NCBI RefSeq assembly: GCF_003610915.1
Contig: NZ_NSDJ01000001.1
Span: forward strand, 2,728,001 to 2,792,000
Source of the DNA: Rahnella variigena
Lineage (GTDB): Bacteria > Pseudomonadota > Gammaproteobacteria > Enterobacterales > Enterobacteriaceae
Direction of reading: 5' to 3'
DNA length: 64,000 nt
Below the pieces are notes generated by a model that ran no database searches, was not told where the DNA came from, and saw nothing but the letters and a program-made list of their open reading frames with translations. A program made the translations under genes and the position numbers. This document shows positions 1 to 64,000 of the stretch, in pieces (position 1 is the stretch's first letter; every line of letters begins with the position of its first letter).

Positions 1-771
1 TTTTTATTTGTAAAGTCATCTGAAGATTTATATCTGGCAATTTTAATTCAAGGTTTGATACCTGTAATCGCTGCTGTTATAGCAATGTGCCATAGTCAGA
101 TTAAAGGCCTGGCAGATTTTAAAAAAATTGATAAGTTTGACGTTTTGCACGAATTAAAAGACAGTTGGGACATTTTCATATCAACATCATTTGTCAGTTT
201 ATATACGACAAGTATTCCAATAATTTTGGGAATGACTTCTGGGGTTGCCAGTGTTGGTATTTTTTCTGCAGCCGATAAAATAAGGCTTGCTCTACAATCT
301 TTAATTAACCCTGTTTCTCAGGCATTATACCCGCGATTAAGCAAACTTATGCAATCAGAGGAAAATGCCGCATTGGCACTAATAAAAAAGACGTTTCAAT
401 ATTTTGTAATTCCCTTATTTATCCTTAGTCTAGGTGTGATGATTTTTTCTGATAAAATCATCACAATATTTTATGGACAGAATATGCATGACGTTTCCAA
501 CTTGCTTAAAATATTGGTATGGATCCCACCCATTGTGGCGATAGCTAACTTATTAGGGATACAAATCATGCTTCCCAAAGGCATGTCCCGACAATTTAGC
601 ATAACCTACATTATTTCTGGAATTGTAGGATTTCCAGTGCTCTTTATAAGTTCTGCGGCTTTCTCAATATGGGGTGTATCAGTTGCTTCAATTTTAATAG
701 AAGTCATGGTCGTTACGCTATTTTTCTATTTTATATCTAAATCCAAAAAAACCATTAAAACTTTGTCATAA
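1..771 (+). CDS. O-antigen flippase Wzx-like, 5' end outside the window
   Basis: The reading frame is open from base 1, so the N-terminus lies upstream; an internal TTG at 55 is not the real start. The visible 256 residues are mostly long hydrophobic stretches separated by short basic loops, the pattern of polysaccharide transporters of the MATE/MOP superfamily (RfbX/Wzx), which flip undecaprenyl-linked O-units across the inner membrane. The C-terminus is lysine-rich (SKSKK), as usual for the cytoplasmic tail. It is AT-rich and lies just upstream of sugar-modifying genes, gnd and wzz, which supports an O-antigen role. The specific substrate cannot be read from sequence. Confidence 0.8.
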   Translation, partial: FLFVKSSEDLYLAILIQGLIPVIAAVIAMCHSQIKGLADFKKIDKFDVLHELKDSWDIFISTSFVSLYTTSIPIILGMTSGVASVGIFSAADKIRLALQSLINPVSQALYPRLSKLMQSEENAALALIKKTFQYFVIPLFILSLGVMIFSDKIITIFYGQNMHDVSNLLKILVWIPPIVAIANLLGIQIMLPKGMSRQFSITYIISGIVGFPVLFISSAAFSIWGVSVASILIEVMVVTLFFYFISKSKKTIKTLS

Positions 772-776
772 ATAAT

Positions 777-1670
777 ATGAATCCTCTAATATCAATTTGT
801 ATACCCACTAAAGATCGTCTGAAGCATTTAACTGCAACAGTCGAATCAATAATTAATGACGGTGTCGATGTGTCATTGTATGAAATAGTTATCTCTGATA
901 ATTCAGACAATGATAATATCAGAATTTATTGTGAGAGTTTGCAAGCTAATGGGTACAGAGTTAAACATGTAAAAAATCCTTTATTAGGGTTTTACAACTC
1001 TATTGTATCTCTGAGGGAAGCTTCTGGAAGTTTATTAAAATTGCATAATGACTATAGCTGTTTTGTTAAAGGGCAGTTTTCATTTATGATTAAATTAGTA
1101 CAAGAGAATATAAATGATATGCCTACCATATTTTTCTCAAATGGCACGCTTGGATTTAATGTAAATAAGCTTTGCAGTAGTAAAGATGATTTTTTCTCAA
1201 AAACGCATTTCCAAAATACATGGAGTTCAGCATTTAGCATTTGGAAAAAAGATTTTGATTTAGTTCCGCATGAACGCGAAAATTTAGACTCCATGTTCCC
1301 TCACACCTCTATACTGCTAAATTGTATAAAGGAAAATTATTTGATTTGCGATTATGTAATTTTTGAAAATATTTCTGTATCCGGGAAGGGCGGTTATAAC
1401 CTCTTCGATTGTTTTTGTAATCGATATCTCAATATGTTGAGAGCAAAAGTTAAATCTTCTGAGTTGACCAATAAAACATTTCGTAGAATCAAATGGAAAA
1501 TGTTTCTTGACTTCGTAACGCCCTGGTACTACAAGACTGTTTCAACGGATCAAGGCTTTACGTTTGATGTTACCAATGCTGATGGCATCATTAAAAAAAA
1601 CTATGGTATTTTGCCTTATTACGTGATGCTTACCGTTTGTAAAATAAAAAAAATAATTTCCAGGAGATGA
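777..1670 (+). CDS. Family 2 glycosyltransferase, O-antigen assembly
   Basis: A 297-residue protein whose N-terminus (PLISICIPTKDR near residues 3-14, then ESIIND) is the typical nucleotide-binding start of GT2 (GT-A fold) glycosyltransferases. An acidic motif around HNDY (about residue 96) may take the DXD-like metal-binding role. No membrane segment is visible, as expected for a cytoplasmic or peripheral enzyme adding one sugar to a lipid-linked O-unit. It starts 5 bp after the flippase gene and is followed 5 bp later by an acyltransferase, so it is part of the same AT-rich operon. Donor and acceptor sugars cannot be inferred. Confidence 0.8.
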   Translation: MNPLISICIPTKDRLKHLTATVESIINDGVDVSLYEIVISDNSDNDNIRIYCESLQANGYRVKHVKNPLLGFYNSIVSLREASGSLLKLHNDYSCFVKGQFSFMIKLVQENINDMPTIFFSNGTLGFNVNKLCSSKDDFFSKTHFQNTWSSAFSIWKKDFDLVPHERENLDSMFPHTSILLNCIKENYLICDYVIFENISVSGKGGYNLFDCFCNRYLNMLRAKVKSSELTNKTFRRIKWKMFLDFVTPWYYKTVSTDQGFTFDVTNADGIIKKNYGILPYYVMLTVCKIKKIISRR

Positions 1671-1675
1671 ATTAA

Positions 1676-2242
1676 GTGAATTCACTTTTACGTGAACGGC
1701 CAATGATTTTTTTATTAAAATTAGTCTTTTATGTGTATTTAAAAATGAGGAACAAATTTTATAGTGCTGCTTTCTCAACTCGTGGTCTTGTTGTAGGTAG
1801 AAATATTTCGATTGTAGGAACTAAAAATATTTCCATAGGTAATCATGTAATTTTAGGGAATCAGACTTGGTTAGATTGTATAGACCATGCTACTCTTATT
1901 ATAGGAGATGATGTGTCATTAAGCCAAAATGTACATGTTTCAGCGATGGTTGAGGTTCGCATCGGCAATGGATGCCTAATTGGAAGTGATGTGTTAGTTA
2001 CCGACCATGACCATTCATTTGGTCCACAGTACAATGAGGTTTTACCTAAAAATAGACCCTTAATGACAAGAGGAAAAACCATATTAGGTCGTAATGTATG
2101 GCTTGGAGACAATGTCAAAGTACTGTCAGGTGTTTCTCTGGGTGATAATGTAGTTGTTGCTTCAAATTCGGTTGTGAATCGATCCTTTCCTGATAATGTA
2201 GTGATCGGTGGTATTCCTGCAAAAATATTAAAAGCATTTTAA
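1676..2242 (+). CDS. Hexapeptide-repeat (LbH) acyltransferase
   Basis: This 188-residue protein uses a GTG start with an AGGAG about nine bases upstream, inside the end of the preceding gene. From about residue 40 it is a run of imperfect hexapeptide repeats (IGNHVILG, IGDDVSLS, IGNGCLIG, LGRNVWLGDN, LGDNVVVAS) that form a left-handed beta-helix. The VTDHDHSFG segment near residue 110 is typical of the LacA/NodL/WcaF branch of O-acetyltransferases, where the histidine is catalytic. The short N-terminal hydrophobic stretch may be membrane-associated. A likely role is O-acetylation of an O-antigen sugar; the acceptor is unknown. Confidence 0.8.
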   Translation: MNSLLRERPMIFLLKLVFYVYLKMRNKFYSAAFSTRGLVVGRNISIVGTKNISIGNHVILGNQTWLDCIDHATLIIGDDVSLSQNVHVSAMVEVRIGNGCLIGSDVLVTDHDHSFGPQYNEVLPKNRPLMTRGKTILGRNVWLGDNVKVLSGVSLGDNVVVASNSVVNRSFPDNVVIGGIPAKILKAF

Positions 2243-2305
2243 CGTTATAGATATAACGGCATTTCGATTGAATAATAATTAGGTGTCATTTTTGTTGAGG
2301 TTGTG

Positions 2306-3223
2306 ATGGATAAGAGAGTATTAATATTTGGTGGCTCAAGTTTTATTGCCCTCAATTTGATCGAAAAATTTCTGATGGAATCTTATGATGTTGTTGTATA
2401 TGGCCGAACTAAGCCCCATCTTGAATCACCAAAACTGACATTTATTCAGGGTGAGTTATCCAATTTAGAAGATAAAATAGATATTTTAAAAACATACAAT
2501 ATCCAATCGGCAATATATCTAATAAATAATATCCCTGTAAATACGCCGGCTGAAAATTATGATTTACTCATAGATGAGAATAAAAGTGCATTAAAATTAA
2601 TTTTCTCTGCAGTGGAACGAGTTATATATTTTTCTTCCGGTGGTCGGGTTTACGAAAATAGCGACCTCCCGCATAAAGAAAGTGATCGATTGAGCCCTGT
2701 CTGTTCTTATGGGAAAAGTAAAGTTGAATTAGAAAGGTTCATTTCTCAATATGGGAAGAGTATCAATAAAGAACATCTTATTATTAGGCCTTCCAACCCT
2801 TTCGGAAAGTACCAAAAAATACATTCGAATCAAGGATTGATTGCAGTTTTAATTGGCAAGATTAGAGAAAATAAAAAAATCCAAGTCTGGGGGACTGGAA
2901 AAGAGATCCGAGATTATATTTACATAGATGATTTTGTTAATTTATTTTTTCGTTTGTTTCAGTTCCGTGATGTTAATTATACCGTTTTTAATATTGGTTC
3001 TGGTTCTGGTGTTGCAACAATAGATGTGATTAATGCAGTATTCAAAGAAATGAAAACTGAAATGTGTTTAGAGTATTTGAATGTTCAAAGAGAAATTATT
3101 CTGACAAATATCTTAGACAATAGTCGGTTATTTTCTGTAATAGGGGGCTATGAAATAACTTCACTCGAAGATGGTTTAAGAATCTTCATTTCTCAAGTCA
3201 AAAATGCAAAACAAATTGACTAA
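2306..3223 (+). CDS. NAD-dependent sugar epimerase/dehydratase (extended SDR)
   Basis: About 305 residues with an N-terminal Rossmann motif GGSSFIA (a GxxGxxG variant) and the SDR catalytic pair YGKSK near residue 145, preceded by a FSSGG segment that supplies the catalytic serine. ATG 2306 is preferred over a GTG one codon earlier. Family members convert nucleotide-activated sugars (epimerase, 4,6-dehydratase or 4-reductase); the exact reaction is not decidable here. It sits 60 bp after the acyltransferase, is AT-rich like the genes before it, and is the last O-antigen gene before gnd, where base composition changes abruptly to core-genome values. Confidence 0.75.
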   Translation: MDKRVLIFGGSSFIALNLIEKFLMESYDVVVYGRTKPHLESPKLTFIQGELSNLEDKIDILKTYNIQSAIYLINNIPVNTPAENYDLLIDENKSALKLIFSAVERVIYFSSGGRVYENSDLPHKESDRLSPVCSYGKSKVELERFISQYGKSINKEHLIIRPSNPFGKYQKIHSNQGLIAVLIGKIRENKKIQVWGTGKEIRDYIYIDDFVNLFFRLFQFRDVNYTVFNIGSGSGVATIDVINAVFKEMKTEMCLEYLNVQREIILTNILDNSRLFSVIGGYEITSLEDGLRIFISQVKNAKQID

Positions 3224-3474
3224 TTAGTAGTATCTTGGCATGTTTTTTTTAAATTTCTTTATCTGACGATTCATTTAATTGTGTTAAAGATGCAGCCAGG
3301 AGCTTTCAATCAGGTTGCTCAGAGCACTTTCTGAATGTAGCAATAGGTTTCCCCGTTGTCATTCTCATGTACAATGCTTGTGTTCATTTGTATAGCCCGG
3401 TGCAGTTAAACTTACTGTTAACAGGGGTTTAGACTAAAAACTGGGCGATCAACTATTTCAGACAGGAGTTGCTA

Positions 3475-4884
3475 ATGTCCAAACAACAAATCGGCGTTGT
3501 CGGTATGGCGGTCATGGGCCGTAACCTCGCGCTCAACATAGAAAGCCGTGGTTATTCCGTTTCCATTTTTAACCGTTCTGGTGACAAGACTGATGAAGTC
3601 ATCGCCGAAAACCCGGGTAAAAATCTGGTCCCGCACTACACCGTCGAAGAGTTTGTTGACTCGCTGGAAAAGCCTCGTCGTATCTTGCTGATGGTGAAAG
3701 CCGGTGAAGCAACTGATAAAACCATCGCATCCCTGACTCCTCACCTGGATAAAGGCGACATACTGATCGATGGCGGTAACACTTATTATAAAGACACCAT
3801 TCGTCGTAACCGCGAACTGTCTGAGCAAGGGTTTAACTTCATCGGTACCGGTGTTTCTGGTGGTGAAGAGGGCGCATTGAAAGGCCCATCCATCATGCCT
3901 GGCGGTCAGAAAGAAGCGTACGCACTGGTGGCTCCGATTCTCGAGAAAATCGCTGCGCGTGCTGAAGATGGCGACGCTTGCGTAGCTTACATCGGTTCAG
4001 ATGGTGCAGGTCATTACGTTAAGATGGTTCATAACGGTATCGAATACGGCGACATGCAACTTATCGCAGAAGCGTATTCTCTGTTGAAACAGTCTCTGGA
4101 TCTGAGCAACGAAGAGCTGGCAACCACTTTTGCTGACTGGAACAAAGGCGAGCTGAGCAGCTACCTGATCGACATCACCAAAGATATCTTCACTAAGAAA
4201 GACGAAGAAGGTAAATATCTGGTTGATGTGATCCTCGACGAAGCAGCGAACAAAGGCACCGGTAAATGGACCAGCCAGAGCTCGCTGGATCTGGGCGAAC
4301 CACTGACCCTGATCACTGAGTCCGTATTTGCCCGTTATCTTTCTTCCCTGAAAGATCAGCGCGTTGCGGCCTCTAAAGTATTGTCTGGCCCGGCGGTTAA
4401 ACCTTTCTCTGGTGACAAAGCTGAGTTCATTGAGAAAGTACGTCGTGCTCTGTATCTGGGTAAACTGGTTTCTTACGCTCAGGGCTTCTCACAACTCAAA
4501 GCTGCTTCAGACGAGAACAACTGGGATCTGAACTACGGCGAAATCGCGAAGATCTTCCGTGCTGGTTGTATCATCCGCGCGCAGTTCCTGCAGAAAATCA
4601 CCGATGCGTATGCTGAAAATGCATCCATCGCTAACCTGCTGCTGGCTCCGTACTTCAAAAACATTGCTGATGAATATCAGCAAGCGCTGCGTGACGTTGT
4701 GTCTTATGCCGTTCAGAACGGTATCCCGACACCAACCTTCTCTGCTGCAATCAACTACTATGACAGCTACCGCTCAGCGGTTCTGCCAGCGAACCTGATC
4801 CAGGCACAGCGTGACTACTTTGGTGCGCATACTTACAAACGTACCGACAAAGATGGTGTATTCCATACCGAATGGTTGGATTAA
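3475..4884 (+). CDS. gnd: 6-phosphogluconate dehydrogenase, decarboxylating
   Basis: The 469-residue protein catalyses the NADP-dependent oxidative decarboxylation of 6-phosphogluconate to ribulose 5-phosphate in the pentose phosphate pathway. It begins [20 protein letters not shown], with the GxAxxG nucleotide-binding motif, and contains the family segments [20 protein letters not shown] and [13 protein letters not shown]; the length matches E. coli Gnd (468). ATG 3475 follows a CAGGAG at usual spacing and is preferred to an upstream in-frame TTG. It is flanked by O-antigen genes and wzz, the standard enterobacterial arrangement in which gnd borders the variable O-antigen locus. Confidence 0.98.
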
Positions 4885-4902
4885 TTTAAGCCTCTTAATT
4901 TT

Positions 4903-4927
4903 AACGCCCCGATAAGGGGCGTTTTTT
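4903..4927 (+). terminator. Rho-independent terminator after gnd
   Basis: AACGCCCC at 4903-4910 pairs with GGGGCGTT at 4916-4923, with a 5-base loop, followed by a run of T. It lies 19 bp after the gnd stop codon and separates gnd from wzz. Confidence 0.9.
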
Positions 4928-5075
4928 CCGCACCCCCCCTTAATACTCCCTATATCTTTTTCAGTGAAATCTTACGAAAAATATTTTTTCCATATAATTT
5001 TTCTGATGAAATCTGTCTATAATCCACTAACGCATAATTTCTTGGCAAATGTGACTGTTATTTTTTAGGGTAAAT

Positions 5076-6068
5076 ATGAATCAAGATAGCAACATGATGA
5101 AAAATCATTCTGTAAAGCACAATGAAGAGGTCGATCTCATCGATGTTCTGATGCAACTTTGGCGTGGAAAAATGATAATAATTTTTGCCATGGTTTTGAC
5201 TATTCTTTTAGCGATAGGCTATTTATATGTTGCTAAAGAGAAATGGACTTCAGATGCAATTGTTACCTACCCAGATTCAGGACAAATTGCAAACTACAAC
5301 AACGCCATGAGCGTACTTTATAGCCAGAACTCCGCAAACGCACCGACAGTTATCGATGTTCAGCAACGTTTTTTTGGTCGGTTCAATGCAGCAATTTCAG
5401 CGTTATCAGAACAACTTGGTAATCAGGCTGACCCAGAAAAGCTTGTAATAGCTCCAGCGGTTAAAGATCAACCGGTTCCACTCAAAATCAGTTATACCGC
5501 AAAAACAGCTGGAGAGGCGCAAAAAACCCTCACTACTTACATACAGCAAATTAACAAGCGGGTAGTCACGGAACTTGATAATGACTTGCAAACTAGTATC
5601 AACTCTAAAATTGAAGACCTTAAAGAGGATTTAGCAACTCAGGAGAAGGTTGCTCAGGAGAAGAAAGACCTCCGATTGAAAATGTTAAATCAAGCACTGC
5701 TGGTGGCCCAACAGGCAAAAATTAAAGATACTCTGGTTCAGCAGGCTGAAACACTATCCGAAGATACTCTTTTTGTTCTGGGTAGCGATGCTCTCTCTGC
5801 CACCATTAAAAATGAAGCAACACGACCATTGCCTTTTGATGCTTCTTATTATCAAGCCCGTCAGACATTGTTAGCAATTAGTGCGTTAAAGTCTAAGCCT
5901 GATTCTACTTATGCACTTAGGTATGTAATGAAGCCAGATCTTCCAATACATAGAGATAGTCCTAAAAAAAGCTTAACTTTGATTTTTGGTGCTTTGATTG
6001 GGATTATCATTGGTGCAACGATTGTGTTGACGCGTAACATGGCCAGATCTTACTCACTACGTTCTTGA
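5076..6068 (+). CDS. wzz: O-antigen chain-length determinant Wzz
   Basis: A 330-residue inner-membrane protein of the Wzz/polysaccharide co-polymerase 1 family, which sets the modal number of O-units polymerised by Wzy. The architecture is visible: a short cytoplasmic N-terminus with EEVDLIDVLMQLWRGK, a transmembrane helix at about residues 32-52, a long periplasmic region rich in coiled-coil-forming sequence (about 165-225), and a second membrane helix near 300-322 preceded by the proline-containing segment typical of the family. AGGG lies a few bases before ATG 5076. The location between gnd and hisI is the conserved enterobacterial position of wzz. Confidence 0.93.
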   Translation: MNQDSNMMKNHSVKHNEEVDLIDVLMQLWRGKMIIIFAMVLTILLAIGYLYVAKEKWTSDAIVTYPDSGQIANYNNAMSVLYSQNSANAPTVIDVQQRFFGRFNAAISALSEQLGNQADPEKLVIAPAVKDQPVPLKISYTAKTAGEAQKTLTTYIQQINKRVVTELDNDLQTSINSKIEDLKEDLATQEKVAQEKKDLRLKMLNQALLVAQQAKIKDTLVQQAETLSEDTLFVLGSDALSATIKNEATRPLPFDASYYQARQTLLAISALKSKPDSTYALRYVMKPDLPIHRDSPKKSLTLIFGALIGIIIGATIVLTRNMARSYSLRS

Positions 6069-6081
6069 TAAAAGTAAATAC

Positions 6082-6120
6082 AAAAAGCCGCCAATGCTCT
6101 TCAGCAAAGGCGGCTTTTTT
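6082..6120. terminator. Bidirectional terminator between wzz and the his operon
   Basis: AAAAAGCCGCC at 6082-6092 pairs with GGCGGCTTTTTT at 6109-6120. With A-rich and T-rich flanks it can stop transcription from wzz (plus) and from the convergent his operon (minus). Confidence 0.9.
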
Positions 6121-6153
6121 ACGTCTGGACTTTTTTAGCGTTAAAGCCTGCTG

Positions 6154-6791
6154 TTATTTCTTATGACGCTGACGCAGATTTTCGATCACGGTGCTCAGGT
6201 TCAGATCCTGATCCTGCAGTAATACCAGCAGGTGATAAATAAGATCAGAGGCTTCGTTTTTCAGTTCGAAGCGGTCATTGACGGTGGCTGCTAGCGCAGT
6301 TTCCACGCCTTCTTCACCGACTTTCTGCGCGATACGTTTGGTCCCGCTGGCGTACAGTTTGGCGGTATAAGAGCTTTCCGGATCGGCAGTTTTGCGCGAT
6401 GCCAGCAGTTCTTCCAGCTGATACAAAAACGCCCAGTCGGTTTCGGCGGGATGGAAGCAGCTGTTATTCCCTTTGTGGCAGGTCGGACCCACCGGATTTA
6501 CCAGAACCAGCAACGTGTCGTTATCACAATCTGGCGTGATGCTGACCACATTCAGATAGTTCTCTGACGTTTCACCTTTGGTCCAAAGACGTTCTTTGGT
6601 GCGGGAATAAAAGGTGACTTTACCGGAGGACTGGGTAACGCTTAGCGCTTCCTGATTCATATAACCGAGCATCAGTACTTCACCCGACACCGCGTGCTGT
6701 ATGATGGCCGGCATCAGATTATCCACTTTTGCCCAGTCGAGCTGGCTGATCTGTTCACCGGTTAACAGACCGGTTTTTACGTCCTGATTAC

Positions 6792-6795
<4 letters not shown>
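6154..6795 (-). CDS. hisI: Phosphoribosyl-AMP cyclohydrolase / phosphoribosyl-ATP pyrophosphatase
   Basis: A bifunctional 213-residue enzyme for steps two and three of histidine synthesis. The N-terminal cyclohydrolase domain (about residues 1-115) carries the zinc and metal ligands in [13 protein letters not shown] and [12 protein letters not shown]. The C-terminal pyrophosphohydrolase domain contains [13 protein letters not shown] and [14 protein letters not shown], the acidic metal-binding helices of the HisE/MazG-like fold. The fused HisIE form is usual in Enterobacterales. It overlaps hisF by 4 bp and is the last gene of the his operon, ending just before a shared terminator. Confidence 0.97.
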
Positions 6796-12405
<5,610 letters not shown>

Positions 12406-12408
12406 GGC

Positions 12409-13308
12409 TTACTCCATCATTTTTTCGATTGGCAGAACCAGAATTGAGCTGGCGCCCAGCGCTTTCAGTTTCTCCATGGTTTCCCAGAATAACGTTTCGC
12501 TGCTGACCATGTGCATGGCCACGCGCTGCTGATCGCCTGCCAGCGGCAGAATCGTCGGACGCTCAGCACCCGGCAGCAGGGCAACGATTTCGTCCAGACG
12601 CTCACTCGGCGCGTGCAACATAATGTATTTGGATTCGCGAGCCTGAATAACGCCCTGAATACGGGTCATCATTTTGTCGATCAGCAGTTGTTTCTCTTGC
12701 GGCATTTCGCCATCGCGCTGGATCAGACAGGCTTTGGAGCGGTAAATCACTTCAACTTCGCGCAAGCCGTTGGCTTCCAGCGTTGCGCCGGTAGACACCA
12801 GGTCGCAAATCGCATCAGACAGACCGGCACGCGGTGCGACTTCAACAGAACCGTTCAGCAGACAAGATTTGAAATCGACGCCTTTTTTATCGAGGTATTG
12901 CTTGAGCAGGTGCGGATAAGACGTCGCGATACGGGCATTTTGCAGACTTTGCGGACCGGTATATTCGGTGTCCAGCGGCGTTGCCAGAGACAAGCGGCAG
13001 CCGCCGAAATCCAGGCGACGCAGGGTAAAGTAACGTGGGTCTTCGCCCTGAGCGCGACGGCTCAGCAGCTCTTCTTCGAGTACGTTTTCGCCGATGATCC
13101 CCAGATCCACCACACCGTCCATCACCAGTCCCGGGATATCGTCATCACGGACACGCAAAATGTCGATGGGCATGTTCTCAGCGAAAGCGATCAGACGCTG
13201 TTCCTGCAGGTTGATTTTGATGCCACAGCGCGCCAGTAATTCGCGTGATTCATCGCTCAGGCGACCCGACTTCTGCATTGCTATCCGTAAACGTGTTTTA
13301 TCCAGCAT
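12409..13308 (-). CDS. hisG: ATP phosphoribosyltransferase
   Basis: The first and feedback-controlled enzyme of histidine synthesis, 299 residues, long (hexameric) form with a C-terminal regulatory ACT-like domain starting near residue 225. The PRPP-binding signature region lies in [18 protein letters not shown]. It is the first structural gene after the leader peptide and attenuator, so expression should respond to charged tRNA-His. Confidence 0.98.
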
Positions 13309-13389
13309 GATGACCTCAGTTTCTCAATTATTTATATAAATCGTTTTGTTTAAAATTCTTTAATTTCAATCCGTCAGGCCAAAAAAAAA

Positions 13390-13415
13390 GCCCCCGGAAG
13401 AAATCTTCCGGGGGC
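13390..13415 (-). terminator. his attenuator terminator
   Basis: GCCCCCGGAAG at 13390-13400 pairs with CTTCCGGGGGC at 13405-13415. On the minus strand the hairpin is followed by a run of nine T (13381-13389). It lies between the leader peptide and hisG, exactly where the his operon attenuator belongs. Confidence 0.95.
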
Positions 13416-13478
13416 TATCTCTGCGTTCTGCGCCACTGGAAGATCTAAACAGTCTCCCAGCACCAATCGCCTGAAAGA

Positions 13479-13526
13479 CTAGTCAGGGTGATGGTGATGA
13501 TGGTGGTTAATCAGAACGTTTGTCAT
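13479..13526 (-). CDS. hisL: his operon leader peptide
   Basis: A 15-codon open frame reading MTNVLINHHHHHHPD, with six consecutive histidine codons (E. coli HisL has seven). Ribosome stalling at these codons when tRNA-His is uncharged would favour the antiterminator and allow readthrough into hisG. It ends about 64 bp before the attenuator hairpin. I checked the frame codon by codon from ATG at 13526 to TAG at 13479. Confidence 0.97.
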   Translation of the reverse strand: MTNVLINHHHHHHPD

Positions 13527-13829
13527 GTCAGTGTCTCAATTCAGTGATTCAGATGCCGCGTGATTCAGTTTGAATCATTCGCCACACATATCAAATTCGT
13601 TGCCAATAAAACTAAACTATCGGGCAGCAACAGCGCAACCTTTTTTTCCGATGATGAGTTTTTCTTATCAGCCGCAGGGTTTTCATCTGATTTTTGAATA
13701 ATCTGTTAACAGACACGAAGAAAACCTTACGCAGACTGAACGGGGAAAAGGCGACCTTTGCTAGTATAAAGGAAGATATCAGCAGTTGGTGACGTGATAC
13801 CAGGTGCCTCTGAACAAATGGAGCAAAGT

Positions 13830-14654
13830 ATGAAGAAGGTTTCGATTATCGGACTGGGCTGGCTGGGAATGCCACTGGCGATGGCGCTGGCTGCAAAAGG
13901 CTACGATGTCGTGGGCAGCAAAACGACGCTGGATGGCGTGGACGCTGCAAGAATGGTGGGGATCGAATGCTTCCCGCTGATTTTCACACCAGAAATGGAA
14001 TGCGAAGCGGAAGATCTCGATCGTCTTCTTAATGTGGATGCCCTGATTATCACTCTGCCCGCGCGCCGGACCGTGGAGGGCAGTGAACTTTATTTCCAGG
14101 CGGTGCAGCAGTTAACCGACAGTGCGCTGGCGCATAACGTGAAACGGATTATTTTCACCAGTTCGACGTCGGTATACGGCGAAAGAGAGGGCGTGGTGCG
14201 GGAAGACTCTCCTCTCGAGCCGGTGACTGCCAGTGGCAAAGTCCTTAAAGAGCTGGAGAACTGGTTCCACGGACTGCCGAATACGTCCGTCGATGTACTG
14301 CGTCTGGCGGGTCTGGTAGGCGGAGATCGCCATCCTGGCCGTTTCATGGCCGGTAAGAGCCAGGTGAAAGGCGGTCAACACGGGGTCAATCTGGTGCATC
14401 AGGATGACGTAGTGGCGGCAATTGCGTTATTGCTCAGCCGGCCAAAAGGCGGGCATACCTTTAACTTATGTGCACCGAAGCATCCGGCGAAAGCGGATTA
14501 CTATCCGGCACTGGCAAGACAAATGGGGCTGCAACCGCCAACCTTTGCTGAAGAAGGTTCAGCAGGAAAGGGCAAAATCGTGGATGGCGAGCGGATCTGC
14601 AAAGAACTCGGTTTTGAGTATCAGTATCCGGACCCGCAATCTATGCCTTTTTAA
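13830..14654 (+). CDS. yeeZ: YeeZ-like NAD(P)-binding SDR protein
   Basis: A 274-residue extended short-chain dehydrogenase-like protein starting MKKVSIIGLGWLGMPLA, whose GLGWLG is the dinucleotide-binding loop. Later segments include IIFTSSTSVYGER and VDVLRLAGLVGGDRHPGR. Length and context, divergent from the his operon, match E. coli YeeZ, whose physiological role is not established. ATG 13830 gives the family start; an upstream in-frame start at 13794 would add an unsupported extension. Confidence 0.88.
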   Translation: MKKVSIIGLGWLGMPLAMALAAKGYDVVGSKTTLDGVDAARMVGIECFPLIFTPEMECEAEDLDRLLNVDALIITLPARRTVEGSELYFQAVQQLTDSALAHNVKRIIFTSSTSVYGEREGVVREDSPLEPVTASGKVLKELENWFHGLPNTSVDVLRLAGLVGGDRHPGRFMAGKSQVKGGQHGVNLVHQDDVVAAIALLLSRPKGGHTFNLCAPKHPAKADYYPALARQMGLQPPTFAEEGSAGKGKIVDGERICKELGFEYQYPDPQSMPF

Positions 14655-14688
14655 TCGTTAAATCGTTTTTGAATAATAATAAGTTATG

Positions 14689-14718
14689 GCCTGCCTGAAA
14701 TATCGGCAGGCTTTTTTT
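14689..14718 (+). terminator. Terminator after yeeZ
   Basis: GCCTGCC at 14689-14695 pairs with GGCAGGC at 14705-14711, followed by seven T. It lies 34 bp after the yeeZ stop codon. Confidence 0.9.
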
Positions 14719-14960
14719 ATTCAGCTGGATTAACACACAATGACATTCCCCGTTACTTTGAATGAAAGTAATCACCCTTCAAAAGTATCCGCAGTCGTAT
14801 ATTTCACTAATAAGACAAGTTAATGACCTTCCGTTCCTCCGGTTATTCACTTATACCTTTAATTATCTCCGTTAAAAATGTGTCTTATGCGTATTTCATG
14901 GGGGAATTCTGGCGTGGGATGCTGGTTAGGTAATAAAAATCCTATTCTTGAGCTGTTAAT

Positions 14961-15059
14961 TTACGCTTGCACCGCACAAACCACTTTTTTAAGCCCAATC
15001 ATTAAAGTTTTTCTGAACAGTTGCCGATAGGTAAGCACGGCAAAAATCCGCTGTTTCAT
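14961..15059 (-). CDS. Candidate small protein, 32 residues, unrecognised
   Basis: A complete frame on the minus strand from ATG 15059 to TAA 14961, beginning MKQRIFAVLTYRQLF and ending VVCAVQA. It is preceded by AAGGAG at a good distance from the ATG, which is unusual for a chance frame in this AT-rich gap. The product is strongly basic (several K and R, no D or E) with one amphipathic or hydrophobic stretch, so membrane or RNA association is possible. I do not recognise it. It lies outside any operon, in the flhDC upstream region. Confidence 0.35.
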   Translation of the reverse strand: MKQRIFAVLTYRQLFRKTLMIGLKKVVCAVQA

Positions 15060-15486
15060 CACTTCTCCTTATCAATCTGGTCTGATGACTGGATGATTCC
15101 TCCTGCGCAGTAACAAATTATTACGATCATTGTCTTTTTACTTTTGAAACCACGTGGTTGCTCACGATTTCAGAACAATTCGTCCTTATTTTAAACACCA
15201 TTTCTTAAGATAACTCCCCGAAACGCCCCGCCCTGACTGGGTTGCGCATTATTAGCACAATGATCACGCTATTTGAAATTTGCAGCATATAACACTGCAT
15301 GAACTATGATTAATTGCTGCGTGTGCTAATCATTTGGCTTTAGGTGGTCTTTGTACAAAATGATCTAAAAATGGCGAAAAAAGACAGTTTGAAGACAGCT
15401 TTTTAGATGGTTTTTTACTTTTGACTTAAATCTGCGCAAATTCTCACGATAAATTGCACTTTTGGAGACAAAATAAATTTCAAAAG

Positions 15487-15502
15487 TGTGATGTGTGTCA
15501 CA
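15487..15502. promoter_or_regulatory. CRP-type binding site upstream of flhDC
   Basis: TGTGA at 15487-15491, a 6-base spacer, and TCACA at 15498-15502 form a perfect match to the CRP half-sites, extended by a further G and C on the outside. It is about 410 bp upstream of flhD. CRP-cAMP activates flhDC in E. coli and relatives, so an activating role is likely, though the transcription start was not located. Confidence 0.7.
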
Positions 15503-15913
15503 CTTTATTCAAAATTCGTCCACGGCAAGATTGTATGTGTAAAGGGAACGGGGTTAGAGTTGCGTCGTAGTAAGATAATTCCTAATAATGTATGTAAAAG
15601 CGTTTCACTGAATGACACGCCATCACAGCAACGGACCCTGCCAGTACACCAAAATTAAAGTGTTTCACTAATACTTAGCAGTGCAATTGTCACAATTAAT
15701 TTAGTTTACATCAGGAACAACTTTGTATTGGCGGTGAAGTAAATACCGCGGGATAAATCTAACTTTCATTGTGGGATTTATTAAGCAGCCAATGATCCAA
15801 TTGTTTTGATAGTAAAAAATACTCCTGTCACGCCGGGTGAAACTCTCGCTGCATGGAATATGTCTATCAATCAGCCACCTTTAAAAGTGGCATCGGTAAT
15901 GGGGTAGAACAGA

Positions 15914-16258
15914 ATGTCCGAATTGCTTAAGCACATATATGATATCAACCTGTCATATTTACTGTTGGCGCAGCGTTTGATTAACGACGAAAAAGCCTCA
16001 GCGATGTTCCGGTTGGGAATTGATGACGTCATGGCAGACACACTTGGCCAGCTCACGTTGCCACAGATGGTGAAATTAGCTGAAACGAACCAGCTTTTGT
16101 GTCAGTTCCGCTTTGATGACAGCAAAACAATTGAACGTCTGACACAAGAATCGCGCGTGGATGACCTGCAGCAAATCCATACCGGCATTCTGTTGTCGAG
16201 TCATTTGCTCAAAGGTCTGGCTGCGAAAGACAGCGGCGCGATGAAGAAAAGGGCGTAG
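15914..16258 (+). CDS. flhD: Flagellar master regulator subunit FlhD
   Basis: A 114-residue protein, start [22 protein letters not shown], that forms the FlhD4C2 activator with FlhC and turns on class II flagellar operons with sigma-70. Length and sequence match enteric FlhD (about 116). It is followed after 2 bp by flhC. Upstream is the 1.2 kb regulatory gap with a CRP-type site. Confidence 0.97.
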
Positions 16259-16260
16259 CT

Positions 16261-16869
16261 ATGTCTGGGAAAGATGGGTTAACCAAACCGGCAGAAAAAA
16301 GTATCGTTCAGGAAGCGCGCGACATTCAGCTTGCCATGGAACTGATTACGCTGGGTGCACGGCTACAGATGCTGGAAAGCGAAACGCAATTAAGTCGTGG
16401 CCGGCTGATCAAACTGTACAAAGAACTGCGTGGAAGTCCTCCGCCGAAAGGAATGTTGCCGTTCTCTACTGACTGGTTTATGACCTGGGAACAAAACATT
16501 CATTCTTCCATGTTTTACAACGCGTACTCTTTCCTCTTAAAGAGCGGGCATTGTAATGGGGTGGAAGCGGTGATTAAAGCTTACCGTCTGTATCTTGAAC
16601 AATGTCCTGAACAACCCGGTGAAGCGCCGATCCTCGCGCTGACACGTGCGTGGACACTGGTCCGTTTTGTCGACAGCGGCATGTTGCAACTCTCTGCGTG
16701 TAACTGCTGTGACGGTTCATTTATTACCCATGCACACCAGCCCCGTCACGGGTTTGTTTGCAGTCTTTGCCAGCCCCCATCCCGAGCAGTAAAAAAACGT
16801 AAACTTTCCCCGCAGGTTGCCGATATAACATCTCAAGAGCTGGACGAACAGGTCAAGCGCGCTGTCTGA
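16261..16869 (+). CDS. flhC: Flagellar master regulator subunit FlhC
   Basis: A 202-residue DNA-binding partner of FlhD. The sequence from [17 protein letters not shown] onward follows the enteric family, and the zinc cluster is visible as CNCC near residue 142 and CSLC near residue 162. The N-terminus is about ten residues longer ([11 protein letters not shown]) than in E. coli. Together with flhD it forms a bicistronic operon; motA starts about 180 bp downstream. Confidence 0.97.
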
Positions 16870-17046
16870 GATGATTGGGTTGCAGTAAGTCGTTCTGAGC
16901 GGTGGTAACGCCGCTCATCAATTTCCCCCCGAATATCTCAGTCATTACTGGCACCGTTTATGCACCTCTTAGCGGCATAAACCTTGGCAGAATCATGGCG
17001 TCGCGCTTTTCCTCGCCCTAAAACCACATCGAATTAAGGATTCATC

Positions 17047-17937
17047 GTGCTAGTGATAATAGGTTACATCGTGGTGTTGGGCTCAGTGTTCGGCGGTTTC
17101 ATGCTCGTCGGCGGTGAACTGGGCGCGTTATACCAACCCGCAGAATTACTCATCATCGGCGGTGCAGGCATCGGTGCCTTTTTCGTGGGTAACAACGGAA
17201 AAGCGATTAAATCCACAATGCGCGCGCTGCCTCAGTTGTTCCGCGCATCGAAATACAACAAAGCGTTGTACATGGATCTGATGGCGTTGCTGTACCGCTT
17301 ACTGGCGAAATCACGTCAGCAGGGGATGCTGTCGCTGGAAAATGACATCGACAATCCCAACGAAAGCGACATTTTCGCTAATTATCCGCGCATCCTTGCC
17401 GATAAGCATTTAGTCGAATATCTGACGGATTATCTGCGCCTGATGGTGAGCGGCAACATGAATGCTTTTGAAATCGAAGCATTGATGGATGAAGAAATCG
17501 AAACCTACGAGCACGAAAGCGAAGTGCCTGCCAACAGCCTGGCGCTGGTCGGTGATTCACTCCCGGCGTTCGGTATCGTCGCGGCGGTCATGGGCATCGT
17601 TCATACCCTGGCGGCGGCGGATCGTCCGGCGGCTGAGCTCGGTGCGCTGATTGCACATGCGATGGTCGGGACCTTCCTCGGTATCCTTCTGGCATACGGG
17701 TTTATTTCTCCGCTTGCCAGCGTTCTGCGCCAGAAAAGCGCGGAAAACGCCAAGATGATGCAATGCATCAAAGTGACATTGCTTTCCAGCATCAATGGCT
17801 ATGCGCCACAAATCGCGGTCGAGTTTGGCCGTAAGACGTTGTACACCTCCGAGCGTCCTTCCTTCATTGAACTGGAGGAGCACGTTCGCCAGGTTAAGTC
17901 GCCGGCTCAGAAACAAACTGAAGAAGAAAAAGTATGA
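17047..17937 (+). CDS. motA: Flagellar motor stator protein MotA
   Basis: A 296-residue inner-membrane protein that with MotB forms the proton-driven stator. It uses a GTG start followed by [16 protein letters not shown]. Functional residues known from E. coli fall at the same numbers: R90 and E98 (rotor interface), P173 in DSLPAFG and P222 in FISPLAS. Four hydrophobic segments are visible with the large cytoplasmic loop between the second and third. The stop overlaps the motB start by 4 bp (ATGA). I did not find a convincing sigma-28 promoter in the 177 bp upstream. Confidence 0.98.
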
Positions 17938-19037
17938 AGCATCAAAGCCATCCAATCGTTGTTGTCCGCAAGAAAAAGAACAAGCACGGCGGAGGGCATC
18001 ACGGCGGTTCGTGGAAGATTGCTTACGCTGACTTTATGACAGCGATGATGGCTTTCTTCCTGGTGATGTGGCTGATTTCGATCTCCAGCCCTAAAGAACT
18101 GGTGCAAATTGCCGAATACTTTCGTACACCGCTGGCGGTGGCGATAACCGGCGGGCCGCGCAGCAGTGATGCGACCAGCCCGATCCCGGGCGGCGGGGAA
18201 GACCCGACCGTGCAGGACGGCGAAGTGCACAAAATGGATCAGTCGCAGGGCGAGAGCAAACGTGAGGCCGGTGATTTACAACGGTTGCAGCAGAAACTCG
18301 AAGACATGCTGGCGTCTGACCCGCGGCTGAAAGATTTGCGTCCGCATCTGATGATTAATCTGACCGAACAGGGTTTGCGCATCCAGATTATTGATAGCAA
18401 AAATCGTCCGATGTTCCAGCTGGGCAGCGCGATTGTCGAGCCGTATATGCGCGATATTCTGCGCGCTATCGGACCGGTGCTGGATGATTTTCCGAATAAA
18501 ATCAGTCTTGCGGGACATACGGACGATATGCCGTATGCGCAGGGCGAACGCGGGTACAGCAACTGGGAGCTTTCGACAGATCGCGCAAATGCCTCGCGGC
18601 GCGAAATGATTATCGGCGGACTCAGTGAAGGCAAAGTTCTGCGCGTGATGGGCATGGGATCCACCATGCAGCTAAAAAACCATCCGGCGGGTGACGCGAT
18701 TAACCGGCGTATCAGCATTTTAGTTCTGAACAAACATGCTGAAGAAGCGATTGAACGTGAAAACAGCGAGGGTGAAGCGATCACTATCAGTGACGCCGGC
18801 GAACTGCAAAAAGCTGTGCCGGGACGTCAGACGGCACCCGCGCTGGCGCCAAAAATGAGCCCGGCTCCGGCTGCACCTGCGGTACCTGATTCATCAGCAG
18901 CACCAGCAACATCACAATTACAGGCACCATCAATACCCGGGATTGAGACGCAGACGCCAGTGACACCACCGGCAGGCGCTCAACCTGCGACGGCAGCTCC
19001 GGCTGTCGCGGCAGGCACGGCACCTGCGACACATTAA
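17934..19037 (+). CDS. motB: Flagellar motor stator protein MotB
   Basis: A 367-residue protein with a single membrane helix at about residues 30-50. The essential proton-carrying aspartate is D33 in [13 protein letters not shown]. The C-terminal OmpA-like peptidoglycan-binding domain ([28 protein letters not shown]) begins near residue 190. The tail after about residue 290 is long and rich in alanine and proline, about 60 residues beyond the E. coli protein (308); such low-complexity tails vary between species. It is translationally coupled to motA. Confidence 0.97.
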
Positions 19038-19067
19038 CAAGCCGCGATTCACAGCAGAGGTGATCAC

Positions 19068-21089
19068 GTGAGCATGGATATTACTGATTTTTATCAGACA
19101 TTTTTTGATGAAGCAGACGAGCTGCTGGCGGACATGGAACAACATCTGTTGTTACTTGATCCGCAGGCGCCAGATGTTGAGCAGCTCAATGCGATTTTCC
19201 GCGCAGCGCACTCAATCAAAGGCGGGGCGGCAACGTTTGGATTTACGGTTTTGCAGGAAACGACCCACTTACTGGAAAACCTGCTCGACGGTGCGCGTCG
19301 CGCTGAAATGAGCCTGAGCACCGACATCATCAACCTGTTTCTGGAAACAAAAGACATTATGCAGGAGCAACTCGACGCCTATAAATCCTCCCGGGATCCT
19401 GATGCAGAAAGCTTTGAATATATCTGTGCAGCCCTGAGACAACTGGCCCTCGACGCGCAGGAACAGCGCGAGCCTGCGCCGGAACTTCACGTGGTGGAAG
19501 ATGAACCCGCAGCGGCCGCGCCCGTCGCGGCAGCAACGCCTGCGGCGAAAGGCGGGATGCGTGTCCGCCTGTCCGGTCTGAAAACGCAGGAAGTGCCTGT
19601 CATGCTCGAAGAGCTGGGCAATCTTGGCGAAATCAAAGATCCGGTTCAGACCGCAGACAGCGTGGAAGCCACGCTTATCACCACGGTGACCGAAGACGAC
19701 ATTATTGCAGTGCTATGTTTTGTGCTGGAACCGGAGCAAATCAGTTTCACACAGGCTGCTGTGCCTGCGGTTGCTGAATCCGCACCTGCGCCAGCCCCGG
19801 CTGTCACTGAAAGCGCCGCCGTCGCCGTGCGTCCGGCACCGGTTCTGACTGCCGTGCCGAACAGCGAACCGGCGAAAGCCCGTGCGCCAAAAGCCGCTGA
19901 ATCGACCAGTATTCGTGTCGCCGTCGAAAAAGTGGATCAGCTGATCAACCTGGTCGGCGAACTGGTGATCACTCAGTCGATGCTGGCGCAACGTTCCGAT
20001 TTGCTGGATCCGGTGGTTCACAGCGACCTGCTCAACAGCATGGGACAGCTTGAGCGCAACGCCCGTGATTTGCAGGAATCGGTAATGTCGATTCGTATGA
20101 TGCCGATGGAATTCGTGTTCAGCCGCTTCCCGCGTCTGGTGCGCGATCTCGCCAGCAAACTGAATAAGCAAATCGAACTGACCCTGCTCGGCAGCTCTAC
20201 CGAACTGGATAAGAGCCTGATCGAACGCATCATCGACCCGTTAACGCACCTGGTGCGTAACAGTCTGGATCACGGTGTGGAAACACCGGAAGTGCGTATT
20301 GCCAACGGCAAAGAGCCAACCGGTAACCTGACGCTTTCTGCTGAACATCAGGGCGGGAATATCTGCATCGAGGTCATCGATGACGGTGCCGGTCTGAACC
20401 GCGAACGTATTCTGGCGAAAGCCGCGTCGCAGGGCATGAACGTCAGCGAAAACATGAGCGATGAAGAAGTCGGCATGTTGATCTTCGCTGCCGGGTTCTC
20501 GACCGCAGAAAAAGTCACGGATGTTTCCGGTCGCGGCGTCGGCATGGACGTCGTGAAACGTAACATTCAGGAAATGGGCGGCCATGTTGAAATCCATTCC
20601 CAGCAGGGGAAAGGGACGACCATCCGTATTCTGTTGCCGCTGACGCTGGCCATTCTCGACGGCATGTCCGTTAAAGTGGGCGAAGAAGTCTTTATTCTGC
20701 CGCTGAATGCCGTCATGGAATCGCTGCAACCGCTGGCTGAAGATTTGCATCCGCTGGCCGGTGGCGAGCGTGTTCTGCAGGTGCGTGGTGAATACCTGCC
20801 GCTGGTTGAGCTCTATAACGTCTTCGATGTGAAAGAGGCCAAAACCGAAGCCACACAGGCCATTGTTGTGATTTTACAAAGTGCAGGCCGTCGCTACGCC
20901 TTGCTGGTTGATCAGCTGATTGGTCAGCATCAGGTGGTGGTGAAAAACCTGGAAAGTAACTATCGCAAAGTGCCTGGCATTTCCGCCGCCACCATATTGG
21001 GCGACGGCAGTGTGGCATTGATCGTGGATGTGTCTGCCTTGCAGTCGCTGAACCGCGACAAACTGGCAACGGGCGTCTCTGCCGCATAA
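19068..21089 (+). CDS. cheA: Chemotaxis histidine kinase CheA
   Basis: A 673-residue kinase that couples receptors to CheY and CheB. GTG 19068 (MSMDITDFYQ) after AGAGGTG is preferred because it matches the enteric N-terminus. Domains in order: HPt P1 with phospho-acceptor H48 in AAHSIKGG; a CheY-binding P2 region about 160-230; an alanine/proline linker; P3 dimerisation from about 285; the P4 ATPase with HLVRNSLDHGVE (N box), VIDDGAGLN and GRGVGMDVVK (G boxes); and a CheW-like P5 from about 530. It follows motB in the mot-che operon. Confidence 0.98.
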   Translation: MSMDITDFYQTFFDEADELLADMEQHLLLLDPQAPDVEQLNAIFRAAHSIKGGAATFGFTVLQETTHLLENLLDGARRAEMSLSTDIINLFLETKDIMQEQLDAYKSSRDPDAESFEYICAALRQLALDAQEQREPAPELHVVEDEPAAAAPVAAATPAAKGGMRVRLSGLKTQEVPVMLEELGNLGEIKDPVQTADSVEATLITTVTEDDIIAVLCFVLEPEQISFTQAAVPAVAESAPAPAPAVTESAAVAVRPAPVLTAVPNSEPAKARAPKAAESTSIRVAVEKVDQLINLVGELVITQSMLAQRSDLLDPVVHSDLLNSMGQLERNARDLQESVMSIRMMPMEFVFSRFPRLVRDLASKLNKQIELTLLGSSTELDKSLIERIIDPLTHLVRNSLDHGVETPEVRIANGKEPTGNLTLSAEHQGGNICIEVIDDGAGLNRERILAKAASQGMNVSENMSDEEVGMLIFAAGFSTAEKVTDVSGRGVGMDVVKRNIQEMGGHVEIHSQQGKGTTIRILLPLTLAILDGMSVKVGEEVFILPLNAVMESLQPLAEDLHPLAGGERVLQVRGEYLPLVELYNVFDVKEAKTEATQAIVVILQSAGRRYALLVDQLIGQHQVVVKNLESNYRKVPGISAATILGDGSVALIVDVSALQSLNRDKLATGVSAA

Positions 21090-21171
21090 CCAGCAACGCT
21101 TCCGGTGACCGCAATGTCGCCGGGTGTGAAAAACTCAGGCCGATTAAAAGATAAAAGCAAAGGTGAACAAC

Positions 21172-21669
21172 ATGGCAGGACTTGCAACCGTGGCAAAAAT
21201 TGCGGGTGAAACAGTAGGTCAGGAATTTCTGATCTTTACTTTAGGCGACGAAGAATACGGCATTGATATCCTGAAAGTGCAGGAAATCCGCGGTTACGAT
21301 CAGGTAACCCGCATTGCTAACACGCCTGCGTTTATTAAAGGTGTCACCAACCTGCGCGGCGTTATCGTGCCTATCCTCGACCTGCGTGTGAAGTTCGCGC
21401 AGGAAGATGTGATTTACAATGAAAACACCGTGGTGATCGTGCTGAACTTCGAAAACCGCGTCGTCGGGATCGTGGTAGACGGCGTATCCGACGTGCTTTC
21501 TCTGAGCCAGGATCAGATCCGTCCGGCGCCGGAATTCGCGGTGACCATGTCGACGGAATACCTGACGGGGCTGGGTTCGCTCGGCGACCGGATGTTGATT
21601 CTGGTGGATATTGAGAAGTTGTTGAGTAGTGAGGAAATGGCGCTGGTTGATAGCGTGACGAAAATTTAA
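21172..21669 (+). CDS. cheW: Chemotaxis coupling protein CheW
   Basis: A 165-residue scaffold protein that links receptors to CheA. ATG 21172 ([12 protein letters not shown]) is preferred to a GTG three codons upstream, from comparison with enteric CheW and the AAAGGTG upstream. The family segments [21 protein letters not shown] and [16 protein letters not shown] are intact. In most enterics a receptor gene follows immediately; here the operon is interrupted directly after this gene by a repeat and the CRISPR-Cas island. Confidence 0.98.
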
Positions 21670-21678
21670 GTCTTTAAA

Positions 21679-22154
21679 GTCAAGGTCGTGGGCTCGCCGC
21701 CCACACTGGCCCAGAGACCCGCAGTCGCGCGGGCCTCTGGACTCCACGCTCTTTTCACTGCGCGCTATCGCAGGTATGACGGACATGTTCTGTCACCGCC
21801 GCGTGTGGCGCAAAATCTTGCCGCGTTGCGGTGCCTTCTCTCGGTCCTGAAGCCTACGGTCTTCAGGCCGCTCCGTTCAGCAAGATTTTTAATCACGCCA
21901 TTCCCGATCGAATAAAACCTTCGTTCTGATTCTTTCCCAAAATCCAATGCGGAAGGGTGTTGTCTTGCTCCTTCCCCTGCGAAGGGGAAGGCCGGGATGG
22001 GGTATTAATGGCATTTCCGAACTGACCCTTTTTTTTGCGCCTCCGCTAACTCATTGATTTAAAATACTCACTAAACCTCTCAAAAAAAGAGGGTATTTCT
22101 CCCCAAACAGGGATAATCTTTTGCACTTCAATGCGTAACCCTGAAAACCCAACT
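21679..22154 (+). repeat. Long direct repeat, copy 1 (left edge of the CRISPR island)
   Basis: About 476 bp nearly identical in order and sequence to 35153-35630. It has three parts: a first unit of about 235 bp opening with the hairpin GTGGGC...GCCCAC and ending near a GTTCAGCAAGATTTTT segment; a hairpin unit with CCTTCCCC...GGGGAAGG near 21970-22013; and the CRISPR leader (22047-22154). It starts 10 bp after the cheW stop codon. No protein-coding content is evident. Confidence 0.9.
22047..22154 (+). promoter_or_regulatory. CRISPR leader, copy 1
   Basis: This region ends exactly at the first repeat of array 1 and is shared with 23757-23865, 25437-25545 and 35523-35630. Shared landmarks are TCATTGATTT, an A-run followed by GAGGGTATTTCT, CAGGGATAA and a final CGTAA...GAAAACCC. 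Leader position on the plus-strand 5' side agrees with the GTTCACTGCC orientation of type I-F repeats and implies rightward pre-crRNA transcription. Confidence 0.85.
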
Positions 22155-22722
22155 GTTCACTGCCGTACAGGCAGCTTAGAAAATCAGGGTGTGAACGTGA
22201 TGCAGGAATTTGCTGTTCACTGCCGTACAGGCAGCTTAGAAAAGAGGGACTGAGCCGCGAAGAAACCATGGAGTGTTCACTGCCGTACAGGCAGCTTAGA
22301 AAAACCTCACGCACGAACCAGATGGCCGTAGAGTGTTCACTGCCGTACAGGCAGCTTAGAAAAGATTGACCATGCGTAAGTAACACCAGCAATAGTTCAC
22401 TGCCGTACAGGCAGCTTAGAAACGAACGAGTCCAAAGATGCTCGGTTCCTTCGCGTTCACTGCCGTACAGGCAGCTTAGAAATAATGATTCATACCAGTC
22501 AAATCCATCCAGATGTTCACTGCCGTACAGGCAGCTTAGAAAATCACAGCAGCTGACGTTAAAAAAACAGTGCGGTTCACTGCCGTACAGGCAGCTTAGA
22601 AAGCTCTCAGCGCCGTTTTAAGTAGAGTTGAAAGGTTCACTGCCGTACAGGCAGCTTAGAAAGATCACCGCATCGCCGTAACCAAGGATTAATTGTTCAC
22701 TGCCGTACAGGCAGCCGCTTGC
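22155..22722 (+). CRISPR. Type I-F CRISPR array 1, 10 repeats and 9 spacers
   Basis: 28 bp repeats start every 60 bp from 22155 to 22695, with 32 bp spacers. The repeat begins GTTCACTGCC, has GTACAGGCAG in the middle and ends CTTAGAAA. The inner CTGCC and GGCAG form the stem recognised by Cas6f. The last repeat (22695) keeps only its first two thirds, which marks the leader-distal end. Spacers all differ from one another. The array lies on the same strand as the cas operon but 4.8 kb upstream of cas1. Confidence 0.98.
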
Positions 22723-22942
22723 AACTTACTGCAAACGATAAAACTCCTTGGAAGCAGTATCTCATCTCCGCGATTTGCCCATTTTTAATGTGTGGATATC
22801 CAGTTATTGTCTGCTCGCTGCGGCAAAATCCGCAGTCGGGTGTAGGAACCTGATGTGCTAGATAGTGCATTTCACATGCGCTACGTTTTGTTTCATCATT
22901 GAAAGTGGATTTAAAACACTTCTGTTATTATCAATGGTGACT
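22723..22942. other. Gap after array 1, likely promoter for the structured RNA
   Basis: No gene is visible. Near the right end, TTGAAA (about 22900) and a TGTTAT-like -10 18 bp later could be a sigma-70 promoter reading into the structured RNA at 22943. This assignment is weak. Confidence 0.3.
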
Positions 22943-23036
22943 CAGACGAGGCAGCTTTCGGGCTGATCGAAAACTCCAGTACATCGATTCCTACCCTCGT
23001 CTGGGTTACCACCAAATGTAGGAATTTGGGTGGTAG
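22943..23036 (+). ncRNA. Structured RNA element, candidate phage C4-like antisense RNA
   Basis: CAGACGAGG at 22943-22951 pairs with CCTCGTCTG at 22995-23003, enclosing a small CAGC/GCTG hairpin. A second hairpin follows with TACCACC at 23007-23013 and GGTGGTA at 23029-23035, extended by AAAT/ATTT. Two tandem stems just upstream of a small gene plus a Ner-like regulator resemble, from memory, the C4/IsrK-type antisense RNAs of P1-, P4- and Gifsy-like phages. The folding is seen in the sequence; the family name is an inference. Confidence 0.45.
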
Positions 23037-23066
23037 CGCGTGATACGGCTCTCTGGAAATCAACAA

Positions 23067-23459
23067 ATGACTATCACTAATAATTCTGAAACATCCCCCG
23101 ATTCATGGACGCTCACCGATCGCTGCCGTTTGCTGGCGAATGCGCTGGTGAACCCGCAAAACAGAGGTTCGCAGGACAGACTTTGCATCATGCTGCAAAA
23201 CGAGCTCGAATACCTTGAAGCGACGTTATCGCAACCCATTCCCGAGCACCGCAAGAATTTGGGGATCCCGATGGACGACGGCTTATTTGACTACGCCGAT
23301 CTCGAACCCGATGAACTTTGCGATCAGTGCATGGCGCTGAATTTCACCCTGATGACGCTGCATGACAGAAAGATAAAAGAGATCATCACGTATATCTTGT
23401 GGGAACGGTTCGAGATGCTGCGCTGCTCGCTGTATGCCTCCGGTGAGGTGATCGCATGA
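23067..23459 (+). CDS. Small acidic protein, prophage-like, unrecognised
   Basis: About 130 residues from ATG 23067 (a GTG at 23040 would add nine). It reads MTITNNSETSPDSW, then a helical domain with LTDRCRLLANAL, an acidic centre (DDGLFDYADLEPDELCDQC) and a helical C-terminus. No enzyme motif or membrane segment is visible. It overlaps the following Ner-like regulator by 4 bp and follows a structured RNA. That arrangement is like the small genes controlled by C4-type antisense RNAs in temperate phages, but I cannot assign a function. Confidence 0.6.
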   Translation: MTITNNSETSPDSWTLTDRCRLLANALVNPQNRGSQDRLCIMLQNELEYLEATLSQPIPEHRKNLGIPMDDGLFDYADLEPDELCDQCMALNFTLMTLHDRKIKEIITYILWERFEMLRCSLYASGEVIA

Positions 23460-23668
23460 ACAAAGACTGGCATCAGGCCGATATCATTGCGGCAATCAAA
23501 AAGAAGGGCACCACAATGGCGGCAGTCTCACGCCGCGCAGGTTTAAGCTCTTCGACGCTATCAAATGCCTTAACCCGCAAATGGCCGAAAGGTGAAAGAC
23601 TGATCGCTGAAGCGATTGGCGTAAAAGCCGAAACCATCTGGCCGAGCCGGTACACCGAAATAAAATAA
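23456..23668 (+). CDS. Ner/SfsB-like helix-turn-helix regulator
   Basis: A 70-residue protein, start MNKDWHQADIIAAIKKKG, followed by the helix-turn-helix MAAVSRRAGLSSSTLSNAL and by EAIGVKAETIWPSRY. This is the layout of the Ner family of phage Mu and its chromosomal relative SfsB (Nlp), DNA-binding repressors with a lambda-repressor-like fold. It is probably a remnant of a prophage switch region. It is coupled to the preceding gene by an ATGA overlap, and a hairpin repeat follows at once. Confidence 0.85.
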   Translation: MNKDWHQADIIAAIKKKGTTMAAVSRRAGLSSSTLSNALTRKWPKGERLIAEAIGVKAETIWPSRYTEIK

Positions 23669-23681
23669 AACTAAGAACGGC

Positions 23682-23756
23682 TCCTTCCCCTGCGAAGGGG
23701 AAGGCTGGGATGGGGTATTAATGACAACTCCGAACTGACCCTTTTTTGCACCTTCT
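23682..23756 (+). repeat. Partial copy of the long direct repeat (hairpin unit)
   Basis: It contains the CCTTCCCC...GGGGAAGG hairpin and the GGGATGGGGTATTAATG tail seen at 21970-22013 and 35452-35490, but lacks the first 235 bp unit. It leads directly into leader copy 2. Confidence 0.85.
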
Positions 23757-23893
23757 CTAACTCATTGATTTAAGTAGTGCGCGCAAGCTAATAAAAAAAG
23801 AGGGTATTTCTGCCCAAGCAGGGATAACCTCTTGCCGTTCAAAGCGTAAACCTGAAAACCCAACCGTTCACTGCCGGACAGGCAGCTTAGAGA
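23757..23893 (+). CRISPR. Solitary CRISPR repeat with its own leader
   Basis: A full leader (23757-23865) ends in one repeat at 23866-23893 that begins GTTCACTGCC, has GGACAGGCAG in the middle and ends CTTAGAGA. No second repeat follows at 60 bp, so this is either a leader with a single repeat that has not yet acquired spacers or an array that lost them. Confidence 0.85.
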
Positions 23894-24035
23894 GTTGCGC
23901 GAGCTCTTTCCTCAGATGTTCCGCACGGGAATACCGGAGGAAATTGTGGTAATTGTGGCAGGAACACTGAGTGAATTTCACTCTGTTTCAGAAGGAAATA
24001 AGCCCGCGCGGCGGGCCTTCTTACTATCTGATATT

Positions 24036-24437
24036 TTATTTTTGAACCTGAAATGTTATCCGATCCACATCGTCATCAATGGTGATAAACCTGCCGCTAT
24101 AAGAAACTGTCAGCCTGTTATCATTATTAATCTGAATATCCTTTATTTCACCCATTCCTGATATTAATGGATCAAGCTCTCTTAACTGCTTTGCTATTTC
24201 CTGATCGCTGGCATTTATTTTTTCATGAACGTAATAACGATAAGTGATCGGCACCGTTGCGCCGCCGATATTGCGCTCAGTCATATAAAGCCAGTGATCG
24301 CTATTTAGTTGCGATACGGCTCTTAATTCATCTGGCGTGTCGTCCTGTTGATTAAGCAGGTAATAACCACCCACCATGACCAACAAATAAGCCGTTAAAA
24401 AGTAGTGACCCAGCTTAATAGCCGCTTTGAATTGCAT
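24036..24437 (-). CDS. Small membrane-anchored protein, candidate immunity to the toxin_44-like gene
   Basis: A 133-residue protein with one strong N-terminal membrane helix (about residues 12-28, FLTAYLLVMVGGYYLL) and a polar domain that would face the periplasm. It overlaps the upstream toxin-like gene by 23 bp. I do not recognise a named immunity family. Assignment rests on position (directly 3' of a toxin cassette), size and membrane topology; the protein could instead be unrelated. Confidence 0.55.
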   Translation of the reverse strand: MQFKAAIKLGHYFLTAYLLVMVGGYYLLNQQDDTPDELRAVSQLNSDHWLYMTERNIGGATVPITYRYYVHEKINASDQEIAKQLRELDPLISGMGEIKDIQINNDNRLTVSYSGRFITIDDDVDRITFQVQK

Positions 24438-24804
24438 ACGCTATGCCCTCCCTAATGTTTCGCTGATCTGTGGGATCGTCACCATATGGAGGTTTTTCAT
24501 GCCATTTCCCCCACTTGGGTTCTGATGTGCCTGCGCGGCCTTGCGCGAATCCAGCTCCCATTAGAAGTATTTCTGAAGGAATGCCAGCCGCCGTGCCTAT
24601 TGCGCCATAATGAAAGTTTCCAAACGCCTGCCATTCACTTTTTTTCTGTTTATAATCCCACGGCCCGCCGTTGCGAACTTTTTGATAAAACCAATAATAT
24701 GTCCCAGCTGTTGCCATATTCCGTGACATTCCTTTCTGCCTGGCCTCCCTCATATGATCTGTCACTATATTAGAACCCGGATTTGATAATGGTACTGACG
24801 CCAT
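24415..24804 (-). CDS. Toxin_44-like polymorphic toxin domain, free-standing
   Basis: A 129-residue protein that looks almost entirely like the bacterial toxin_44 (Ntox44) domain: YYWFYQKVRNGGPWDYKQ, FGNFHYGAIGTAAG, LLMGAGFAQ and the C-terminal PYGDDPTDQRNIREGIAYA. In known proteins this domain is the C-terminal cargo of Rhs, VgrG or similar effectors and is thought to be a metal-dependent hydrolase. Here only a 30-residue leader precedes it and no delivery domain is attached. An AGGGAG precedes ATG 24804. It is therefore an orphan effector cassette, perhaps moved from a type VI locus. Confidence 0.7.
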   Translation of the reverse strand: MASVPLSNPGSNIVTDHMREARQKGMSRNMATAGTYYWFYQKVRNGGPWDYKQKKSEWQAFGNFHYGAIGTAAGIPSEILLMGAGFAQGRAGTSEPKWGKWHEKPPYGDDPTDQRNIREGIAYAIQSGY

Positions 24805-24923
24805 TTAATAAACTCCCTCTTATTTAAAATCCCTGCGCATTATGTGATTTTACGCCTAAAAATGAATATTTAGGAGCACGAACTATGGATAAGGTCGTTA
24901 TCAGCACTAACGCTGAATTCACT

Positions 24924-24950
24924 GTTCACTGCCAGTTAGTGAGCTAAAAA
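24924..24950 (+). CRISPR. Decayed CRISPR repeat
   Basis: GTTCACTGCC is intact, but the second half (AGTTAGTGAGCTAAAAA) has lost the normal stem. It stands alone, without a leader, and is read as debris of an older array. Confidence 0.5.
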
Positions 24951-24997
24951 TAACTGTAACATTTAAAACCGTCTGAAGAATGCTTTAGAGATTTGAG

Positions 24998-25336
24998 TCA
25001 GTCAAAAAGCCATTTACCCGCTCGTGCGGAATCAGCAAGCATCTGAAGAGTTAAAGGGACAGGTTCTTCGTAATCACTGCCACATGAACAAAATGCAAAG
25101 ATTGAAAATCCTGATGCTTCTGCTGGCCAGTATTTCTCGAAATCAAAGTTAGCGGGATCTACTTTGAATTTATCAAAATACTCTTTCATGATGTCGTCAC
25201 CTGTTTCACACGCCCACACATAATCGCCGGTAGAAAGACTTGTATTAATAGTGACAGGCCAGCGTTTTTTAGAAAAGAAACGGGGCTGATTAAAGCGTTC
25301 ATTGTACCAGTCAATGATGTCCTCATTGCTTACCAT
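24998..25336 (-). CDS. DUF1493-like small protein
   Basis: A 112-residue acidic protein. The central segment YFDKFKVDPANFDFEKYWPAE is, from memory, typical of DUF1493 proteins of enterics, whose function is not established and which often lie beside secreted-effector or accessory genes. No membrane segment or signal peptide is visible. It lies upstream of the toxin-like cassette on the same strand, separated by 190 bp and a decayed repeat, so a second immunity-type gene is possible but unproven. Confidence 0.55.
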   Translation of the reverse strand: MVSNEDIIDWYNERFNQPRFFSKKRWPVTINTSLSTGDYVWACETGDDIMKEYFDKFKVDPANFDFEKYWPAEASGFSIFAFCSCGSDYEEPVPLTLQMLADSARAGKWLFD

Positions 25337-25436
25337 AGGCGGTCTTTCTCATTGGCAATCGTGTTGTAGCGGTTCGTCTCTTTTTAGGCAATGTTAGCTT
25401 AATTATCCTCAGCTAACCCTCTTTTCTGAGATATCT

Positions 25437-25545
25437 CTAACACATTGATTTTAAATCTCCGAATCACCCATCAAAAAAAGAGGGTATTTCTCCCCAAACA
25501 GGGATAATCTTTTGCACTTCAAAGCGTAACCCTAAAAACCCAACT
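25437..25545 (+). promoter_or_regulatory. CRISPR leader, copy 3
   Basis: This leader, ending at array 2, matches copy 1 very closely over the last 75 bases, from the A-run and GAGGGTATTTCT to the final AACCCAACT. It lacks the upstream direct-repeat units. Confidence 0.85.
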
Positions 25546-25753
25546 GTTCACTGCCGGACAGGCAGCTTAGAAAGAGGACTTCAAACAGAAGTAATGGTGA
25601 AATGGGTTCACTGCCGGACAGGCAGCTTAGAAATCAAGGGGAAGCGACAGCAGTTGGCTCTCCTCGTTCACTGCCGGACAGGCAGCTTAGAAAGGGCCGC
25701 CGGTGTTACATGTTCGCCATCATCCGTTCATTGCCGTACAGGCAGCTTAGAAA
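25546..25753 (+). CRISPR. Type I-F CRISPR array 2, 4 repeats and 3 spacers
   Basis: Repeats start at 25546, 25606, 25666 and 25726. The first three carry GGACAGGCAG; the last, leader-distal one is GTTCATTGCC with GTACAGGCAG, the variant found throughout array 1. Spacers are 32 bp. The array is on the same strand as the cas operon, 1.25 kb upstream of cas1. Confidence 0.97.
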
Positions 25754-25974
25754 CACAGGTAAATATCATTAAGCTTTTGAATTTACGGGAGTACGGGCAT
25801 AGGCAAAGCCACTTGCGCGACCTCAGAGGGATCATTTACCGAAGAGACTGATTTAGCAACAGAATCTGTCGCAAATTATCTATAACCAGACTGACGCATC
25901 CGGGCAGTGACCCCGGACTTGTCCAACCGCTCACACACCAGGAGTAAACACCTGGCATTCAATAATGGAGATAT

Positions 25975-26667
25975 ATGAAAGCAATAATGACAGTAGACAA
26001 ACTTGAATTACGCAATATTAAGTCAATACGAGATTCTGGAAAAATAGGACATAACTTTGATCTGGTCGCAAAGTTGAAAGTTCAGTCACGCTCTATGGGC
26101 GCATTTTCTGGCGAAGGTATTGATTGTCCAGATTTACAATGGATTGAAACAGTAGATTGGTACAAGTTAGATACTAATACAGACAAATGGATCCACGTAG
26201 GAACTAATCCTAATAATAAAGATTTATACAAAGCAAACCCAAAATCGCAAACATTTAAAACCTGGTGGGAAGAGTATCGCTACGCATTTGCAAGGAATAC
26301 GAAGGGGTTTCCTGCCACACTTAAAAATGCTCATGAACGTGATGTAAAACATTGGATCGCACGTAACGGCTTTGAGTGGGAACTTCCGATCAGGGATATA
26401 CCAAGTATGAGTTTGATGGGAGGGTCTGGTGGCGGGGCTGGAGCCAGTCTCGTTATTGGCGACACCCGCCGCCGGGTCATTCGTTTCGAGTTAGGTTTTA
26501 CTGGATGTTCATATCGAATATATTGTGCACAGATACTTGAAACAAGGGATGGAAAACCTAGCATTAATGCTTTTATTCAAAGAAAATTATCAAACATGGA
26601 TTTGAATAACCAACAAAATTTTATAGACTGGAGAAAGTCATCACGTTTTCCTCAGTGCATGAGTTAA
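25975..26667 (+). CDS. Unrecognised 230-residue protein between CRISPR loci
   Basis: The start MKAIMTVDKLELRNIKS follows GGAG seven bases upstream. The sequence is rich in tryptophan and aromatic residues (DLQWIETVDWYKLD, TWWEEYRYAF, DVKHWIARNGFEWEL), contains a glycine-rich loop (MGGSGGGAGASLVIGD near residues 148-163) and ends with charged helices. No signal peptide or membrane helix is present. I do not recognise a family. It is AT-richer than the cas genes. Position among toxin-like and prophage-like cargo suggests an accessory effector or defence protein, but nothing in it proves this. Confidence 0.65.
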   Translation: MKAIMTVDKLELRNIKSIRDSGKIGHNFDLVAKLKVQSRSMGAFSGEGIDCPDLQWIETVDWYKLDTNTDKWIHVGTNPNNKDLYKANPKSQTFKTWWEEYRYAFARNTKGFPATLKNAHERDVKHWIARNGFEWELPIRDIPSMSLMGGSGGGAGASLVIGDTRRRVIRFELGFTGCSYRIYCAQILETRDGKPSINAFIQRKLSNMDLNNQQNFIDWRKSSRFPQCMS

Positions 26668-27009
26668 ATGCGTCAACGCCATTCAGGATGGGGCAGGCAA
26701 CTTAGAATGGCATTAGGCCTTAACCCGCCCTTTTTATTTGGTTCACTGCCGTACAGGCAGCTTAGAAAAACAAGAAGGTCAGAAGTCTGACTGTTATTCA
26801 GTTAACTGCCGCACAGGCAGAAAAATCCCCATTCTCTCGTCATAGATACATTTAATCGAACAAGTTAATTAATCCACTAATACATTGCCCGGGATGTTAA
26901 TTGAAAATATCACCTCTAAGAACATACAAAATATGAATATATTAATGCGTTGATGTTTCCGTAAATAGGTTTATTTTAATCCCGTTATTAAAATTGAAGG
27001 GAATTCAAA
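26668..27009. other. Gap before cas1 with decayed repeats and the cas promoter region
   Basis: Contains a repeat fragment (GGCAGGCAACTTAGAA, about 26691-26706), two repeats (see 26741-26820) and about 180 bp of AT-rich DNA that must hold the cas operon promoter. I could not assign -35/-10 boxes with confidence. Confidence 0.5.
26741..26820 (+). CRISPR. Remnant two-repeat CRISPR unit
   Basis: A perfect 28 bp repeat (GTACAGGCAG type) at 26741-26768 is followed exactly 60 bp later by a decayed one at 26801-26820 (GTTAACTGCC with GCACAGGCAG) that lacks the CTTAGAAA end. There is one spacer and no leader. It lies 190 bp before cas1. Confidence 0.8.
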
Positions 27010-27987
27010 ATGACTAACGCATTGATGCCTGCAGAGCTAAAAACGATTCTCCACTCCAAACGTTCGAATATTTATTACCTGCAATATTGCCGTGTGTTGG
27101 TTAATGGCGGGCGGGTTGAATATGTCACGGAAGAAGGGAAACAGTCGCTGTACTGGAATATCCCCATCGCCAATACCACTGTCGTGATGCTGGGAACCGG
27201 AACGTCGGTAACGCAGGCGGCGATGCGTGAGTTTGCCCGTGCGGGTGTGCTGGTCGGGTTCTGTGGCGGCGGCGGAACGCCACTTTATTCGGCGAATGAA
27301 GTTGAAGTGAATGTCTCCTGGCTGACGTCTCAGAGTGAATACCGTCCGACGGAATATCTTCAGCAATGGGTTAGCTTTTGGTTCGATGAACAGAAACGAC
27401 TGGCAGCCGCAGTGGCGTTTCAGAAAGTGCGCAGTGAGCAAATTCGTAAACACTGGTTAAGCGCAACGCTGGCACGTGAAGACGCTTTCCAGCTGGATAC
27501 CGCCCGTACAGAATCCCTGTTGCAACGGTTTGAGCAAAGCCTGTCGCAGTGCCAGAACACGGGCGAATTGATGGGGCAGGAAGCCGTGCTGACAAAAGCT
27601 TTATATAAGCTGGCCGCGACGGCAGCGCGCTATGGAGACTTTACGCGGGCAAAACGCGGCGGCGGTGTTGACGTCGCTAATCGTTATCTCGATCACGGCA
27701 ACTATCTGGCGTACGGGCTGGCTGCAACGGCGGTCTGGGTTATTGGCCTGCCGCACGGTCTGGCGGTCATGCATGGCAAAACACGGCGCGGCGGCCTGGT
27801 ATTTGATGTCGCCGACTTAATTAAAGATGCACTGATCCTGCCACAGGCTTTTATTGCTGCCATGAACGGCGAAGATGAGCAGGAATTTCGTCAGCGTTGT
27901 CTGAGCAATTTCCAGCGTGCGGATGCGCTCGACATTATGATTGAAACGGTGCAGAACGTTGCACATGAAATAAGCCAGCAACCATGA
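27010..27987 (+). CDS. cas1: CRISPR integrase Cas1, type I-F
   Basis: A 325-residue integrase that inserts new spacers together with the Cas2 domain of Cas3. The metal-binding residues of Cas1 are recognisable: Glu in LMGQEAVLTKALY, His in LPHGLAVMHG and Asp in FDVADLIKDALILP. The length matches I-F Cas1 proteins (about 325). AAGGGA precedes the ATG. The stop overlaps the cas3 start by 4 bp, so it is the first gene of a cas1-cas3-csy1-csy2-csy3-csy4 operon. Confidence 0.98.
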   Translation: MTNALMPAELKTILHSKRSNIYYLQYCRVLVNGGRVEYVTEEGKQSLYWNIPIANTTVVMLGTGTSVTQAAMREFARAGVLVGFCGGGGTPLYSANEVEVNVSWLTSQSEYRPTEYLQQWVSFWFDEQKRLAAAVAFQKVRSEQIRKHWLSATLAREDAFQLDTARTESLLQRFEQSLSQCQNTGELMGQEAVLTKALYKLAATAARYGDFTRAKRGGGVDVANRYLDHGNYLAYGLAATAVWVIGLPHGLAVMHGKTRRGGLVFDVADLIKDALILPQAFIAAMNGEDEQEFRQRCLSNFQRADALDIMIETVQNVAHEISQQP

Positions 27988-30900
27988 ATATATTACTGGT
28001 ATCCGAATGTAATAAAAAAGCGCTGACCGAAACGCGGCGGATCATCGATCAGTTTGCTGAGCGCAAGGGCGAGCGGACGTGGCAAACGGCGATAACCATG
28101 GAAGGGCTGAATACATTAAGGCGAATACTCAAGAGAACGGCGCGCAGAAATACGGCGGTGGCCTGTCACTGGATCAAATCAAATAATCAGACAGAAGTGC
28201 TTTGGGTTGTCGGAAATATTCGTAAGTTTAATGATAAAGGCTCGGTACCCACTAATACGACGCAGCGGGATATAGTAAAGTCCGGCAGCGAAAATGCTTT
28301 TCACAGTATGCAGACTATCGGATTACTTGCTGCTATCGCCGGGCTTTTTCATGATTTTGGCAAAGCCAGTCAGTTGTTCCAGAATAAACTCAGCGGGAAG
28401 GGGAAAGGCTTTGAACCGTTCAGGCACGAATGGGTGTCTGTTCGTTTATTTCAGGCATATGTCGGCCAGCAGACCGATGAACAATGGCTGACCCGTTTGC
28501 AGCATGTCAGTGCTGAAGACGAATACGCCATGATACAAAACCTGGCCCGCAATAATGTCAGCCATAGTTATAACAGCCCGCTGGAAGGTCTGCCGCCGGT
28601 TGCGCGTCTGGTGGCCTGGCTGATTGTTTCACATCACCGCCTGCCGGTGTATCCGCGTCGAAACGACAACTACACCAATCCGCCGCAACTTTCGGATATT
28701 CAGCACTGGCAGGATAAGCAATTTGCGCCGTGCTGGAACTCCACCAATATGGATGCGCCGTGGACGGCAAAAGAACAACGCGCTGTCTGGCAGTTCCCGC
28801 ACGGTACGCCGATGCAAAGCGCGATATGGCGCAGCAAAGCGCACAAATTTGCCGCACGCGCGCTGCAACTGCCGCTGTTTACTTCGCCTCATATCGCACC
28901 TGAACACCGTTTTACCCGCCATCTCGCACGGCTGGTACTGATGCTGGCTGACCATTTGTACTCTTCGCTGGATGCGACAGCGGGCTGGCAGGATCCGGCG
29001 TTTTTGCCCATTGCCAACACCGGCACCAGACAACATCTTGATGAGCACAATATTGGCGTCAGCCAGAACGCATGGTTGCTGGCACGCAGTCTGCCGTATC
29101 TGCGGGATACGTTACCGGCCATCACACGGCATAAAGGATTTAAAAAACGCGCTCAGCAGGAGACGTTTCGCTGGCAGGATAAAGCATTCGACTTAACCTG
29201 CGGACTGCAGGAAAACGCCCGTCAGCAGGGATTTTTCGGCGTCAATATGGCCTCGACCGGTTGCGGGAAAACGCTGGCGAATGCGCGGATCATGTACGGG
29301 CTGGCGGATGAAAAACGTGGCTGTCGTTTCTCTGTCGCGCTGGGTCTGCGGACGCTGACTTTACAGACCGGTGACGCACTGGGCGAGAAACTGCATCTCG
29401 ATAAAGAAGATCTGGCAGTGCTGATCGGCTCGCAGGCGGTAAAGCAGTTGCATCAGCTTCATCACGATACCGCCGACATAAAGAATACCGGCAGCCAGTC
29501 TGCGGATGAACTCTTTGCTGAGCATCAGTATGTGCGTTACGACGGTTCGCCTGATACCGGCAGGTTAGGGCAGTGGCTCAAAGGTAAAGACGCTCTCCTG
29601 AAACTCATCAGCGCGCCGGTTCTGGTGACGACGATCGACCATCTGATGCCTGCCTGTGAAAGTCTGCGCGGCGGTCATCAGATTGCCCCGATGCTCAGGC
29701 TGCTGACTTCTGATCTGGTTCTCGACGAACCCGATGATTTTGATATGGCTGATTTGCCTGCATTGTGCCGGTTAGTGAACTGGGCGGGAATGCTGGGTTC
29801 ACGGGTGTTGCTTTCATCGGCGACGCTGGCACCGGCGCTGGTGCAGGCATTATTCAGTGCGTATGTCGCAGGGCGAAAAGCGTATCAGCAAGCCTGCGGC
29901 CAGCCCGGTTTGCCGGTGAACGTGTGCTGCGCGTGGTTTGATGAATTTAATGTCGCGGAAGGTCAGCATATGACCGGCAAATCTTACGGACAACAGCACC
30001 GCGAATTTGTGGCAAAACGGGTGTCTTTATTGCAACAGGCCAGCCCGCTGCGGCAGGCATCGCTGGTCACGGTGTCACCGGAAAGCGCCCGTGAGAATGA
30101 TGTAGTCAATGCGGTGTCCGCGCGGGTTCATCAGTCGTTACTGGAACTGCACAATGCGCATCACAAAGGCAAAAAACTCACCGTCGGTATTGTCCGTATG
30201 GCTAACATCGATCCGCTGGTCGCGGTGGCAAAACGTCTGATGACAACGCCGTCTCCGGCAAATTTACAACTGCATTATTGCGTCTATCACAGCCAGTATC
30301 CGCTGGCGATGCGGGCTCATATCGAAAACCGTCTTGATGTGATGCTGACCCGCCATGACGAAGACGCTGTCTGGCAGGTGAAAGAAGTGCGTAAGGCTTT
30401 GGCCGCGCATCCGGAAAAGCAGCATATTTTTGTCGTGCTCGCGACTTCTGTTGCGGAAATCGGAAGAGATCATGATTACGACTGGGCCATCGCTGAGCCC
30501 AGTTCCATGCGTTCGCTTATCCAGCTCGCCGGACGTGTTCAGCGCCATCGTCAGTCAGTCCCGCAAACACCCAATATTCATATCCTGCATAAAAACGTCA
30601 AGGCACTGAGAAAGAAGACGCCTGCCTACTGCAAACCGGGTTTTGAAAGCGGCGGGAATGCCTTTGCCAGCCACGATCTGCATGACTTACTGCGGCCGGA
30701 AGAATACGAAACTCTCAGCGCCATTCCGCGTATACAAGAGCGGGAAACAGCGGATCCTCTGCTGAGCATGAACGATATGGAACACGGACGATTATGGCCG
30801 GAGTTACTTGGGAGAAAGCCCTGCGGCGACAACTATGCCGCCCGCTGGTGGCGTGATCACGCCGACTGGTGCGGCGAATTACAACAGAGAAACCCCTTCC

Positions 30901-31217
30901 GCCAGTCAGCACCCGATCAGCAATATTATTTGTGGCTGGAGGAAGAGGGCGACGAGCCGCGTTTTCGACAACCGGATGAGGGAACTGAAGGCTGGAAGGA
31001 TAGCAGCGGATTTAAGGCCATTGATCAGGAATATGCCGAAGGTGTCAGTCCGTGGATGGAGATGAACTGCGAAACGCTCTATCAGGAACTGGCAGACAGT
31101 TTCGGCTGGGAACTTGACCGCGTCAGTAAAACGTTTGGAGAAATCTGTTTAGCCGACGACGAAAACAAACGGTGGCACTGGCACGAAGCGTTAGGGGTGT
31201 TTGGTGCACTCGATTAA
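27984..31217 (+). CDS. cas3: Cas2-Cas3 fusion helicase-nuclease, type I-F
   Basis: A 1077-residue protein diagnostic of subtype I-F. Residues 1-80 are the Cas2-like domain (MNILLVSECNKKALTETRR). The HD nuclease follows with HD at 123-124 in LFHDFGKAS and later RHEW. The superfamily 2 helicase has Walker A STGCGKT near residue 425, the DEAD-type box VLDEPDDFD near 580 and a C-terminal motif with QLAGRVQRH. It unwinds and degrades target DNA after recruitment by the Csy complex and takes part in adaptation with Cas1. No frame damage is seen. Confidence 0.98.
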   Translation: MNILLVSECNKKALTETRRIIDQFAERKGERTWQTAITMEGLNTLRRILKRTARRNTAVACHWIKSNNQTEVLWVVGNIRKFNDKGSVPTNTTQRDIVKSGSENAFHSMQTIGLLAAIAGLFHDFGKASQLFQNKLSGKGKGFEPFRHEWVSVRLFQAYVGQQTDEQWLTRLQHVSAEDEYAMIQNLARNNVSHSYNSPLEGLPPVARLVAWLIVSHHRLPVYPRRNDNYTNPPQLSDIQHWQDKQFAPCWNSTNMDAPWTAKEQRAVWQFPHGTPMQSAIWRSKAHKFAARALQLPLFTSPHIAPEHRFTRHLARLVLMLADHLYSSLDATAGWQDPAFLPIANTGTRQHLDEHNIGVSQNAWLLARSLPYLRDTLPAITRHKGFKKRAQQETFRWQDKAFDLTCGLQENARQQGFFGVNMASTGCGKTLANARIMYGLADEKRGCRFSVALGLRTLTLQTGDALGEKLHLDKEDLAVLIGSQAVKQLHQLHHDTADIKNTGSQSADELFAEHQYVRYDGSPDTGRLGQWLKGKDALLKLISAPVLVTTIDHLMPACESLRGGHQIAPMLRLLTSDLVLDEPDDFDMADLPALCRLVNWAGMLGSRVLLSSATLAPALVQALFSAYVAGRKAYQQACGQPGLPVNVCCAWFDEFNVAEGQHMTGKSYGQQHREFVAKRVSLLQQASPLRQASLVTVSPESARENDVVNAVSARVHQSLLELHNAHHKGKKLTVGIVRMANIDPLVAVAKRLMTTPSPANLQLHYCVYHSQYPLAMRAHIENRLDVMLTRHDEDAVWQVKEVRKALAAHPEKQHIFVVLATSVAEIGRDHDYDWAIAEPSSMRSLIQLAGRVQRHRQSVPQTPNIHILHKNVKALRKKTPAYCKPGFESGGNAFASHDLHDLLRPEEYETLSAIPRIQERETADPLLSMNDMEHGRLWPELLGRKPCGDNYAARWWRDHADWCGELQQRNPFRQSAPDQQYYLWLEEEGDEPRFRQPDEGTEGWKDSSGFKAIDQEYAEGVSPWMEMNCETLYQELADSFGWELDRVSKTFGEICLADDENKRWHWHEALGVFGALD

Positions 31218-31230
31218 TCAAGGAGAGAAC

Positions 31231-32571
31231 ATGGAAACACATGGATTAAGTCAGTTTATTACCGGTTACATCAACGACCGCTACCAGCTCAAACTGGAAA
31301 CCTTCAATAAGGCCGCTGAAAAACAACTCTCTGTAGCCAGCGCGGAAGAGAAAGCCGGGCTTGAACAACAGCTTTTTGAACAACGTCGCGAGCTTGAAAA
31401 GAAATATGAAGTCCGGACCTGGCTGACTGAAGTTGCTTTTCGGGCGGAAAAAGTTAGTCAAGCAACACATGCTGTAAAATATTTTCACGGTGATGCGAAA
31501 GGAAACAGTGTCTACAGTATTGAGCAATATACAGTTTCAAACTATTTAGCTACTGCGAGTCTGGGGTCTCCTGACGTAGACATTGTCTTTAACAGCTCCG
31601 CAAATGCTGATGTGGCGAAATTTATTCTTGCGGAACATGAAGGTGATTCTCTGCTCGCCAGCCTCAAACGCGGTGACTTTTCGGCGCTGACGGCGTTAGC
31701 GGAAAATGAGATGCAGGCACAGCAATGGGGCAGCGGGTTTATGCAGGCGCTGTCGGATAAAACGCTCTCGACGCATCAGCTCGCTAAACAGCTTTATTTC
31801 CCCGTTTCCGACGCGGGCGAATACCACCTGCTTAGTCCGCTGTATTCTTCTTCACTGGCTCATGCTTTGTATCTGCGCATCAGCCATGCACGTTACAGCG
31901 AAGCCTCGGTGGCTGCCCGCAAAGCGCGACGTGAAGGGCACGGCCATCCTGAAGCCGTTCAGTATTTTCCTGATCTCGCGGTGCAAAATATGGGAGGCAC
32001 CAAGCCGCAAAATATCTCCTACCTGAATAGTGCTCGTGGCGGCAAAAATCATCTTCTGCGCTGTGCGCCGCCGCAGTGGCAGCAATCCCTTAAGCCACCG
32101 GTCTCACATAAAACCTTTCTGACGGCGGTGTCCCCCAAAGTCACCCGTGTCGTCTCTGATCTGCGTCGTTATCTGCACACGGTGTATGAACGCGATAACA
32201 CAATGGAAATCCGCCAGCAGCGCGCCGAATACGTGGATGAACTGATCGGCATGATCTTCAGCTATGCCGCTGAGATTCAGTCACTGACAGATCTTCAGGG
32301 CTGGAGCCAGCAGGAAGACTGCGTTCTGAAAGCGGCACACCAGCTCTGGCTCGATCCGTTACGTCAGCGCACCGACCCTGATTTTAAACTCCGGCGTGAA
32401 GGCGGCGAGTGGATCAGTGAGATTGCTGAGGATTTTGCCCACTGGCTGAATACCCGTCTGAAACAGGACGAAAAGCTGAATGTTGGTGCAGTCGAATTCC
32501 GCGAATGGTCGGTGTTAATGCGCAGACGTCTGCGGGAATTTGATGCCGCTCAGCAGGAGAACTGGCAATGA
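31231..32571 (+). CDS. csy1: Csy complex large subunit Csy1 (Cas8f)
   Basis: A 446-residue protein that recognises the PAM in the I-F surveillance complex. ATG 31231 follows AAGGAG and is preferred to an in-frame start at 31201, which would overlap cas3. Family segments include [38 protein letters not shown] and [15 protein letters not shown]. The stop overlaps csy2 by 4 bp. Confidence 0.96.
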
Positions 32572-33521
32572 GTTATCTGATTGTTCTGCCTCATATTCAG
32601 GTCGAAAACGCCAATGCGATTTCTGGTCTGACCTACGGTTTTCCGGCGATCACGCATTTTCTGGGATTTACCCATGCACTTTCGCGGCAGGTTCAGCAAA
32701 GCCACGGGCTGCGATTCACTGGCTGCGGCGTGGTGTGTCATAAGCATCAGGTTCAGGCCTATCAGGCCAGCGAACGGGGTGACCATTACTTTGCGCTGAC
32801 GCGAATTCCGCTGACCAGAGAAGCGAAAACTGCGCCATTCAATGAAGAAGGGCGGATGCACATGACCGTTACGCTGTTTGCAGAGTGTGAAGGGAGCATT
32901 GCGCATGGCGACACAGGAGCCAGAGAACTGGAACAACATCTGCACACGTTGTGTGTTGCTCAGCGGCTGGCGGGCGGTACGGTGACCGCCATGAAACCGG
33001 TACGGGTAATGGCGCTGCCGCAGAATGGCGATGAATTACAAAACATCACCCGTCGTGAGATGTATCGCGCATTGCCGGGTTTCGCGCTGGTTGACCGCTC
33101 AGAACTGCTGGCGCAGCACTTTACCGAACGCCAGACGCAGGATCCGCAGGCGGAAATGATCGACGCGTGGCTGGATTTCTCGACGATTACTTTCCGTGCT
33201 GAACAGCAGGAGGATGACTCTGTGCAATGGCAATACCAGCCGAAACTCGCGAAAGGTTATCTGGTGCCGCTGATGGTGGGATTCACCCCGATTTCGCCGC
33301 TATATGCGCCCGGCGACGTGGCAAAAACCCGTGATCCCTCAACGCCGTTCCGCTTTGTCGAAGCTGCTTATGGCGTCGGTGAATGGCGCAGTCCGCACCG
33401 TGTCACCGATATTCATCAGCTTATCTGGCGTTACCCCGCCGGCACTGAACACTACATCTGCAGCCACGCTAAACCGTTGCAGGAAGCCGACTTAACTGAA
33501 CAAGATCACTCCGATTTCTAA
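32568..33521 (+). CDS. csy2: Csy complex subunit Csy2 (Cas5f)
   Basis: A 317-residue RAMP-type protein that caps the 5' end of the crRNA with Csy1. The N-terminus [25 protein letters not shown] and segment [11 protein letters not shown] are typical of Csy2. Translation is coupled to csy1 (ATGA overlap). csy3 begins 22 bp downstream. Confidence 0.96.
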
Positions 33522-33543
33522 TCATTGAAACAAGGAAAGCACA

Positions 33544-34563
33544 ATGACCAAAACCACCGTAAAAACCGCATCAGTCCTCGCCTTTGAACGCAAACTGGCA
33601 AACTCAGATGCGCAGATGTTTGCCGGTAACTGGAAGGATTCAAACGACGCTGGAAAATGGCAACCGATCGAAATTCAGGAAAAAGCCGTGCGTGGCACCA
33701 TTTCCAATCGCATGAAAAATGCCGCTTCCACTGATCCCACCAAACTGGATGCCGAAATCCAAAAACCTAACCTGCAACGTGTTGATGTCGCGGCGCTGCC
33801 GTTCGATGCTGATACCCTGAAGCTGCGCTTTACCCTGCGCGTGCTGGGCAATCAGTCGTCGCCGTCGGTGTGTAACGATCAGGATTATCAGGCTGCGCTG
33901 ACCGCCGTGATTGATGGTTATCGCACTGAACAGGGTTTTGGCACACTGGCCGCACGTTATGCGGAAAACCTGGCGAACGGGCGTTTTCTCTGGCGCAACC
34001 GTATCGGCGCGGAAGGCATTTCCGTTCATGTCACGCACAATAATCAGCGCTGGGAATTTGAGGCGGACGGATACAATCTGCGCCAGTTCAGTCAGCCCAC
34101 CGGCAGTCTGGCTGAACTGGCGGCAGTGATTGAGCAGGGGCTGAGTGGCAAAGAATCTGTGTTACTGACCGTTGAAGCTTTTGTCCGTTTAGGGGAAGGT
34201 CAGGAAGTATTCCCTTCACAGGAACTGGTTTTAGACTCAAGCCGTGAAAGCAAGAAAAGCAAAATCCTCTATCAGGCGGGCGGCATTGCGGCGCTGCATT
34301 CACAGAAAATCGGCAATGCGCTGCGTACAATCGATGACTGGTATCCCGATGCGGCAGAACTTGAACTCGGCCCGATTGCCGTCGAACCTTATGGCTCTGT
34401 AACCAGCAAAGGCAAAGCCTATCGCCAGCCAAAGCAAAAAATGGATTTTTACACCCTGCTGGATAACTGGGTGACGAAAGACAAAAAGCCAGACACAGAG
34501 CAACAGCATTACGTGATGGCGACGCTGATCCGTGGCGGCGTCTTCGGCGAGAAAGGCGAGTAA
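33544..34563 (+). CDS. csy3: Csy complex backbone Csy3 (Cas7f)
   Basis: A 339-residue RAMP protein present in multiple copies along the spacer part of the cr[24 protein letters not shown] at the start and [17 protein letters not shown] near residue 57 are characteristic. AAGGAA precedes the ATG. csy4 starts 9 bp after its stop codon. Confidence 0.97.
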
Positions 34564-34572
34564 GGGGCGAGC

Positions 34573-35127
34573 ATGGAGAGTTATCAGGAAATCCGCGTTC
34601 TGCCCGATCCGGAATTTGGCAGCGATCTGCTGATGGCGGCGCTGTTTGCCAAATTGCATCGCGCGCTGGGGCAACATGCTGCGGGTAAAATTGGCATCAG
34701 TTTTCCGCATTACAGGCAGAAACCGGGCGACATCATCCGCTTGCACGGTACGGCCGCGAGGCTGACAGTCTTCGGCAAGACCTTATGGATGAAGGGGCTG
34801 AATGACCATGTGGCTATCAGCGAAATCCGCGATGTCCCTGCGGATGCTCAACATTGCTGCTTTAGCCGTGTGCAGGTGAAAAGCAGCGCTGAAAGACTGC
34901 GCCGCCGCTCTGTGAAAAGAGGCCGGTTAAGCGAAGAGGAAGCTCTTGAGCGTATCCCCGACAGCAAATCGCAAATCACTTCACTGCCGTTTTTTCACGT
35001 GAAAAGTCTCTCGACCGGTGAGGCATTCAGACTGTTTATTCGGCGTGGGGCGTTGTTAACAGAACCTGTTGAAGGGGTGTTTGGGGCATACGGGTTGAGT
35101 GCGGTGGCGACCGTGCCGTGGTTTTGA
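34573..35127 (+). CDS. csy4: crRNA endonuclease Cas6f (Csy4)
   Basis: A 184-residue ribonuclease that cuts the repeat hairpin and stays bound to it. The catalytic histidine falls at position 29 (LFAKLHRAL), as in the Pseudomonas enzyme. Arginine-rich helix SAERLRRRSVKRGRLSEEEA near 110-130 is the RNA-groove-binding helix. The C-terminus matches the family (FRLFIRRGALLTEPVEGVFGAYGLS). The last gene of the cas operon, it ends 25 bp before the second long direct repeat. Confidence 0.97.
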   Translation: MESYQEIRVLPDPEFGSDLLMAALFAKLHRALGQHAAGKIGISFPHYRQKPGDIIRLHGTAARLTVFGKTLWMKGLNDHVAISEIRDVPADAQHCCFSRVQVKSSAERLRRRSVKRGRLSEEEALERIPDSKSQITSLPFFHVKSLSTGEAFRLFIRRGALLTEPVEGVFGAYGLSAVATVPWF

Positions 35128-35152
35128 GGGCAAGCTCTGGTTCAGGTTTAAG

Positions 35153-35630
35153 GTCAAGGTCGTGGGTTCGCCGCCCACACTGGCCCAGAGACCCGCAGTC
35201 GCGCGGGCCTCTGGACTCCACGCTCTTTTCACTGCGCGCTGCCGCAGGCACGATGGACATGTTTCGCGGCTCCTGTGCGTGGCGCAAAATCTTGCCGCGT
35301 TGCGGTGCCTTCACTCGGTCCTGAAGCCTCCGGTCTTCAGGCCGCTCCGTTCAGCAAGATTTTTGATCACGCCAGTCCAGAACGAATAAAACCCTCGTTC
35401 TGATTATCTTGCAAAATCAGATGCTAAAGGGAGATCTGTCTTGCTCCTTCCCCTGCGAAGGGGAAGGTCGGGATGGGGTATTAATGGCATCTCAGAAATA
35501 ACCCTCTTTTTGGGGCTGTTTCTAACTCATTGATTTTAATAGTGGGTAAAAGCTTGAGGAAAAAGAGGGTATTTCTGCCTAAACAGAGATAATCTTTTAC
35601 AGTTCAATGCGTAAACTTGAAAACCTAAAT
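35153..35630 (+). repeat. Long direct repeat, copy 2 (upstream of array 3)
   Basis: It matches 21679-22154 over nearly its whole length with scattered substitutions: first unit 35153-35390, hairpin unit about 35450-35490, and leader 35523-35630. It lies between csy4 and array 3. With copy 1 it brackets 13 kb that include arrays 1 and 2, the cargo genes and the cas operon. Confidence 0.9.
35523..35630 (+). promoter_or_regulatory. CRISPR leader, copy 4 (main array)
   Basis: It precedes array 3 directly. Compared with the other three copies it has more substitutions in the last 70 bases (CTAAACAGAGATAATC, TTACAGTTCAATGCG), but the A-run, GAGGGTATTTCT and spacing are kept. Confidence 0.85.
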
Positions 35631-36738
35631 GTTCACTGCCGCATAGGCAGCTTAGAAATGAAGAACGCCAGTCGCCAACTTGGTATTGAGGTTCACTGCC
35701 GCATAGGCAGCTTAGAAAAGTCACAAAAATGTTGCCCAGGCACTTCAGTTGTTCACTGCCGCATAGGCAGCTTAGAAAGCACTATCTATAAAGGGGGCCG
35801 CCTGCGTGAGGTTCACTGCCGCATAGGCAGCTTAGAAATCCAGAATATCGACAAAGCGCTGAACGCTGCGGTTCACTGCCGCATAGGCAGCTTAGAAAGA
35901 TATGAAAAGAACTCAGCGGGAAATTGATCAGTTCACTGCCGCATAGGCAGCTTAGAAACGCGTTCCCATCGATGGCGAGCTATTACCGCTGTTCACTGCC
36001 GCATAGGCAGCTTAGAAAAGGACACGCCGATCGCTCTGCAAACACTGTCGGTTCACTGCCGCATAGGCAGCTTAGAAATGGAGCGCTACGGTCATCAGCC
36101 GCGGCGTTATGTTCACTGCCGCATAGGCAGCTTAGAAATACTACGGCCTTTCATGTGACCACTGCGAGCTGTTCACTGCCGCATAGGCAGCTTAGAAAAT
36201 TTTTAATAATTCATTGAGAACGTTATTTAAGTTCACTGCCGCATAGGCAGCTTAGAAAGTGCTCTTTGAGGCGCTGAAAGAAAACGTACTGTTCACTGCC
36301 GCATAGGCAGCTTAGAAACTGAGTTTTACGTGGTTGAGAACGTGCCCGGAGTTCACTGCCGCATAGGCAGCTTAGAAATGTTTGGGATAGACAATTCACC
36401 GTGGTCAAGCGTTCACTGCCGCATAGGCAGCTTAGAAACTTCAGTAGAAGCGAAACCGGCAGGGTTTGACGTTCACTGCCGCATAGGCAGCTTAGAAATT
36501 GAAGCGAAAATAGTAGATGTGAGTGGCGGGGTTCACTGCCGCATAGGCAGCTTAGAAAATTACATCATCCACCTGCTGTGAGGTTGGTGCGTTCACTGCC
36601 GCATAGGCAGCTTAGAAACGTCTACAGTAAAGGCACGGCGTTAGCCGTCGGTTCACTGCCGTACAGGCAGCTTAGAAAACCCCACAGCCAGCCCATACAG
36701 AGCAGGTAATGTTCACTGCCGTACAGGCACCTCAAAAT
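35631..36738 (+). CRISPR. Type I-F CRISPR array 3 (main), 19 repeats and 18 spacers
   Basis: Repeats start every 60 bp from 35631 to 36711 with 32 bp spacers. The first 17 repeats carry GCATAGGCAG; the repeat at 36651 is the GTACAGGCAG type of array 1; the last (36711) is degenerate after GTACAGGCA. The GCATAGGCAG variant still pairs with CTGCC through a stem. All spacers are different. It lies immediately downstream of the cas operon and is the longest array, so probably the most active one. Confidence 0.98.
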
Positions 36739-36820
36739 CGCAGGTCAATGCCGGTGGGCGCGTTCTGATGACTGAGAACATGCGTTGTAAAATTAATGGA
36801 TAATAAAATTTGATTAAAGG

Positions 36821-36857
36821 ATGCCTGCTGTTCATCATTATTAATGACAGCAGGCAT
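36821..36857. terminator. Terminator-like hairpin after the Bor-like gene
   Basis: ATGCCTGCTGT at 36821-36831 pairs with ACAGCAGGCAT at 36847-36857 around a 15-base AT-rich loop. It lies 24 bp beyond the bor-like stop (minus strand) and about 80 bp after array 3, and may end either transcript. Confidence 0.6.
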
Positions 36858-36880
36858 TTATAAAAAATCATCAGGAGTTA

Positions 36881-37171
36881 TTATTTCGTGCAATAAACTC
36901 TTGCTTCGCGAGGTGTGTATATTCCTAAAGTGACAATGCGCAGGAATACATCCATCCCTGATTCCTGAACTTCAGTACGAACAACTTTATTTGCGCTACC
37001 ACAAATTTTTGCTGCGTCTATGGTATGTTCTTGTCCAATGCCATTAACGAAGAAAGCTTGTCTGGTGACATGAGCGGGTTGCTCTGCAATACCATCATTT
37101 AATTTGAATGTCTGTTGAGCACAGCCTGACAATGCAGTAACAGCAAGAACCGAAATAATAAATTTTTTCAT
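36881..37171 (-). CDS. bor: Bor-like outer-membrane lipoprotein
   Basis: A 96-residue lipoprotein with signal peptide and lipobox LSGC (Cys17). The mature part follows phage lambda Bor and plasmid Iss very closely: CAQQTFKL, FFVNGIGQEHTIDAAKICG and the C-terminus TLGIYTPREARVYC. Bor/Iss are linked to serum (complement) survival in E. coli. It is a single phage-type morphon gene here with no other lambda-like genes nearby, AT-rich, and lies just outside array 3. Confidence 0.9.
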   Translation of the reverse strand: MKKFIISVLAVTALSGCAQQTFKLNDGIAEQPAHVTRQAFFVNGIGQEHTIDAAKICGSANKVVRTEVQESGMDVFLRIVTLGIYTPREARVYCTK

Positions 37172-37478
37172 GATAACTCATGTTGATAATAAAGAAGTGA
37201 AATCATATATTCTGGCCTGTTGATACTTTTACAAATCCGACCACTCACTATTATTAGTTATTAAAGTAAATGGTTTAGTCTGGGTTGAACTATGTGAAAA
37301 TTGAGGTTTTTCTGTGTTGTATTAAAAAAGAGTAAAGGTTATTAACCGGTTGCATTTCTAATATGAATGATAATCAATAATATTCAGCCATTATATTAAT
37401 AATAAACGCTGCGCATTTATGCGGGTCACGGTTGGGCTGACAATTTACTGCCGTAAAGCCAGCCTCTGAACGCAAAAT
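37172..37478. other. AT-rich gap with a decayed CRISPR repeat
   Basis: No gene is visible. The left part should contain the bor promoter. At 37443-37470 a sequence matches 16 of the first 20 positions of the I-F repeat (TTTACTGCCGTAAAGCCAGC). It has no leader or partner repeat, and is the rightmost trace of CRISPR DNA in the window. Confidence 0.45.
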
Positions 37479-38492
37479 TCACCCCACCAAATCCCGCTCA
37501 ACAAACCCTTTACGCCATTGTGTTGGTGTCGTCCCCAGCCGCTGGCGAAAATGGTGACGCAACGTTTCCGGCGATCCAAAACCGGCCTGTTCGGCGACGC
37601 GGTCAATACTCAGTGTGCCGTTTTCCAGCAGGGCGCAGGCTTTTTCCAGCCGCACGCTCAGCATCCATTCGCCGGGCGTGGTGCCGGTTGCATCATGGAA
37701 ACGACGCAGGAAGGTGCGGCGGCTCATTCCGGCTTGTGCAGCTAGCTGATCAATGACCATGGGCGTATTGAGATGGCTGCGCAAATCATCAAGCAGCGGG
37801 GCGAGCGTTTTTGCCGGATGCCTCGGAACGGGTTGCTGGATCAGCTGTGCCTGATTTCCTTCACGCAATGGCGGTGTCACCATCCGGCGTGCCGTGCGAT
37901 TCGCCACTTCAATACCGTAATCGCGGCGGATCAGATGCAGACACAAATCGACGCCCGCCGCACCACCGGCAGAGGTGATGATGCTGCCTTCATCGACATA
38001 AATCATGCCATGCTCAACCTGCACTTTCGGGAATCTTTGTGCCAGAACATCGGTGCTGTTCCAGTGCGCAGTGGCGCGTTTGCCGTCCAGTAAACCGGCA
38101 GCGCCGAGCACGAAACTCCCCGCGCAGATCGATACAATCCGCGTGCCGTTGCTGTGCGCTTTTTGCAGCGCCGTAATCAGCCGGTCAGAGGCCGGTTCGT
38201 GGATGCTTCGCCAGCCGGGGATCACAATCGTTCCGGCATCTTCCAGCAGTTCCAGCCCGCCATCGACCACCAGCCGCACGCCGCCTTGTGCGCCGAACGT
38301 CCCTTCCTCGACCGATGCGACGGCTAAGTCGTACAACGGCTCGCCGGTGATTTCATCGGCGCGGCCAAAGGCTTCGACGGCAGTGCCGAATTCGAAGGTA
38401 CACAGACATTCATAGGCCAGCAGTACCAGCCGCCGGTTACGCGGAGCGGGGTTGCGCGGGGAAGACATCAGTGTCAGAGCAGCTTTTTGCAT
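37479..38492 (-). CDS. GlxA-type AraC-family regulator
   Basis: About 337 residues from ATG 38492 (M-Q-K-A-A-L); other starts at 38618 and 38468 are possible and no strong ribosome site decides. The N-terminal half is a DJ-1/PfpI-like domain (RLVLLAYECLCTFEFGTAVEAF, ICAGSFVLGAAGLLDGKRATAHW), the C-terminal half an AraC double helix-turn-helix (IDQLAAQAGMSRRTFLRRFHDATGTTPGEW, VAEQAGFGSPETLRHHFRQRLGTTPTQWR). This matches FtrA/GlxA-type transcription regulators. It is divergent from an MFS exporter gene and probably regulates it. Confidence 0.88.
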   Translation of the reverse strand: MQKAALTLMSSPRNPAPRNRRLVLLAYECLCTFEFGTAVEAFGRADEITGEPLYDLAVASVEEGTFGAQGGVRLVVDGGLELLEDAGTIVIPGWRSIHEPASDRLITALQKAHSNGTRIVSICAGSFVLGAAGLLDGKRATAHWNSTDVLAQRFPKVQVEHGMIYVDEGSIITSAGGAAGVDLCLHLIRRDYGIEVANRTARRMVTPPLREGNQAQLIQQPVPRHPAKTLAPLLDDLRSHLNTPMVIDQLAAQAGMSRRTFLRRFHDATGTTPGEWMLSVRLEKACALLENGTLSIDRVAEQAGFGSPETLRHHFRQRLGTTPTQWRKGFVERDLVG

Positions 38493-38607
38493 ACAGGGAA
38501 AACCATCAGGTTGGCATAATCTTGACGATACATGGCACACGGGCTGATTTCTACTGTGCCGCCAATCTTTCATGCTGTGTGTCTTTAACTCATCGCAGGA
38601 TTTAAGC

Positions 38608-40083
38608 ATGAAGAACACACTGGCGCTGATGGCCGTCTGTCTCGCTGCACTGATGTCCGGGCTGGAGATTTCCAGCGTTCCCGTTTTATCACCGGTACTT
38701 GAACAGGAACTTCATGCCAGCTTCCGCGAACTTCAGTGGATCATGAACGCCTATACGCTGGCCTGTACCACGGTGCTGATGGCGACCGGTACGCTGGCGG
38801 ACCGCTATGGACGGAAACGGGTTTTTATTATCAGTATTATCGCCTTCGGGCTGACTTCGCTGATGTGTGGTCTTGCCACAAGTTCGCAATGGCTTATCGC
38901 CGCGCGTTTCGCACAGGGACTGAGCGGTGGCGCAATGCTGACGTGTCTGATTGCGATTTTGTCTTCGCAATTTCCGCAAGGAAAAGCGCGCAGTCAGGCA
39001 TTTGCCGCATGGGGGATTACGTTTGGTTTCGGCCTGGGATTTGGCCCGATCATAGGCGGCATGTTGGTCGCGTGGCTTAACTGGCGCTGGGTGTTTCTGA
39101 TTCATGTCTTTATCGCCATATTGACCCTGATTCTGGCGCAGAAAAACGTGGTGGAATCCCGTGACGGACAGGCCAAAAAATTGGATCTCGGCGGATTGAT
39201 CACGCTGTCGGTCACGGTCATGGGCGCAACGTTTCTAATTACTCAGGGCAGCAGCCTGGGCTGGGGCAGCGTCATCGCGCGTACCGTTCTGCTGGTAACC
39301 GCCCTCAGTGCGGCGATGTTTATCTGGATTGAAAAACGTCATCCGCATCCGATGTTTGATTTCTCGGTATTCCGCGTCCGCGCATTTTCCGGTGCGCTGA
39401 TGGGCTCAGTGGGCATGAATTTCAGCTTCTGGCCACTGATGATTTATCTGCCGGTGTATTACCAGAGCGGACTGGGTTATGGCAGCGTCACGACCGGTCT
39501 GGCATTGCTGGCCTACACGTTGCCCACGTTGCTGATGCCACCGGTCGGTGAAAAACTGACCGCACGTTTTGGCGCGTCCCGCCTTATCCCGTTCGGGTTA
39601 TTCACCATCGGCGCGGGCTTTATCCTGATGCAAATCGCCGTCGTTCATCATCTGAGTTTATTGCCGGGCGCACTGCTGGCTGGCATGGCGCTCGGGCTGA
39701 CCAATACGCCGGTCACGAACACTACCACCGGTTCCGTCGCAGCGAACCGTGCGGGAATGGCGTCGGGTATTGATATCAGTGCGCGGCTGATCACGCTGGC
39801 TGTCAACATTGCCCTGATGGGAAGCCTGCTGGTGGCAGGAATTGCCGCCAGCCTGAAAAAAGTTATGCCGGCAGCGGGAGATTTGTCTTCGCTGGCAGAG
39901 CGTATCGCAGGCGGATCGGTGGTTGAAGGATTACAAACTGCGCAGATTGCTCAGGTGCTGACGGATGGCTTTGCCGTCATTCTGATCTATGGCGCGGCGG
40001 GTGTGTGGATCCTGGCGCTGATGAGTTATTTGCTCTTTAACGATAAGGGTCGGCGTAAAACGGTAACGTGCGAGCCGTACTGA
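38608..40083 (+). CDS. MFS drug-exporter-like transporter (DHA2 family)
   Basis: A 491-residue membrane protein with about 14 hydrophobic segments. Motif A is visible as GTLADRYGRKRVF (residues 60-72), and the motif C-like glycine/proline run is GFGLGFGPIIGG near residue 145. ATG 38608 after GCAGGA is preferred to an in-frame start at 38572. Fourteen-helix DHA2 members export drugs or small metabolites by proton antiport; the substrate is unknown. The divergent GlxA-type regulator suggests inducible control. Confidence 0.87.
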   Translation: MKNTLALMAVCLAALMSGLEISSVPVLSPVLEQELHASFRELQWIMNAYTLACTTVLMATGTLADRYGRKRVFIISIIAFGLTSLMCGLATSSQWLIAARFAQGLSGGAMLTCLIAILSSQFPQGKARSQAFAAWGITFGFGLGFGPIIGGMLVAWLNWRWVFLIHVFIAILTLILAQKNVVESRDGQAKKLDLGGLITLSVTVMGATFLITQGSSLGWGSVIARTVLLVTALSAAMFIWIEKRHPHPMFDFSVFRVRAFSGALMGSVGMNFSFWPLMIYLPVYYQSGLGYGSVTTGLALLAYTLPTLLMPPVGEKLTARFGASRLIPFGLFTIGAGFILMQIAVVHHLSLLPGALLAGMALGLTNTPVTNTTTGSVAANRAGMASGIDISARLITLAVNIALMGSLLVAGIAASLKKVMPAAGDLSSLAERIAGGSVVEGLQTAQIAQVLTDGFAVILIYGAAGVWILALMSYLLFNDKGRRKTVTCEPY

Positions 40084-40281
40084 CTTTAAAAATCAGCGTT
40101 GCAGAATGTGTCGCGCTGTTTTGCGTAACATCTTCCATTTGCCTGAAAAATAATCATTTTTCTTGCGCATCATTTTACTGCTTATGGCGTTATAGCCCTG
40201 CGGGACGGGGCTTAACGAAAACAAACGGGAAGCCAAATGATAATTTGATTAAGTACGACAACTGGCGTACATTGAGGCCAC

Positions 40282-40578
40282 ATGAGTTTCAGAGAGATCA
40301 AATGGAAGGTGATCGAATGTTTAAAGAATGGAAATATTGAGTTTGAGGCACGACGCGGGATTCAGCTTAAGAATTTGTTGAGTACGGGCGACATCTCACC
40401 CTATGAAGTGGCTGCCCTAATCGGCAGGGCATCTGGAGATAATTATCAGATTCGTCCCTACCATTTTGACAGCAGTATTGATGTCCATATCATCACTGTC
40501 AGTAGTGCCGGAGTACCCTGGTACATCAAGTGGTACTTTACAGAGCCTACCAGTGTTTTTATCAGCGTTCATCATTAA
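40282..40578 (+). CDS. Small protein, possible toxin of a two-gene module
   Basis: A 98-residue protein, start MSFREIKWKVIECLKNGNIEFEAR, with a compact alpha/beta look and an aromatic, basic end (VPWYIKWYFTEPTSVFISVHH). I do not recognise the family with certainty. It is followed 8 bp later by a protein with an MqsA-like zinc ribbon. The toxin-first order and sizes resemble mqsRA, and the phrase YIKWYF recalls the end of RelE/MqsR-fold proteins. Function is inferred from context only. Confidence 0.5.
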   Translation: MSFREIKWKVIECLKNGNIEFEARRGIQLKNLLSTGDISPYEVAALIGRASGDNYQIRPYHFDSSIDVHIITVSSAGVPWYIKWYFTEPTSVFISVHH

Positions 40579-40586
40579 GGAAGAAT

Positions 40587-41180
40587 ATGATTATTTATAA
40601 AGTCGGAGACGAGAAAAAGGCGGTGTGTAACGTCTGTGAGGCTTTCCGCACGGTGAGTTTTCAGCTGCGCGATGTACCGTTCGATGACGGCAGCGGTATG
40701 GTGAAAAATATCATCGCGGGCGTGTGTAAAACCTGCGACAACGTCGCGGTGATCCCTTATCAGTCTGTGCCTGCTATCAAAAAGCAGTTGCAGATACAAC
40801 GCAAAGCAGTGGAAAGCCGTGTGCCTGCGCACATGATTGATCTGCTGAACATGGCGAGTGCGGAATTGGGGGCAACCCCTGATTTCGTGCCGTTACTGCT
40901 TAAATATTATATCCATCATCTGGCTTCCAGTCCGCAAGGCGCAATGCGTCTGGTGACTTTGCTGACGTCCGAACTGGCGACCGGTCTGGCGAATAAGCGT
41001 CTTTCCCTGAAAGGGCGCGAAATCGGCAATGATATCGAAAAACTCAAAAATCTGTCCCAAATCGACAACACCACCGAATTACTCAAAGGCGTGGTGCTGA
41101 CCATCCATAACGATCTGCTGGTGAACCCTGACGCTCAACGCATCGCGCTGTTGAAGAGTTTTGTCGCCACTGTTGCCTGA
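40587..41180 (+). CDS. Zinc-ribbon protein, MqsA-like N-terminus
   Basis: A 197-residue protein beginning [23 protein letters not shown] 40587 follows AAGGA. The four cysteines (CNVC at 14-17, CKTC at about 52-55) flank a [12 protein letters not shown] segment, as in the zinc ribbon of MqsA antitoxins. The C-terminal part is helical ([28 protein letters not shown]) and is not the usual HTH-XRE domain, so DNA binding is uncertain. It ends 40 bp before the sigma-28 promoter of the receptor operon. Confidence 0.6.
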
Positions 41181-41219
41181 CCCCTCGCGTCTCCCCGAAA
41201 AAATCCGATCCTCATCACA

Positions 41220-41246
41220 TAAAGTTCCCTCACTTTCTGCCGATAA
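41220..41246 (+). promoter_or_regulatory. Sigma-28 (FliA) promoter for the receptor operon
   Basis: TAAAGTTC at 41220-41227, an 11-base spacer, and GCCGATAA at 41239-41246 match the flagellar sigma-28 consensus (TAAAGTTT-N11-GCCGATAA) at all but one position. It lies 35 bp before the start of the first chemoreceptor. It can drive the receptor-cheRBYZ half that the island has separated from motA. Confidence 0.92.
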
Positions 41247-41281
41247 CTATTAAAGATAAATCCAATTCAAAAAGGAACAAC

Positions 41282-42976
41282 ATGTTTAACCGTATGAAAG
41301 TGGTCACGGGGATCGTGATCTTACTGGTGGTCTTCGGTGCTTTACAGTTGGTATCCGGTGGCCTGTTCTTTAAATCGTTGAAGACAGACAAAGACAACTT
41401 CACCACGTCTCAGCAGATCCGCTTACAGCAGGCAGAATTTAACGCCAGCTGGATTTATCTGCTGCAGACCCGTAACACGCTCAACCGGGCGGGTATCCGT
41501 TTCATGCTCGACGCTAACCAGATGGGCAGCGGTGCCACGGTGAAAGAGCTGATTGATACGGCGACGAAAGATCTGCAAATCGCCGATCAGCATTTCGCCA
41601 ACTATCAAAAAATCCCGGTGGATGCGAGCCAGAATCCGCAGTTCGCCGCCGATGCCAAAAAGCAGTATCAGGTTCTGCATGATGCGCTTTCTGAACTGAT
41701 TGAGCTGATTGGTCTTGGCCGCATCAACGACTTCTTCGAACAGCCTACACAGCAGTATCAGGACAACTTCGAAAAAGCGTTCGTGACCTATATCGACCAG
41801 AACGATCACCTGTACAACGACGCGGTGAAAGTGAGCGAAAACTCCTTTAAACACGCGATGTGGATGCTCGGCAGTGTCCTGATTGTCTTGCTGGTCTTCA
41901 TCATTCTGGCCTGGACCGGCGTGCAGCGGATCCTGATCCATCCTCTGAAAAATATCGTTGAGACCATCCGCAAAATTGCGACCGGTGATCTCACGCATGA
42001 AATAGTCGTGAAAAGCCGTAATGAAATCGGCCAGCTTGCCGATAGTCTCAGGTACATGCAGGACGAACTGATCCGCACGGTTACCGGCGTGCGTCACGGT
42101 GCTGATGCTATTTACAGCGGTGCGAGCGAAATTTCGGCGGGTAACAGTGATTTATCTTCCCGTACCGAAGAACAGGCATCGGCGCTGGAAGAAACTGCCG
42201 CCAGCATGGAACAGCTGACCGCGACCGTGAAACAGAACGCCGAAAACGCCCGTCAGGCCAGCCAGCTGGCACTGAGCGCGTCAGAAACCGCGCAGAAGGG
42301 CGGCAAAGTGGTGGCAAACGTGGTTGATACCATGAATGACATCGCCAGCAGCTCGAAGAAAATTACCGACATCACCGGTGTGATCGACGGAATTGCCTTC
42401 CAGACCAACATTCTGGCACTGAACGCCGCGGTTGAAGCCGCCCGTGCAGGTGAGCAGGGACGTGGATTTGCGGTTGTCGCAGGTGAAGTGCGTACCCTGG
42501 CGCAACGCAGCGCGCAGGCAGCAAAAGAAATTAAAGGGCTGATTGACGATTCTGTCAGCCGCATTAATACCGGTTCAGTACTGGCAGAAAGTGCCGGCGA
42601 AACCATGAATGACATGGTGAATGCCGTCACACGTGTGACTGACATTATGGGCGAAATCACCTCGGCATCTGATGAACAGAGCCGCGGGATCGAGCAGGTC
42701 GCACAAGCTATTACTGAAATGGATCGGGTGACGCAGCAGAACGCCTCACTGGTTGAAGAATCCGCTTCCGCTTCGGCGGCACTGGAAGAGCAGGCCAGCC
42801 TGCTGACGCAATCTGTGGCCGTGTTTACGCTGAGTCAGACCACAAATAACAACGTGCGCCAGAACCCGGCCTCTTCGGCAAGGCTGCCTCTGTTGACTCC
42901 GAACCTTTCAGGTTCTAAAGCCGGAAAAGGTGGAGCACAAAGTACAGATTTAACTGAGAACTGGGAAACCTTCTAA
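41282..42976 (+). CDS. tsr: Methyl-accepting chemotaxis protein, Tsr-like
   Basis: A 564-residue receptor. Membrane helix one is at residues 7-29 and helix two near 192-213. The periplasmic ligand domain contains [20 protein letters not shown], close to the serine-binding region of E. coli Tsr. A HAMP domain follows (about 215-268), then methylation helices and the signalling hairpin ([35 protein letters not shown]). It ends NWETF, the CheR/CheB-docking pentapeptide. The first gene after the sigma-28 promoter. The name is by similarity; ligand is not proven. Confidence 0.88.
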
Positions 42977-43004
42977 GCACGTACATCAACATCGCTACCC
43001 AAAA

Positions 43005-43121
43005 TAGTCAGGTTTGCAGAAAGGCGGCAAACGAGGAAACCCCGAGGAGCTTACTTCAGTAAGTGATTCGGGGACTCAGCACAGCCAACGACTCTGCAGA
43101 CCTGAATAACAAGGGTATTAA
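43005..43121. repeat. Palindromic intergenic repeat between the two receptor genes
   Basis: About 117 bp built as nested inverted repeats: outer AGTCAGGTTTGCAG and CTGCAGACCTGA, inner CCCCGA / TCGGGG and CTTACT / AGTAAG. Similar palindromic intergenic elements are common in Yersinia, Serratia and related genera (YPAL-like), from general knowledge. It forms a strong hairpin in the transcript between the receptor genes. Confidence 0.75.
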
Positions 43122-43164
43122 GAAATAAGGTGCCGGTCAGGGCTGACACCTAACGAGGTTATCC

Positions 43165-44835
43165 ATGTTTAAGCACATCCGTGTGTCCACCTGCATGTTT
43201 TTGTTATTGATCGTATTTTTTGTGATGCAACTGGTGAGCAGTGGCTTATCACTTTATGCCGCCCACACGGATAAAATGAATTTTGAGCAGATATCGAATA
43301 CTGCTGAGCAGCGTGACGCGCTGAACCAGAGCTGGTCATATCTGCTGCAAACCCGCAACACACTAAACCGCGCGGCCACGCGTCTGGCGCTGAAACAGCC
43401 TCAGGAAACCGTGACGCAACTGATGGTTGACGCGAAAAACAGCCTGAAAAGTGCTGAAGATTCTTACGCTGCTTTCCTGGCTCTGCCACGCAGAACCGAA
43501 AAGGCTTCCGAGCTGACCACCGTTAACAAAGCCAGCTACGAAGCACTGCACGGAATGTTGCAGGTGCTGATTGATTCGTTATCGCGCGGTGACATGGAGG
43601 CGTTTCTCGCCAGTCCGACGCAAAAATATCAGGATCAGTTCCAGCAGGAAGTTGGCAATTATGTCGCCTATGTCAGTGGCCGTTTCCAGCAGGCACAGAC
43701 CCAGACTGCGGCGTCTTATCAGAGCGTGATGATCAATACCACGGTGATCACCCTGTTGTTGCTGGCGCTGACCGCACTGGCGCTGGTCGTTACCCGCCGG
43801 ATCCTGTTCCGTCCGCTGACCACCATGCGTGCCCATTTTGACCGTATCGGTTCCGGCGATATTTCTGCGCCGATCGTGGCGGAAGGGCGCTACGAAATCA
43901 AAGTGATGCTCGAAAGCCTGCAACAGATGCAGACCTCGCTGGCAGAAACGGTGCGTACCGTACGCCACGGCGCTGACACCATGTTCGCTGGCCTGAAAGG
44001 CATCGCTGCGGGCAATACCGATTTGTCTTCGCGTACCGAACAACAAGCCTCTGCGCTGGAAGAAACGGCCGCCAGTATGGAACAGCTGACCGCCACCGTG
44101 AAGCAGAACGCCGAGAACGCCCGTCAGGCGACACAGCTGGCGCGTGATGCCTCAAATACCGCAGAAAAAGGCGGTGAACTGACCGGCAATGTGGTGAAGA
44201 CCATGAATGACATCGCGGGCAGCTCGAAAAAAATCAGTGCCATTACCAGCGTGATTGATGGCATTGCGTTCCAGACCAACATTCTGGCGCTGAACGCCGC
44301 CGTTGAAGCCGCCCGTGCCGGTGAGCAGGGTCGCGGATTTGCGGTGGTAGCCGGTGAAGTGCGCAGCCTCGCGCAGCGCAGCGCACAGGCCGCGAAAGAA
44401 ATCAAAGCGCTGATTGATGAATCTGTCAGCCGCGTCAGCCAGGGTTCCGTGCTGGTGGAATCCGCCGGTAACACCATGGATGACATCGTTCGCGCCGTGA
44501 CCCGCGTGACCGACATCATGGGCGAAATCGCCTCAGCCTCTGACGAGCAAAGTCGCGGCATCGAACAGGTTTCTATAGCCGTCACGCAGATGGATCAGGT
44601 GACGCAGCAGAACGCCACGCTGGTTCAGCAGGCCGCTTCTTCCACACATACGCTGGAAGCGGAGTCTGAAAACCTGACCCGCGCGGTCTCGGTGTTCCGT
44701 CTTGCCTCCGCCGGGAGTGCTCAGCCGCGCCACAACGGTCCGGCGCAGGGCTTTACACCACGCCAGGTGGCTCAACCCGCGTTAATTGCGGCGCCCGCGC
44801 GAGCAGGTTCTGCGGATAACTGGGAAACCTTCTGA
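43165..44835 (+). CDS. Methyl-accepting chemotaxis protein, second receptor
   Basis: A 556-residue receptor. Membrane helices lie at about 7-29 and 192-212. The periplasmic domain keeps [17 protein letters not shown] but is otherwise unlike the first receptor, so its ligand differs. HAMP and signalling domains follow ([36 protein letters not shown]). It also ends NWETF. The signalling halves of the two receptors are nearly identical, suggesting tandem duplication with a diverged sensor domain. E. coli has Tar and Tap here; I do not assign either name. Confidence 0.9.
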
Positions 44836-44918
44836 TAAGGCCATCTGATGAACAGTCAGCGGATGAAGAGTGAATTGGGTACCCGTTACACCACCTGTCC
44901 CTTTAATGGAGCTGCACC

Positions 44919-45791
44919 ATGAATCAACCAGGCTCGCCAATGAGTGCTGATAACACTTCGATCATGGCACAGATGATCCAGCGTTTACCGCTGTCAGATA
45001 CCCATTTTCGCCGGATAAGTGAACTTATCTATCAACGTGCAGGAATTGTGCTGGCAGACCATAAACGCGAAATGGTCTACAACCGCCTGGTCCGGCGGTT
45101 GCGTATCCTCGGGCTGAACGACTTTGGCAGTTATATGGCATTGCTGGAAAACGACAGCAACAGCCCGGAATGGCAGGCGTTTATTAACGCACTGACCACC
45201 AACCTGACGGCGTTTTTCCGTGAAGCACACCACTTCCCGATCCTGGCGGAGCATGCCCGTTCACGCCCGAATAATTACAGTGTGTGGAGCACGGCGGCGT
45301 CGACAGGTGAAGAGCCGTATTCCATCGCCATGACGCTCAGTGAAGCGCTGGGTCCGCGCATGGCGAGCTGCCGTATTCAGGCCAGTGACATTGATACGCA
45401 GGTGCTGGAAAAAGCTACGGCGGGCGTTTACCGGCTGGAAGAGTTGCGCACGCTCAGCCCGCAACAGTTACAGAAATTTTTCCTCAAAGGCACCGGTCCT
45501 CACAGCGGCCTGGTGCGTGTGCGTCCCGAGCTGGCGCAGATGGTGGCTTTCCAGCAACTGAATTTGCTGGCGAACCAGTGGCAGCTAAACGGTCCTTTTG
45601 ATGCGATTTTTTGCCGTAATGTGATGATTTATTTCGATAAAGAAACACAGGAGAAAATTTTACGCCGGTTTGTTCCGTTACTTAAACCGGGCGGTCTGAT
45701 GTTTGCCGGACACTCCGAGAACTTCAGCCAAATCAGCCGGGAATTTTATTTGCGCGGTCAGACCGTCTACGGCCTCGCCAAGGAGAGGTAA
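44919..45791 (+). CDS. cheR: Chemotaxis receptor methyltransferase CheR
   Basis: A 290-residue SAM-dependent methyltransferase that methylates receptor glutamates. The N-terminal helical domain ([38 protein letters not shown]) is followed by the SAM domain with [16 protein letters not shown], the [10 protein letters not shown] segment and [13 protein letters not shown]. Its docking target, NWETF, is present on both receptors. The stop codon overlaps the cheB start by one base. Confidence 0.98.
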
Positions 45792-46840
45792 TGAATAAAA
45801 TCAGAGTGTTGAGCGTCGATGATTCGGCGTTAATGCGTCAGCTGATGACTGAAATCATTAACAGCCATCCGGATATGGAAATGGTGGCGACTGCGCCGGA
45901 TCCGCTGGTGGCGCGTGATCTCATCAAAAAATTCAACCCTGACGTACTGACGCTGGATGTTGAAATGCCGCGTATGGACGGACTGGATTTTCTGGAAAAG
46001 CTGATGCGCCTGCGCCCGATGCCGGTGGTCATGGTGTCGTCGCTGACCGGTAAAGGCTCGGAAATCACCCTGCGTGCGCTGGAGCTGGGGGCGATTGATT
46101 TCGTCACCAAACCGCAGCTGGGGATCCGCGAAGGCATGCTGGCTTACAGCGAAATGATTGCCGATAAAATTCGTACCGCGTCAAAAGCGCGTCTGAATAA
46201 AAGCGTCAATACCGAACAGCCGCGCATTCTCAGCCATACGCCGCTGCTGAGCAGTGAAAAGCTCATTGCGATTGGGTCATCGACCGGTGGCACCGAGGCT
46301 ATCCGCCACGTGCTGCAACCGCTGCCGCCGACCTGTCCGGCGCTGATGATTACACAACATATGCCACCGGGTTTTACCCGCTCGTTTGCGGAACGTCTGA
46401 ACAAGCTGTGTCAGATCACCGTGAAAGAGGCCGAAGACGGCGAACGCGTTTTGCCGGGGCACGCCTATATCGCGCCGGGCGACCGGCATATGGAACTGGC
46501 GCGCAGTGGCGCCAACTATCAGGTTAAGTTGAACGACGGTCCGGCAGTGAACCGCCATCGGCCGTCGGTTGACGTGTTATTCCGTTCGGTGGCGCAGTTC
46601 GCCGGACGCAATGCCGTCGGGGTGATCCTGACGGGAATGGGCAATGACGGCGCTGCCGGCATGCTCGAGATGCACCGCGCAGGGGCTTACACCCTTGCAC
46701 AAAACGAAGCCAGCTGTGTGGTTTTCGGTATGCCTCGCGAGGCTATCGCCACCGGCGGCGTAAACGAAGTGGTGGATCTCAGCCAAATCAGTCAGCGGAT
46801 GCTGGCACAAATATCAGCCGGTCAGGCATTACGTATTTAA
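45791..46840 (+). CDS. cheB: Chemotaxis receptor methylesterase/deamidase CheB
   Basis: A 349-residue response regulator with an N-terminal receiver (acidic D10/D11, phospho-acceptor D56 in [11 protein letters not shown]) and a C-terminal esterase with nucleophile S164 in [10 protein letters not shown], His in TQHMPPGFT and Asp in [11 protein letters not shown]. Numbering equals the enteric protein. It removes methyl groups added by CheR. cheY begins 46 bp downstream. Confidence 0.98.
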
Positions 46841-46886
46841 TTTTTCAGCCTTGTGCTGGGTAGCAAACCTTAGGAGTAGATAAAAC

Positions 46887-47276
46887 ATGGCCGATCCAAA
46901 TCTGAGATTCCTGGTAGTAGACGACTTCTCTACCATGCGTCGTATCGTGCGTAACCTGCTGAAAGAGCTGGGCTTCAACAACGTTGAAGAAGCGGAAGAC
47001 GGCGTTGATGCGCTGAACAAACTGCGTGCTGGCGGTTTTGACTTCGTGGTATCCGACTGGAACATGCCAAACATGGACGGTCTGGATCTGCTCAAAACCA
47101 TCCGTGCTGATGGCGCGCTGGCTAAATTGCCGGTGCTGATGGTGACGGCAGAAGCGAAGAAAGAAAACATCGTTGCCGCCGCGCAGGCCGGTGCCAGTGG
47201 TTATGTCGTGAAACCATTTACCGCCGCCACGCTGGAAGAAAAGCTGGGCAAAATATTCGAAAAACTGGGCATGTAG
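46887..47276 (+). CDS. cheY: Chemotaxis response regulator CheY
   Basis: A 129-residue single-domain response regulator that, when phosphorylated by CheA, binds FliM and switches motor direction. D12/D13, phospho-acceptor D57 (VVSDWNMP), T87, Y106 and K109 all fall at the E. coli positions. cheZ starts 10 bp downstream. Confidence 0.99.
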
Positions 47277-47286
47277 GAGCACACCT

Positions 47287-47931
47287 ATGGCAGAGATACC
47301 AATGCCTGCAAATGATGCAGCAACCGCGGGCGATATCATCGCCCGCATTGGGCAACTGACCCGTATGTTGCGTGACAGTATGCGTGAACTTGGCCTGGAT
47401 CAGGCCATTGCTCAGGCAGCTGAAGCGATCCCGGATGCACGCGATCGTCTCGATTATGTGGTCACCATGACAGCGCAGGCCGCCGAGCGCGCCCTGAACT
47501 GTGTGGAAGCCGCGCAACCTCGTCAGAACAAACTTGAATCTGCCGCGAAGAAACTTGATAAGCGCTGGGATGAATGGTTTGAGAATCCGATTGAATTATC
47601 GGATGCACGCGAGCTGGTGACAGACACCCGCAGCTACCTGAAAGAGATCCCTGAGCACACCAGCTTTACCAATGCTCAGCTGATGGAAATCATGATGGCG
47701 CAGGACTTCCAGGATCTGACCGGCCAGGTGATCAAACGCATGATGACCGTGGTTCAGGAAATTGAAAATCAGCTGTTGATGGTGCTGATGGAAAATATTC
47801 CAGAACAACAGGTTAAGCAGAAACGCGAAACTGACAGCCTGCTGAACGGCCCGCAACTCGACGCGAATGGTGTCGGCGTGGTGGCCTCGCAAGAACAGGT
47901 TGATGATCTGCTGGATTCATTAGGTTTCTGA
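47287..47931 (+). CDS. cheZ: CheY phosphatase CheZ
   Basis: A 214-residue helical phosphatase. The catalytic region [17 protein letters not shown] contains D143 and Q147 as in E. coli, and the C-terminal CheY-binding peptide ends [11 protein letters not shown]. It is the last gene of the chemotaxis operon. In many enterics flhB and flhA follow; here a peptide-export cluster follows instead. Confidence 0.98.
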
Positions 47932-48458
47932 TGAAGAACGTGTTGTGCCCATCCGTTTTCTGTGACAGGGAGCGGATGGGATGTTGGCTTCATTTCCTCG
48001 TTTTTCCTCCCTGTGTCCGCGCAAACCCTTTGCATAACGTTTCCCTCAAATTATTTTTAAAATTTTTTGCCGTCTCAGGATCCTTTATTCTTAATATTTT
48101 CTGAGAAATATCCTGCATCATAAATCAGGCAGATCTGGCATCGGGCACGGCTGAATTTATCCGGTGCGCTTTATCTTAATTTTATATCAGAAAACTCCTG
48201 TGACCTGTGTAACCGAACGGTTGAGTTTGCTCGCTTCATGTCATTTCAGGTGTATTGCCCAATTAAAAAACCGCCGCTACAATGCGCCGCATCCGATAAT
48301 GAAATCCTGAATGTTTATATTCAAGGGGATTATTTCGGAGTGCAGGGGGACATGTTTTTATCATGTTTTCTCTGTGCGGGGAGTCACTGGAAACAGGTCA
48401 GTGAATAATATCTCCAGACTATTGTTATATTAATTCTAACTAAATAAGGATATCACAG
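47932..48458. other. Gap between cheZ and the peptide cluster
   Basis: About 530 bp with no convincing gene. At its left end CCCATCCG (47948-47955) pairs with CGGATGGG (47973-47980) in a 17-base-loop hairpin that may end the che transcript. The AT-rich right half must contain the promoter of the peptide operon; TTGTTATATTAATTCTAA just upstream of the precursor is promoter-like, but I could not fix the boxes. AAGGA lies before the precursor ATG. Confidence 0.5.
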
Positions 48459-48650
48459 ATGAAAAAGATCAACATGAATGAAGCAAGCGCAATTGTTGGC
48501 GGTACCACGACTTGCGTAAACAGCTTTGAATTAAACCTGGTGGGTGATGCAACTGTTTGTAACGCAGTGAAAACCTGTACTGACAAAAATGGCGTTGTGA
48601 CTAAAACCTTCACCGCTGCAGCAATCATCAACTGCGGTAACGTAGGCTGA
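48459..48650 (+). CDS. Double-glycine leader precursor peptide with four core cysteines
   Basis: A 63-residue precursor. Residues 1-15 (MKKINMNEASAIVGG) form a classic double-glycine leader with hydrophobic residues at -4 and -12, cut by C39 peptidases after Gly15. The predicted 48-residue core begins TTTCVNSFELNLVG and holds Cys19, 34, 40 and 59, enough for two disulfides; it is rich in Thr, Ala and Val and lacks charge clusters. From memory it resembles DUF4762 proteins, small enteric peptides without known function. It is the first gene of an eleven-gene operon encoding an oxidoreductase, acyltransferase, exporters and fatty-acid enzymes. Confidence 0.85.
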   Translation: MKKINMNEASAIVGGTTTCVNSFELNLVGDATVCNAVKTCTDKNGVVTKTFTAAAIINCGNVG

Positions 48651-48704
48651 GAAACATCCGTTTCTTATTAAATCAGAATAAATAGTTTTACTGTTTTTCT
48701 GACA

Positions 48705-48731
48705 GGGCGTTGTATTTCATATACAACGCCC
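48705..48731 (+). terminator. Strong hairpin after the precursor gene, likely attenuator or 3' stabiliser
   Basis: GGGCGTTGTAT at 48705-48715 pairs perfectly with ATACAACGCCC at 48721-48731 around a 5-base loop. No T-run follows, so termination should be partial at most. Located between precursor and the rest of the operon, it could raise precursor mRNA relative to the downstream genes. Confidence 0.65.
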
Positions 48732-48788
48732 GCCTGATATTTCCCCGGTGAGCGTCGCGTATTATTATTTCAGGATGAAAAGCCTCCC

Positions 48789-49463
48789 ATGAAAAAAAGA
48801 ATTCTGCCCATTCTGGCGTATACCGTTTTTGTCGCGGTTATTTCAGCGCTGATTACGACAGCCTGGATCCATTACCTTGTGCGCAACCAAACCAGCGATG
48901 ACGGACAACAGGTACTGACATCGCTGTCGGCGGATAAATTAGCCAAAAGTCCGATTACGGATGGTGAAGATATTATTGAAATCTTCTCATACGGTTGTCA
49001 TTACTGTGCATTAAACGAAAAGAATGTTGAGGCGCTGGAAAAACGTATGCCAGCGGGTAAGAAACTGGTTCGCCTGCATTTCAGCCTGGATAATCAGGGC
49101 GGACTGGCGCGCTTTGCACCGGTATTTGCCACATTGCAGGTGATGGGCATTGAAGAAGCCCACCGTGAGAGCGCCTATGACGCGGTCATGAAAAATCACA
49201 TCGATTTGGGTGATCCTGCAAAACGAGATGCGTGGCTGGCAGAGAATAAGATTGATGTAGACGAATACCATAAAGTCAGTCAGTCGGCAGAAGTCAAAGA
49301 CCTGCTCGATTATATGACACGCGTTTCACAGTATTACGACATTAATGCTACGCCGACCTTTATTGTGGGCAAAAAATGGGTAGCGATTCAGGATCGTGAT
49401 TTTCCGTCATTCTCTGACAAATTACTCTCTATTTTGAAGAATGATCAGGCGCCGGAGAAATAA
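48789..49463 (+). CDS. Membrane-anchored DsbA-like thiol oxidoreductase
   Basis: A 224-residue protein with an N-terminal membrane anchor (about residues 6-30) and a periplasmic thioredoxin fold of the DsbA type. The redox motif is C70-H-Y-C73 in FSYGCHYCALN and the cis-proline loop is ATPTF (P189). DsbA itself has CPHC; CHYC is a variant. A dedicated oxidase fits a substrate with two disulfides, the four-cysteine precursor. Its stop overlaps the next gene by one base. Confidence 0.88.
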   Translation: MKKRILPILAYTVFVAVISALITTAWIHYLVRNQTSDDGQQVLTSLSADKLAKSPITDGEDIIEIFSYGCHYCALNEKNVEALEKRMPAGKKLVRLHFSLDNQGGLARFAPVFATLQVMGIEEAHRESAYDAVMKNHIDLGDPAKRDAWLAENKIDVDEYHKVSQSAEVKDLLDYMTRVSQYYDINATPTFIVGKKWVAIQDRDFPSFSDKLLSILKNDQAPEK

Positions 49464-50410
49464 TGAAATTCGTTGCCCTGTGGTGCGCGCTGTTTTGGAA
49501 AAACCTCACCGTCAGATGTCAGTGGTTTTTGTATAAACTCCGGCTTACTGGCTACAGGGCGCATTGTTTATTATTCCGGCACATGCATTATCGCGTTATT
49601 TTTGCTTTGTCCCACGTCAGCCGCTTTTTAGGGCTGACAGGCCGCGATGTGAAATTACGGGCGGCGGTCGCGCAGTCTAACCGTCAGTGTCTGATGAATG
49701 ACAATAAGAAATTTGATTATATCTGGCTGACCCAGCGGCGGCAGCTGCTGATTCAGGCGGTGACCTACGGACAGAATCGCCGTGCATTACGTGAGCTGGC
49801 CGACTGTTCGGCCCGGCTCAATGCGGTGGTCGAGCCGCTGCAACGCGCCGGTCAGCCGGTGATCCTCGCGCCATTACACATGGTGTCGGACGTACTCAGT
49901 ACCATGGTCGGTGCCGCGGCGTTTCCGGGTAAAGCAACGGTCATTACCTCGCGCAGCGCGGATGCGCATTCCGCAGCGGAACGGCAACTGGGTGGCGTCG
50001 ATCTGACCTATTGTTCGATACATGAAGATAATAAAAATATTGCCGGGAATCTGATGACGTCGGTCATGGAGGCCGCCGATAACCAGCGGAATATTATTTT
50101 ATTCCCGGATATCACACCTGATTTCACGCAGTTCGCCAGTAAAGACAAAGCAGAAAAATTATCCTGCCGGATATTTGGTCGTCCCGCCAGTTTACACAGC
50201 GGTATTATCCGGCTGGCACGAATGATGTCTGCGAAGGTGATTTTTTATCATCTTTATTATGACAAGGGGCTGAATATCGTTATTCATGACCCGGTCAGTG
50301 CAAAAGAATTAAAAGAAAAAATGCCGCGTATTATTGAACAAAGTATTCGTGAACACTCAACCGACTGGATGCTGTGGCATTCACATTCGTTATTTTTTAT
50401 TAATGAGTGA
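49463..50410 (+). CDS. LpxL/HtrB-like acyltransferase
   Basis: A 315-residue protein resembling the lysophospholipid/lipid A late acyltransferase family. A hydrophobic/basic N-terminus is followed by VILAPLHMVSDVLSTMVG near residues 133-150, aligned with the His-containing catalytic motif, and later NIILFPDITPDF and WMLWHSHSLFF, typical of LpxL-type ends. The motif reads H-x3-D rather than the usual H-x4-D/E. Family members move acyl chains from acyl-ACP to lipids; here the co-encoded ACP and peptide suggest peptide or peptide-lipid acylation. Substrate is inferred. Confidence 0.7.
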   Translation: MKFVALWCALFWKNLTVRCQWFLYKLRLTGYRAHCLLFRHMHYRVIFALSHVSRFLGLTGRDVKLRAAVAQSNRQCLMNDNKKFDYIWLTQRRQLLIQAVTYGQNRRALRELADCSARLNAVVEPLQRAGQPVILAPLHMVSDVLSTMVGAAAFPGKATVITSRSADAHSAAERQLGGVDLTYCSIHEDNKNIAGNLMTSVMEAADNQRNIILFPDITPDFTQFASKDKAEKLSCRIFGRPASLHSGIIRLARMMSAKVIFYHLYYDKGLNIVIHDPVSAKELKEKMPRIIEQSIREHSTDWMLWHSHSLFFINE

Positions 50411-50473
50411 AAACCCATCCGCAACAGCGCAGCGATATTACTGAAAAGAACAGGGCGTTTTAAGGTATCGATT

Positions 50474-52612
50474 ATGGATAATATTATTCCTAAGCTGGTT
50501 TATCAGGCAGAAACGAACGAATGCGCGCTGGCCTGTGTTTCTATGCTGGCGGAAACTCAGGGCATCAGCGCGCCGCTGGACGTGTTACGCGAACGTTTCC
50601 CGACATCGTCCCACGGCACCGCGCTGTCGACCCTGTGCGACATCTTATCTGAGCTGGCGATCCCGGCGTATCCGGTGGCGTTTGATTTCGATGAGCTGGC
50701 AGAACTGCCTTTACCCGCCATTTTGCACTACGGTGCCAGTCACTATGTCCTGCTGGCCTATCGTCAGGGGAGCTATGTCTGCGTGATGAATCCGGCGATT
50801 GGCGAACAGCTTCTGCCGGTTGCCGCGCTCAGATCTGAAATCAGTGGTTACGCGGTGGTGCTCGATCAGGAGGCGCCGCGCACTGCGCAACCGGCAGAAA
50901 AACAACCGCGCACGCGTCGTTTCCGCGCACTCGAATGCATGAGCCTGAAACAAACGGCAGCGATCCCCGGCATTTACAAGCTGATGTTGCTGGCATTTCT
51001 GGTGTCACTGACCTTGTTCATCATGCCGGTGATGGTCAGCTCGGCAATCAACAACGTTTTCTCTTCCGGCGGCAAAACCGAATTCCCGTATTTCTATTAC
51101 CTGCTGGCCTTCGTGGTCTCGACGCTGCTGGCATTTATTGTGCGCAGCGTAACCGAGCGGTTTATCAAACGTTTTGTCGTGATGCAAAGCGTCAGCGGTT
51201 TTGCCCGGTTGCTGAGCAACACGCTTTCTTTCTTTGAGAAACGCAGCCCCGGTGAAATCTACAGCCGTTTCTCCAACTGGCAGATGGCAGCGGCGCAAAA
51301 AATTGAGCTGGACAACGGCCTGCGCGTGGACTGGGTCGTCGGCGTGATTGCGCTGGCGGTGATGTGCTATATCAGCCCGCTGCTGGCCGGCATTTCCGCC
51401 ATCGGCGTCACGCTGATGGGGCTGGTCAGTGTCTGGGCGATTTTCCGCGACCGCTATTACACCCAGCAGGTTCAGGTAAAGAGTGCGGAACAAAGCGACT
51501 TCCTGCTGGAAACTATTCAGGGTTTCGCCACGCTCAAATCCGCCGGACTGAACAGCCAGCGTCAGGCGGCATTCGCCGGATATGCACTGTCGCTGTTTGA
51601 CTGCCGCCAGAAACAGAAAGTGTACGAGCAGGTGAAAAGTAGCCTGTATCAGCTGATTGGCAGCCTCGAGATGGTGTTCTTTATGCTGCTGGCGCTGCCG
51701 TTGCTGAAAGATAACCGGATTTCACTGGGTGAATTCTTTGCCTACAGCTTTGTGCGTCAGATTTTTACCGCTTACATCACGCAGATTTTCTTCTCTGTGC
51801 TGCAAAAGAATCAGCTGCACGTGATTGATACCCGTGCCGCCGATCTGTTCCCGCCGGTCAGGGAAGAGGCCGCCGGTGACTTACTGCCGCCTGTCCGTTT
51901 CAGCCAGGAGCTCAGCTACCGGGAACTTCAGTTTGCTTACGATCCCGGTAAACCGGTGCTGGATCACGTGTCGGTGACGGTGCGTCATGGCGAAACGCTG
52001 GCGATTGTCGGTGAGTCGGGCGCGGGGAAAAGTACGCTGCTGAAAGTCATTACCGGACTTATCGAACCTCAGGGCGGAGAAATCCTGGCCGACGGACAGC
52101 CGGTCAGCAGCCGTCAGGCACAGAAGCTGTTTTTCCTGCAAAGTCAGGAGGACATCCTGTTCAATACCAGCGTTCTGCAAAACATCACGCTGTTTGATCG
52201 TGAACACGACGCGCAGAAGCAGTTGCGTATCGATAAGTCGCTGCGCGGGCTGAACCTGACGGAGGTGATCGACCGTCTGCCAGGCAAACAAAACGCGCTG
52301 ATCCGCGAAAGCCATCCCGCGCTGTCGCTGGGGCAACGTCAGCGTCTGATGCTGGCGCGTGCGATGTACAGCGATTGTCCGGTGATGGTGCTGGATGAGC
52401 CGACGGCCAATCTCGATGAAGAGACGGCGCAGCAGGTGATGCAAGCCCTGATCAGCCATTGCCGTGAATACGGAAAAACCCTGATCACCGTAACGCACAG
52501 CGAAACCGCGCTGGCCTTGTTTGACCGGGTCTGTGTGATGAGAAATGGCCGCGTAGCCGCGACAACGGGCGCTGTGATTTCCGCTATCACCCCGCAAGGA
52601 GAACCGGTGTGA
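50474..52612 (+). CDS. C39-peptidase-containing ABC exporter
   Basis: A 712-residue exporter that removes double-glycine leaders and pumps the core peptide. The N-terminal C39 domain has Q11, catalytic C17 and H90 (GASHYVLL); the usual third residue in the DP motif is Asn106 (MNPAIG). Six membrane segments lie at about 160-430. The nucleotide-binding domain has Walker A GESGAGKST, signature LSLGQRQRLMLARA (an LSxGQ form) and Walker B VMVLDEPTANLD. It overlaps the next gene by 4 bp. Its likely substrate is the precursor at 48459. Confidence 0.92.
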   Translation: MDNIIPKLVYQAETNECALACVSMLAETQGISAPLDVLRERFPTSSHGTALSTLCDILSELAIPAYPVAFDFDELAELPLPAILHYGASHYVLLAYRQGSYVCVMNPAIGEQLLPVAALRSEISGYAVVLDQEAPRTAQPAEKQPRTRRFRALECMSLKQTAAIPGIYKLMLLAFLVSLTLFIMPVMVSSAINNVFSSGGKTEFPYFYYLLAFVVSTLLAFIVRSVTERFIKRFVVMQSVSGFARLLSNTLSFFEKRSPGEIYSRFSNWQMAAAQKIELDNGLRVDWVVGVIALAVMCYISPLLAGISAIGVTLMGLVSVWAIFRDRYYTQQVQVKSAEQSDFLLETIQGFATLKSAGLNSQRQAAFAGYALSLFDCRQKQKVYEQVKSSLYQLIGSLEMVFFMLLALPLLKDNRISLGEFFAYSFVRQIFTAYITQIFFSVLQKNQLHVIDTRAADLFPPVREEAAGDLLPPVRFSQELSYRELQFAYDPGKPVLDHVSVTVRHGETLAIVGESGAGKSTLLKVITGLIEPQGGEILADGQPVSSRQAQKLFFLQSQEDILFNTSVLQNITLFDREHDAQKQLRIDKSLRGLNLTEVIDRLPGKQNALIRESHPALSLGQRQRLMLARAMYSDCPVMVLDEPTANLDEETAQQVMQALISHCREYGKTLITVTHSETALALFDRVCVMRNGRVAATTGAVISAITPQGEPV

Positions 52613-53790
52613 GTTTCTCAATCAGACACATCGCCGCCGGACACCGCAAGGCATTTTATACGCTGATCCTTGTGGTGTTGATCCTGCTGGTCGCTGCTGC
52701 GTACGGCGTACACAGCATGATGTCCGGCACCGCCGCGCCGCTGGTCTCACAGGCCATCGGTCGCGGGGATATCGAAAAAACCGTACTGGCGACCGGTATC
52801 CTCAAACCTTCCGCGCAGGTCAACGTCGGTGCGCAGGTCAACGGTCAGTTGAAAAAACTGTATGTCCGTGCGGGCGACCGGGTCACCAAAGGCCAGTTAC
52901 TGGCCGAAATCGACCCGACGCTGCAACAGAGCGAACTGCGTAAATCCGAGGCGGAACTCGACAGTGCCGTGGCGCAAAAACAGGCGTCGCTGTATACGCT
53001 GACGCAATATCAGCTGGAGCTGAAACGTCAGTTACAGATGGATCGCGACGGATCAGGCACCAAAAGTAATCTCGAGCAGGCGCAGGCTAAAGTCGATACC
53101 CAGAAAGCGCAGATCAAAGTCAATGAAGCGCAGATTGTGCAGGCGCAGATGGCGCTGGAAACGGCGAAAGCCAATCTGGGCTATACGCGGATCCTGGCAC
53201 CGGTGGACGGGCAGGTGCTCGGCATCGTCACCAAAGAAGGGCAAACCGTGGTCTCCTCGCAGACTGCGCCAACCATTCTGGTGCTGGCCAACGTCGATAC
53301 CATGACGGTGCAGACCCGTATTTCAGAAACCGATATCCTGAAAGTGCATCCTGGTCAGCCGCTGTGGTTTTACGTGGTCGCCGATCCCAAACATCGTTAT
53401 CAGAGCGTCATGGGCACCTTGCAGGACGCGCCAAACGACGCTTTACAGGATGAAAGCACCAGCAGCCAGACTCAGCAACCTTCTGCCGTCTATTACAACG
53501 GCGTGTTCAGCGTGCCGAATCCCGATCATCTGCTGCGCACCTCAATGACCGCGCAGGTATTTATCATCACCGAACAGGCTAAAAATGTGCTGCGTCTGCC
53601 GGTGATGGCACTGGGTCAGCCACTGGGCGATGACCGGTATCAGGTGCAGGTGGTGAACGGCGACAAGACCGAACAACGGGTGATCCGTGCGGGCATTAAT
53701 GACCGTCAGTTTGTCGAAGTGAAAGACGGGCTGCGCGAAGGAGAGCACGTGGTGATGATGCAAAATGAGGCAGAGACGGCAAATGGCTAA
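52609..53790 (+). CDS. MacA/HlyD-like periplasmic adaptor
   Basis: A 393-residue membrane-fusion protein with GTG start after AAGGAG. It has an N-terminal membrane helix (about residues 17-37), lipoyl half-motifs (NVGAQVNGQLKKLYVRAGDRVTKGQLLAEIDP and GYTRILAPVDGQVLGI), a coiled coil between them (about 105-190) and beta-barrel plus membrane-proximal domains. This is MacA-type. It is the only adaptor in the operon although two ABC exporters are present, so it may serve both or only the MacB-like one. Confidence 0.92.
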   Translation: MSFSIRHIAAGHRKAFYTLILVVLILLVAAAYGVHSMMSGTAAPLVSQAIGRGDIEKTVLATGILKPSAQVNVGAQVNGQLKKLYVRAGDRVTKGQLLAEIDPTLQQSELRKSEAELDSAVAQKQASLYTLTQYQLELKRQLQMDRDGSGTKSNLEQAQAKVDTQKAQIKVNEAQIVQAQMALETAKANLGYTRILAPVDGQVLGIVTKEGQTVVSSQTAPTILVLANVDTMTVQTRISETDILKVHPGQPLWFYVVADPKHRYQSVMGTLQDAPNDALQDESTSSQTQQPSAVYYNGVFSVPNPDHLLRTSMTAQVFIITEQAKNVLRLPVMALGQPLGDDRYQVQVVNGDKTEQRVIRAGINDRQFVEVKDGLREGEHVVMMQNEAETANG

Positions 53791-55726
53791 TTCTCCGGTC
53801 ATCGAACTTTCGCATATCTCCCGCCGTTTTGGTGAGGGCAACGCTGCCGTCACCGTGCTCAAAGATATTTCCCTGCGCGTCAATGCCGGGGAAATGCTGG
53901 CGATTATTGGCGCGTCCGGTTCGGGTAAATCGACGCTGATGAACATTCTAGGTTGTCTGGATAAGCCGTCGGAAGGCGAAATGCGCATTATGGATGTGCC
54001 TGCGCATGTGGCGACCAGCGAACAGCTGGCGCAATTGCGCAGCCAGTATCTGGGCTTTATTTTTCAGCGCTATCACCTGATGCCGTATCTCACGGCCCTC
54101 GAAAACGTCACCATTCCGGCGCTGTATACCGACATGCCCGCGGCTGAGCGTCAGGCACGGGCGGAACATTTACTCAACCGGTTAGGGCTTGGCAACCGCA
54201 TGAATTACCGGCCCGCGCAGCTTTCCGGCGGGCAACAGCAACGTGTCAGTATTGCGCGGGCACTGATGAACGGTGCGCCGGTGATCCTGGCCGATGAGCC
54301 GACCGGCGCGCTGGACAGCACCAGCGGTCAGGAGCTGATGGCGATTTTGCATGGCCTGCATCAGGCCGGGCATACGCTGATTATCGTCACCCACGACCGC
54401 AGTATCGCCGAACAGTGTCAGCGTATTGTCGAAATCCACGACGGCGAGATTGTCGCAGACCGCATCAATCCGGTGATGCAGCAGGGCAAATCTCAGGGAT
54501 TACCGGCCATTGCCGCTACCGGACGCACGCCGCTCTGGCAGAGTCTGAAAGAAGCGGTGCGCATGGCGTGGCGTTCCCTGCTCGGACACCGGATCCGCGC
54601 CTTTCTTTCCATGCTCGGCATCATTATCGGCATCTCTTCGGTGGTGTCCTCGATGGCGGTGGGCGAGGGCGCACGGCAGAGCATTCTCAGCCAGATAAGC
54701 CAGCTTGGTACCAGCACCATCGAAATTCAGCCCGGTCTGGGCTGGGATAAACCGCGTCCTGATTTTGAACGTTCCCTGACGCTGGAAGACGTGGATTTGC
54801 TCGGCAGACAGCCGTACATCGACAGCCTGTCGCCGGTAGTGAGCAAAACTGTGATGGCAATCCGCGGCGGTAAGCAGGTGCTGGTGTCGTTGTCGGGCGT
54901 CAGTAACGGATTCTTTCGCGTACAGGGGCTTAACTTTATTGCCGGAAACCGTTTTACCCCGCGCGATCTCGACGACCGCGAGCCGGTAGTGATTATCGAC
55001 CCAAATGTGCGCAGTACGCTGTTTCCCGGACAGGATCCGCTGGGTGAAATTATCCAGCTTTCCGGCGTGCCTTACCGGGTGATCGGCGTGGCGGATAAAA
55101 AAGGGCCGAAGTATATCGGCGAGCAGCTCGGCGCGTGGATCCCTTACACCTCCTTACTGGAGCGCATGTCGGGGGATACGCCGCTGCAATCCATCACCCT
55201 GCGCATTGCCGACGGTTATCCGACGGATGTCGCCCAGCGTAACGTTGAGCAACTGCTGGATTCGGCGCATGGCAAACGCGATTTCTTCACCATGACCAAC
55301 GACCAGCTGACGAAAACCATCCGTAAAACGTCGGAATCCATGACGCTGCTGATCACCGCGATTGCCGGGATTTCGCTGCTGGTGGGCGGTGTGGGCGTGA
55401 TGAACATCATGCTGGTGTCGGTGACGGAAAGAACGCACGAGATCGGCATTCGTCTGTCGGTTGGCGCACGTCCGGCGGACATCATGCGTCAGTTCCTGAT
55501 TGAGGCGGTGGTGATTTGTACCCTAGGCGGTCTGATCGGCATTGTCGGATCCGGCGTGGCAGGGCTGATTTTTTCTCAGGTTACGCAGGAATTCACCATG
55601 ATTTTCACCTGGCCGCCGATCCTTTTAGCCTGCGGTTTCTCGGCGCTTATCGGGCTCGGCTTCGGCTTTTTCCCGGCACGCAACGCCGCGCGTTTGCATC
55701 CGACAGAGGCGCTGGCACGCGAATGA
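53783..55726 (+). CDS. MacB-like ABC exporter
   Basis: A 647-residue MacB-type protein: an N-terminal ABC domain (Walker [10 protein letters not shown], signature [15 protein letters not shown], Walker [13 protein letters not shown]), a membrane helix near residue 275, a large periplasmic domain and three C-terminal helices. ATG 53783 is preferred; an in-frame ATG at 53765 is possible. MacB works from the periplasm by mechanotransmission with MacA and an outer-membrane channel. It overlaps the adaptor gene by 8 bp and the outer-membrane gene by 4 bp. Confidence 0.92.
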
Positions 55727-57117
55727 ACAAACTGAATTTACTCTCAATGGCGGTGATGACGTTACTGATGACCGGCTGTGGTCAGGCGCTGAAAAGCGAA
55801 TACCAGCGGCCGATGCTCTCAGTTCCGCAAACCTGGCGCGTGCAGGATACCGGCGAAGGCGTGGCGAAATTTTCCCCGCACTGGTGGGATAACTTTGATG
55901 ACCCGCAGCTGTCACGGCTGATTGTTTCCGCGTTGCAAAGCAATAACGATCTGGCGCTGGCGGGCATAAAACTGCGGCAGGCGCTGCTGACGGCGGGGAT
56001 CTCAGATCTGAATCTGACCCCTGATTTTTCCGCCAGTGCATCGGCCAGCAACACCAAAAATATGCGCCGCGAGACCACGCCGGTCGAAAGTTACGCAAAC
56101 TCACTGTCGGCCTCTTATGAGCTGGATCTGTGGGGGAAACTGGCGCGCACCCGCGAGCAGTCCGAGTGGCTGGCAAAAGCCTCGCAGCAGGATTTGCAGG
56201 CCACGGCGCTGACGCTCATCGGCACTACCTCACAGCTTTACTGGCAGATTGCCAGCCTGAATCAGCAGATCAGTAATTTGCAGCAAAGTCTGGCGATTGC
56301 CCGTGAAACCCTGGCGATGGTGACGTCACGCTGGAAAGCCGGTGATCTCGGTCAGCTGGATTATTTGCAGGCACAGCAAACGGTGCTGAGCCGCGAAAAC
56401 AATCTGCGCGATTTGTATCAACAGCGCGATGAAAACCGAAATGCACTGGCGATTTTACTCAGCCGCCCGCCGGGGCAATACCCTGCGGAGCGTCAGTCGC
56501 TGGATATTCATCAGAGCGTGCCGGTGGCGCAGCGTTTACCGCTTGAAGTGATCGCCAGAAGGCCGGACGTGCAGTCGGCTGAGCTGAATCTGCGTGCGGC
56601 GCTGGCCGGTTCGGACGTCGCACGGCTGAGCTTTTATCCGTCGCTGACGCTGAATGCGTCGCTGAATGCCGGGGCTTCTGTGTTTCAGCAATGGTTCAGC
56701 AATCCGGCCAGAACGCTCGGCTCTGCGCTCGACCTGCCGTTTATCGAATGGAACAAAGTGCGGCTGACCGTTGAACAATCCGGTCTGGATGTGCAAACCG
56801 CGGCGATTCAGTTCCGCAGCGCGTCGTACAGCGCGTTGCAGGATATCGACAATGCCATGTCGCAGCGGCTTACCTATCAGCAGGAAAAACAGCGGCAGCT
56901 GCAAGATCTGGCATTAAGTCAGCAGCGGCTGGCACTGGTGGAAAGCCAGTATCGCCACGGTTCGGTGGTGTATCAGACGCTGCTCGACGCGCAGAACACC
57001 TTGCTCGACAGCCAGAACACGCTGGTCACCACGCAATATAACTATCTGTATTCCACGATGAAACTCTGGCTGGCGCTGGGTGGCGGGGAAGACAACACAT
57101 TGAGTCAACAAGGATAA
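55723..57117 (+). CDS. Outer-membrane efflux lipoprotein (TolC/NodT type)
   Basis: A 464-residue outer-membrane channel protein. The signal peptide ends in lipobox LMTGC (Cys18), and the mature protein starts GQALKSEYQRPMLSVPQTW, then SPHWWDNFDDPQLSRLI as in NodT-type factors. Two repeated helical hairpin halves with SYELDLWGKLARTREQ and the C-terminal LDLPFIEWNKVRL match OprM-type lipoproteins. The true start is ATG 55723, overlapping macB; a longer frame beginning at 55516 is an artefact. It should complete a MacA-MacB-OMP tripartite pump. Confidence 0.92.
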   Translation: MNKLNLLSMAVMTLLMTGCGQALKSEYQRPMLSVPQTWRVQDTGEGVAKFSPHWWDNFDDPQLSRLIVSALQSNNDLALAGIKLRQALLTAGISDLNLTPDFSASASASNTKNMRRETTPVESYANSLSASYELDLWGKLARTREQSEWLAKASQQDLQATALTLIGTTSQLYWQIASLNQQISNLQQSLAIARETLAMVTSRWKAGDLGQLDYLQAQQTVLSRENNLRDLYQQRDENRNALAILLSRPPGQYPAERQSLDIHQSVPVAQRLPLEVIARRPDVQSAELNLRAALAGSDVARLSFYPSLTLNASLNAGASVFQQWFSNPARTLGSALDLPFIEWNKVRLTVEQSGLDVQTAAIQFRSASYSALQDIDNAMSQRLTYQQEKQRQLQDLALSQQRLALVESQYRHGSVVYQTLLDAQNTLLDSQNTLVTTQYNYLYSTMKLWLALGGGEDNTLSQQG

Positions 57118-57120
57118 AGC

Positions 57121-58392
57121 ATGCAAAAGGATGTTTTACAGACGGCAGACACGCCGCGTCGGGTGGTCGTGACCGGTTACGGTGCGGTGACCCCGCTGGG
57201 AATGAACTCCGCCGAAAGCTGGGCCGCGATCATGGATTACACCCCCGGCTACCGCTACTGCGACAAATCAGCTGCCGGGATTAAATCGCGTTTTTACGGC
57301 CTGATTGATCATGAACCTTCGTTCAAAGGCGTGCCCGCGGCGATCCGTCGCCGCCTGCCGCGTTATGCCCGGCTGACACTGGCATCCGCGCGGGAAGCCA
57401 TGCAGATGGCGTTTGGCGATGACAAGCCGGAGCAACATTACGATTTGCGCGACTGCGGCGTCATTATTGGCACCGGCTGGGCGGGGCAGGATGAAACCCA
57501 GCTGCATTACGAAGACTATCTGCGTACCGGTATGGGATCTCCTTTTGGCTGCTTTTTCTCCATGCCGAATTCCGCCACGGCGGCTGTGAGTCTGCTGTGG
57601 GGGTTGCGTGGCTATCAGAACACGCCGGTCGCGGCCTGTGCGACCGGAACCATCGCGGTCGGCGATGCGTTCGAACTGATCCGCAATGGCCGGGCCAGCA
57701 TGATGCTGGCGGGCGCGGGGGAATCACTGCGCTCTGATTCGGCAGTATGGAATATTGACGTGCTGGGCGCGCTGGCCAGTGAACAGGAAGAAATCACCCG
57801 CGCCTGTTGCCCGTTCAGCCTGCATCGCAACGGTTTTGTGCTCAGCGAGGGTGCGGCGGTGCTGTGTCTGGAAGAGCGGGAATCTGCCCTTGCGCGCGGC
57901 GCAAACATTCTCGGTGAGATCCTGGGTTACGGCAATTTCTCCGATGCCTTTGATTTTACCGCACCCGCTGAAGACAAAATTGCGCGGGTGCAAACCATCC
58001 GCCATGCGCTGGCGCAGGCCGGTATTGCTGCCAGCGATCTGGATTATATCAATGCGCACGGCACCTCTACACAGCTCAACGATCTCAACGAAACCGAAGC
58101 GATCAAGATTGCGCTGGGCGAAACGGCGGCTTACGCCACGCCATGCTCCAGTACCAAATCCTATACCGGACATCTGATCGCGGCAGCAGGGAGTTTTGAA
58201 TCCATCGTCTGTCTGCAGGCGCTTGAGCATCAGATCATGCCCGCAACCTGCCATCTTGATGCGCCCGATCCGGCGTGCGATCTGGATTACGTCCCCAACG
58301 TGCATCGTCCGGCGGTACTGAATACCACGCTGAACCTGAGTTTCGGCTTCGGCGGGGCGAACGCGGCGCTGGTGATCGGAAGGGGGAAATAA
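57121..58392 (+). CDS. Beta-ketoacyl-ACP synthase (FabF-like)
   Basis: A 423-residue condensing enzyme. The catalytic triad is C173 (VAACATGTIAVG), H313 (NAHGTSTQLND) and H351 (KSYTGHLIAAAG), with K346 also conserved, so it should be an active elongating KS that decarboxylates malonyl-ACP. Its distance from housekeeping FabF and its context within the operon indicate a dedicated pathway. It starts 3 bp after the channel gene and ends with TAATG overlap into the next gene. Confidence 0.92.
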   Translation: MQKDVLQTADTPRRVVVTGYGAVTPLGMNSAESWAAIMDYTPGYRYCDKSAAGIKSRFYGLIDHEPSFKGVPAAIRRRLPRYARLTLASAREAMQMAFGDDKPEQHYDLRDCGVIIGTGWAGQDETQLHYEDYLRTGMGSPFGCFFSMPNSATAAVSLLWGLRGYQNTPVAACATGTIAVGDAFELIRNGRASMMLAGAGESLRSDSAVWNIDVLGALASEQEEITRACCPFSLHRNGFVLSEGAAVLCLEERESALARGANILGEILGYGNFSDAFDFTAPAEDKIARVQTIRHALAQAGIAASDLDYINAHGTSTQLNDLNETEAIKIALGETAAYATPCSSTKSYTGHLIAAAGSFESIVCLQALEHQIMPATCHLDAPDPACDLDYVPNVHRPAVLNTTLNLSFGFGGANAALVIGRGK

Positions 58393-59216
58393 TGCTGGCG
58401 GCTGACACTCTGCGTTACAGCCTGTCGGATGCCGAACGCTGGGCGGCATTTTCCGGTGATTACAATCCGATCCATTTTGACGCGGCAGAGGCGCAGCGTC
58501 TTGGTCTGACCGGATTATGCGTTCACGGAATGCGCGCGATGCTGGATATGAAATCGGCGCTGAGTACCTCGCGTGAAAAGCACGGGTTTACGGCAGACGG
58601 GCTGATGTTCACCAGCCGTCTGCGCGAACCGGTGTTGTGCGACACGCTGTATCAGCTGCCGGTGCGCGAAACGCTGCGTGATGATGGTGTGCAGCTGAGC
58701 GCCAGTTTGCGTCGTGTGCAGACACAGCAGGCCAGCATCAGCAGCAAACTGACTGCGACGGACGCGCTGGTGTTACCGCCGGTCACGCAGATGAATACGC
58801 TGGGCGCGCAGGAAATGGCAACGCTGCATACACAGTTTCTGGCTGTCGGCAGCCCGGTGGTTCCGGCGTGGAGCTTTCTCGACGCGGTGCTGTTTCGCCA
58901 GCTGGTGAACGCTCCGCAGACGCTTGAAACCGTGCACAATCTTTTACCGTCGGTTCAGGCGACCAGCCTGGGTGACGTGTTTACCCGGGTACAGGTGGTG
59001 CAGACGCATCATGAAACGCATTTTTCCCCGCAATTACTGACCCAGACAGAGCAGGGACAGTATTTCGGCGCGATACATTACGCCATCCGGCCGACGCTGA
59101 TCATGGGCGACAAACAGCGCGGACTGGTGCTGCTGGCAGGCATTCAGGCATGGCAGGACGGTGAACCGCTGATGTCCGTCGCAGTCACGCTTAAAACCGG
59201 ACCGCTGACTGAATGA
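58392..59216 (+). CDS. MaoC-like hydratase/dehydratase
   Basis: A 274-residue protein. Near the N-terminus FSGDYNPIHFD contains the D-x4-H (D23, H28) of MaoC/(R)-hydratase hot-dog enzymes, followed by GLTGLCVHGMRAM. The length allows a double hot-dog fold, with a second half lacking an obvious catalytic motif. It would dehydrate 3-hydroxyacyl-ACP or hydrate enoyl-ACP in the local fatty-acid cycle. The start ATG overlaps the ketosynthase stop. Confidence 0.82.
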   Translation: MLAADTLRYSLSDAERWAAFSGDYNPIHFDAAEAQRLGLTGLCVHGMRAMLDMKSALSTSREKHGFTADGLMFTSRLREPVLCDTLYQLPVRETLRDDGVQLSASLRRVQTQQASISSKLTATDALVLPPVTQMNTLGAQEMATLHTQFLAVGSPVVPAWSFLDAVLFRQLVNAPQTLETVHNLLPSVQATSLGDVFTRVQVVQTHHETHFSPQLLTQTEQGQYFGAIHYAIRPTLIMGDKQRGLVLLAGIQAWQDGEPLMSVAVTLKTGPLTE

Positions 59217-59271
59217 CACACTGATTTTTCATAAAAAACAAAGACAACTGACTCACTTAAAGGAATAAAAC

Positions 59272-59526
59272 ATGGCGAATTATGATGAGGTTTACAGCAA
59301 GGTTTGCGAGATGCTGTGTGACGCGAAGGATCTGGAACAGGAAGATCTCACCCCGGACATGCCGTTATATCAGCTCAAACTCGACAGCCTGGATTACGTT
59401 GAACTGATGGTGCTGGCGAAGAAAGAGTTTGGCGTCACCATCGAAGCTGATTTGTTCGTCGATAACGTGAACATTACGGTGCGTGAGCTGTGCCAGTATC
59501 TCAGCGAAAAAGCCACTAAGCCATGA
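59272..59526 (+). CDS. Acyl carrier protein
   Basis: An 84-residue acidic four-helix protein. The phosphopantetheine serine is S39 in LKLDSLDYVELMV (the DSL motif). It carries the growing chain for the ketosynthase, dehydratase and reductase beside it. AAAGGAATAAAAC precedes the ATG. The stop overlaps the reductase start by 4 bp. Confidence 0.93.
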   Translation: MANYDEVYSKVCEMLCDAKDLEQEDLTPDMPLYQLKLDSLDYVELMVLAKKEFGVTIEADLFVDNVNITVRELCQYLSEKATKP

Positions 59527-60269
59527 AAGAAGTCATGGAAAATCAATGGATTTTAATCACCGGTGGCAGCCGGGGGATCGGACGCGCCGCCGTGCAGCGT
59601 CTGGCGAAAGAATGGAATGTGGTGTTTACCTGGTGTCAGGGCGAAAGCGCCGCCCGTGAGGTGGAACTGGCCTGTGCGGGATTGCCCGGCCGGGTCGAAA
59701 GTCATCAGTGCGACGGGCGTGATGAGCAGGCAGTTATGCGTCTGGCCACTGACCTGCTGGCACGCTACGGCGCGCCGCGTGCAGTGGTGCATAATGCGGG
59801 TATCACCCTTGATGCACTGCATATTCACCAGAACGCGGATAACTGGCGCAAAGTCATGGACACCAACTTAAACGCCATCTTCTACTGGAACAGGCAGTTA
59901 CTTGAACCGATGATGATGCAGGGCGGTGGTTCGGTGGTAATGATGTCGTCGGTGACGGGCATAAAGGGTAACAGTGGCCAGAGCGCTTATGCGGCGAGTA
60001 AGGCAGCGATGATCGGCCTGGCGCGGACGTTATCGGTAGAGCTGGGGCGCTTTAACGTTCGGGTTAACTGCCTGCTGCCCGGTTATATCGACACCGAAAT
60101 TCTCGCTGATATGCCTAAAGATAAGCTGGTGGCGCTGCGTAAAACCATTCCGATGAAACGTTTCGGAAAGGTGGACGAAGTGGCAGGCGCGGTGGCGTGG
60201 CTGGTCAGTGAAGACAGCACGTACATGACCGGACAAAGTCTCATTCTGGACGGTGGTCTTTCCGCCTGA
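59523..60269 (+). CDS. 3-oxoacyl-ACP reductase (FabG-like SDR)
   Basis: A 248-residue NADPH-dependent SDR: nucleotide loop TGGSRGIG (13-20), HNAG near 90-93, active-site N115, S143, Y156 and K160 (SAYAASKAAMIG), and LILDGGLSA at the end. It reduces 3-ketoacyl-ACP made by the local ketosynthase. It is the last gene of the operon and is followed by a strong terminator. No enoyl reductase is present, so chains may stay unsaturated or 3-hydroxylated unless a housekeeping enzyme acts. Confidence 0.92.
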   Translation: MKEVMENQWILITGGSRGIGRAAVQRLAKEWNVVFTWCQGESAAREVELACAGLPGRVESHQCDGRDEQAVMRLATDLLARYGAPRAVVHNAGITLDALHIHQNADNWRKVMDTNLNAIFYWNRQLLEPMMMQGGGSVVMMSSVTGIKGNSGQSAYAASKAAMIGLARTLSVELGRFNVRVNCLLPGYIDTEILADMPKDKLVALRKTIPMKRFGKVDEVAGAVAWLVSEDSTYMTGQSLILDGGLSA

Positions 60270-60293
60270 TCCCCCGTTATCTTCAGCCTGGCC

Positions 60294-60324
60294 AAAACAG
60301 GACGCATTGCGTCCTGTTTTTTTT
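60294..60324 (+). terminator. Terminator of the peptide/fatty-acid operon
   Basis: AAAACAGGACGCA (60294-60306) and TGCGTCCTGTTTT (60308-60320) form a long perfect stem followed by more T. It lies 25 bp after the reductase stop codon. Confidence 0.92.
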
Positions 60325-60979
60325 GCTTTTATGCAACCTCAGGTTGTTCCTGCTTTACTTATCCCCGCCGTAGCCGGTAAAAAAATGACTTGTGGTTGCC
60401 AGATCACCGAATATTTGGCACAACTTTCGGATGTTCAGCTATACCCCTGAAATAAAATCCTCTCCCGCTTTGAAAATGTGTAAAAAGCCTCAGAAATTTC
60501 CTTGTAAAAAATTCCTGCCACAGGCAGGATAAAACGCCTCCGTAGCCCCCGAATTGAGAGGGGATTAAAGAGTTAATGCGAAAATACGCCATGCTGATTG
60601 CCACGTCCGCGACAGGTTAAATATAATTCACAATAGTTTAAAAACCGTGAATTATTTTAAATTGCGCCTCCGTTATGGCGAATATGATATAAACTTAATT
60701 GTCAGTGGTGATAATCATAAAGCTTTGGTTTTTATTTTCTTTTATTTGATGGCGTTTGGTTTAGGACGTATATTGAAAATGAGTGAATTGACTTTATACG
60801 CATCACTTTAAGGAGGGCTTAAAACACACAGGGATATTAAAAACCCCTGTTATTAAACGATGAATTAATGAACCGCTGTGCAGCAGGCGATCACTAATTC
60901 CATTTACGGAAAAGTGTTGAATGATGAGTGCCACTGAAATCAATACTTATCCGGGACACCATGAACATGAAGAGGCACT
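60325..60979. other. AT-rich gap upstream of the fimbrial recombinase
   Basis: About 650 bp with no convincing gene; base composition becomes AT-rich from about 60600. It probably carries the recombinase promoter. A short hairpin-like AACAGGGG-type repeat lies near 60829-60850 (CAGGG...CCCTG). A minus-strand frame at 60404-60604 lacks a ribosome site and looks like chance. Confidence 0.4.
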
Positions 60980-61528
60980 ATGAAAAATCGTAAATACCTG
61001 ACTCCGTCTGAGGTTGAGAAACTGCTTGAGGCTACGTTGCGCGGGAGGCACGCAGAACGGGATTATTGCCTGATCTGGATGTGTTTTATCCACGGTTGCC
61101 GGGTCAGTGAAATCAGCAGCTGGCGGCTCTCGGATATCGACATGGAAGGCAATAATATCTACATCCACCGGTTAAAAAATGGCTTCTCTACCGTTCATCC
61201 TCTCTATATGCGGGAAAGGAAATCGTTAATGCTGTGGATGAATAAAAGAAAGCAATACCGTGGTGCGGATTCCGACTGGTTGTTTCTTTCTAATCGCGGT
61301 TCAAAATTATCACGACAGCGCATTTACTGGTTAATTAGAAATTATAGTCAGGCCGCTAATCTGACTATTAACGCCCATCCGCATATGTTAAGACACGGCT
61401 GTGGCTTTGCGCTGGCAGACAGAGGGATTGATACCCGCTTAATTCAGGATTATTTAGGTCATCGTAATATTCAGAACACGGTTTTATATACGGCGAGCAA
61501 CGCCAAAAGATTTAAAGAAGTCTGGTAG
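60980..61528 (+). CDS. FimB/FimE-type tyrosine recombinase
   Basis: A 182-residue minimal tyrosine recombinase like FimB and FimE, which invert the fimbrial promoter segment. The catalytic residues are R41 (HGCRVSE), H135 and R138 (HMLRHG), H161 (YLGH) and the nucleophile Y170 (TVLYTAS). AGAGG precedes the ATG. Only one such gene is in the window. It lies 29 bp from the left inverted repeat of the invertible segment and on the same strand as the pilin genes. FimB versus FimE cannot be decided. Confidence 0.92.
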   Translation: MKNRKYLTPSEVEKLLEATLRGRHAERDYCLIWMCFIHGCRVSEISSWRLSDIDMEGNNIYIHRLKNGFSTVHPLYMRERKSLMLWMNKRKQYRGADSDWLFLSNRGSKLSRQRIYWLIRNYSQAANLTINAHPHMLRHGCGFALADRGIDTRLIQDYLGHRNIQNTVLYTASNAKRFKEVW

Positions 61529-61557
61529 TTAACCTGTAATTAATTGTTTCAATGGAG

Positions 61558-61869
61558 TCATTTTGAACTAAATTGGAGCATACTCTAATCAGCCGGTAAA
61601 TTTCTGTCAATACTGAGTGCACCCCTCCGCAGAAGTTTATTAAAACTATATAAAATTCAATTACTTACAAGTTAATTTGTTATTTCAGCACACCGGAAGT
61701 CTCTCGGTTTTTTCTTATATCCTCTTCGCTTGATTTCTCACGCCATACTCACTCAGCCTGTCAATGCTTTAGTTTAATCTCATAGAATCCTCATTTAAAA
61801 GAATTATATTCTGCACTGAATTCTCTATTTAGCATAATAAACCAAAGGAGTCACTTTAGTTCAAAATGA
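61558..61869. mobile_element. Invertible fimbrial promoter segment (fimS-like)
   Basis: Perfect 15 bp inverted repeats TCATTTTGAACTAAA (61558-61572) and TTTAGTTCAAAATGA (61855-61869) bound 282 bp of AT-rich DNA, 312 bp overall; E. coli fimS is 314 bp. A FimB/E-type recombinase gene precedes it and a type 1-like pilin gene follows 155 bp later. The promoter found inside points left, away from the pilin gene. The repeat sequence differs from the 9 bp E. coli repeats. Confidence 0.88.
61582..61610 (-). promoter_or_regulatory. Promoter inside the invertible segment, pointing away from the pilin gene
   Basis: Read on the minus strand: TTGACA (61610-61605), a 17-base spacer, then TAGAGT (61587-61582). 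The -35 is perfect and the -10 matches four of six. Transcription would start near the left inverted repeat and leave toward the recombinase gene. After inversion the same promoter would sit beside the right repeat and face the pilin gene. Confidence 0.8.
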
Positions 61870-62024
61870 ATCGTTTGGGTTTCGGGGTTAAACCCGTCCG
61901 GCGGCTTATTAAGTGGGGTGGAACCTCATGAACTAAATAAAGGAATGACAGATGGTTTTGTCAAAACTAATTCGGACACCGGGAAAGGTGTTTCGATGTG
62001 CATTATGTTAATAGGAAAAATTTC

Positions 62025-62546
62025 GTGAAAAAGAATCTTCTTGCTGTTGCCCTGATCGCCTCTTCTGTATTCGCTTCTTCTGCTTTTGCAGCAGATGGCG
62101 CCGTTAACTTCACTGGCACTATCACAGATGCGGCTTGTACGATCGATACTGCTTCTCAAAACCAGGATGTCTTCCTGGGCAATATCGCCCGTACCGCGTT
62201 CCCTGTTGCGGGTTCACTGGCCGCTGCCAAAAAATTCACTTTAGTTCTGACCGACTGCCCTGACACCGTGACCGGTGCGACCGTGCGTTTCGACGGTACT
62301 CAGGTTTCTGGTGACAACACCGTGCTGGCGCTGACTGCCGGTGACAGCACTGCTTCAGGCGTAGGTATTCAGATTTCTGACAACCAGAACAAAGTGGTTC
62401 CGTTGTACGAAGACTCCTCTGTTTATCCGCTGGTCAGCACCGGTCCTAACAACCTGGACTTCAGCGCCCGTTATATCTCCCTGACTGACTCAGTCACTGT
62501 GGGTGATGCAAACGGCGTGACTCAGTTCACCGTGGTTTATCAATAA
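62025..62546 (+). CDS. Major fimbrial subunit, FimA-like pilin
   Basis: A 173-residue pilin with GTG start after an AGGAA sequence (an ATG-less start; an upstream in-frame start at 61998 gives an implausible leader). The signal peptide MKKNLLAVALIASSVFASSAFA is followed by ADGAVNFTGTITDAACTIDTAS. One disulfide is expected between the Cys of DAACTID and that of LTDCPD. It ends with the alternating hydrophobic strand QFTVVYQ and penultimate Tyr, typical of chaperone-usher pilins. Expression depends on the invertible segment upstream. Confidence 0.92.
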   Translation: MKKNLLAVALIASSVFASSAFAADGAVNFTGTITDAACTIDTASQNQDVFLGNIARTAFPVAGSLAAAKKFTLVLTDCPDTVTGATVRFDGTQVSGDNTVLALTAGDSTASGVGIQISDNQNKVVPLYEDSSVYPLVSTGPNNLDFSARYISLTDSVTVGDANGVTQFTVVYQ

Positions 62547-62577
62547 GCCTTTTGATTCGCTTCAGTTGAATTAAGTC

Positions 62578-62605
62578 AGACCAGGGGAGTGCATGCCCCT
62601 GGTCT
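62578..62605 (+). terminator. Hairpin between pilin and chaperone genes
   Basis: AGACCAGGGG (62578-62587) and CCCCTGGTCT (62596-62605) form a perfect 10 bp stem with an 8-base loop. There is no strong T-run, so it likely stabilises pilin mRNA and lowers downstream expression, as in other fim operons. Confidence 0.75.
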
Positions 62606-62635
62606 ATTTGAATGGTTAAGACAGGCAGGGACACC

Positions 62636-63322
62636 ATGAAAACATGGCGCGCTACAGCGGTGGCAGCATTATTAATGACCTTCGGCATGGCCGCACAGGC
62701 GGGTGTCGTGGTCGGCGGCACGCGTCTCATCTATGACGGCGGCAAGAAAGAATCCTCCATCAATATCAGTAACCCCGATAAAACGCCTTATCTGATCCAG
62801 TCCTGGGTGGATGGCGCTGAAAACGGCAAAACAGCACCGGCTGACAAAGCGCCGTTCATCGTGACGCCACCTTTATTCCGCCTTGACGGTAATCAGCAAA
62901 ACATTCTGCGCGTAGTGCGTGCGGGCGGTGATTTGCCTGAGACCAAAGAGTCGCTGTACTGGCTGAATATCAAATCGATTCCTTCTGCCGAGAAGCGGGA
63001 AAACACCCTGCAGATTGCCGTGAAAACGCGCATCAAGCTGATTTTTCGCCCGTCAGGTGTGAAAAGTACGCTGGAAGAGTCCGCAAAAACGCTGACATGG
63101 AAACGCACCGGTAACCGCATTCAGGTGACCAATCCGTCGGCGCATTACATCACTTTCTTCAACGTGAAAATCAATGGCAGCGCGATGAAGAACGTCACCA
63201 TGGTCGCACCGCAGTCTGATGCCAGTTTTGACTTACCGGCTGGTGTCACCGGCGGATCACTGAGCTGGCAATTCATCAACGATTACGGCGGCACCAGCAA
63301 ACCTTTTATTGCCAGTCTCTGA
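62636..63322 (+). CDS. Periplasmic fimbrial chaperone (FimC/PapD-like)
   Basis: A 228-residue chaperone. Signal peptide MKTWRATAVAALLMTFGMAAQA is followed by GVVVGGTRLIYDGGKKESSINISN (conserved Arg of the subunit-binding cleft and G1-type strand region). The PapD signature region is LYWLNIKSIPS, and IKLIFRP precedes domain two. ATG 62636 matches the signal peptide; an in-frame start at 62612 is less likely. It escorts pilins to the usher encoded downstream. Confidence 0.95.
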   Translation: MKTWRATAVAALLMTFGMAAQAGVVVGGTRLIYDGGKKESSINISNPDKTPYLIQSWVDGAENGKTAPADKAPFIVTPPLFRLDGNQQNILRVVRAGGDLPETKESLYWLNIKSIPSAEKRENTLQIAVKTRIKLIFRPSGVKSTLEESAKTLTWKRTGNRIQVTNPSAHYITFFNVKINGSAMKNVTMVAPQSDASFDLPAGVTGGSLSWQFINDYGGTSKPFIASL

Positions 63323-63423
63323 CCTGAATTAATGACCAGCAGAAGTCTGTCACGGCGGTAAACAAGGAAGGCGAGGGAGTAGCGCCAGAAATTCTGGCTG
63401 CGTTGCAACATGGAATTAACACA

Positions 63424-64000
63424 ATGAAGAACAGTACGAAAAGTCATAATTCGACCGGCTTTACGCGTTCCCGGCTTGCCTGGCTGGTGTCGTGCCAGAT
63501 AGCAATGTTAATGGGCGGAACGCATCTGGCCAGCGCAGCGGAATATTTCAACCCGGCCTTACTGGAAATCGATAATCCGGCACAGGGAAATGCGGATCTG
63601 TCGATTTTCGAAGAGGGGGATTTACAGCCGCCAGGCACTTATCGTGTTGATATTTATCTGAATGGGTCAGAGGTCGATACCCGCGACGTAAAATTTACCC
63701 TGACGACGGATGCAGCCGGTAAGCAAAGCCTGCAGCCCTGTCTGAGCGGCGAACTGCTGCGGGATATGGGCGTGAAGATTGGCATGTTCCCCGGCATCCA
63801 GGCGACAGACGAGTGTGCCAATTTCACCGGCGCGATAGCGCAATCCTCTGCTGCTTTCCGCTTCGATCAGCAACGGCTGGATCTGAGCATTCCCCAGGCG
63901 GCGCTGAATTCGCAGGCACGCGGTTACGTGTCTCCCGATAAATGGGATCCGGGCATTCCTGCGTTGCTGATGAACTACAGCTTCAGCGGCGCGAACACTG
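63424..64000 (+). CDS. Outer-membrane fimbrial usher, 3' end outside the window
   Basis: About 192 residues are visible of what is normally an 800-plus-residue usher. The N-terminus has a long signal peptide ending HLASA, then AEYFNPALLEIDNPAQGNADLSIFEEG, the N-terminal chaperone-binding domain with LQPPGTYRVDIYLNG, and the Cys pair in LQPCLSGELL and DECANF. The end (WDPGIPALLMNYSFSGANT) enters the beta-barrel domain. It starts 101 bp after the chaperone gene. Confidence 0.95.
   Translation, partial: MKNSTKSHNSTGFTRSRLAWLVSCQIAMLMGGTHLASAAEYFNPALLEIDNPAQGNADLSIFEEGDLQPPGTYRVDIYLNGSEVDTRDVKFTLTTDAAGKQSLQPCLSGELLRDMGVKIGMFPGIQATDECANFTGAIAQSSAAFRFDQQRLDLSIPQAALNSQARGYVSPDKWDPGIPALLMNYSFSGANT

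Follow-up and report, generated by a model that had tools for sequence, protein, structure and literature searches.

It is proposed that eleven genes at positions 48459 to 60269 of a 64,000-nucleotide stretch of the Rahnella variigena genome (the whole stretch analysed, hereafter the window) make up a single conserved unit whose likely product is a secreted peptide with an attached lipid and disulfide bonds, a reading to which a probability of about 0.65 was given. The observations cover which genes are present and in what order, their co-inheritance, the intactness of the catalytic residues, and a match between the presence of DsbA and the number of precursor cysteines; the fold of the acyltransferase is a prediction. 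The eleven ORFs were located as the initial annotation had described them, in the same order and all on the forward strand, together with two RNA elements:

48459..48650, forward strand: DUF4762 precursor of 63 aa (Pfam and precursor comparison)
48673-48702 and 48705-48731, forward strand: RNA hairpin pair in the precursor-dsbA gap (fold of 48651-48788)
48789..49463, forward strand: DsbA-like oxidase with a CHYC active site (Pfam and residue check)
49463..50410, forward strand: acyltransferase with a predicted LpxM/PatA fold and an HX3D motif, H139 and D143 (Pfam, motif alignment, predicted fold)
50474..52612, forward strand: C39 peptidase-ABC exporter, C17, H90 and N106 (Pfam and residue check)
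52609..53790, forward strand: MacA-like periplasmic adaptor (Pfam)
53783..55726, forward strand: MacB-like ABC pump (Pfam; the ORF could begin in frame as early as 53765)
55723..57117, forward strand: NodT-type outer-membrane channel (family match, TIGR01845)
57121..58392, forward strand: FabF-like ketosynthase (KS), C173-H313-H351 (Pfam and residue check)
58389..59216, forward strand: MaoC-like dehydratase, SGDxNPxH (Pfam and residue check)
59272..59526, forward strand: acyl carrier protein (ACP), attachment Ser39 (Pfam and residue check)
59523..60269, forward strand: FabG-like ketoreductase (KR), GGSRGIG and YxxxK (motifs)
60294..60320, forward strand: terminator-like element that closes the unit, a stem of 12 pairs with a T run behind it

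The gene families and the tight packing claimed previously were borne out by the ORFs, their junctions and a Pfam scan that took in ten of the eleven proteins, the FabG-like protein being left out. Scores reached 37.3 bits for DUF4762 (PF15959; cut-off 27), 45.2 for DSBA, 74.3 for Peptidase_C39, 137.6 for MacB_PCD, 125.5 for OEP, 114 for ketoacyl-synt, 34.6 for MaoC (cut-off 27) and 49.2 for PP-binding. Intergenic gaps were found after the precursor (138 bases), the acyltransferase (63 bases) and the MaoC gene (55 bases), and the remaining junctions consisted of overlaps or a 3-base spacing. The closing terminator announced by the same annotation was also recovered. The RNA fold of the first gap (48651-48788) was unusually stable (z -5.15; none of 200 shuffles equally stable), and no T run follows its two hairpins, which could possibly act as a transcript stabiliser or attenuator; a structured-RNA search returned nothing at the Rfam gathering threshold.

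The grouping of these genes was found to extend well beyond this strain, to which the association of lipid genes with the peptide might have been confined. A ketosynthase scan revealed 26 related Enterobacterales loci, 23 of which carried all eleven genes in the same order, so that the grouping exceeds chance; two of the other three were interrupted by contig ends, and one had no precursor or DsbA matches. In an order-wide survey of 394 genomes, seven carried DUF4762 and ten the acyltransferase family; all seven of the former had both, along with the full unit. The unit is conserved from Rahnella to Klebsiella, the matches named including Klebsiella, Serratia, Providencia, Yersinia and Citrobacter, and a related form resides on E. 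coli plasmids. Among 5426 complete E. coli genomes, 9 contain at least 80% of this E. coli form. The related plasmid precursor, which can lie as much as 46 kb away from the operon, was detected on exactly the same 12 E. coli/Salmonella records, out of 72,556, as the acyltransferase. These results support the view that the genes for the peptide, the acyltransferase and the fatty-acid pathway are inherited together as a unit. A class-level search matched only one of 369 genomes, the window's own, and at the twelve next-best ketosynthase loci (L028-L039) no match was found to the genes for the peptide, DsbA, the acyltransferase or the exporters. A DNA search of plasmids with the whole unit returned six records, with a Chimaeribacter copy covering 8% of the query and five others 1%; the Chimaeribacter ORF L082:8367-8561 has no double glycine and was ruled out as a precursor candidate.

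The acyltransferase had been labelled LpxL-like, a description that holds for its predicted fold, which is that of LpxM/PatA, and fails for its sequence, which scores 18.6 bits against Lip_A_acyltrans (PF03279), below the 22.3 cut-off, and carries an HxxSD (HX3D) motif in place of the HX4D/E of canonical LpxL/LpxM. This motif was invariant in 48 aligned rows, and a Caballeronia relative lacks the aspartate. A sequence search for relatives of solved structure gave no meaningful match. Since its nearest folds belong to LpxM and PatA, enzymes that acylate lipids (by structure titles), the enzyme might instead modify lipid A, a phospholipid or another envelope lipid of the producer, either to protect the producer against a disulfide-bonded peptide that carries no other modification or to anchor that peptide, and such a modification could supply the immunity for which no gene was seen. 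This alternative is nevertheless considered unlikely, given that three canonical Lip_A_acyltrans genes are already available to the host, that the precursor core contains an invariant lysine, and that two distant loci without fatty-acid genes retain a double-glycine ORF, the acyltransferase and the exporters, including C39. The persistence of both in these two loci ties the acyltransferase to the peptide, and the peptide is therefore favoured as the acyl acceptor.

The precursor comprises a double-glycine leader (residues 1-15), whose GG was invariant across 25 precursors, and a core with cysteines C19, C34, C40 and C59 and the sequence D42-K43-x-G45 (DKxG), the lysine of which is invariant; its fold matched nothing in the PDB at E < 0.001. 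DsbA was found only at loci whose precursor has four cysteines. Outside DUF4762-like precursors, where candidates were chosen by eye from ORF lists, DKxG was no better than chance (shuffle odds of 0.05-0.25 each where present), and it does not occur in L102b, in either Caballeronia ORF or, in its strict form, in L103. Its status as a shared motif of unrelated precursors was thus rejected as not significant. Moreover, the sequence DKxG is frequent in beta-turns generally, and K43 may therefore be structural.

The catalytic residues of the unit's enzymes were invariant across the compared loci. In the E. coli MaoC-like copy, the SG of SGDxNPxH is missing. In the C39 peptidase, the Cys and His were present in 26/26 loci, with Asn in 26/26 at the third position, usually occupied by Asp; together with the GG leader of the partner peptide, the catalytic pair identifies a C39 exporter and its substrate. 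PADLOC, run on 8 of the 11 proteins, matched only this exporter, to ATPase-type models, and a defence-system reading was rejected on that basis. Aryl-polyene clusters also contain a KS, a KR, a dehydratase and an ACP, and the fatty-acid genes could accordingly make a separate lipid, for instance one of that kind, and have no more in common with an unmodified peptide than the exporter operon. However, ketosynthases are paired in those clusters, the unit has only one KS, a separate two-KS set lies in the host at about 4.40 Mb with KS proteins 32% and 28% identical to that of the unit, and the fatty-acid block is co-inherited with the precursor. The aryl-polyene reading was rejected on the single KS and the separate host set, and a separate lipid in general appears highly improbable.

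In the lipidated-peptide reading, KS, KR and MaoC would use host malonyl units to assemble, on the dedicated ACP, an acyl chain that is either hydroxylated or unsaturated, and the membrane-bound acyltransferase would transfer it to the peptide at the cytosolic face, the most likely site being the invariant K43 of the DKxG turn. The C39 exporter would cleave after Gly-Gly and deliver the peptide to the periplasm, where the DsbA-like enzyme would form two disulfides, probably C19-C40 and C34-C59, and the product would be expelled by MacA-MacB-NodT.

The product had also been called microcin-like, which was not established, since no immunity gene was seen, either in the unit, which has no extra ORF, or among the scanned flanking ORFs common to at least three genera within 2.5 kb on either side. 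These shared neighbours were fimbrial, FaeA-like and regulator genes, several small shared ORFs lying outside the scan. A fimbrial/chaperone gene was present in the fetched stretch at 25 of 41 cluster loci, which are related to each other, compared with 1 of 20 evenly spaced 20-kb control stretches, all from the window's own genome. Such neighbours, and the lack of a visible immunity gene, would fit a surface agent or signal in colonisation with fimbriae rather than an antibacterial, a role compatible with lipidation of the peptide. Nonetheless, this role is regarded as somewhat unlikely, as fimbrial islands may be mere insertion sites and no fimbrial gene was found at 16 of the 41 loci, including those of Providencia and the four plasmid stretches from E. 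coli, Salmonella and Serratia marcescens.

The small double-glycine cysteine precursor and the C39 peptidase-ABC exporter resemble class II microcins of the MccV type, to which the unit adds fatty-acid genes, an acyltransferase, a DsbA-like enzyme and a MacAB-NodT pump; 'MacB', 'acyl' and 'fatty acid' do not occur in the main text of a microcin survey (PMC9746304). Lipidated RiPPs (lipolanthines, goadvionins, lipoavitides, selidamides and nostolysamides) are likewise fatty-acylated ribosomal peptides, as predicted here. According to passages of PMC13060382, their GNAT enzymes act on lanthipeptides or NHLP/Nif11-leader peptides, with the acyl group on ornithine or lysine side chains in selidamides and nostolysamides, whereas the unit would employ an LpxM/PatA-fold enzyme and disulfides. 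No GNAT acyltransferase or lanthionine synthetase was found among the ten scanned proteins and the eleventh is FabG-like, which sets the unit apart from selidamides and lipolanthines. Passages on Pseudomonas PleABC and on STII export by MacAB-TolC describe MacB-type pumps that take a periplasmic lipopeptide or a DsbA-oxidised peptide (PMC8788793, PMC5985334). The unit shares this pump type, and its cargo is predicted to enter the periplasm via the C39 exporter. Dedicated acyl supply is also known from rhizobia, in which NodE-NodF-NodG provide a KS, an ACP and a reductase for the special acyl chain that NodA, of another family, attaches to a secreted chitooligosaccharide and not to a ribosomal peptide. 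Searches of open-licence literature found no mention of DUF4762; on microcins or bacteriocins described as lipidated or acylated they found only lanthipeptide work and, with combined terms, no system with this gene combination.

More tentatively, and with the odds somewhat against it, the unit may represent a new ribosomal lipopeptide class, in which an LpxM/PatA-fold peptide lysine acyltransferase uses the unsaturated or hydroxy chain of its own mini fatty-acid pathway to tag the tip of the DKxG turn in a beta-sheet peptide stapled by disulfides, with C39 and MacAB pumps in series and the kit spreading on plasmids and islands through Enterobacterales with the precursor swapped. If true, a lipidation enzyme of lipid A acyltransferase fold with a dedicated fatty-acid pathway would join ribosomal peptide chemistry, and a new route to secreted lipopeptides would exist in common enterobacteria and on E. 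coli plasmids. It could then be tested how a lipidated peptide passes through two serial pumps in a Gram-negative cell, which chain a KS-KR-MaoC set produces without an enoyl reductase, and whether the role of a classical immunity gene is taken over by lipidation or by the pump. In databases, the acyltransferase family includes many proteins annotated as 'ABC transporter', a naming that may have hidden the family.

The eleven reading frames of the proposed operon were present at their positions and formed a single unit, which was closed by a terminator-like stem of 12 pairs, in agreement with the terminator reported in the initial annotation:

48459-60269, + strand: DUF4762 precursor, DsbA-like protein, acyltransferase, C39 exporter, MacA, MacB, NodT-type channel, ketosynthase (KS), MaoC dehydratase, acyl carrier protein (ACP) and FabG-like ketoreductase (KR)

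Ten of the eleven proteins were covered by the Pfam and NCBIfam scan, which left out the FabG-like reductase; this protein carries GGSRGIG and YxxxK. Across the eleven proteins, identity to the corresponding loci of Rahnella victoriana and R. bonaserana was 85-100%. Since the 5.5-Mb host genome harbors KS at five further places, together with three Lip_A_acyltrans genes outside the unit and three additional C39 proteins, the KS, acyltransferase and C39 of the unit represent dedicated extra copies. A separate gene set of the same genome (C1, ~4.404-4.409 Mb; L120), comprising two ketosynthases along with a reductase, is possibly an aryl-polyene cluster.

A ketosynthase scan, with one genome per species, revealed 26 Enterobacterales loci at ≥67% KS identity, the next best matches descending to 43%, in genera including Rahnella, Leclercia, Pantoea, Ewingella, Serratia, Enterobacillus, Providencia, Hafnia, Cedecea and Klebsiella. 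All eleven genes were matched, with their order kept, in 23 of these loci; two others (L004 and L012) are cut by a contig end and begin inside the C39 gene. In L021, precursor and DsbA were unmatched. The peptide, DsbA, acyltransferase and exporter genes were matched in none of the 12 next-best KS loci (L028-L039). Moreover, the pairwise distances of the acyltransferase correlated with those of seven other unit genes (r 0.82-0.98, 21 rows), indicating that the genes were inherited as a block. Internal stops were confined to match ends, except in L011, whose C39 gene is split over two frames. Rahnella laticis SAP-17 presented two such units, L007 and L021, the latter without DsbA and with a dissimilar double-glycine ORF, containing two cysteines, located after the ketoreductase. 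In L013 (1175-1626) and L017 (1195-1613), two differing DUF4762 precursors were found in tandem ahead of one operon. Many members of the acyltransferase family are named 'ABC transporter' in databases, despite being predicted acyltransferases.

The catalytic residues, counted with the window and Chimaeribacter copies included, were kept throughout: C39 Cys and His (26/26, with Asn as third residue in 26/26), DsbA CxxC (24/24), KS Cys-His-His (28/28), MaoC SGDxNPxH (28/28), ACP Ser (28/28) and KR Tyr and Lys (27/27). In the MaoC-like protein of E. coli, which is more distant, D, NP and H were kept and SG was lost.

In an even draw of 394 genomes from the order Enterobacterales, DUF4762 was found in seven (eight places, including one orphan copy) and members of the acyltransferase family in ten, which included all seven. 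The full unit was present in 7/7 of the DUF4762 genomes, which showed the co-occurrence of precursor, lipid and acyltransferase genes that the initial annotation had proposed to check. In a class-level draw of 369 genomes, the sole match was the window's own genome. One panel genome of the same genus (G228) harbored the acyltransferase through the ketoreductase and a diverged precursor whose core has two cysteines, and no DsbA match was found in it. Two others, G004 and G105, presented a double-glycine ORF, acyltransferase, C39, MacA and MacB (and, in G105, the channel); in the stretches fetched, of 16 and 19 kb, KS, MaoC, ACP, KR and DsbA were all unmatched. The orphan precursor (L103:9447-9644, G296:C52), which has GKFG replacing DKxG, was located apart from the main unit of its genome, with no adjoining exporter.

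On plasmids, the acyltransferase was found in 15 of 72,556 records (E. coli 10, Salmonella 2, Chimaeribacter 1, Serratia marcescens 1, Caballeronia 1). The E. coli operon follows the order DsbA, acyltransferase, C39, MacA, MacB, channel, KS, MaoC-like, ACP and KR, with no adjoining precursor. When one entire plasmid was scanned by pattern, dozens of ORFs were obtained, among which a precursor was chosen by eye (L115:4148-4369; 73 residues, double glycine, four core cysteines, DKHG). Searching with it returned 12 plasmid records, exactly the ten E. coli and two Salmonella ones holding the acyltransferase, of which two pairs are equal in length and probably the same plasmids twice; in CP070400, precursor and acyltransferase are 46 kb apart. 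Among complete E. coli genomes, the E. coli form was matched in 10 of 5426, nine covering at least 80% of the query and the tenth being a transposase stretch. A second KS-hypothetical-ACP-SDR piece, 91% identical, was observed on the chromosomes of two E. coli strains holding the whole unit on plasmids (NZ_CP128926 and NZ_CP178694; H31 and H32), with an IS3 element beside one piece. The S. marcescens plasmid differed in gene order and carried a double-glycine ORF with two cysteines. The Chimaeribacter copy (L082) was decayed, with acyltransferase and C39 in pieces and precursor and DsbA unmatched; the Salmonella plasmid L111 was also decayed, its C39, MacB and channel being annotated in pieces. 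In the Caballeronia plasmid (L114), serine- or glycine-rich double-glycine ORFs (6967-7167 and 7540-7656) precede genes for a distant acyltransferase relative, HlyD-like adaptor, C39 exporter and TolC-like channel; this set is possibly a betaproteobacterial cousin.

All 25 precursors shared Met1, Ala9, Gly14-Gly15, C19, C34, C40, D42, K43, G45 and C59. The DsbA-like gene and a four-cysteine precursor occurred together in the window, the 23 complete loci (the L002 precursor being identical to the window's) and the E. coli and Salmonella plasmids, and six loci with zero to two core cysteines (L021, L100, L101, L102, L112 and L114) yielded no DsbA match; this pattern links the oxidase to the peptide. 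The predicted structure (mean pLDDT 72, pTM 0.48, core blocks ~79-86) contained three strands (18-28, 31-41 and 47-54) and placed residues 42-45 in a turn. We infer that the disulfides would pair C19-C40 and C34-C59, since the G228 precursor lost its first and third cysteines together, keeping the second and fourth, and residues 19 and 40 lie opposite each other by strand register in the model. Besides cysteines and aspartate, K43 was the only reactive side chain that did not vary in the core, and its equivalent was kept in the E. coli, Salmonella, orphan and G228 precursors; it may be conserved for acylation or for the turn, which sequence alone cannot tell. Among unrelated precursors, [DN]Kx[GN] was present in L021, L101, L102a and L112, whose shuffled cores yield it in 5-25%, and absent in L102b and both Caballeronia ORFs.

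Neither the frames of the unit nor the family scan of ten proteins showed an enoyl reductase, a malonyl transferase or a thioesterase. Judging from family chemistry, malonyl units from the host would be built into a chain of the hydroxy, 2-enoyl or longer unsaturated kind, which would stay on the ACP until transfer. Because acyl-ACP and the active sites of LpxM-type enzymes are cytosolic, acylation would probably take place ahead of export. The C39 protein would then cleave the leader and export the peptide, followed by DsbA oxidation and expulsion through MacA-MacB-NodT. Precedents for these last two steps are found in STII, which is oxidized by DsbA and leaves the periplasm through MacAB-TolC (PMC5985334), and in Pseudomonas lipopeptides, exported via MacB-type pumps (PMC8788793). 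It is possible that the acyl chain goes onto an envelope lipid instead. The best argument for the peptide as acceptor comes from gene association: acyltransferase, double-glycine ORF and C39 stay together in two loci without fatty-acid genes, and the E. coli precursor shares plasmids with the acyltransferase even far from the operon.

The lipidated RiPPs covered in PMC13060382 are made with GNAT enzymes, and a term search of the main text of a class II microcin survey (PMC9746304) returned no 'MacB', 'acyl' or 'fatty acid'. The system was not found described among 5.39 million open-licence papers, outside which most subscription journals lie. The system would fall within the known ribosomal lipopeptides, with a fair chance of warranting a separate class.

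No immunity gene was seen in the unit, and fimbrial genes were found in the fetched stretches of 25/41 cluster loci versus 1/20 control stretches (all from the window's own genome); therefore, it should not be taken for granted that the product is antibacterial. The fimbrial genes were located at 60980-63322 of the window and among the flanks of L002-L027, L104-L109 and L114, in a varying arrangement: downstream with a recombinase in the Rahnella type, and upstream with a LuxR-type regulator in the Klebsiella type.
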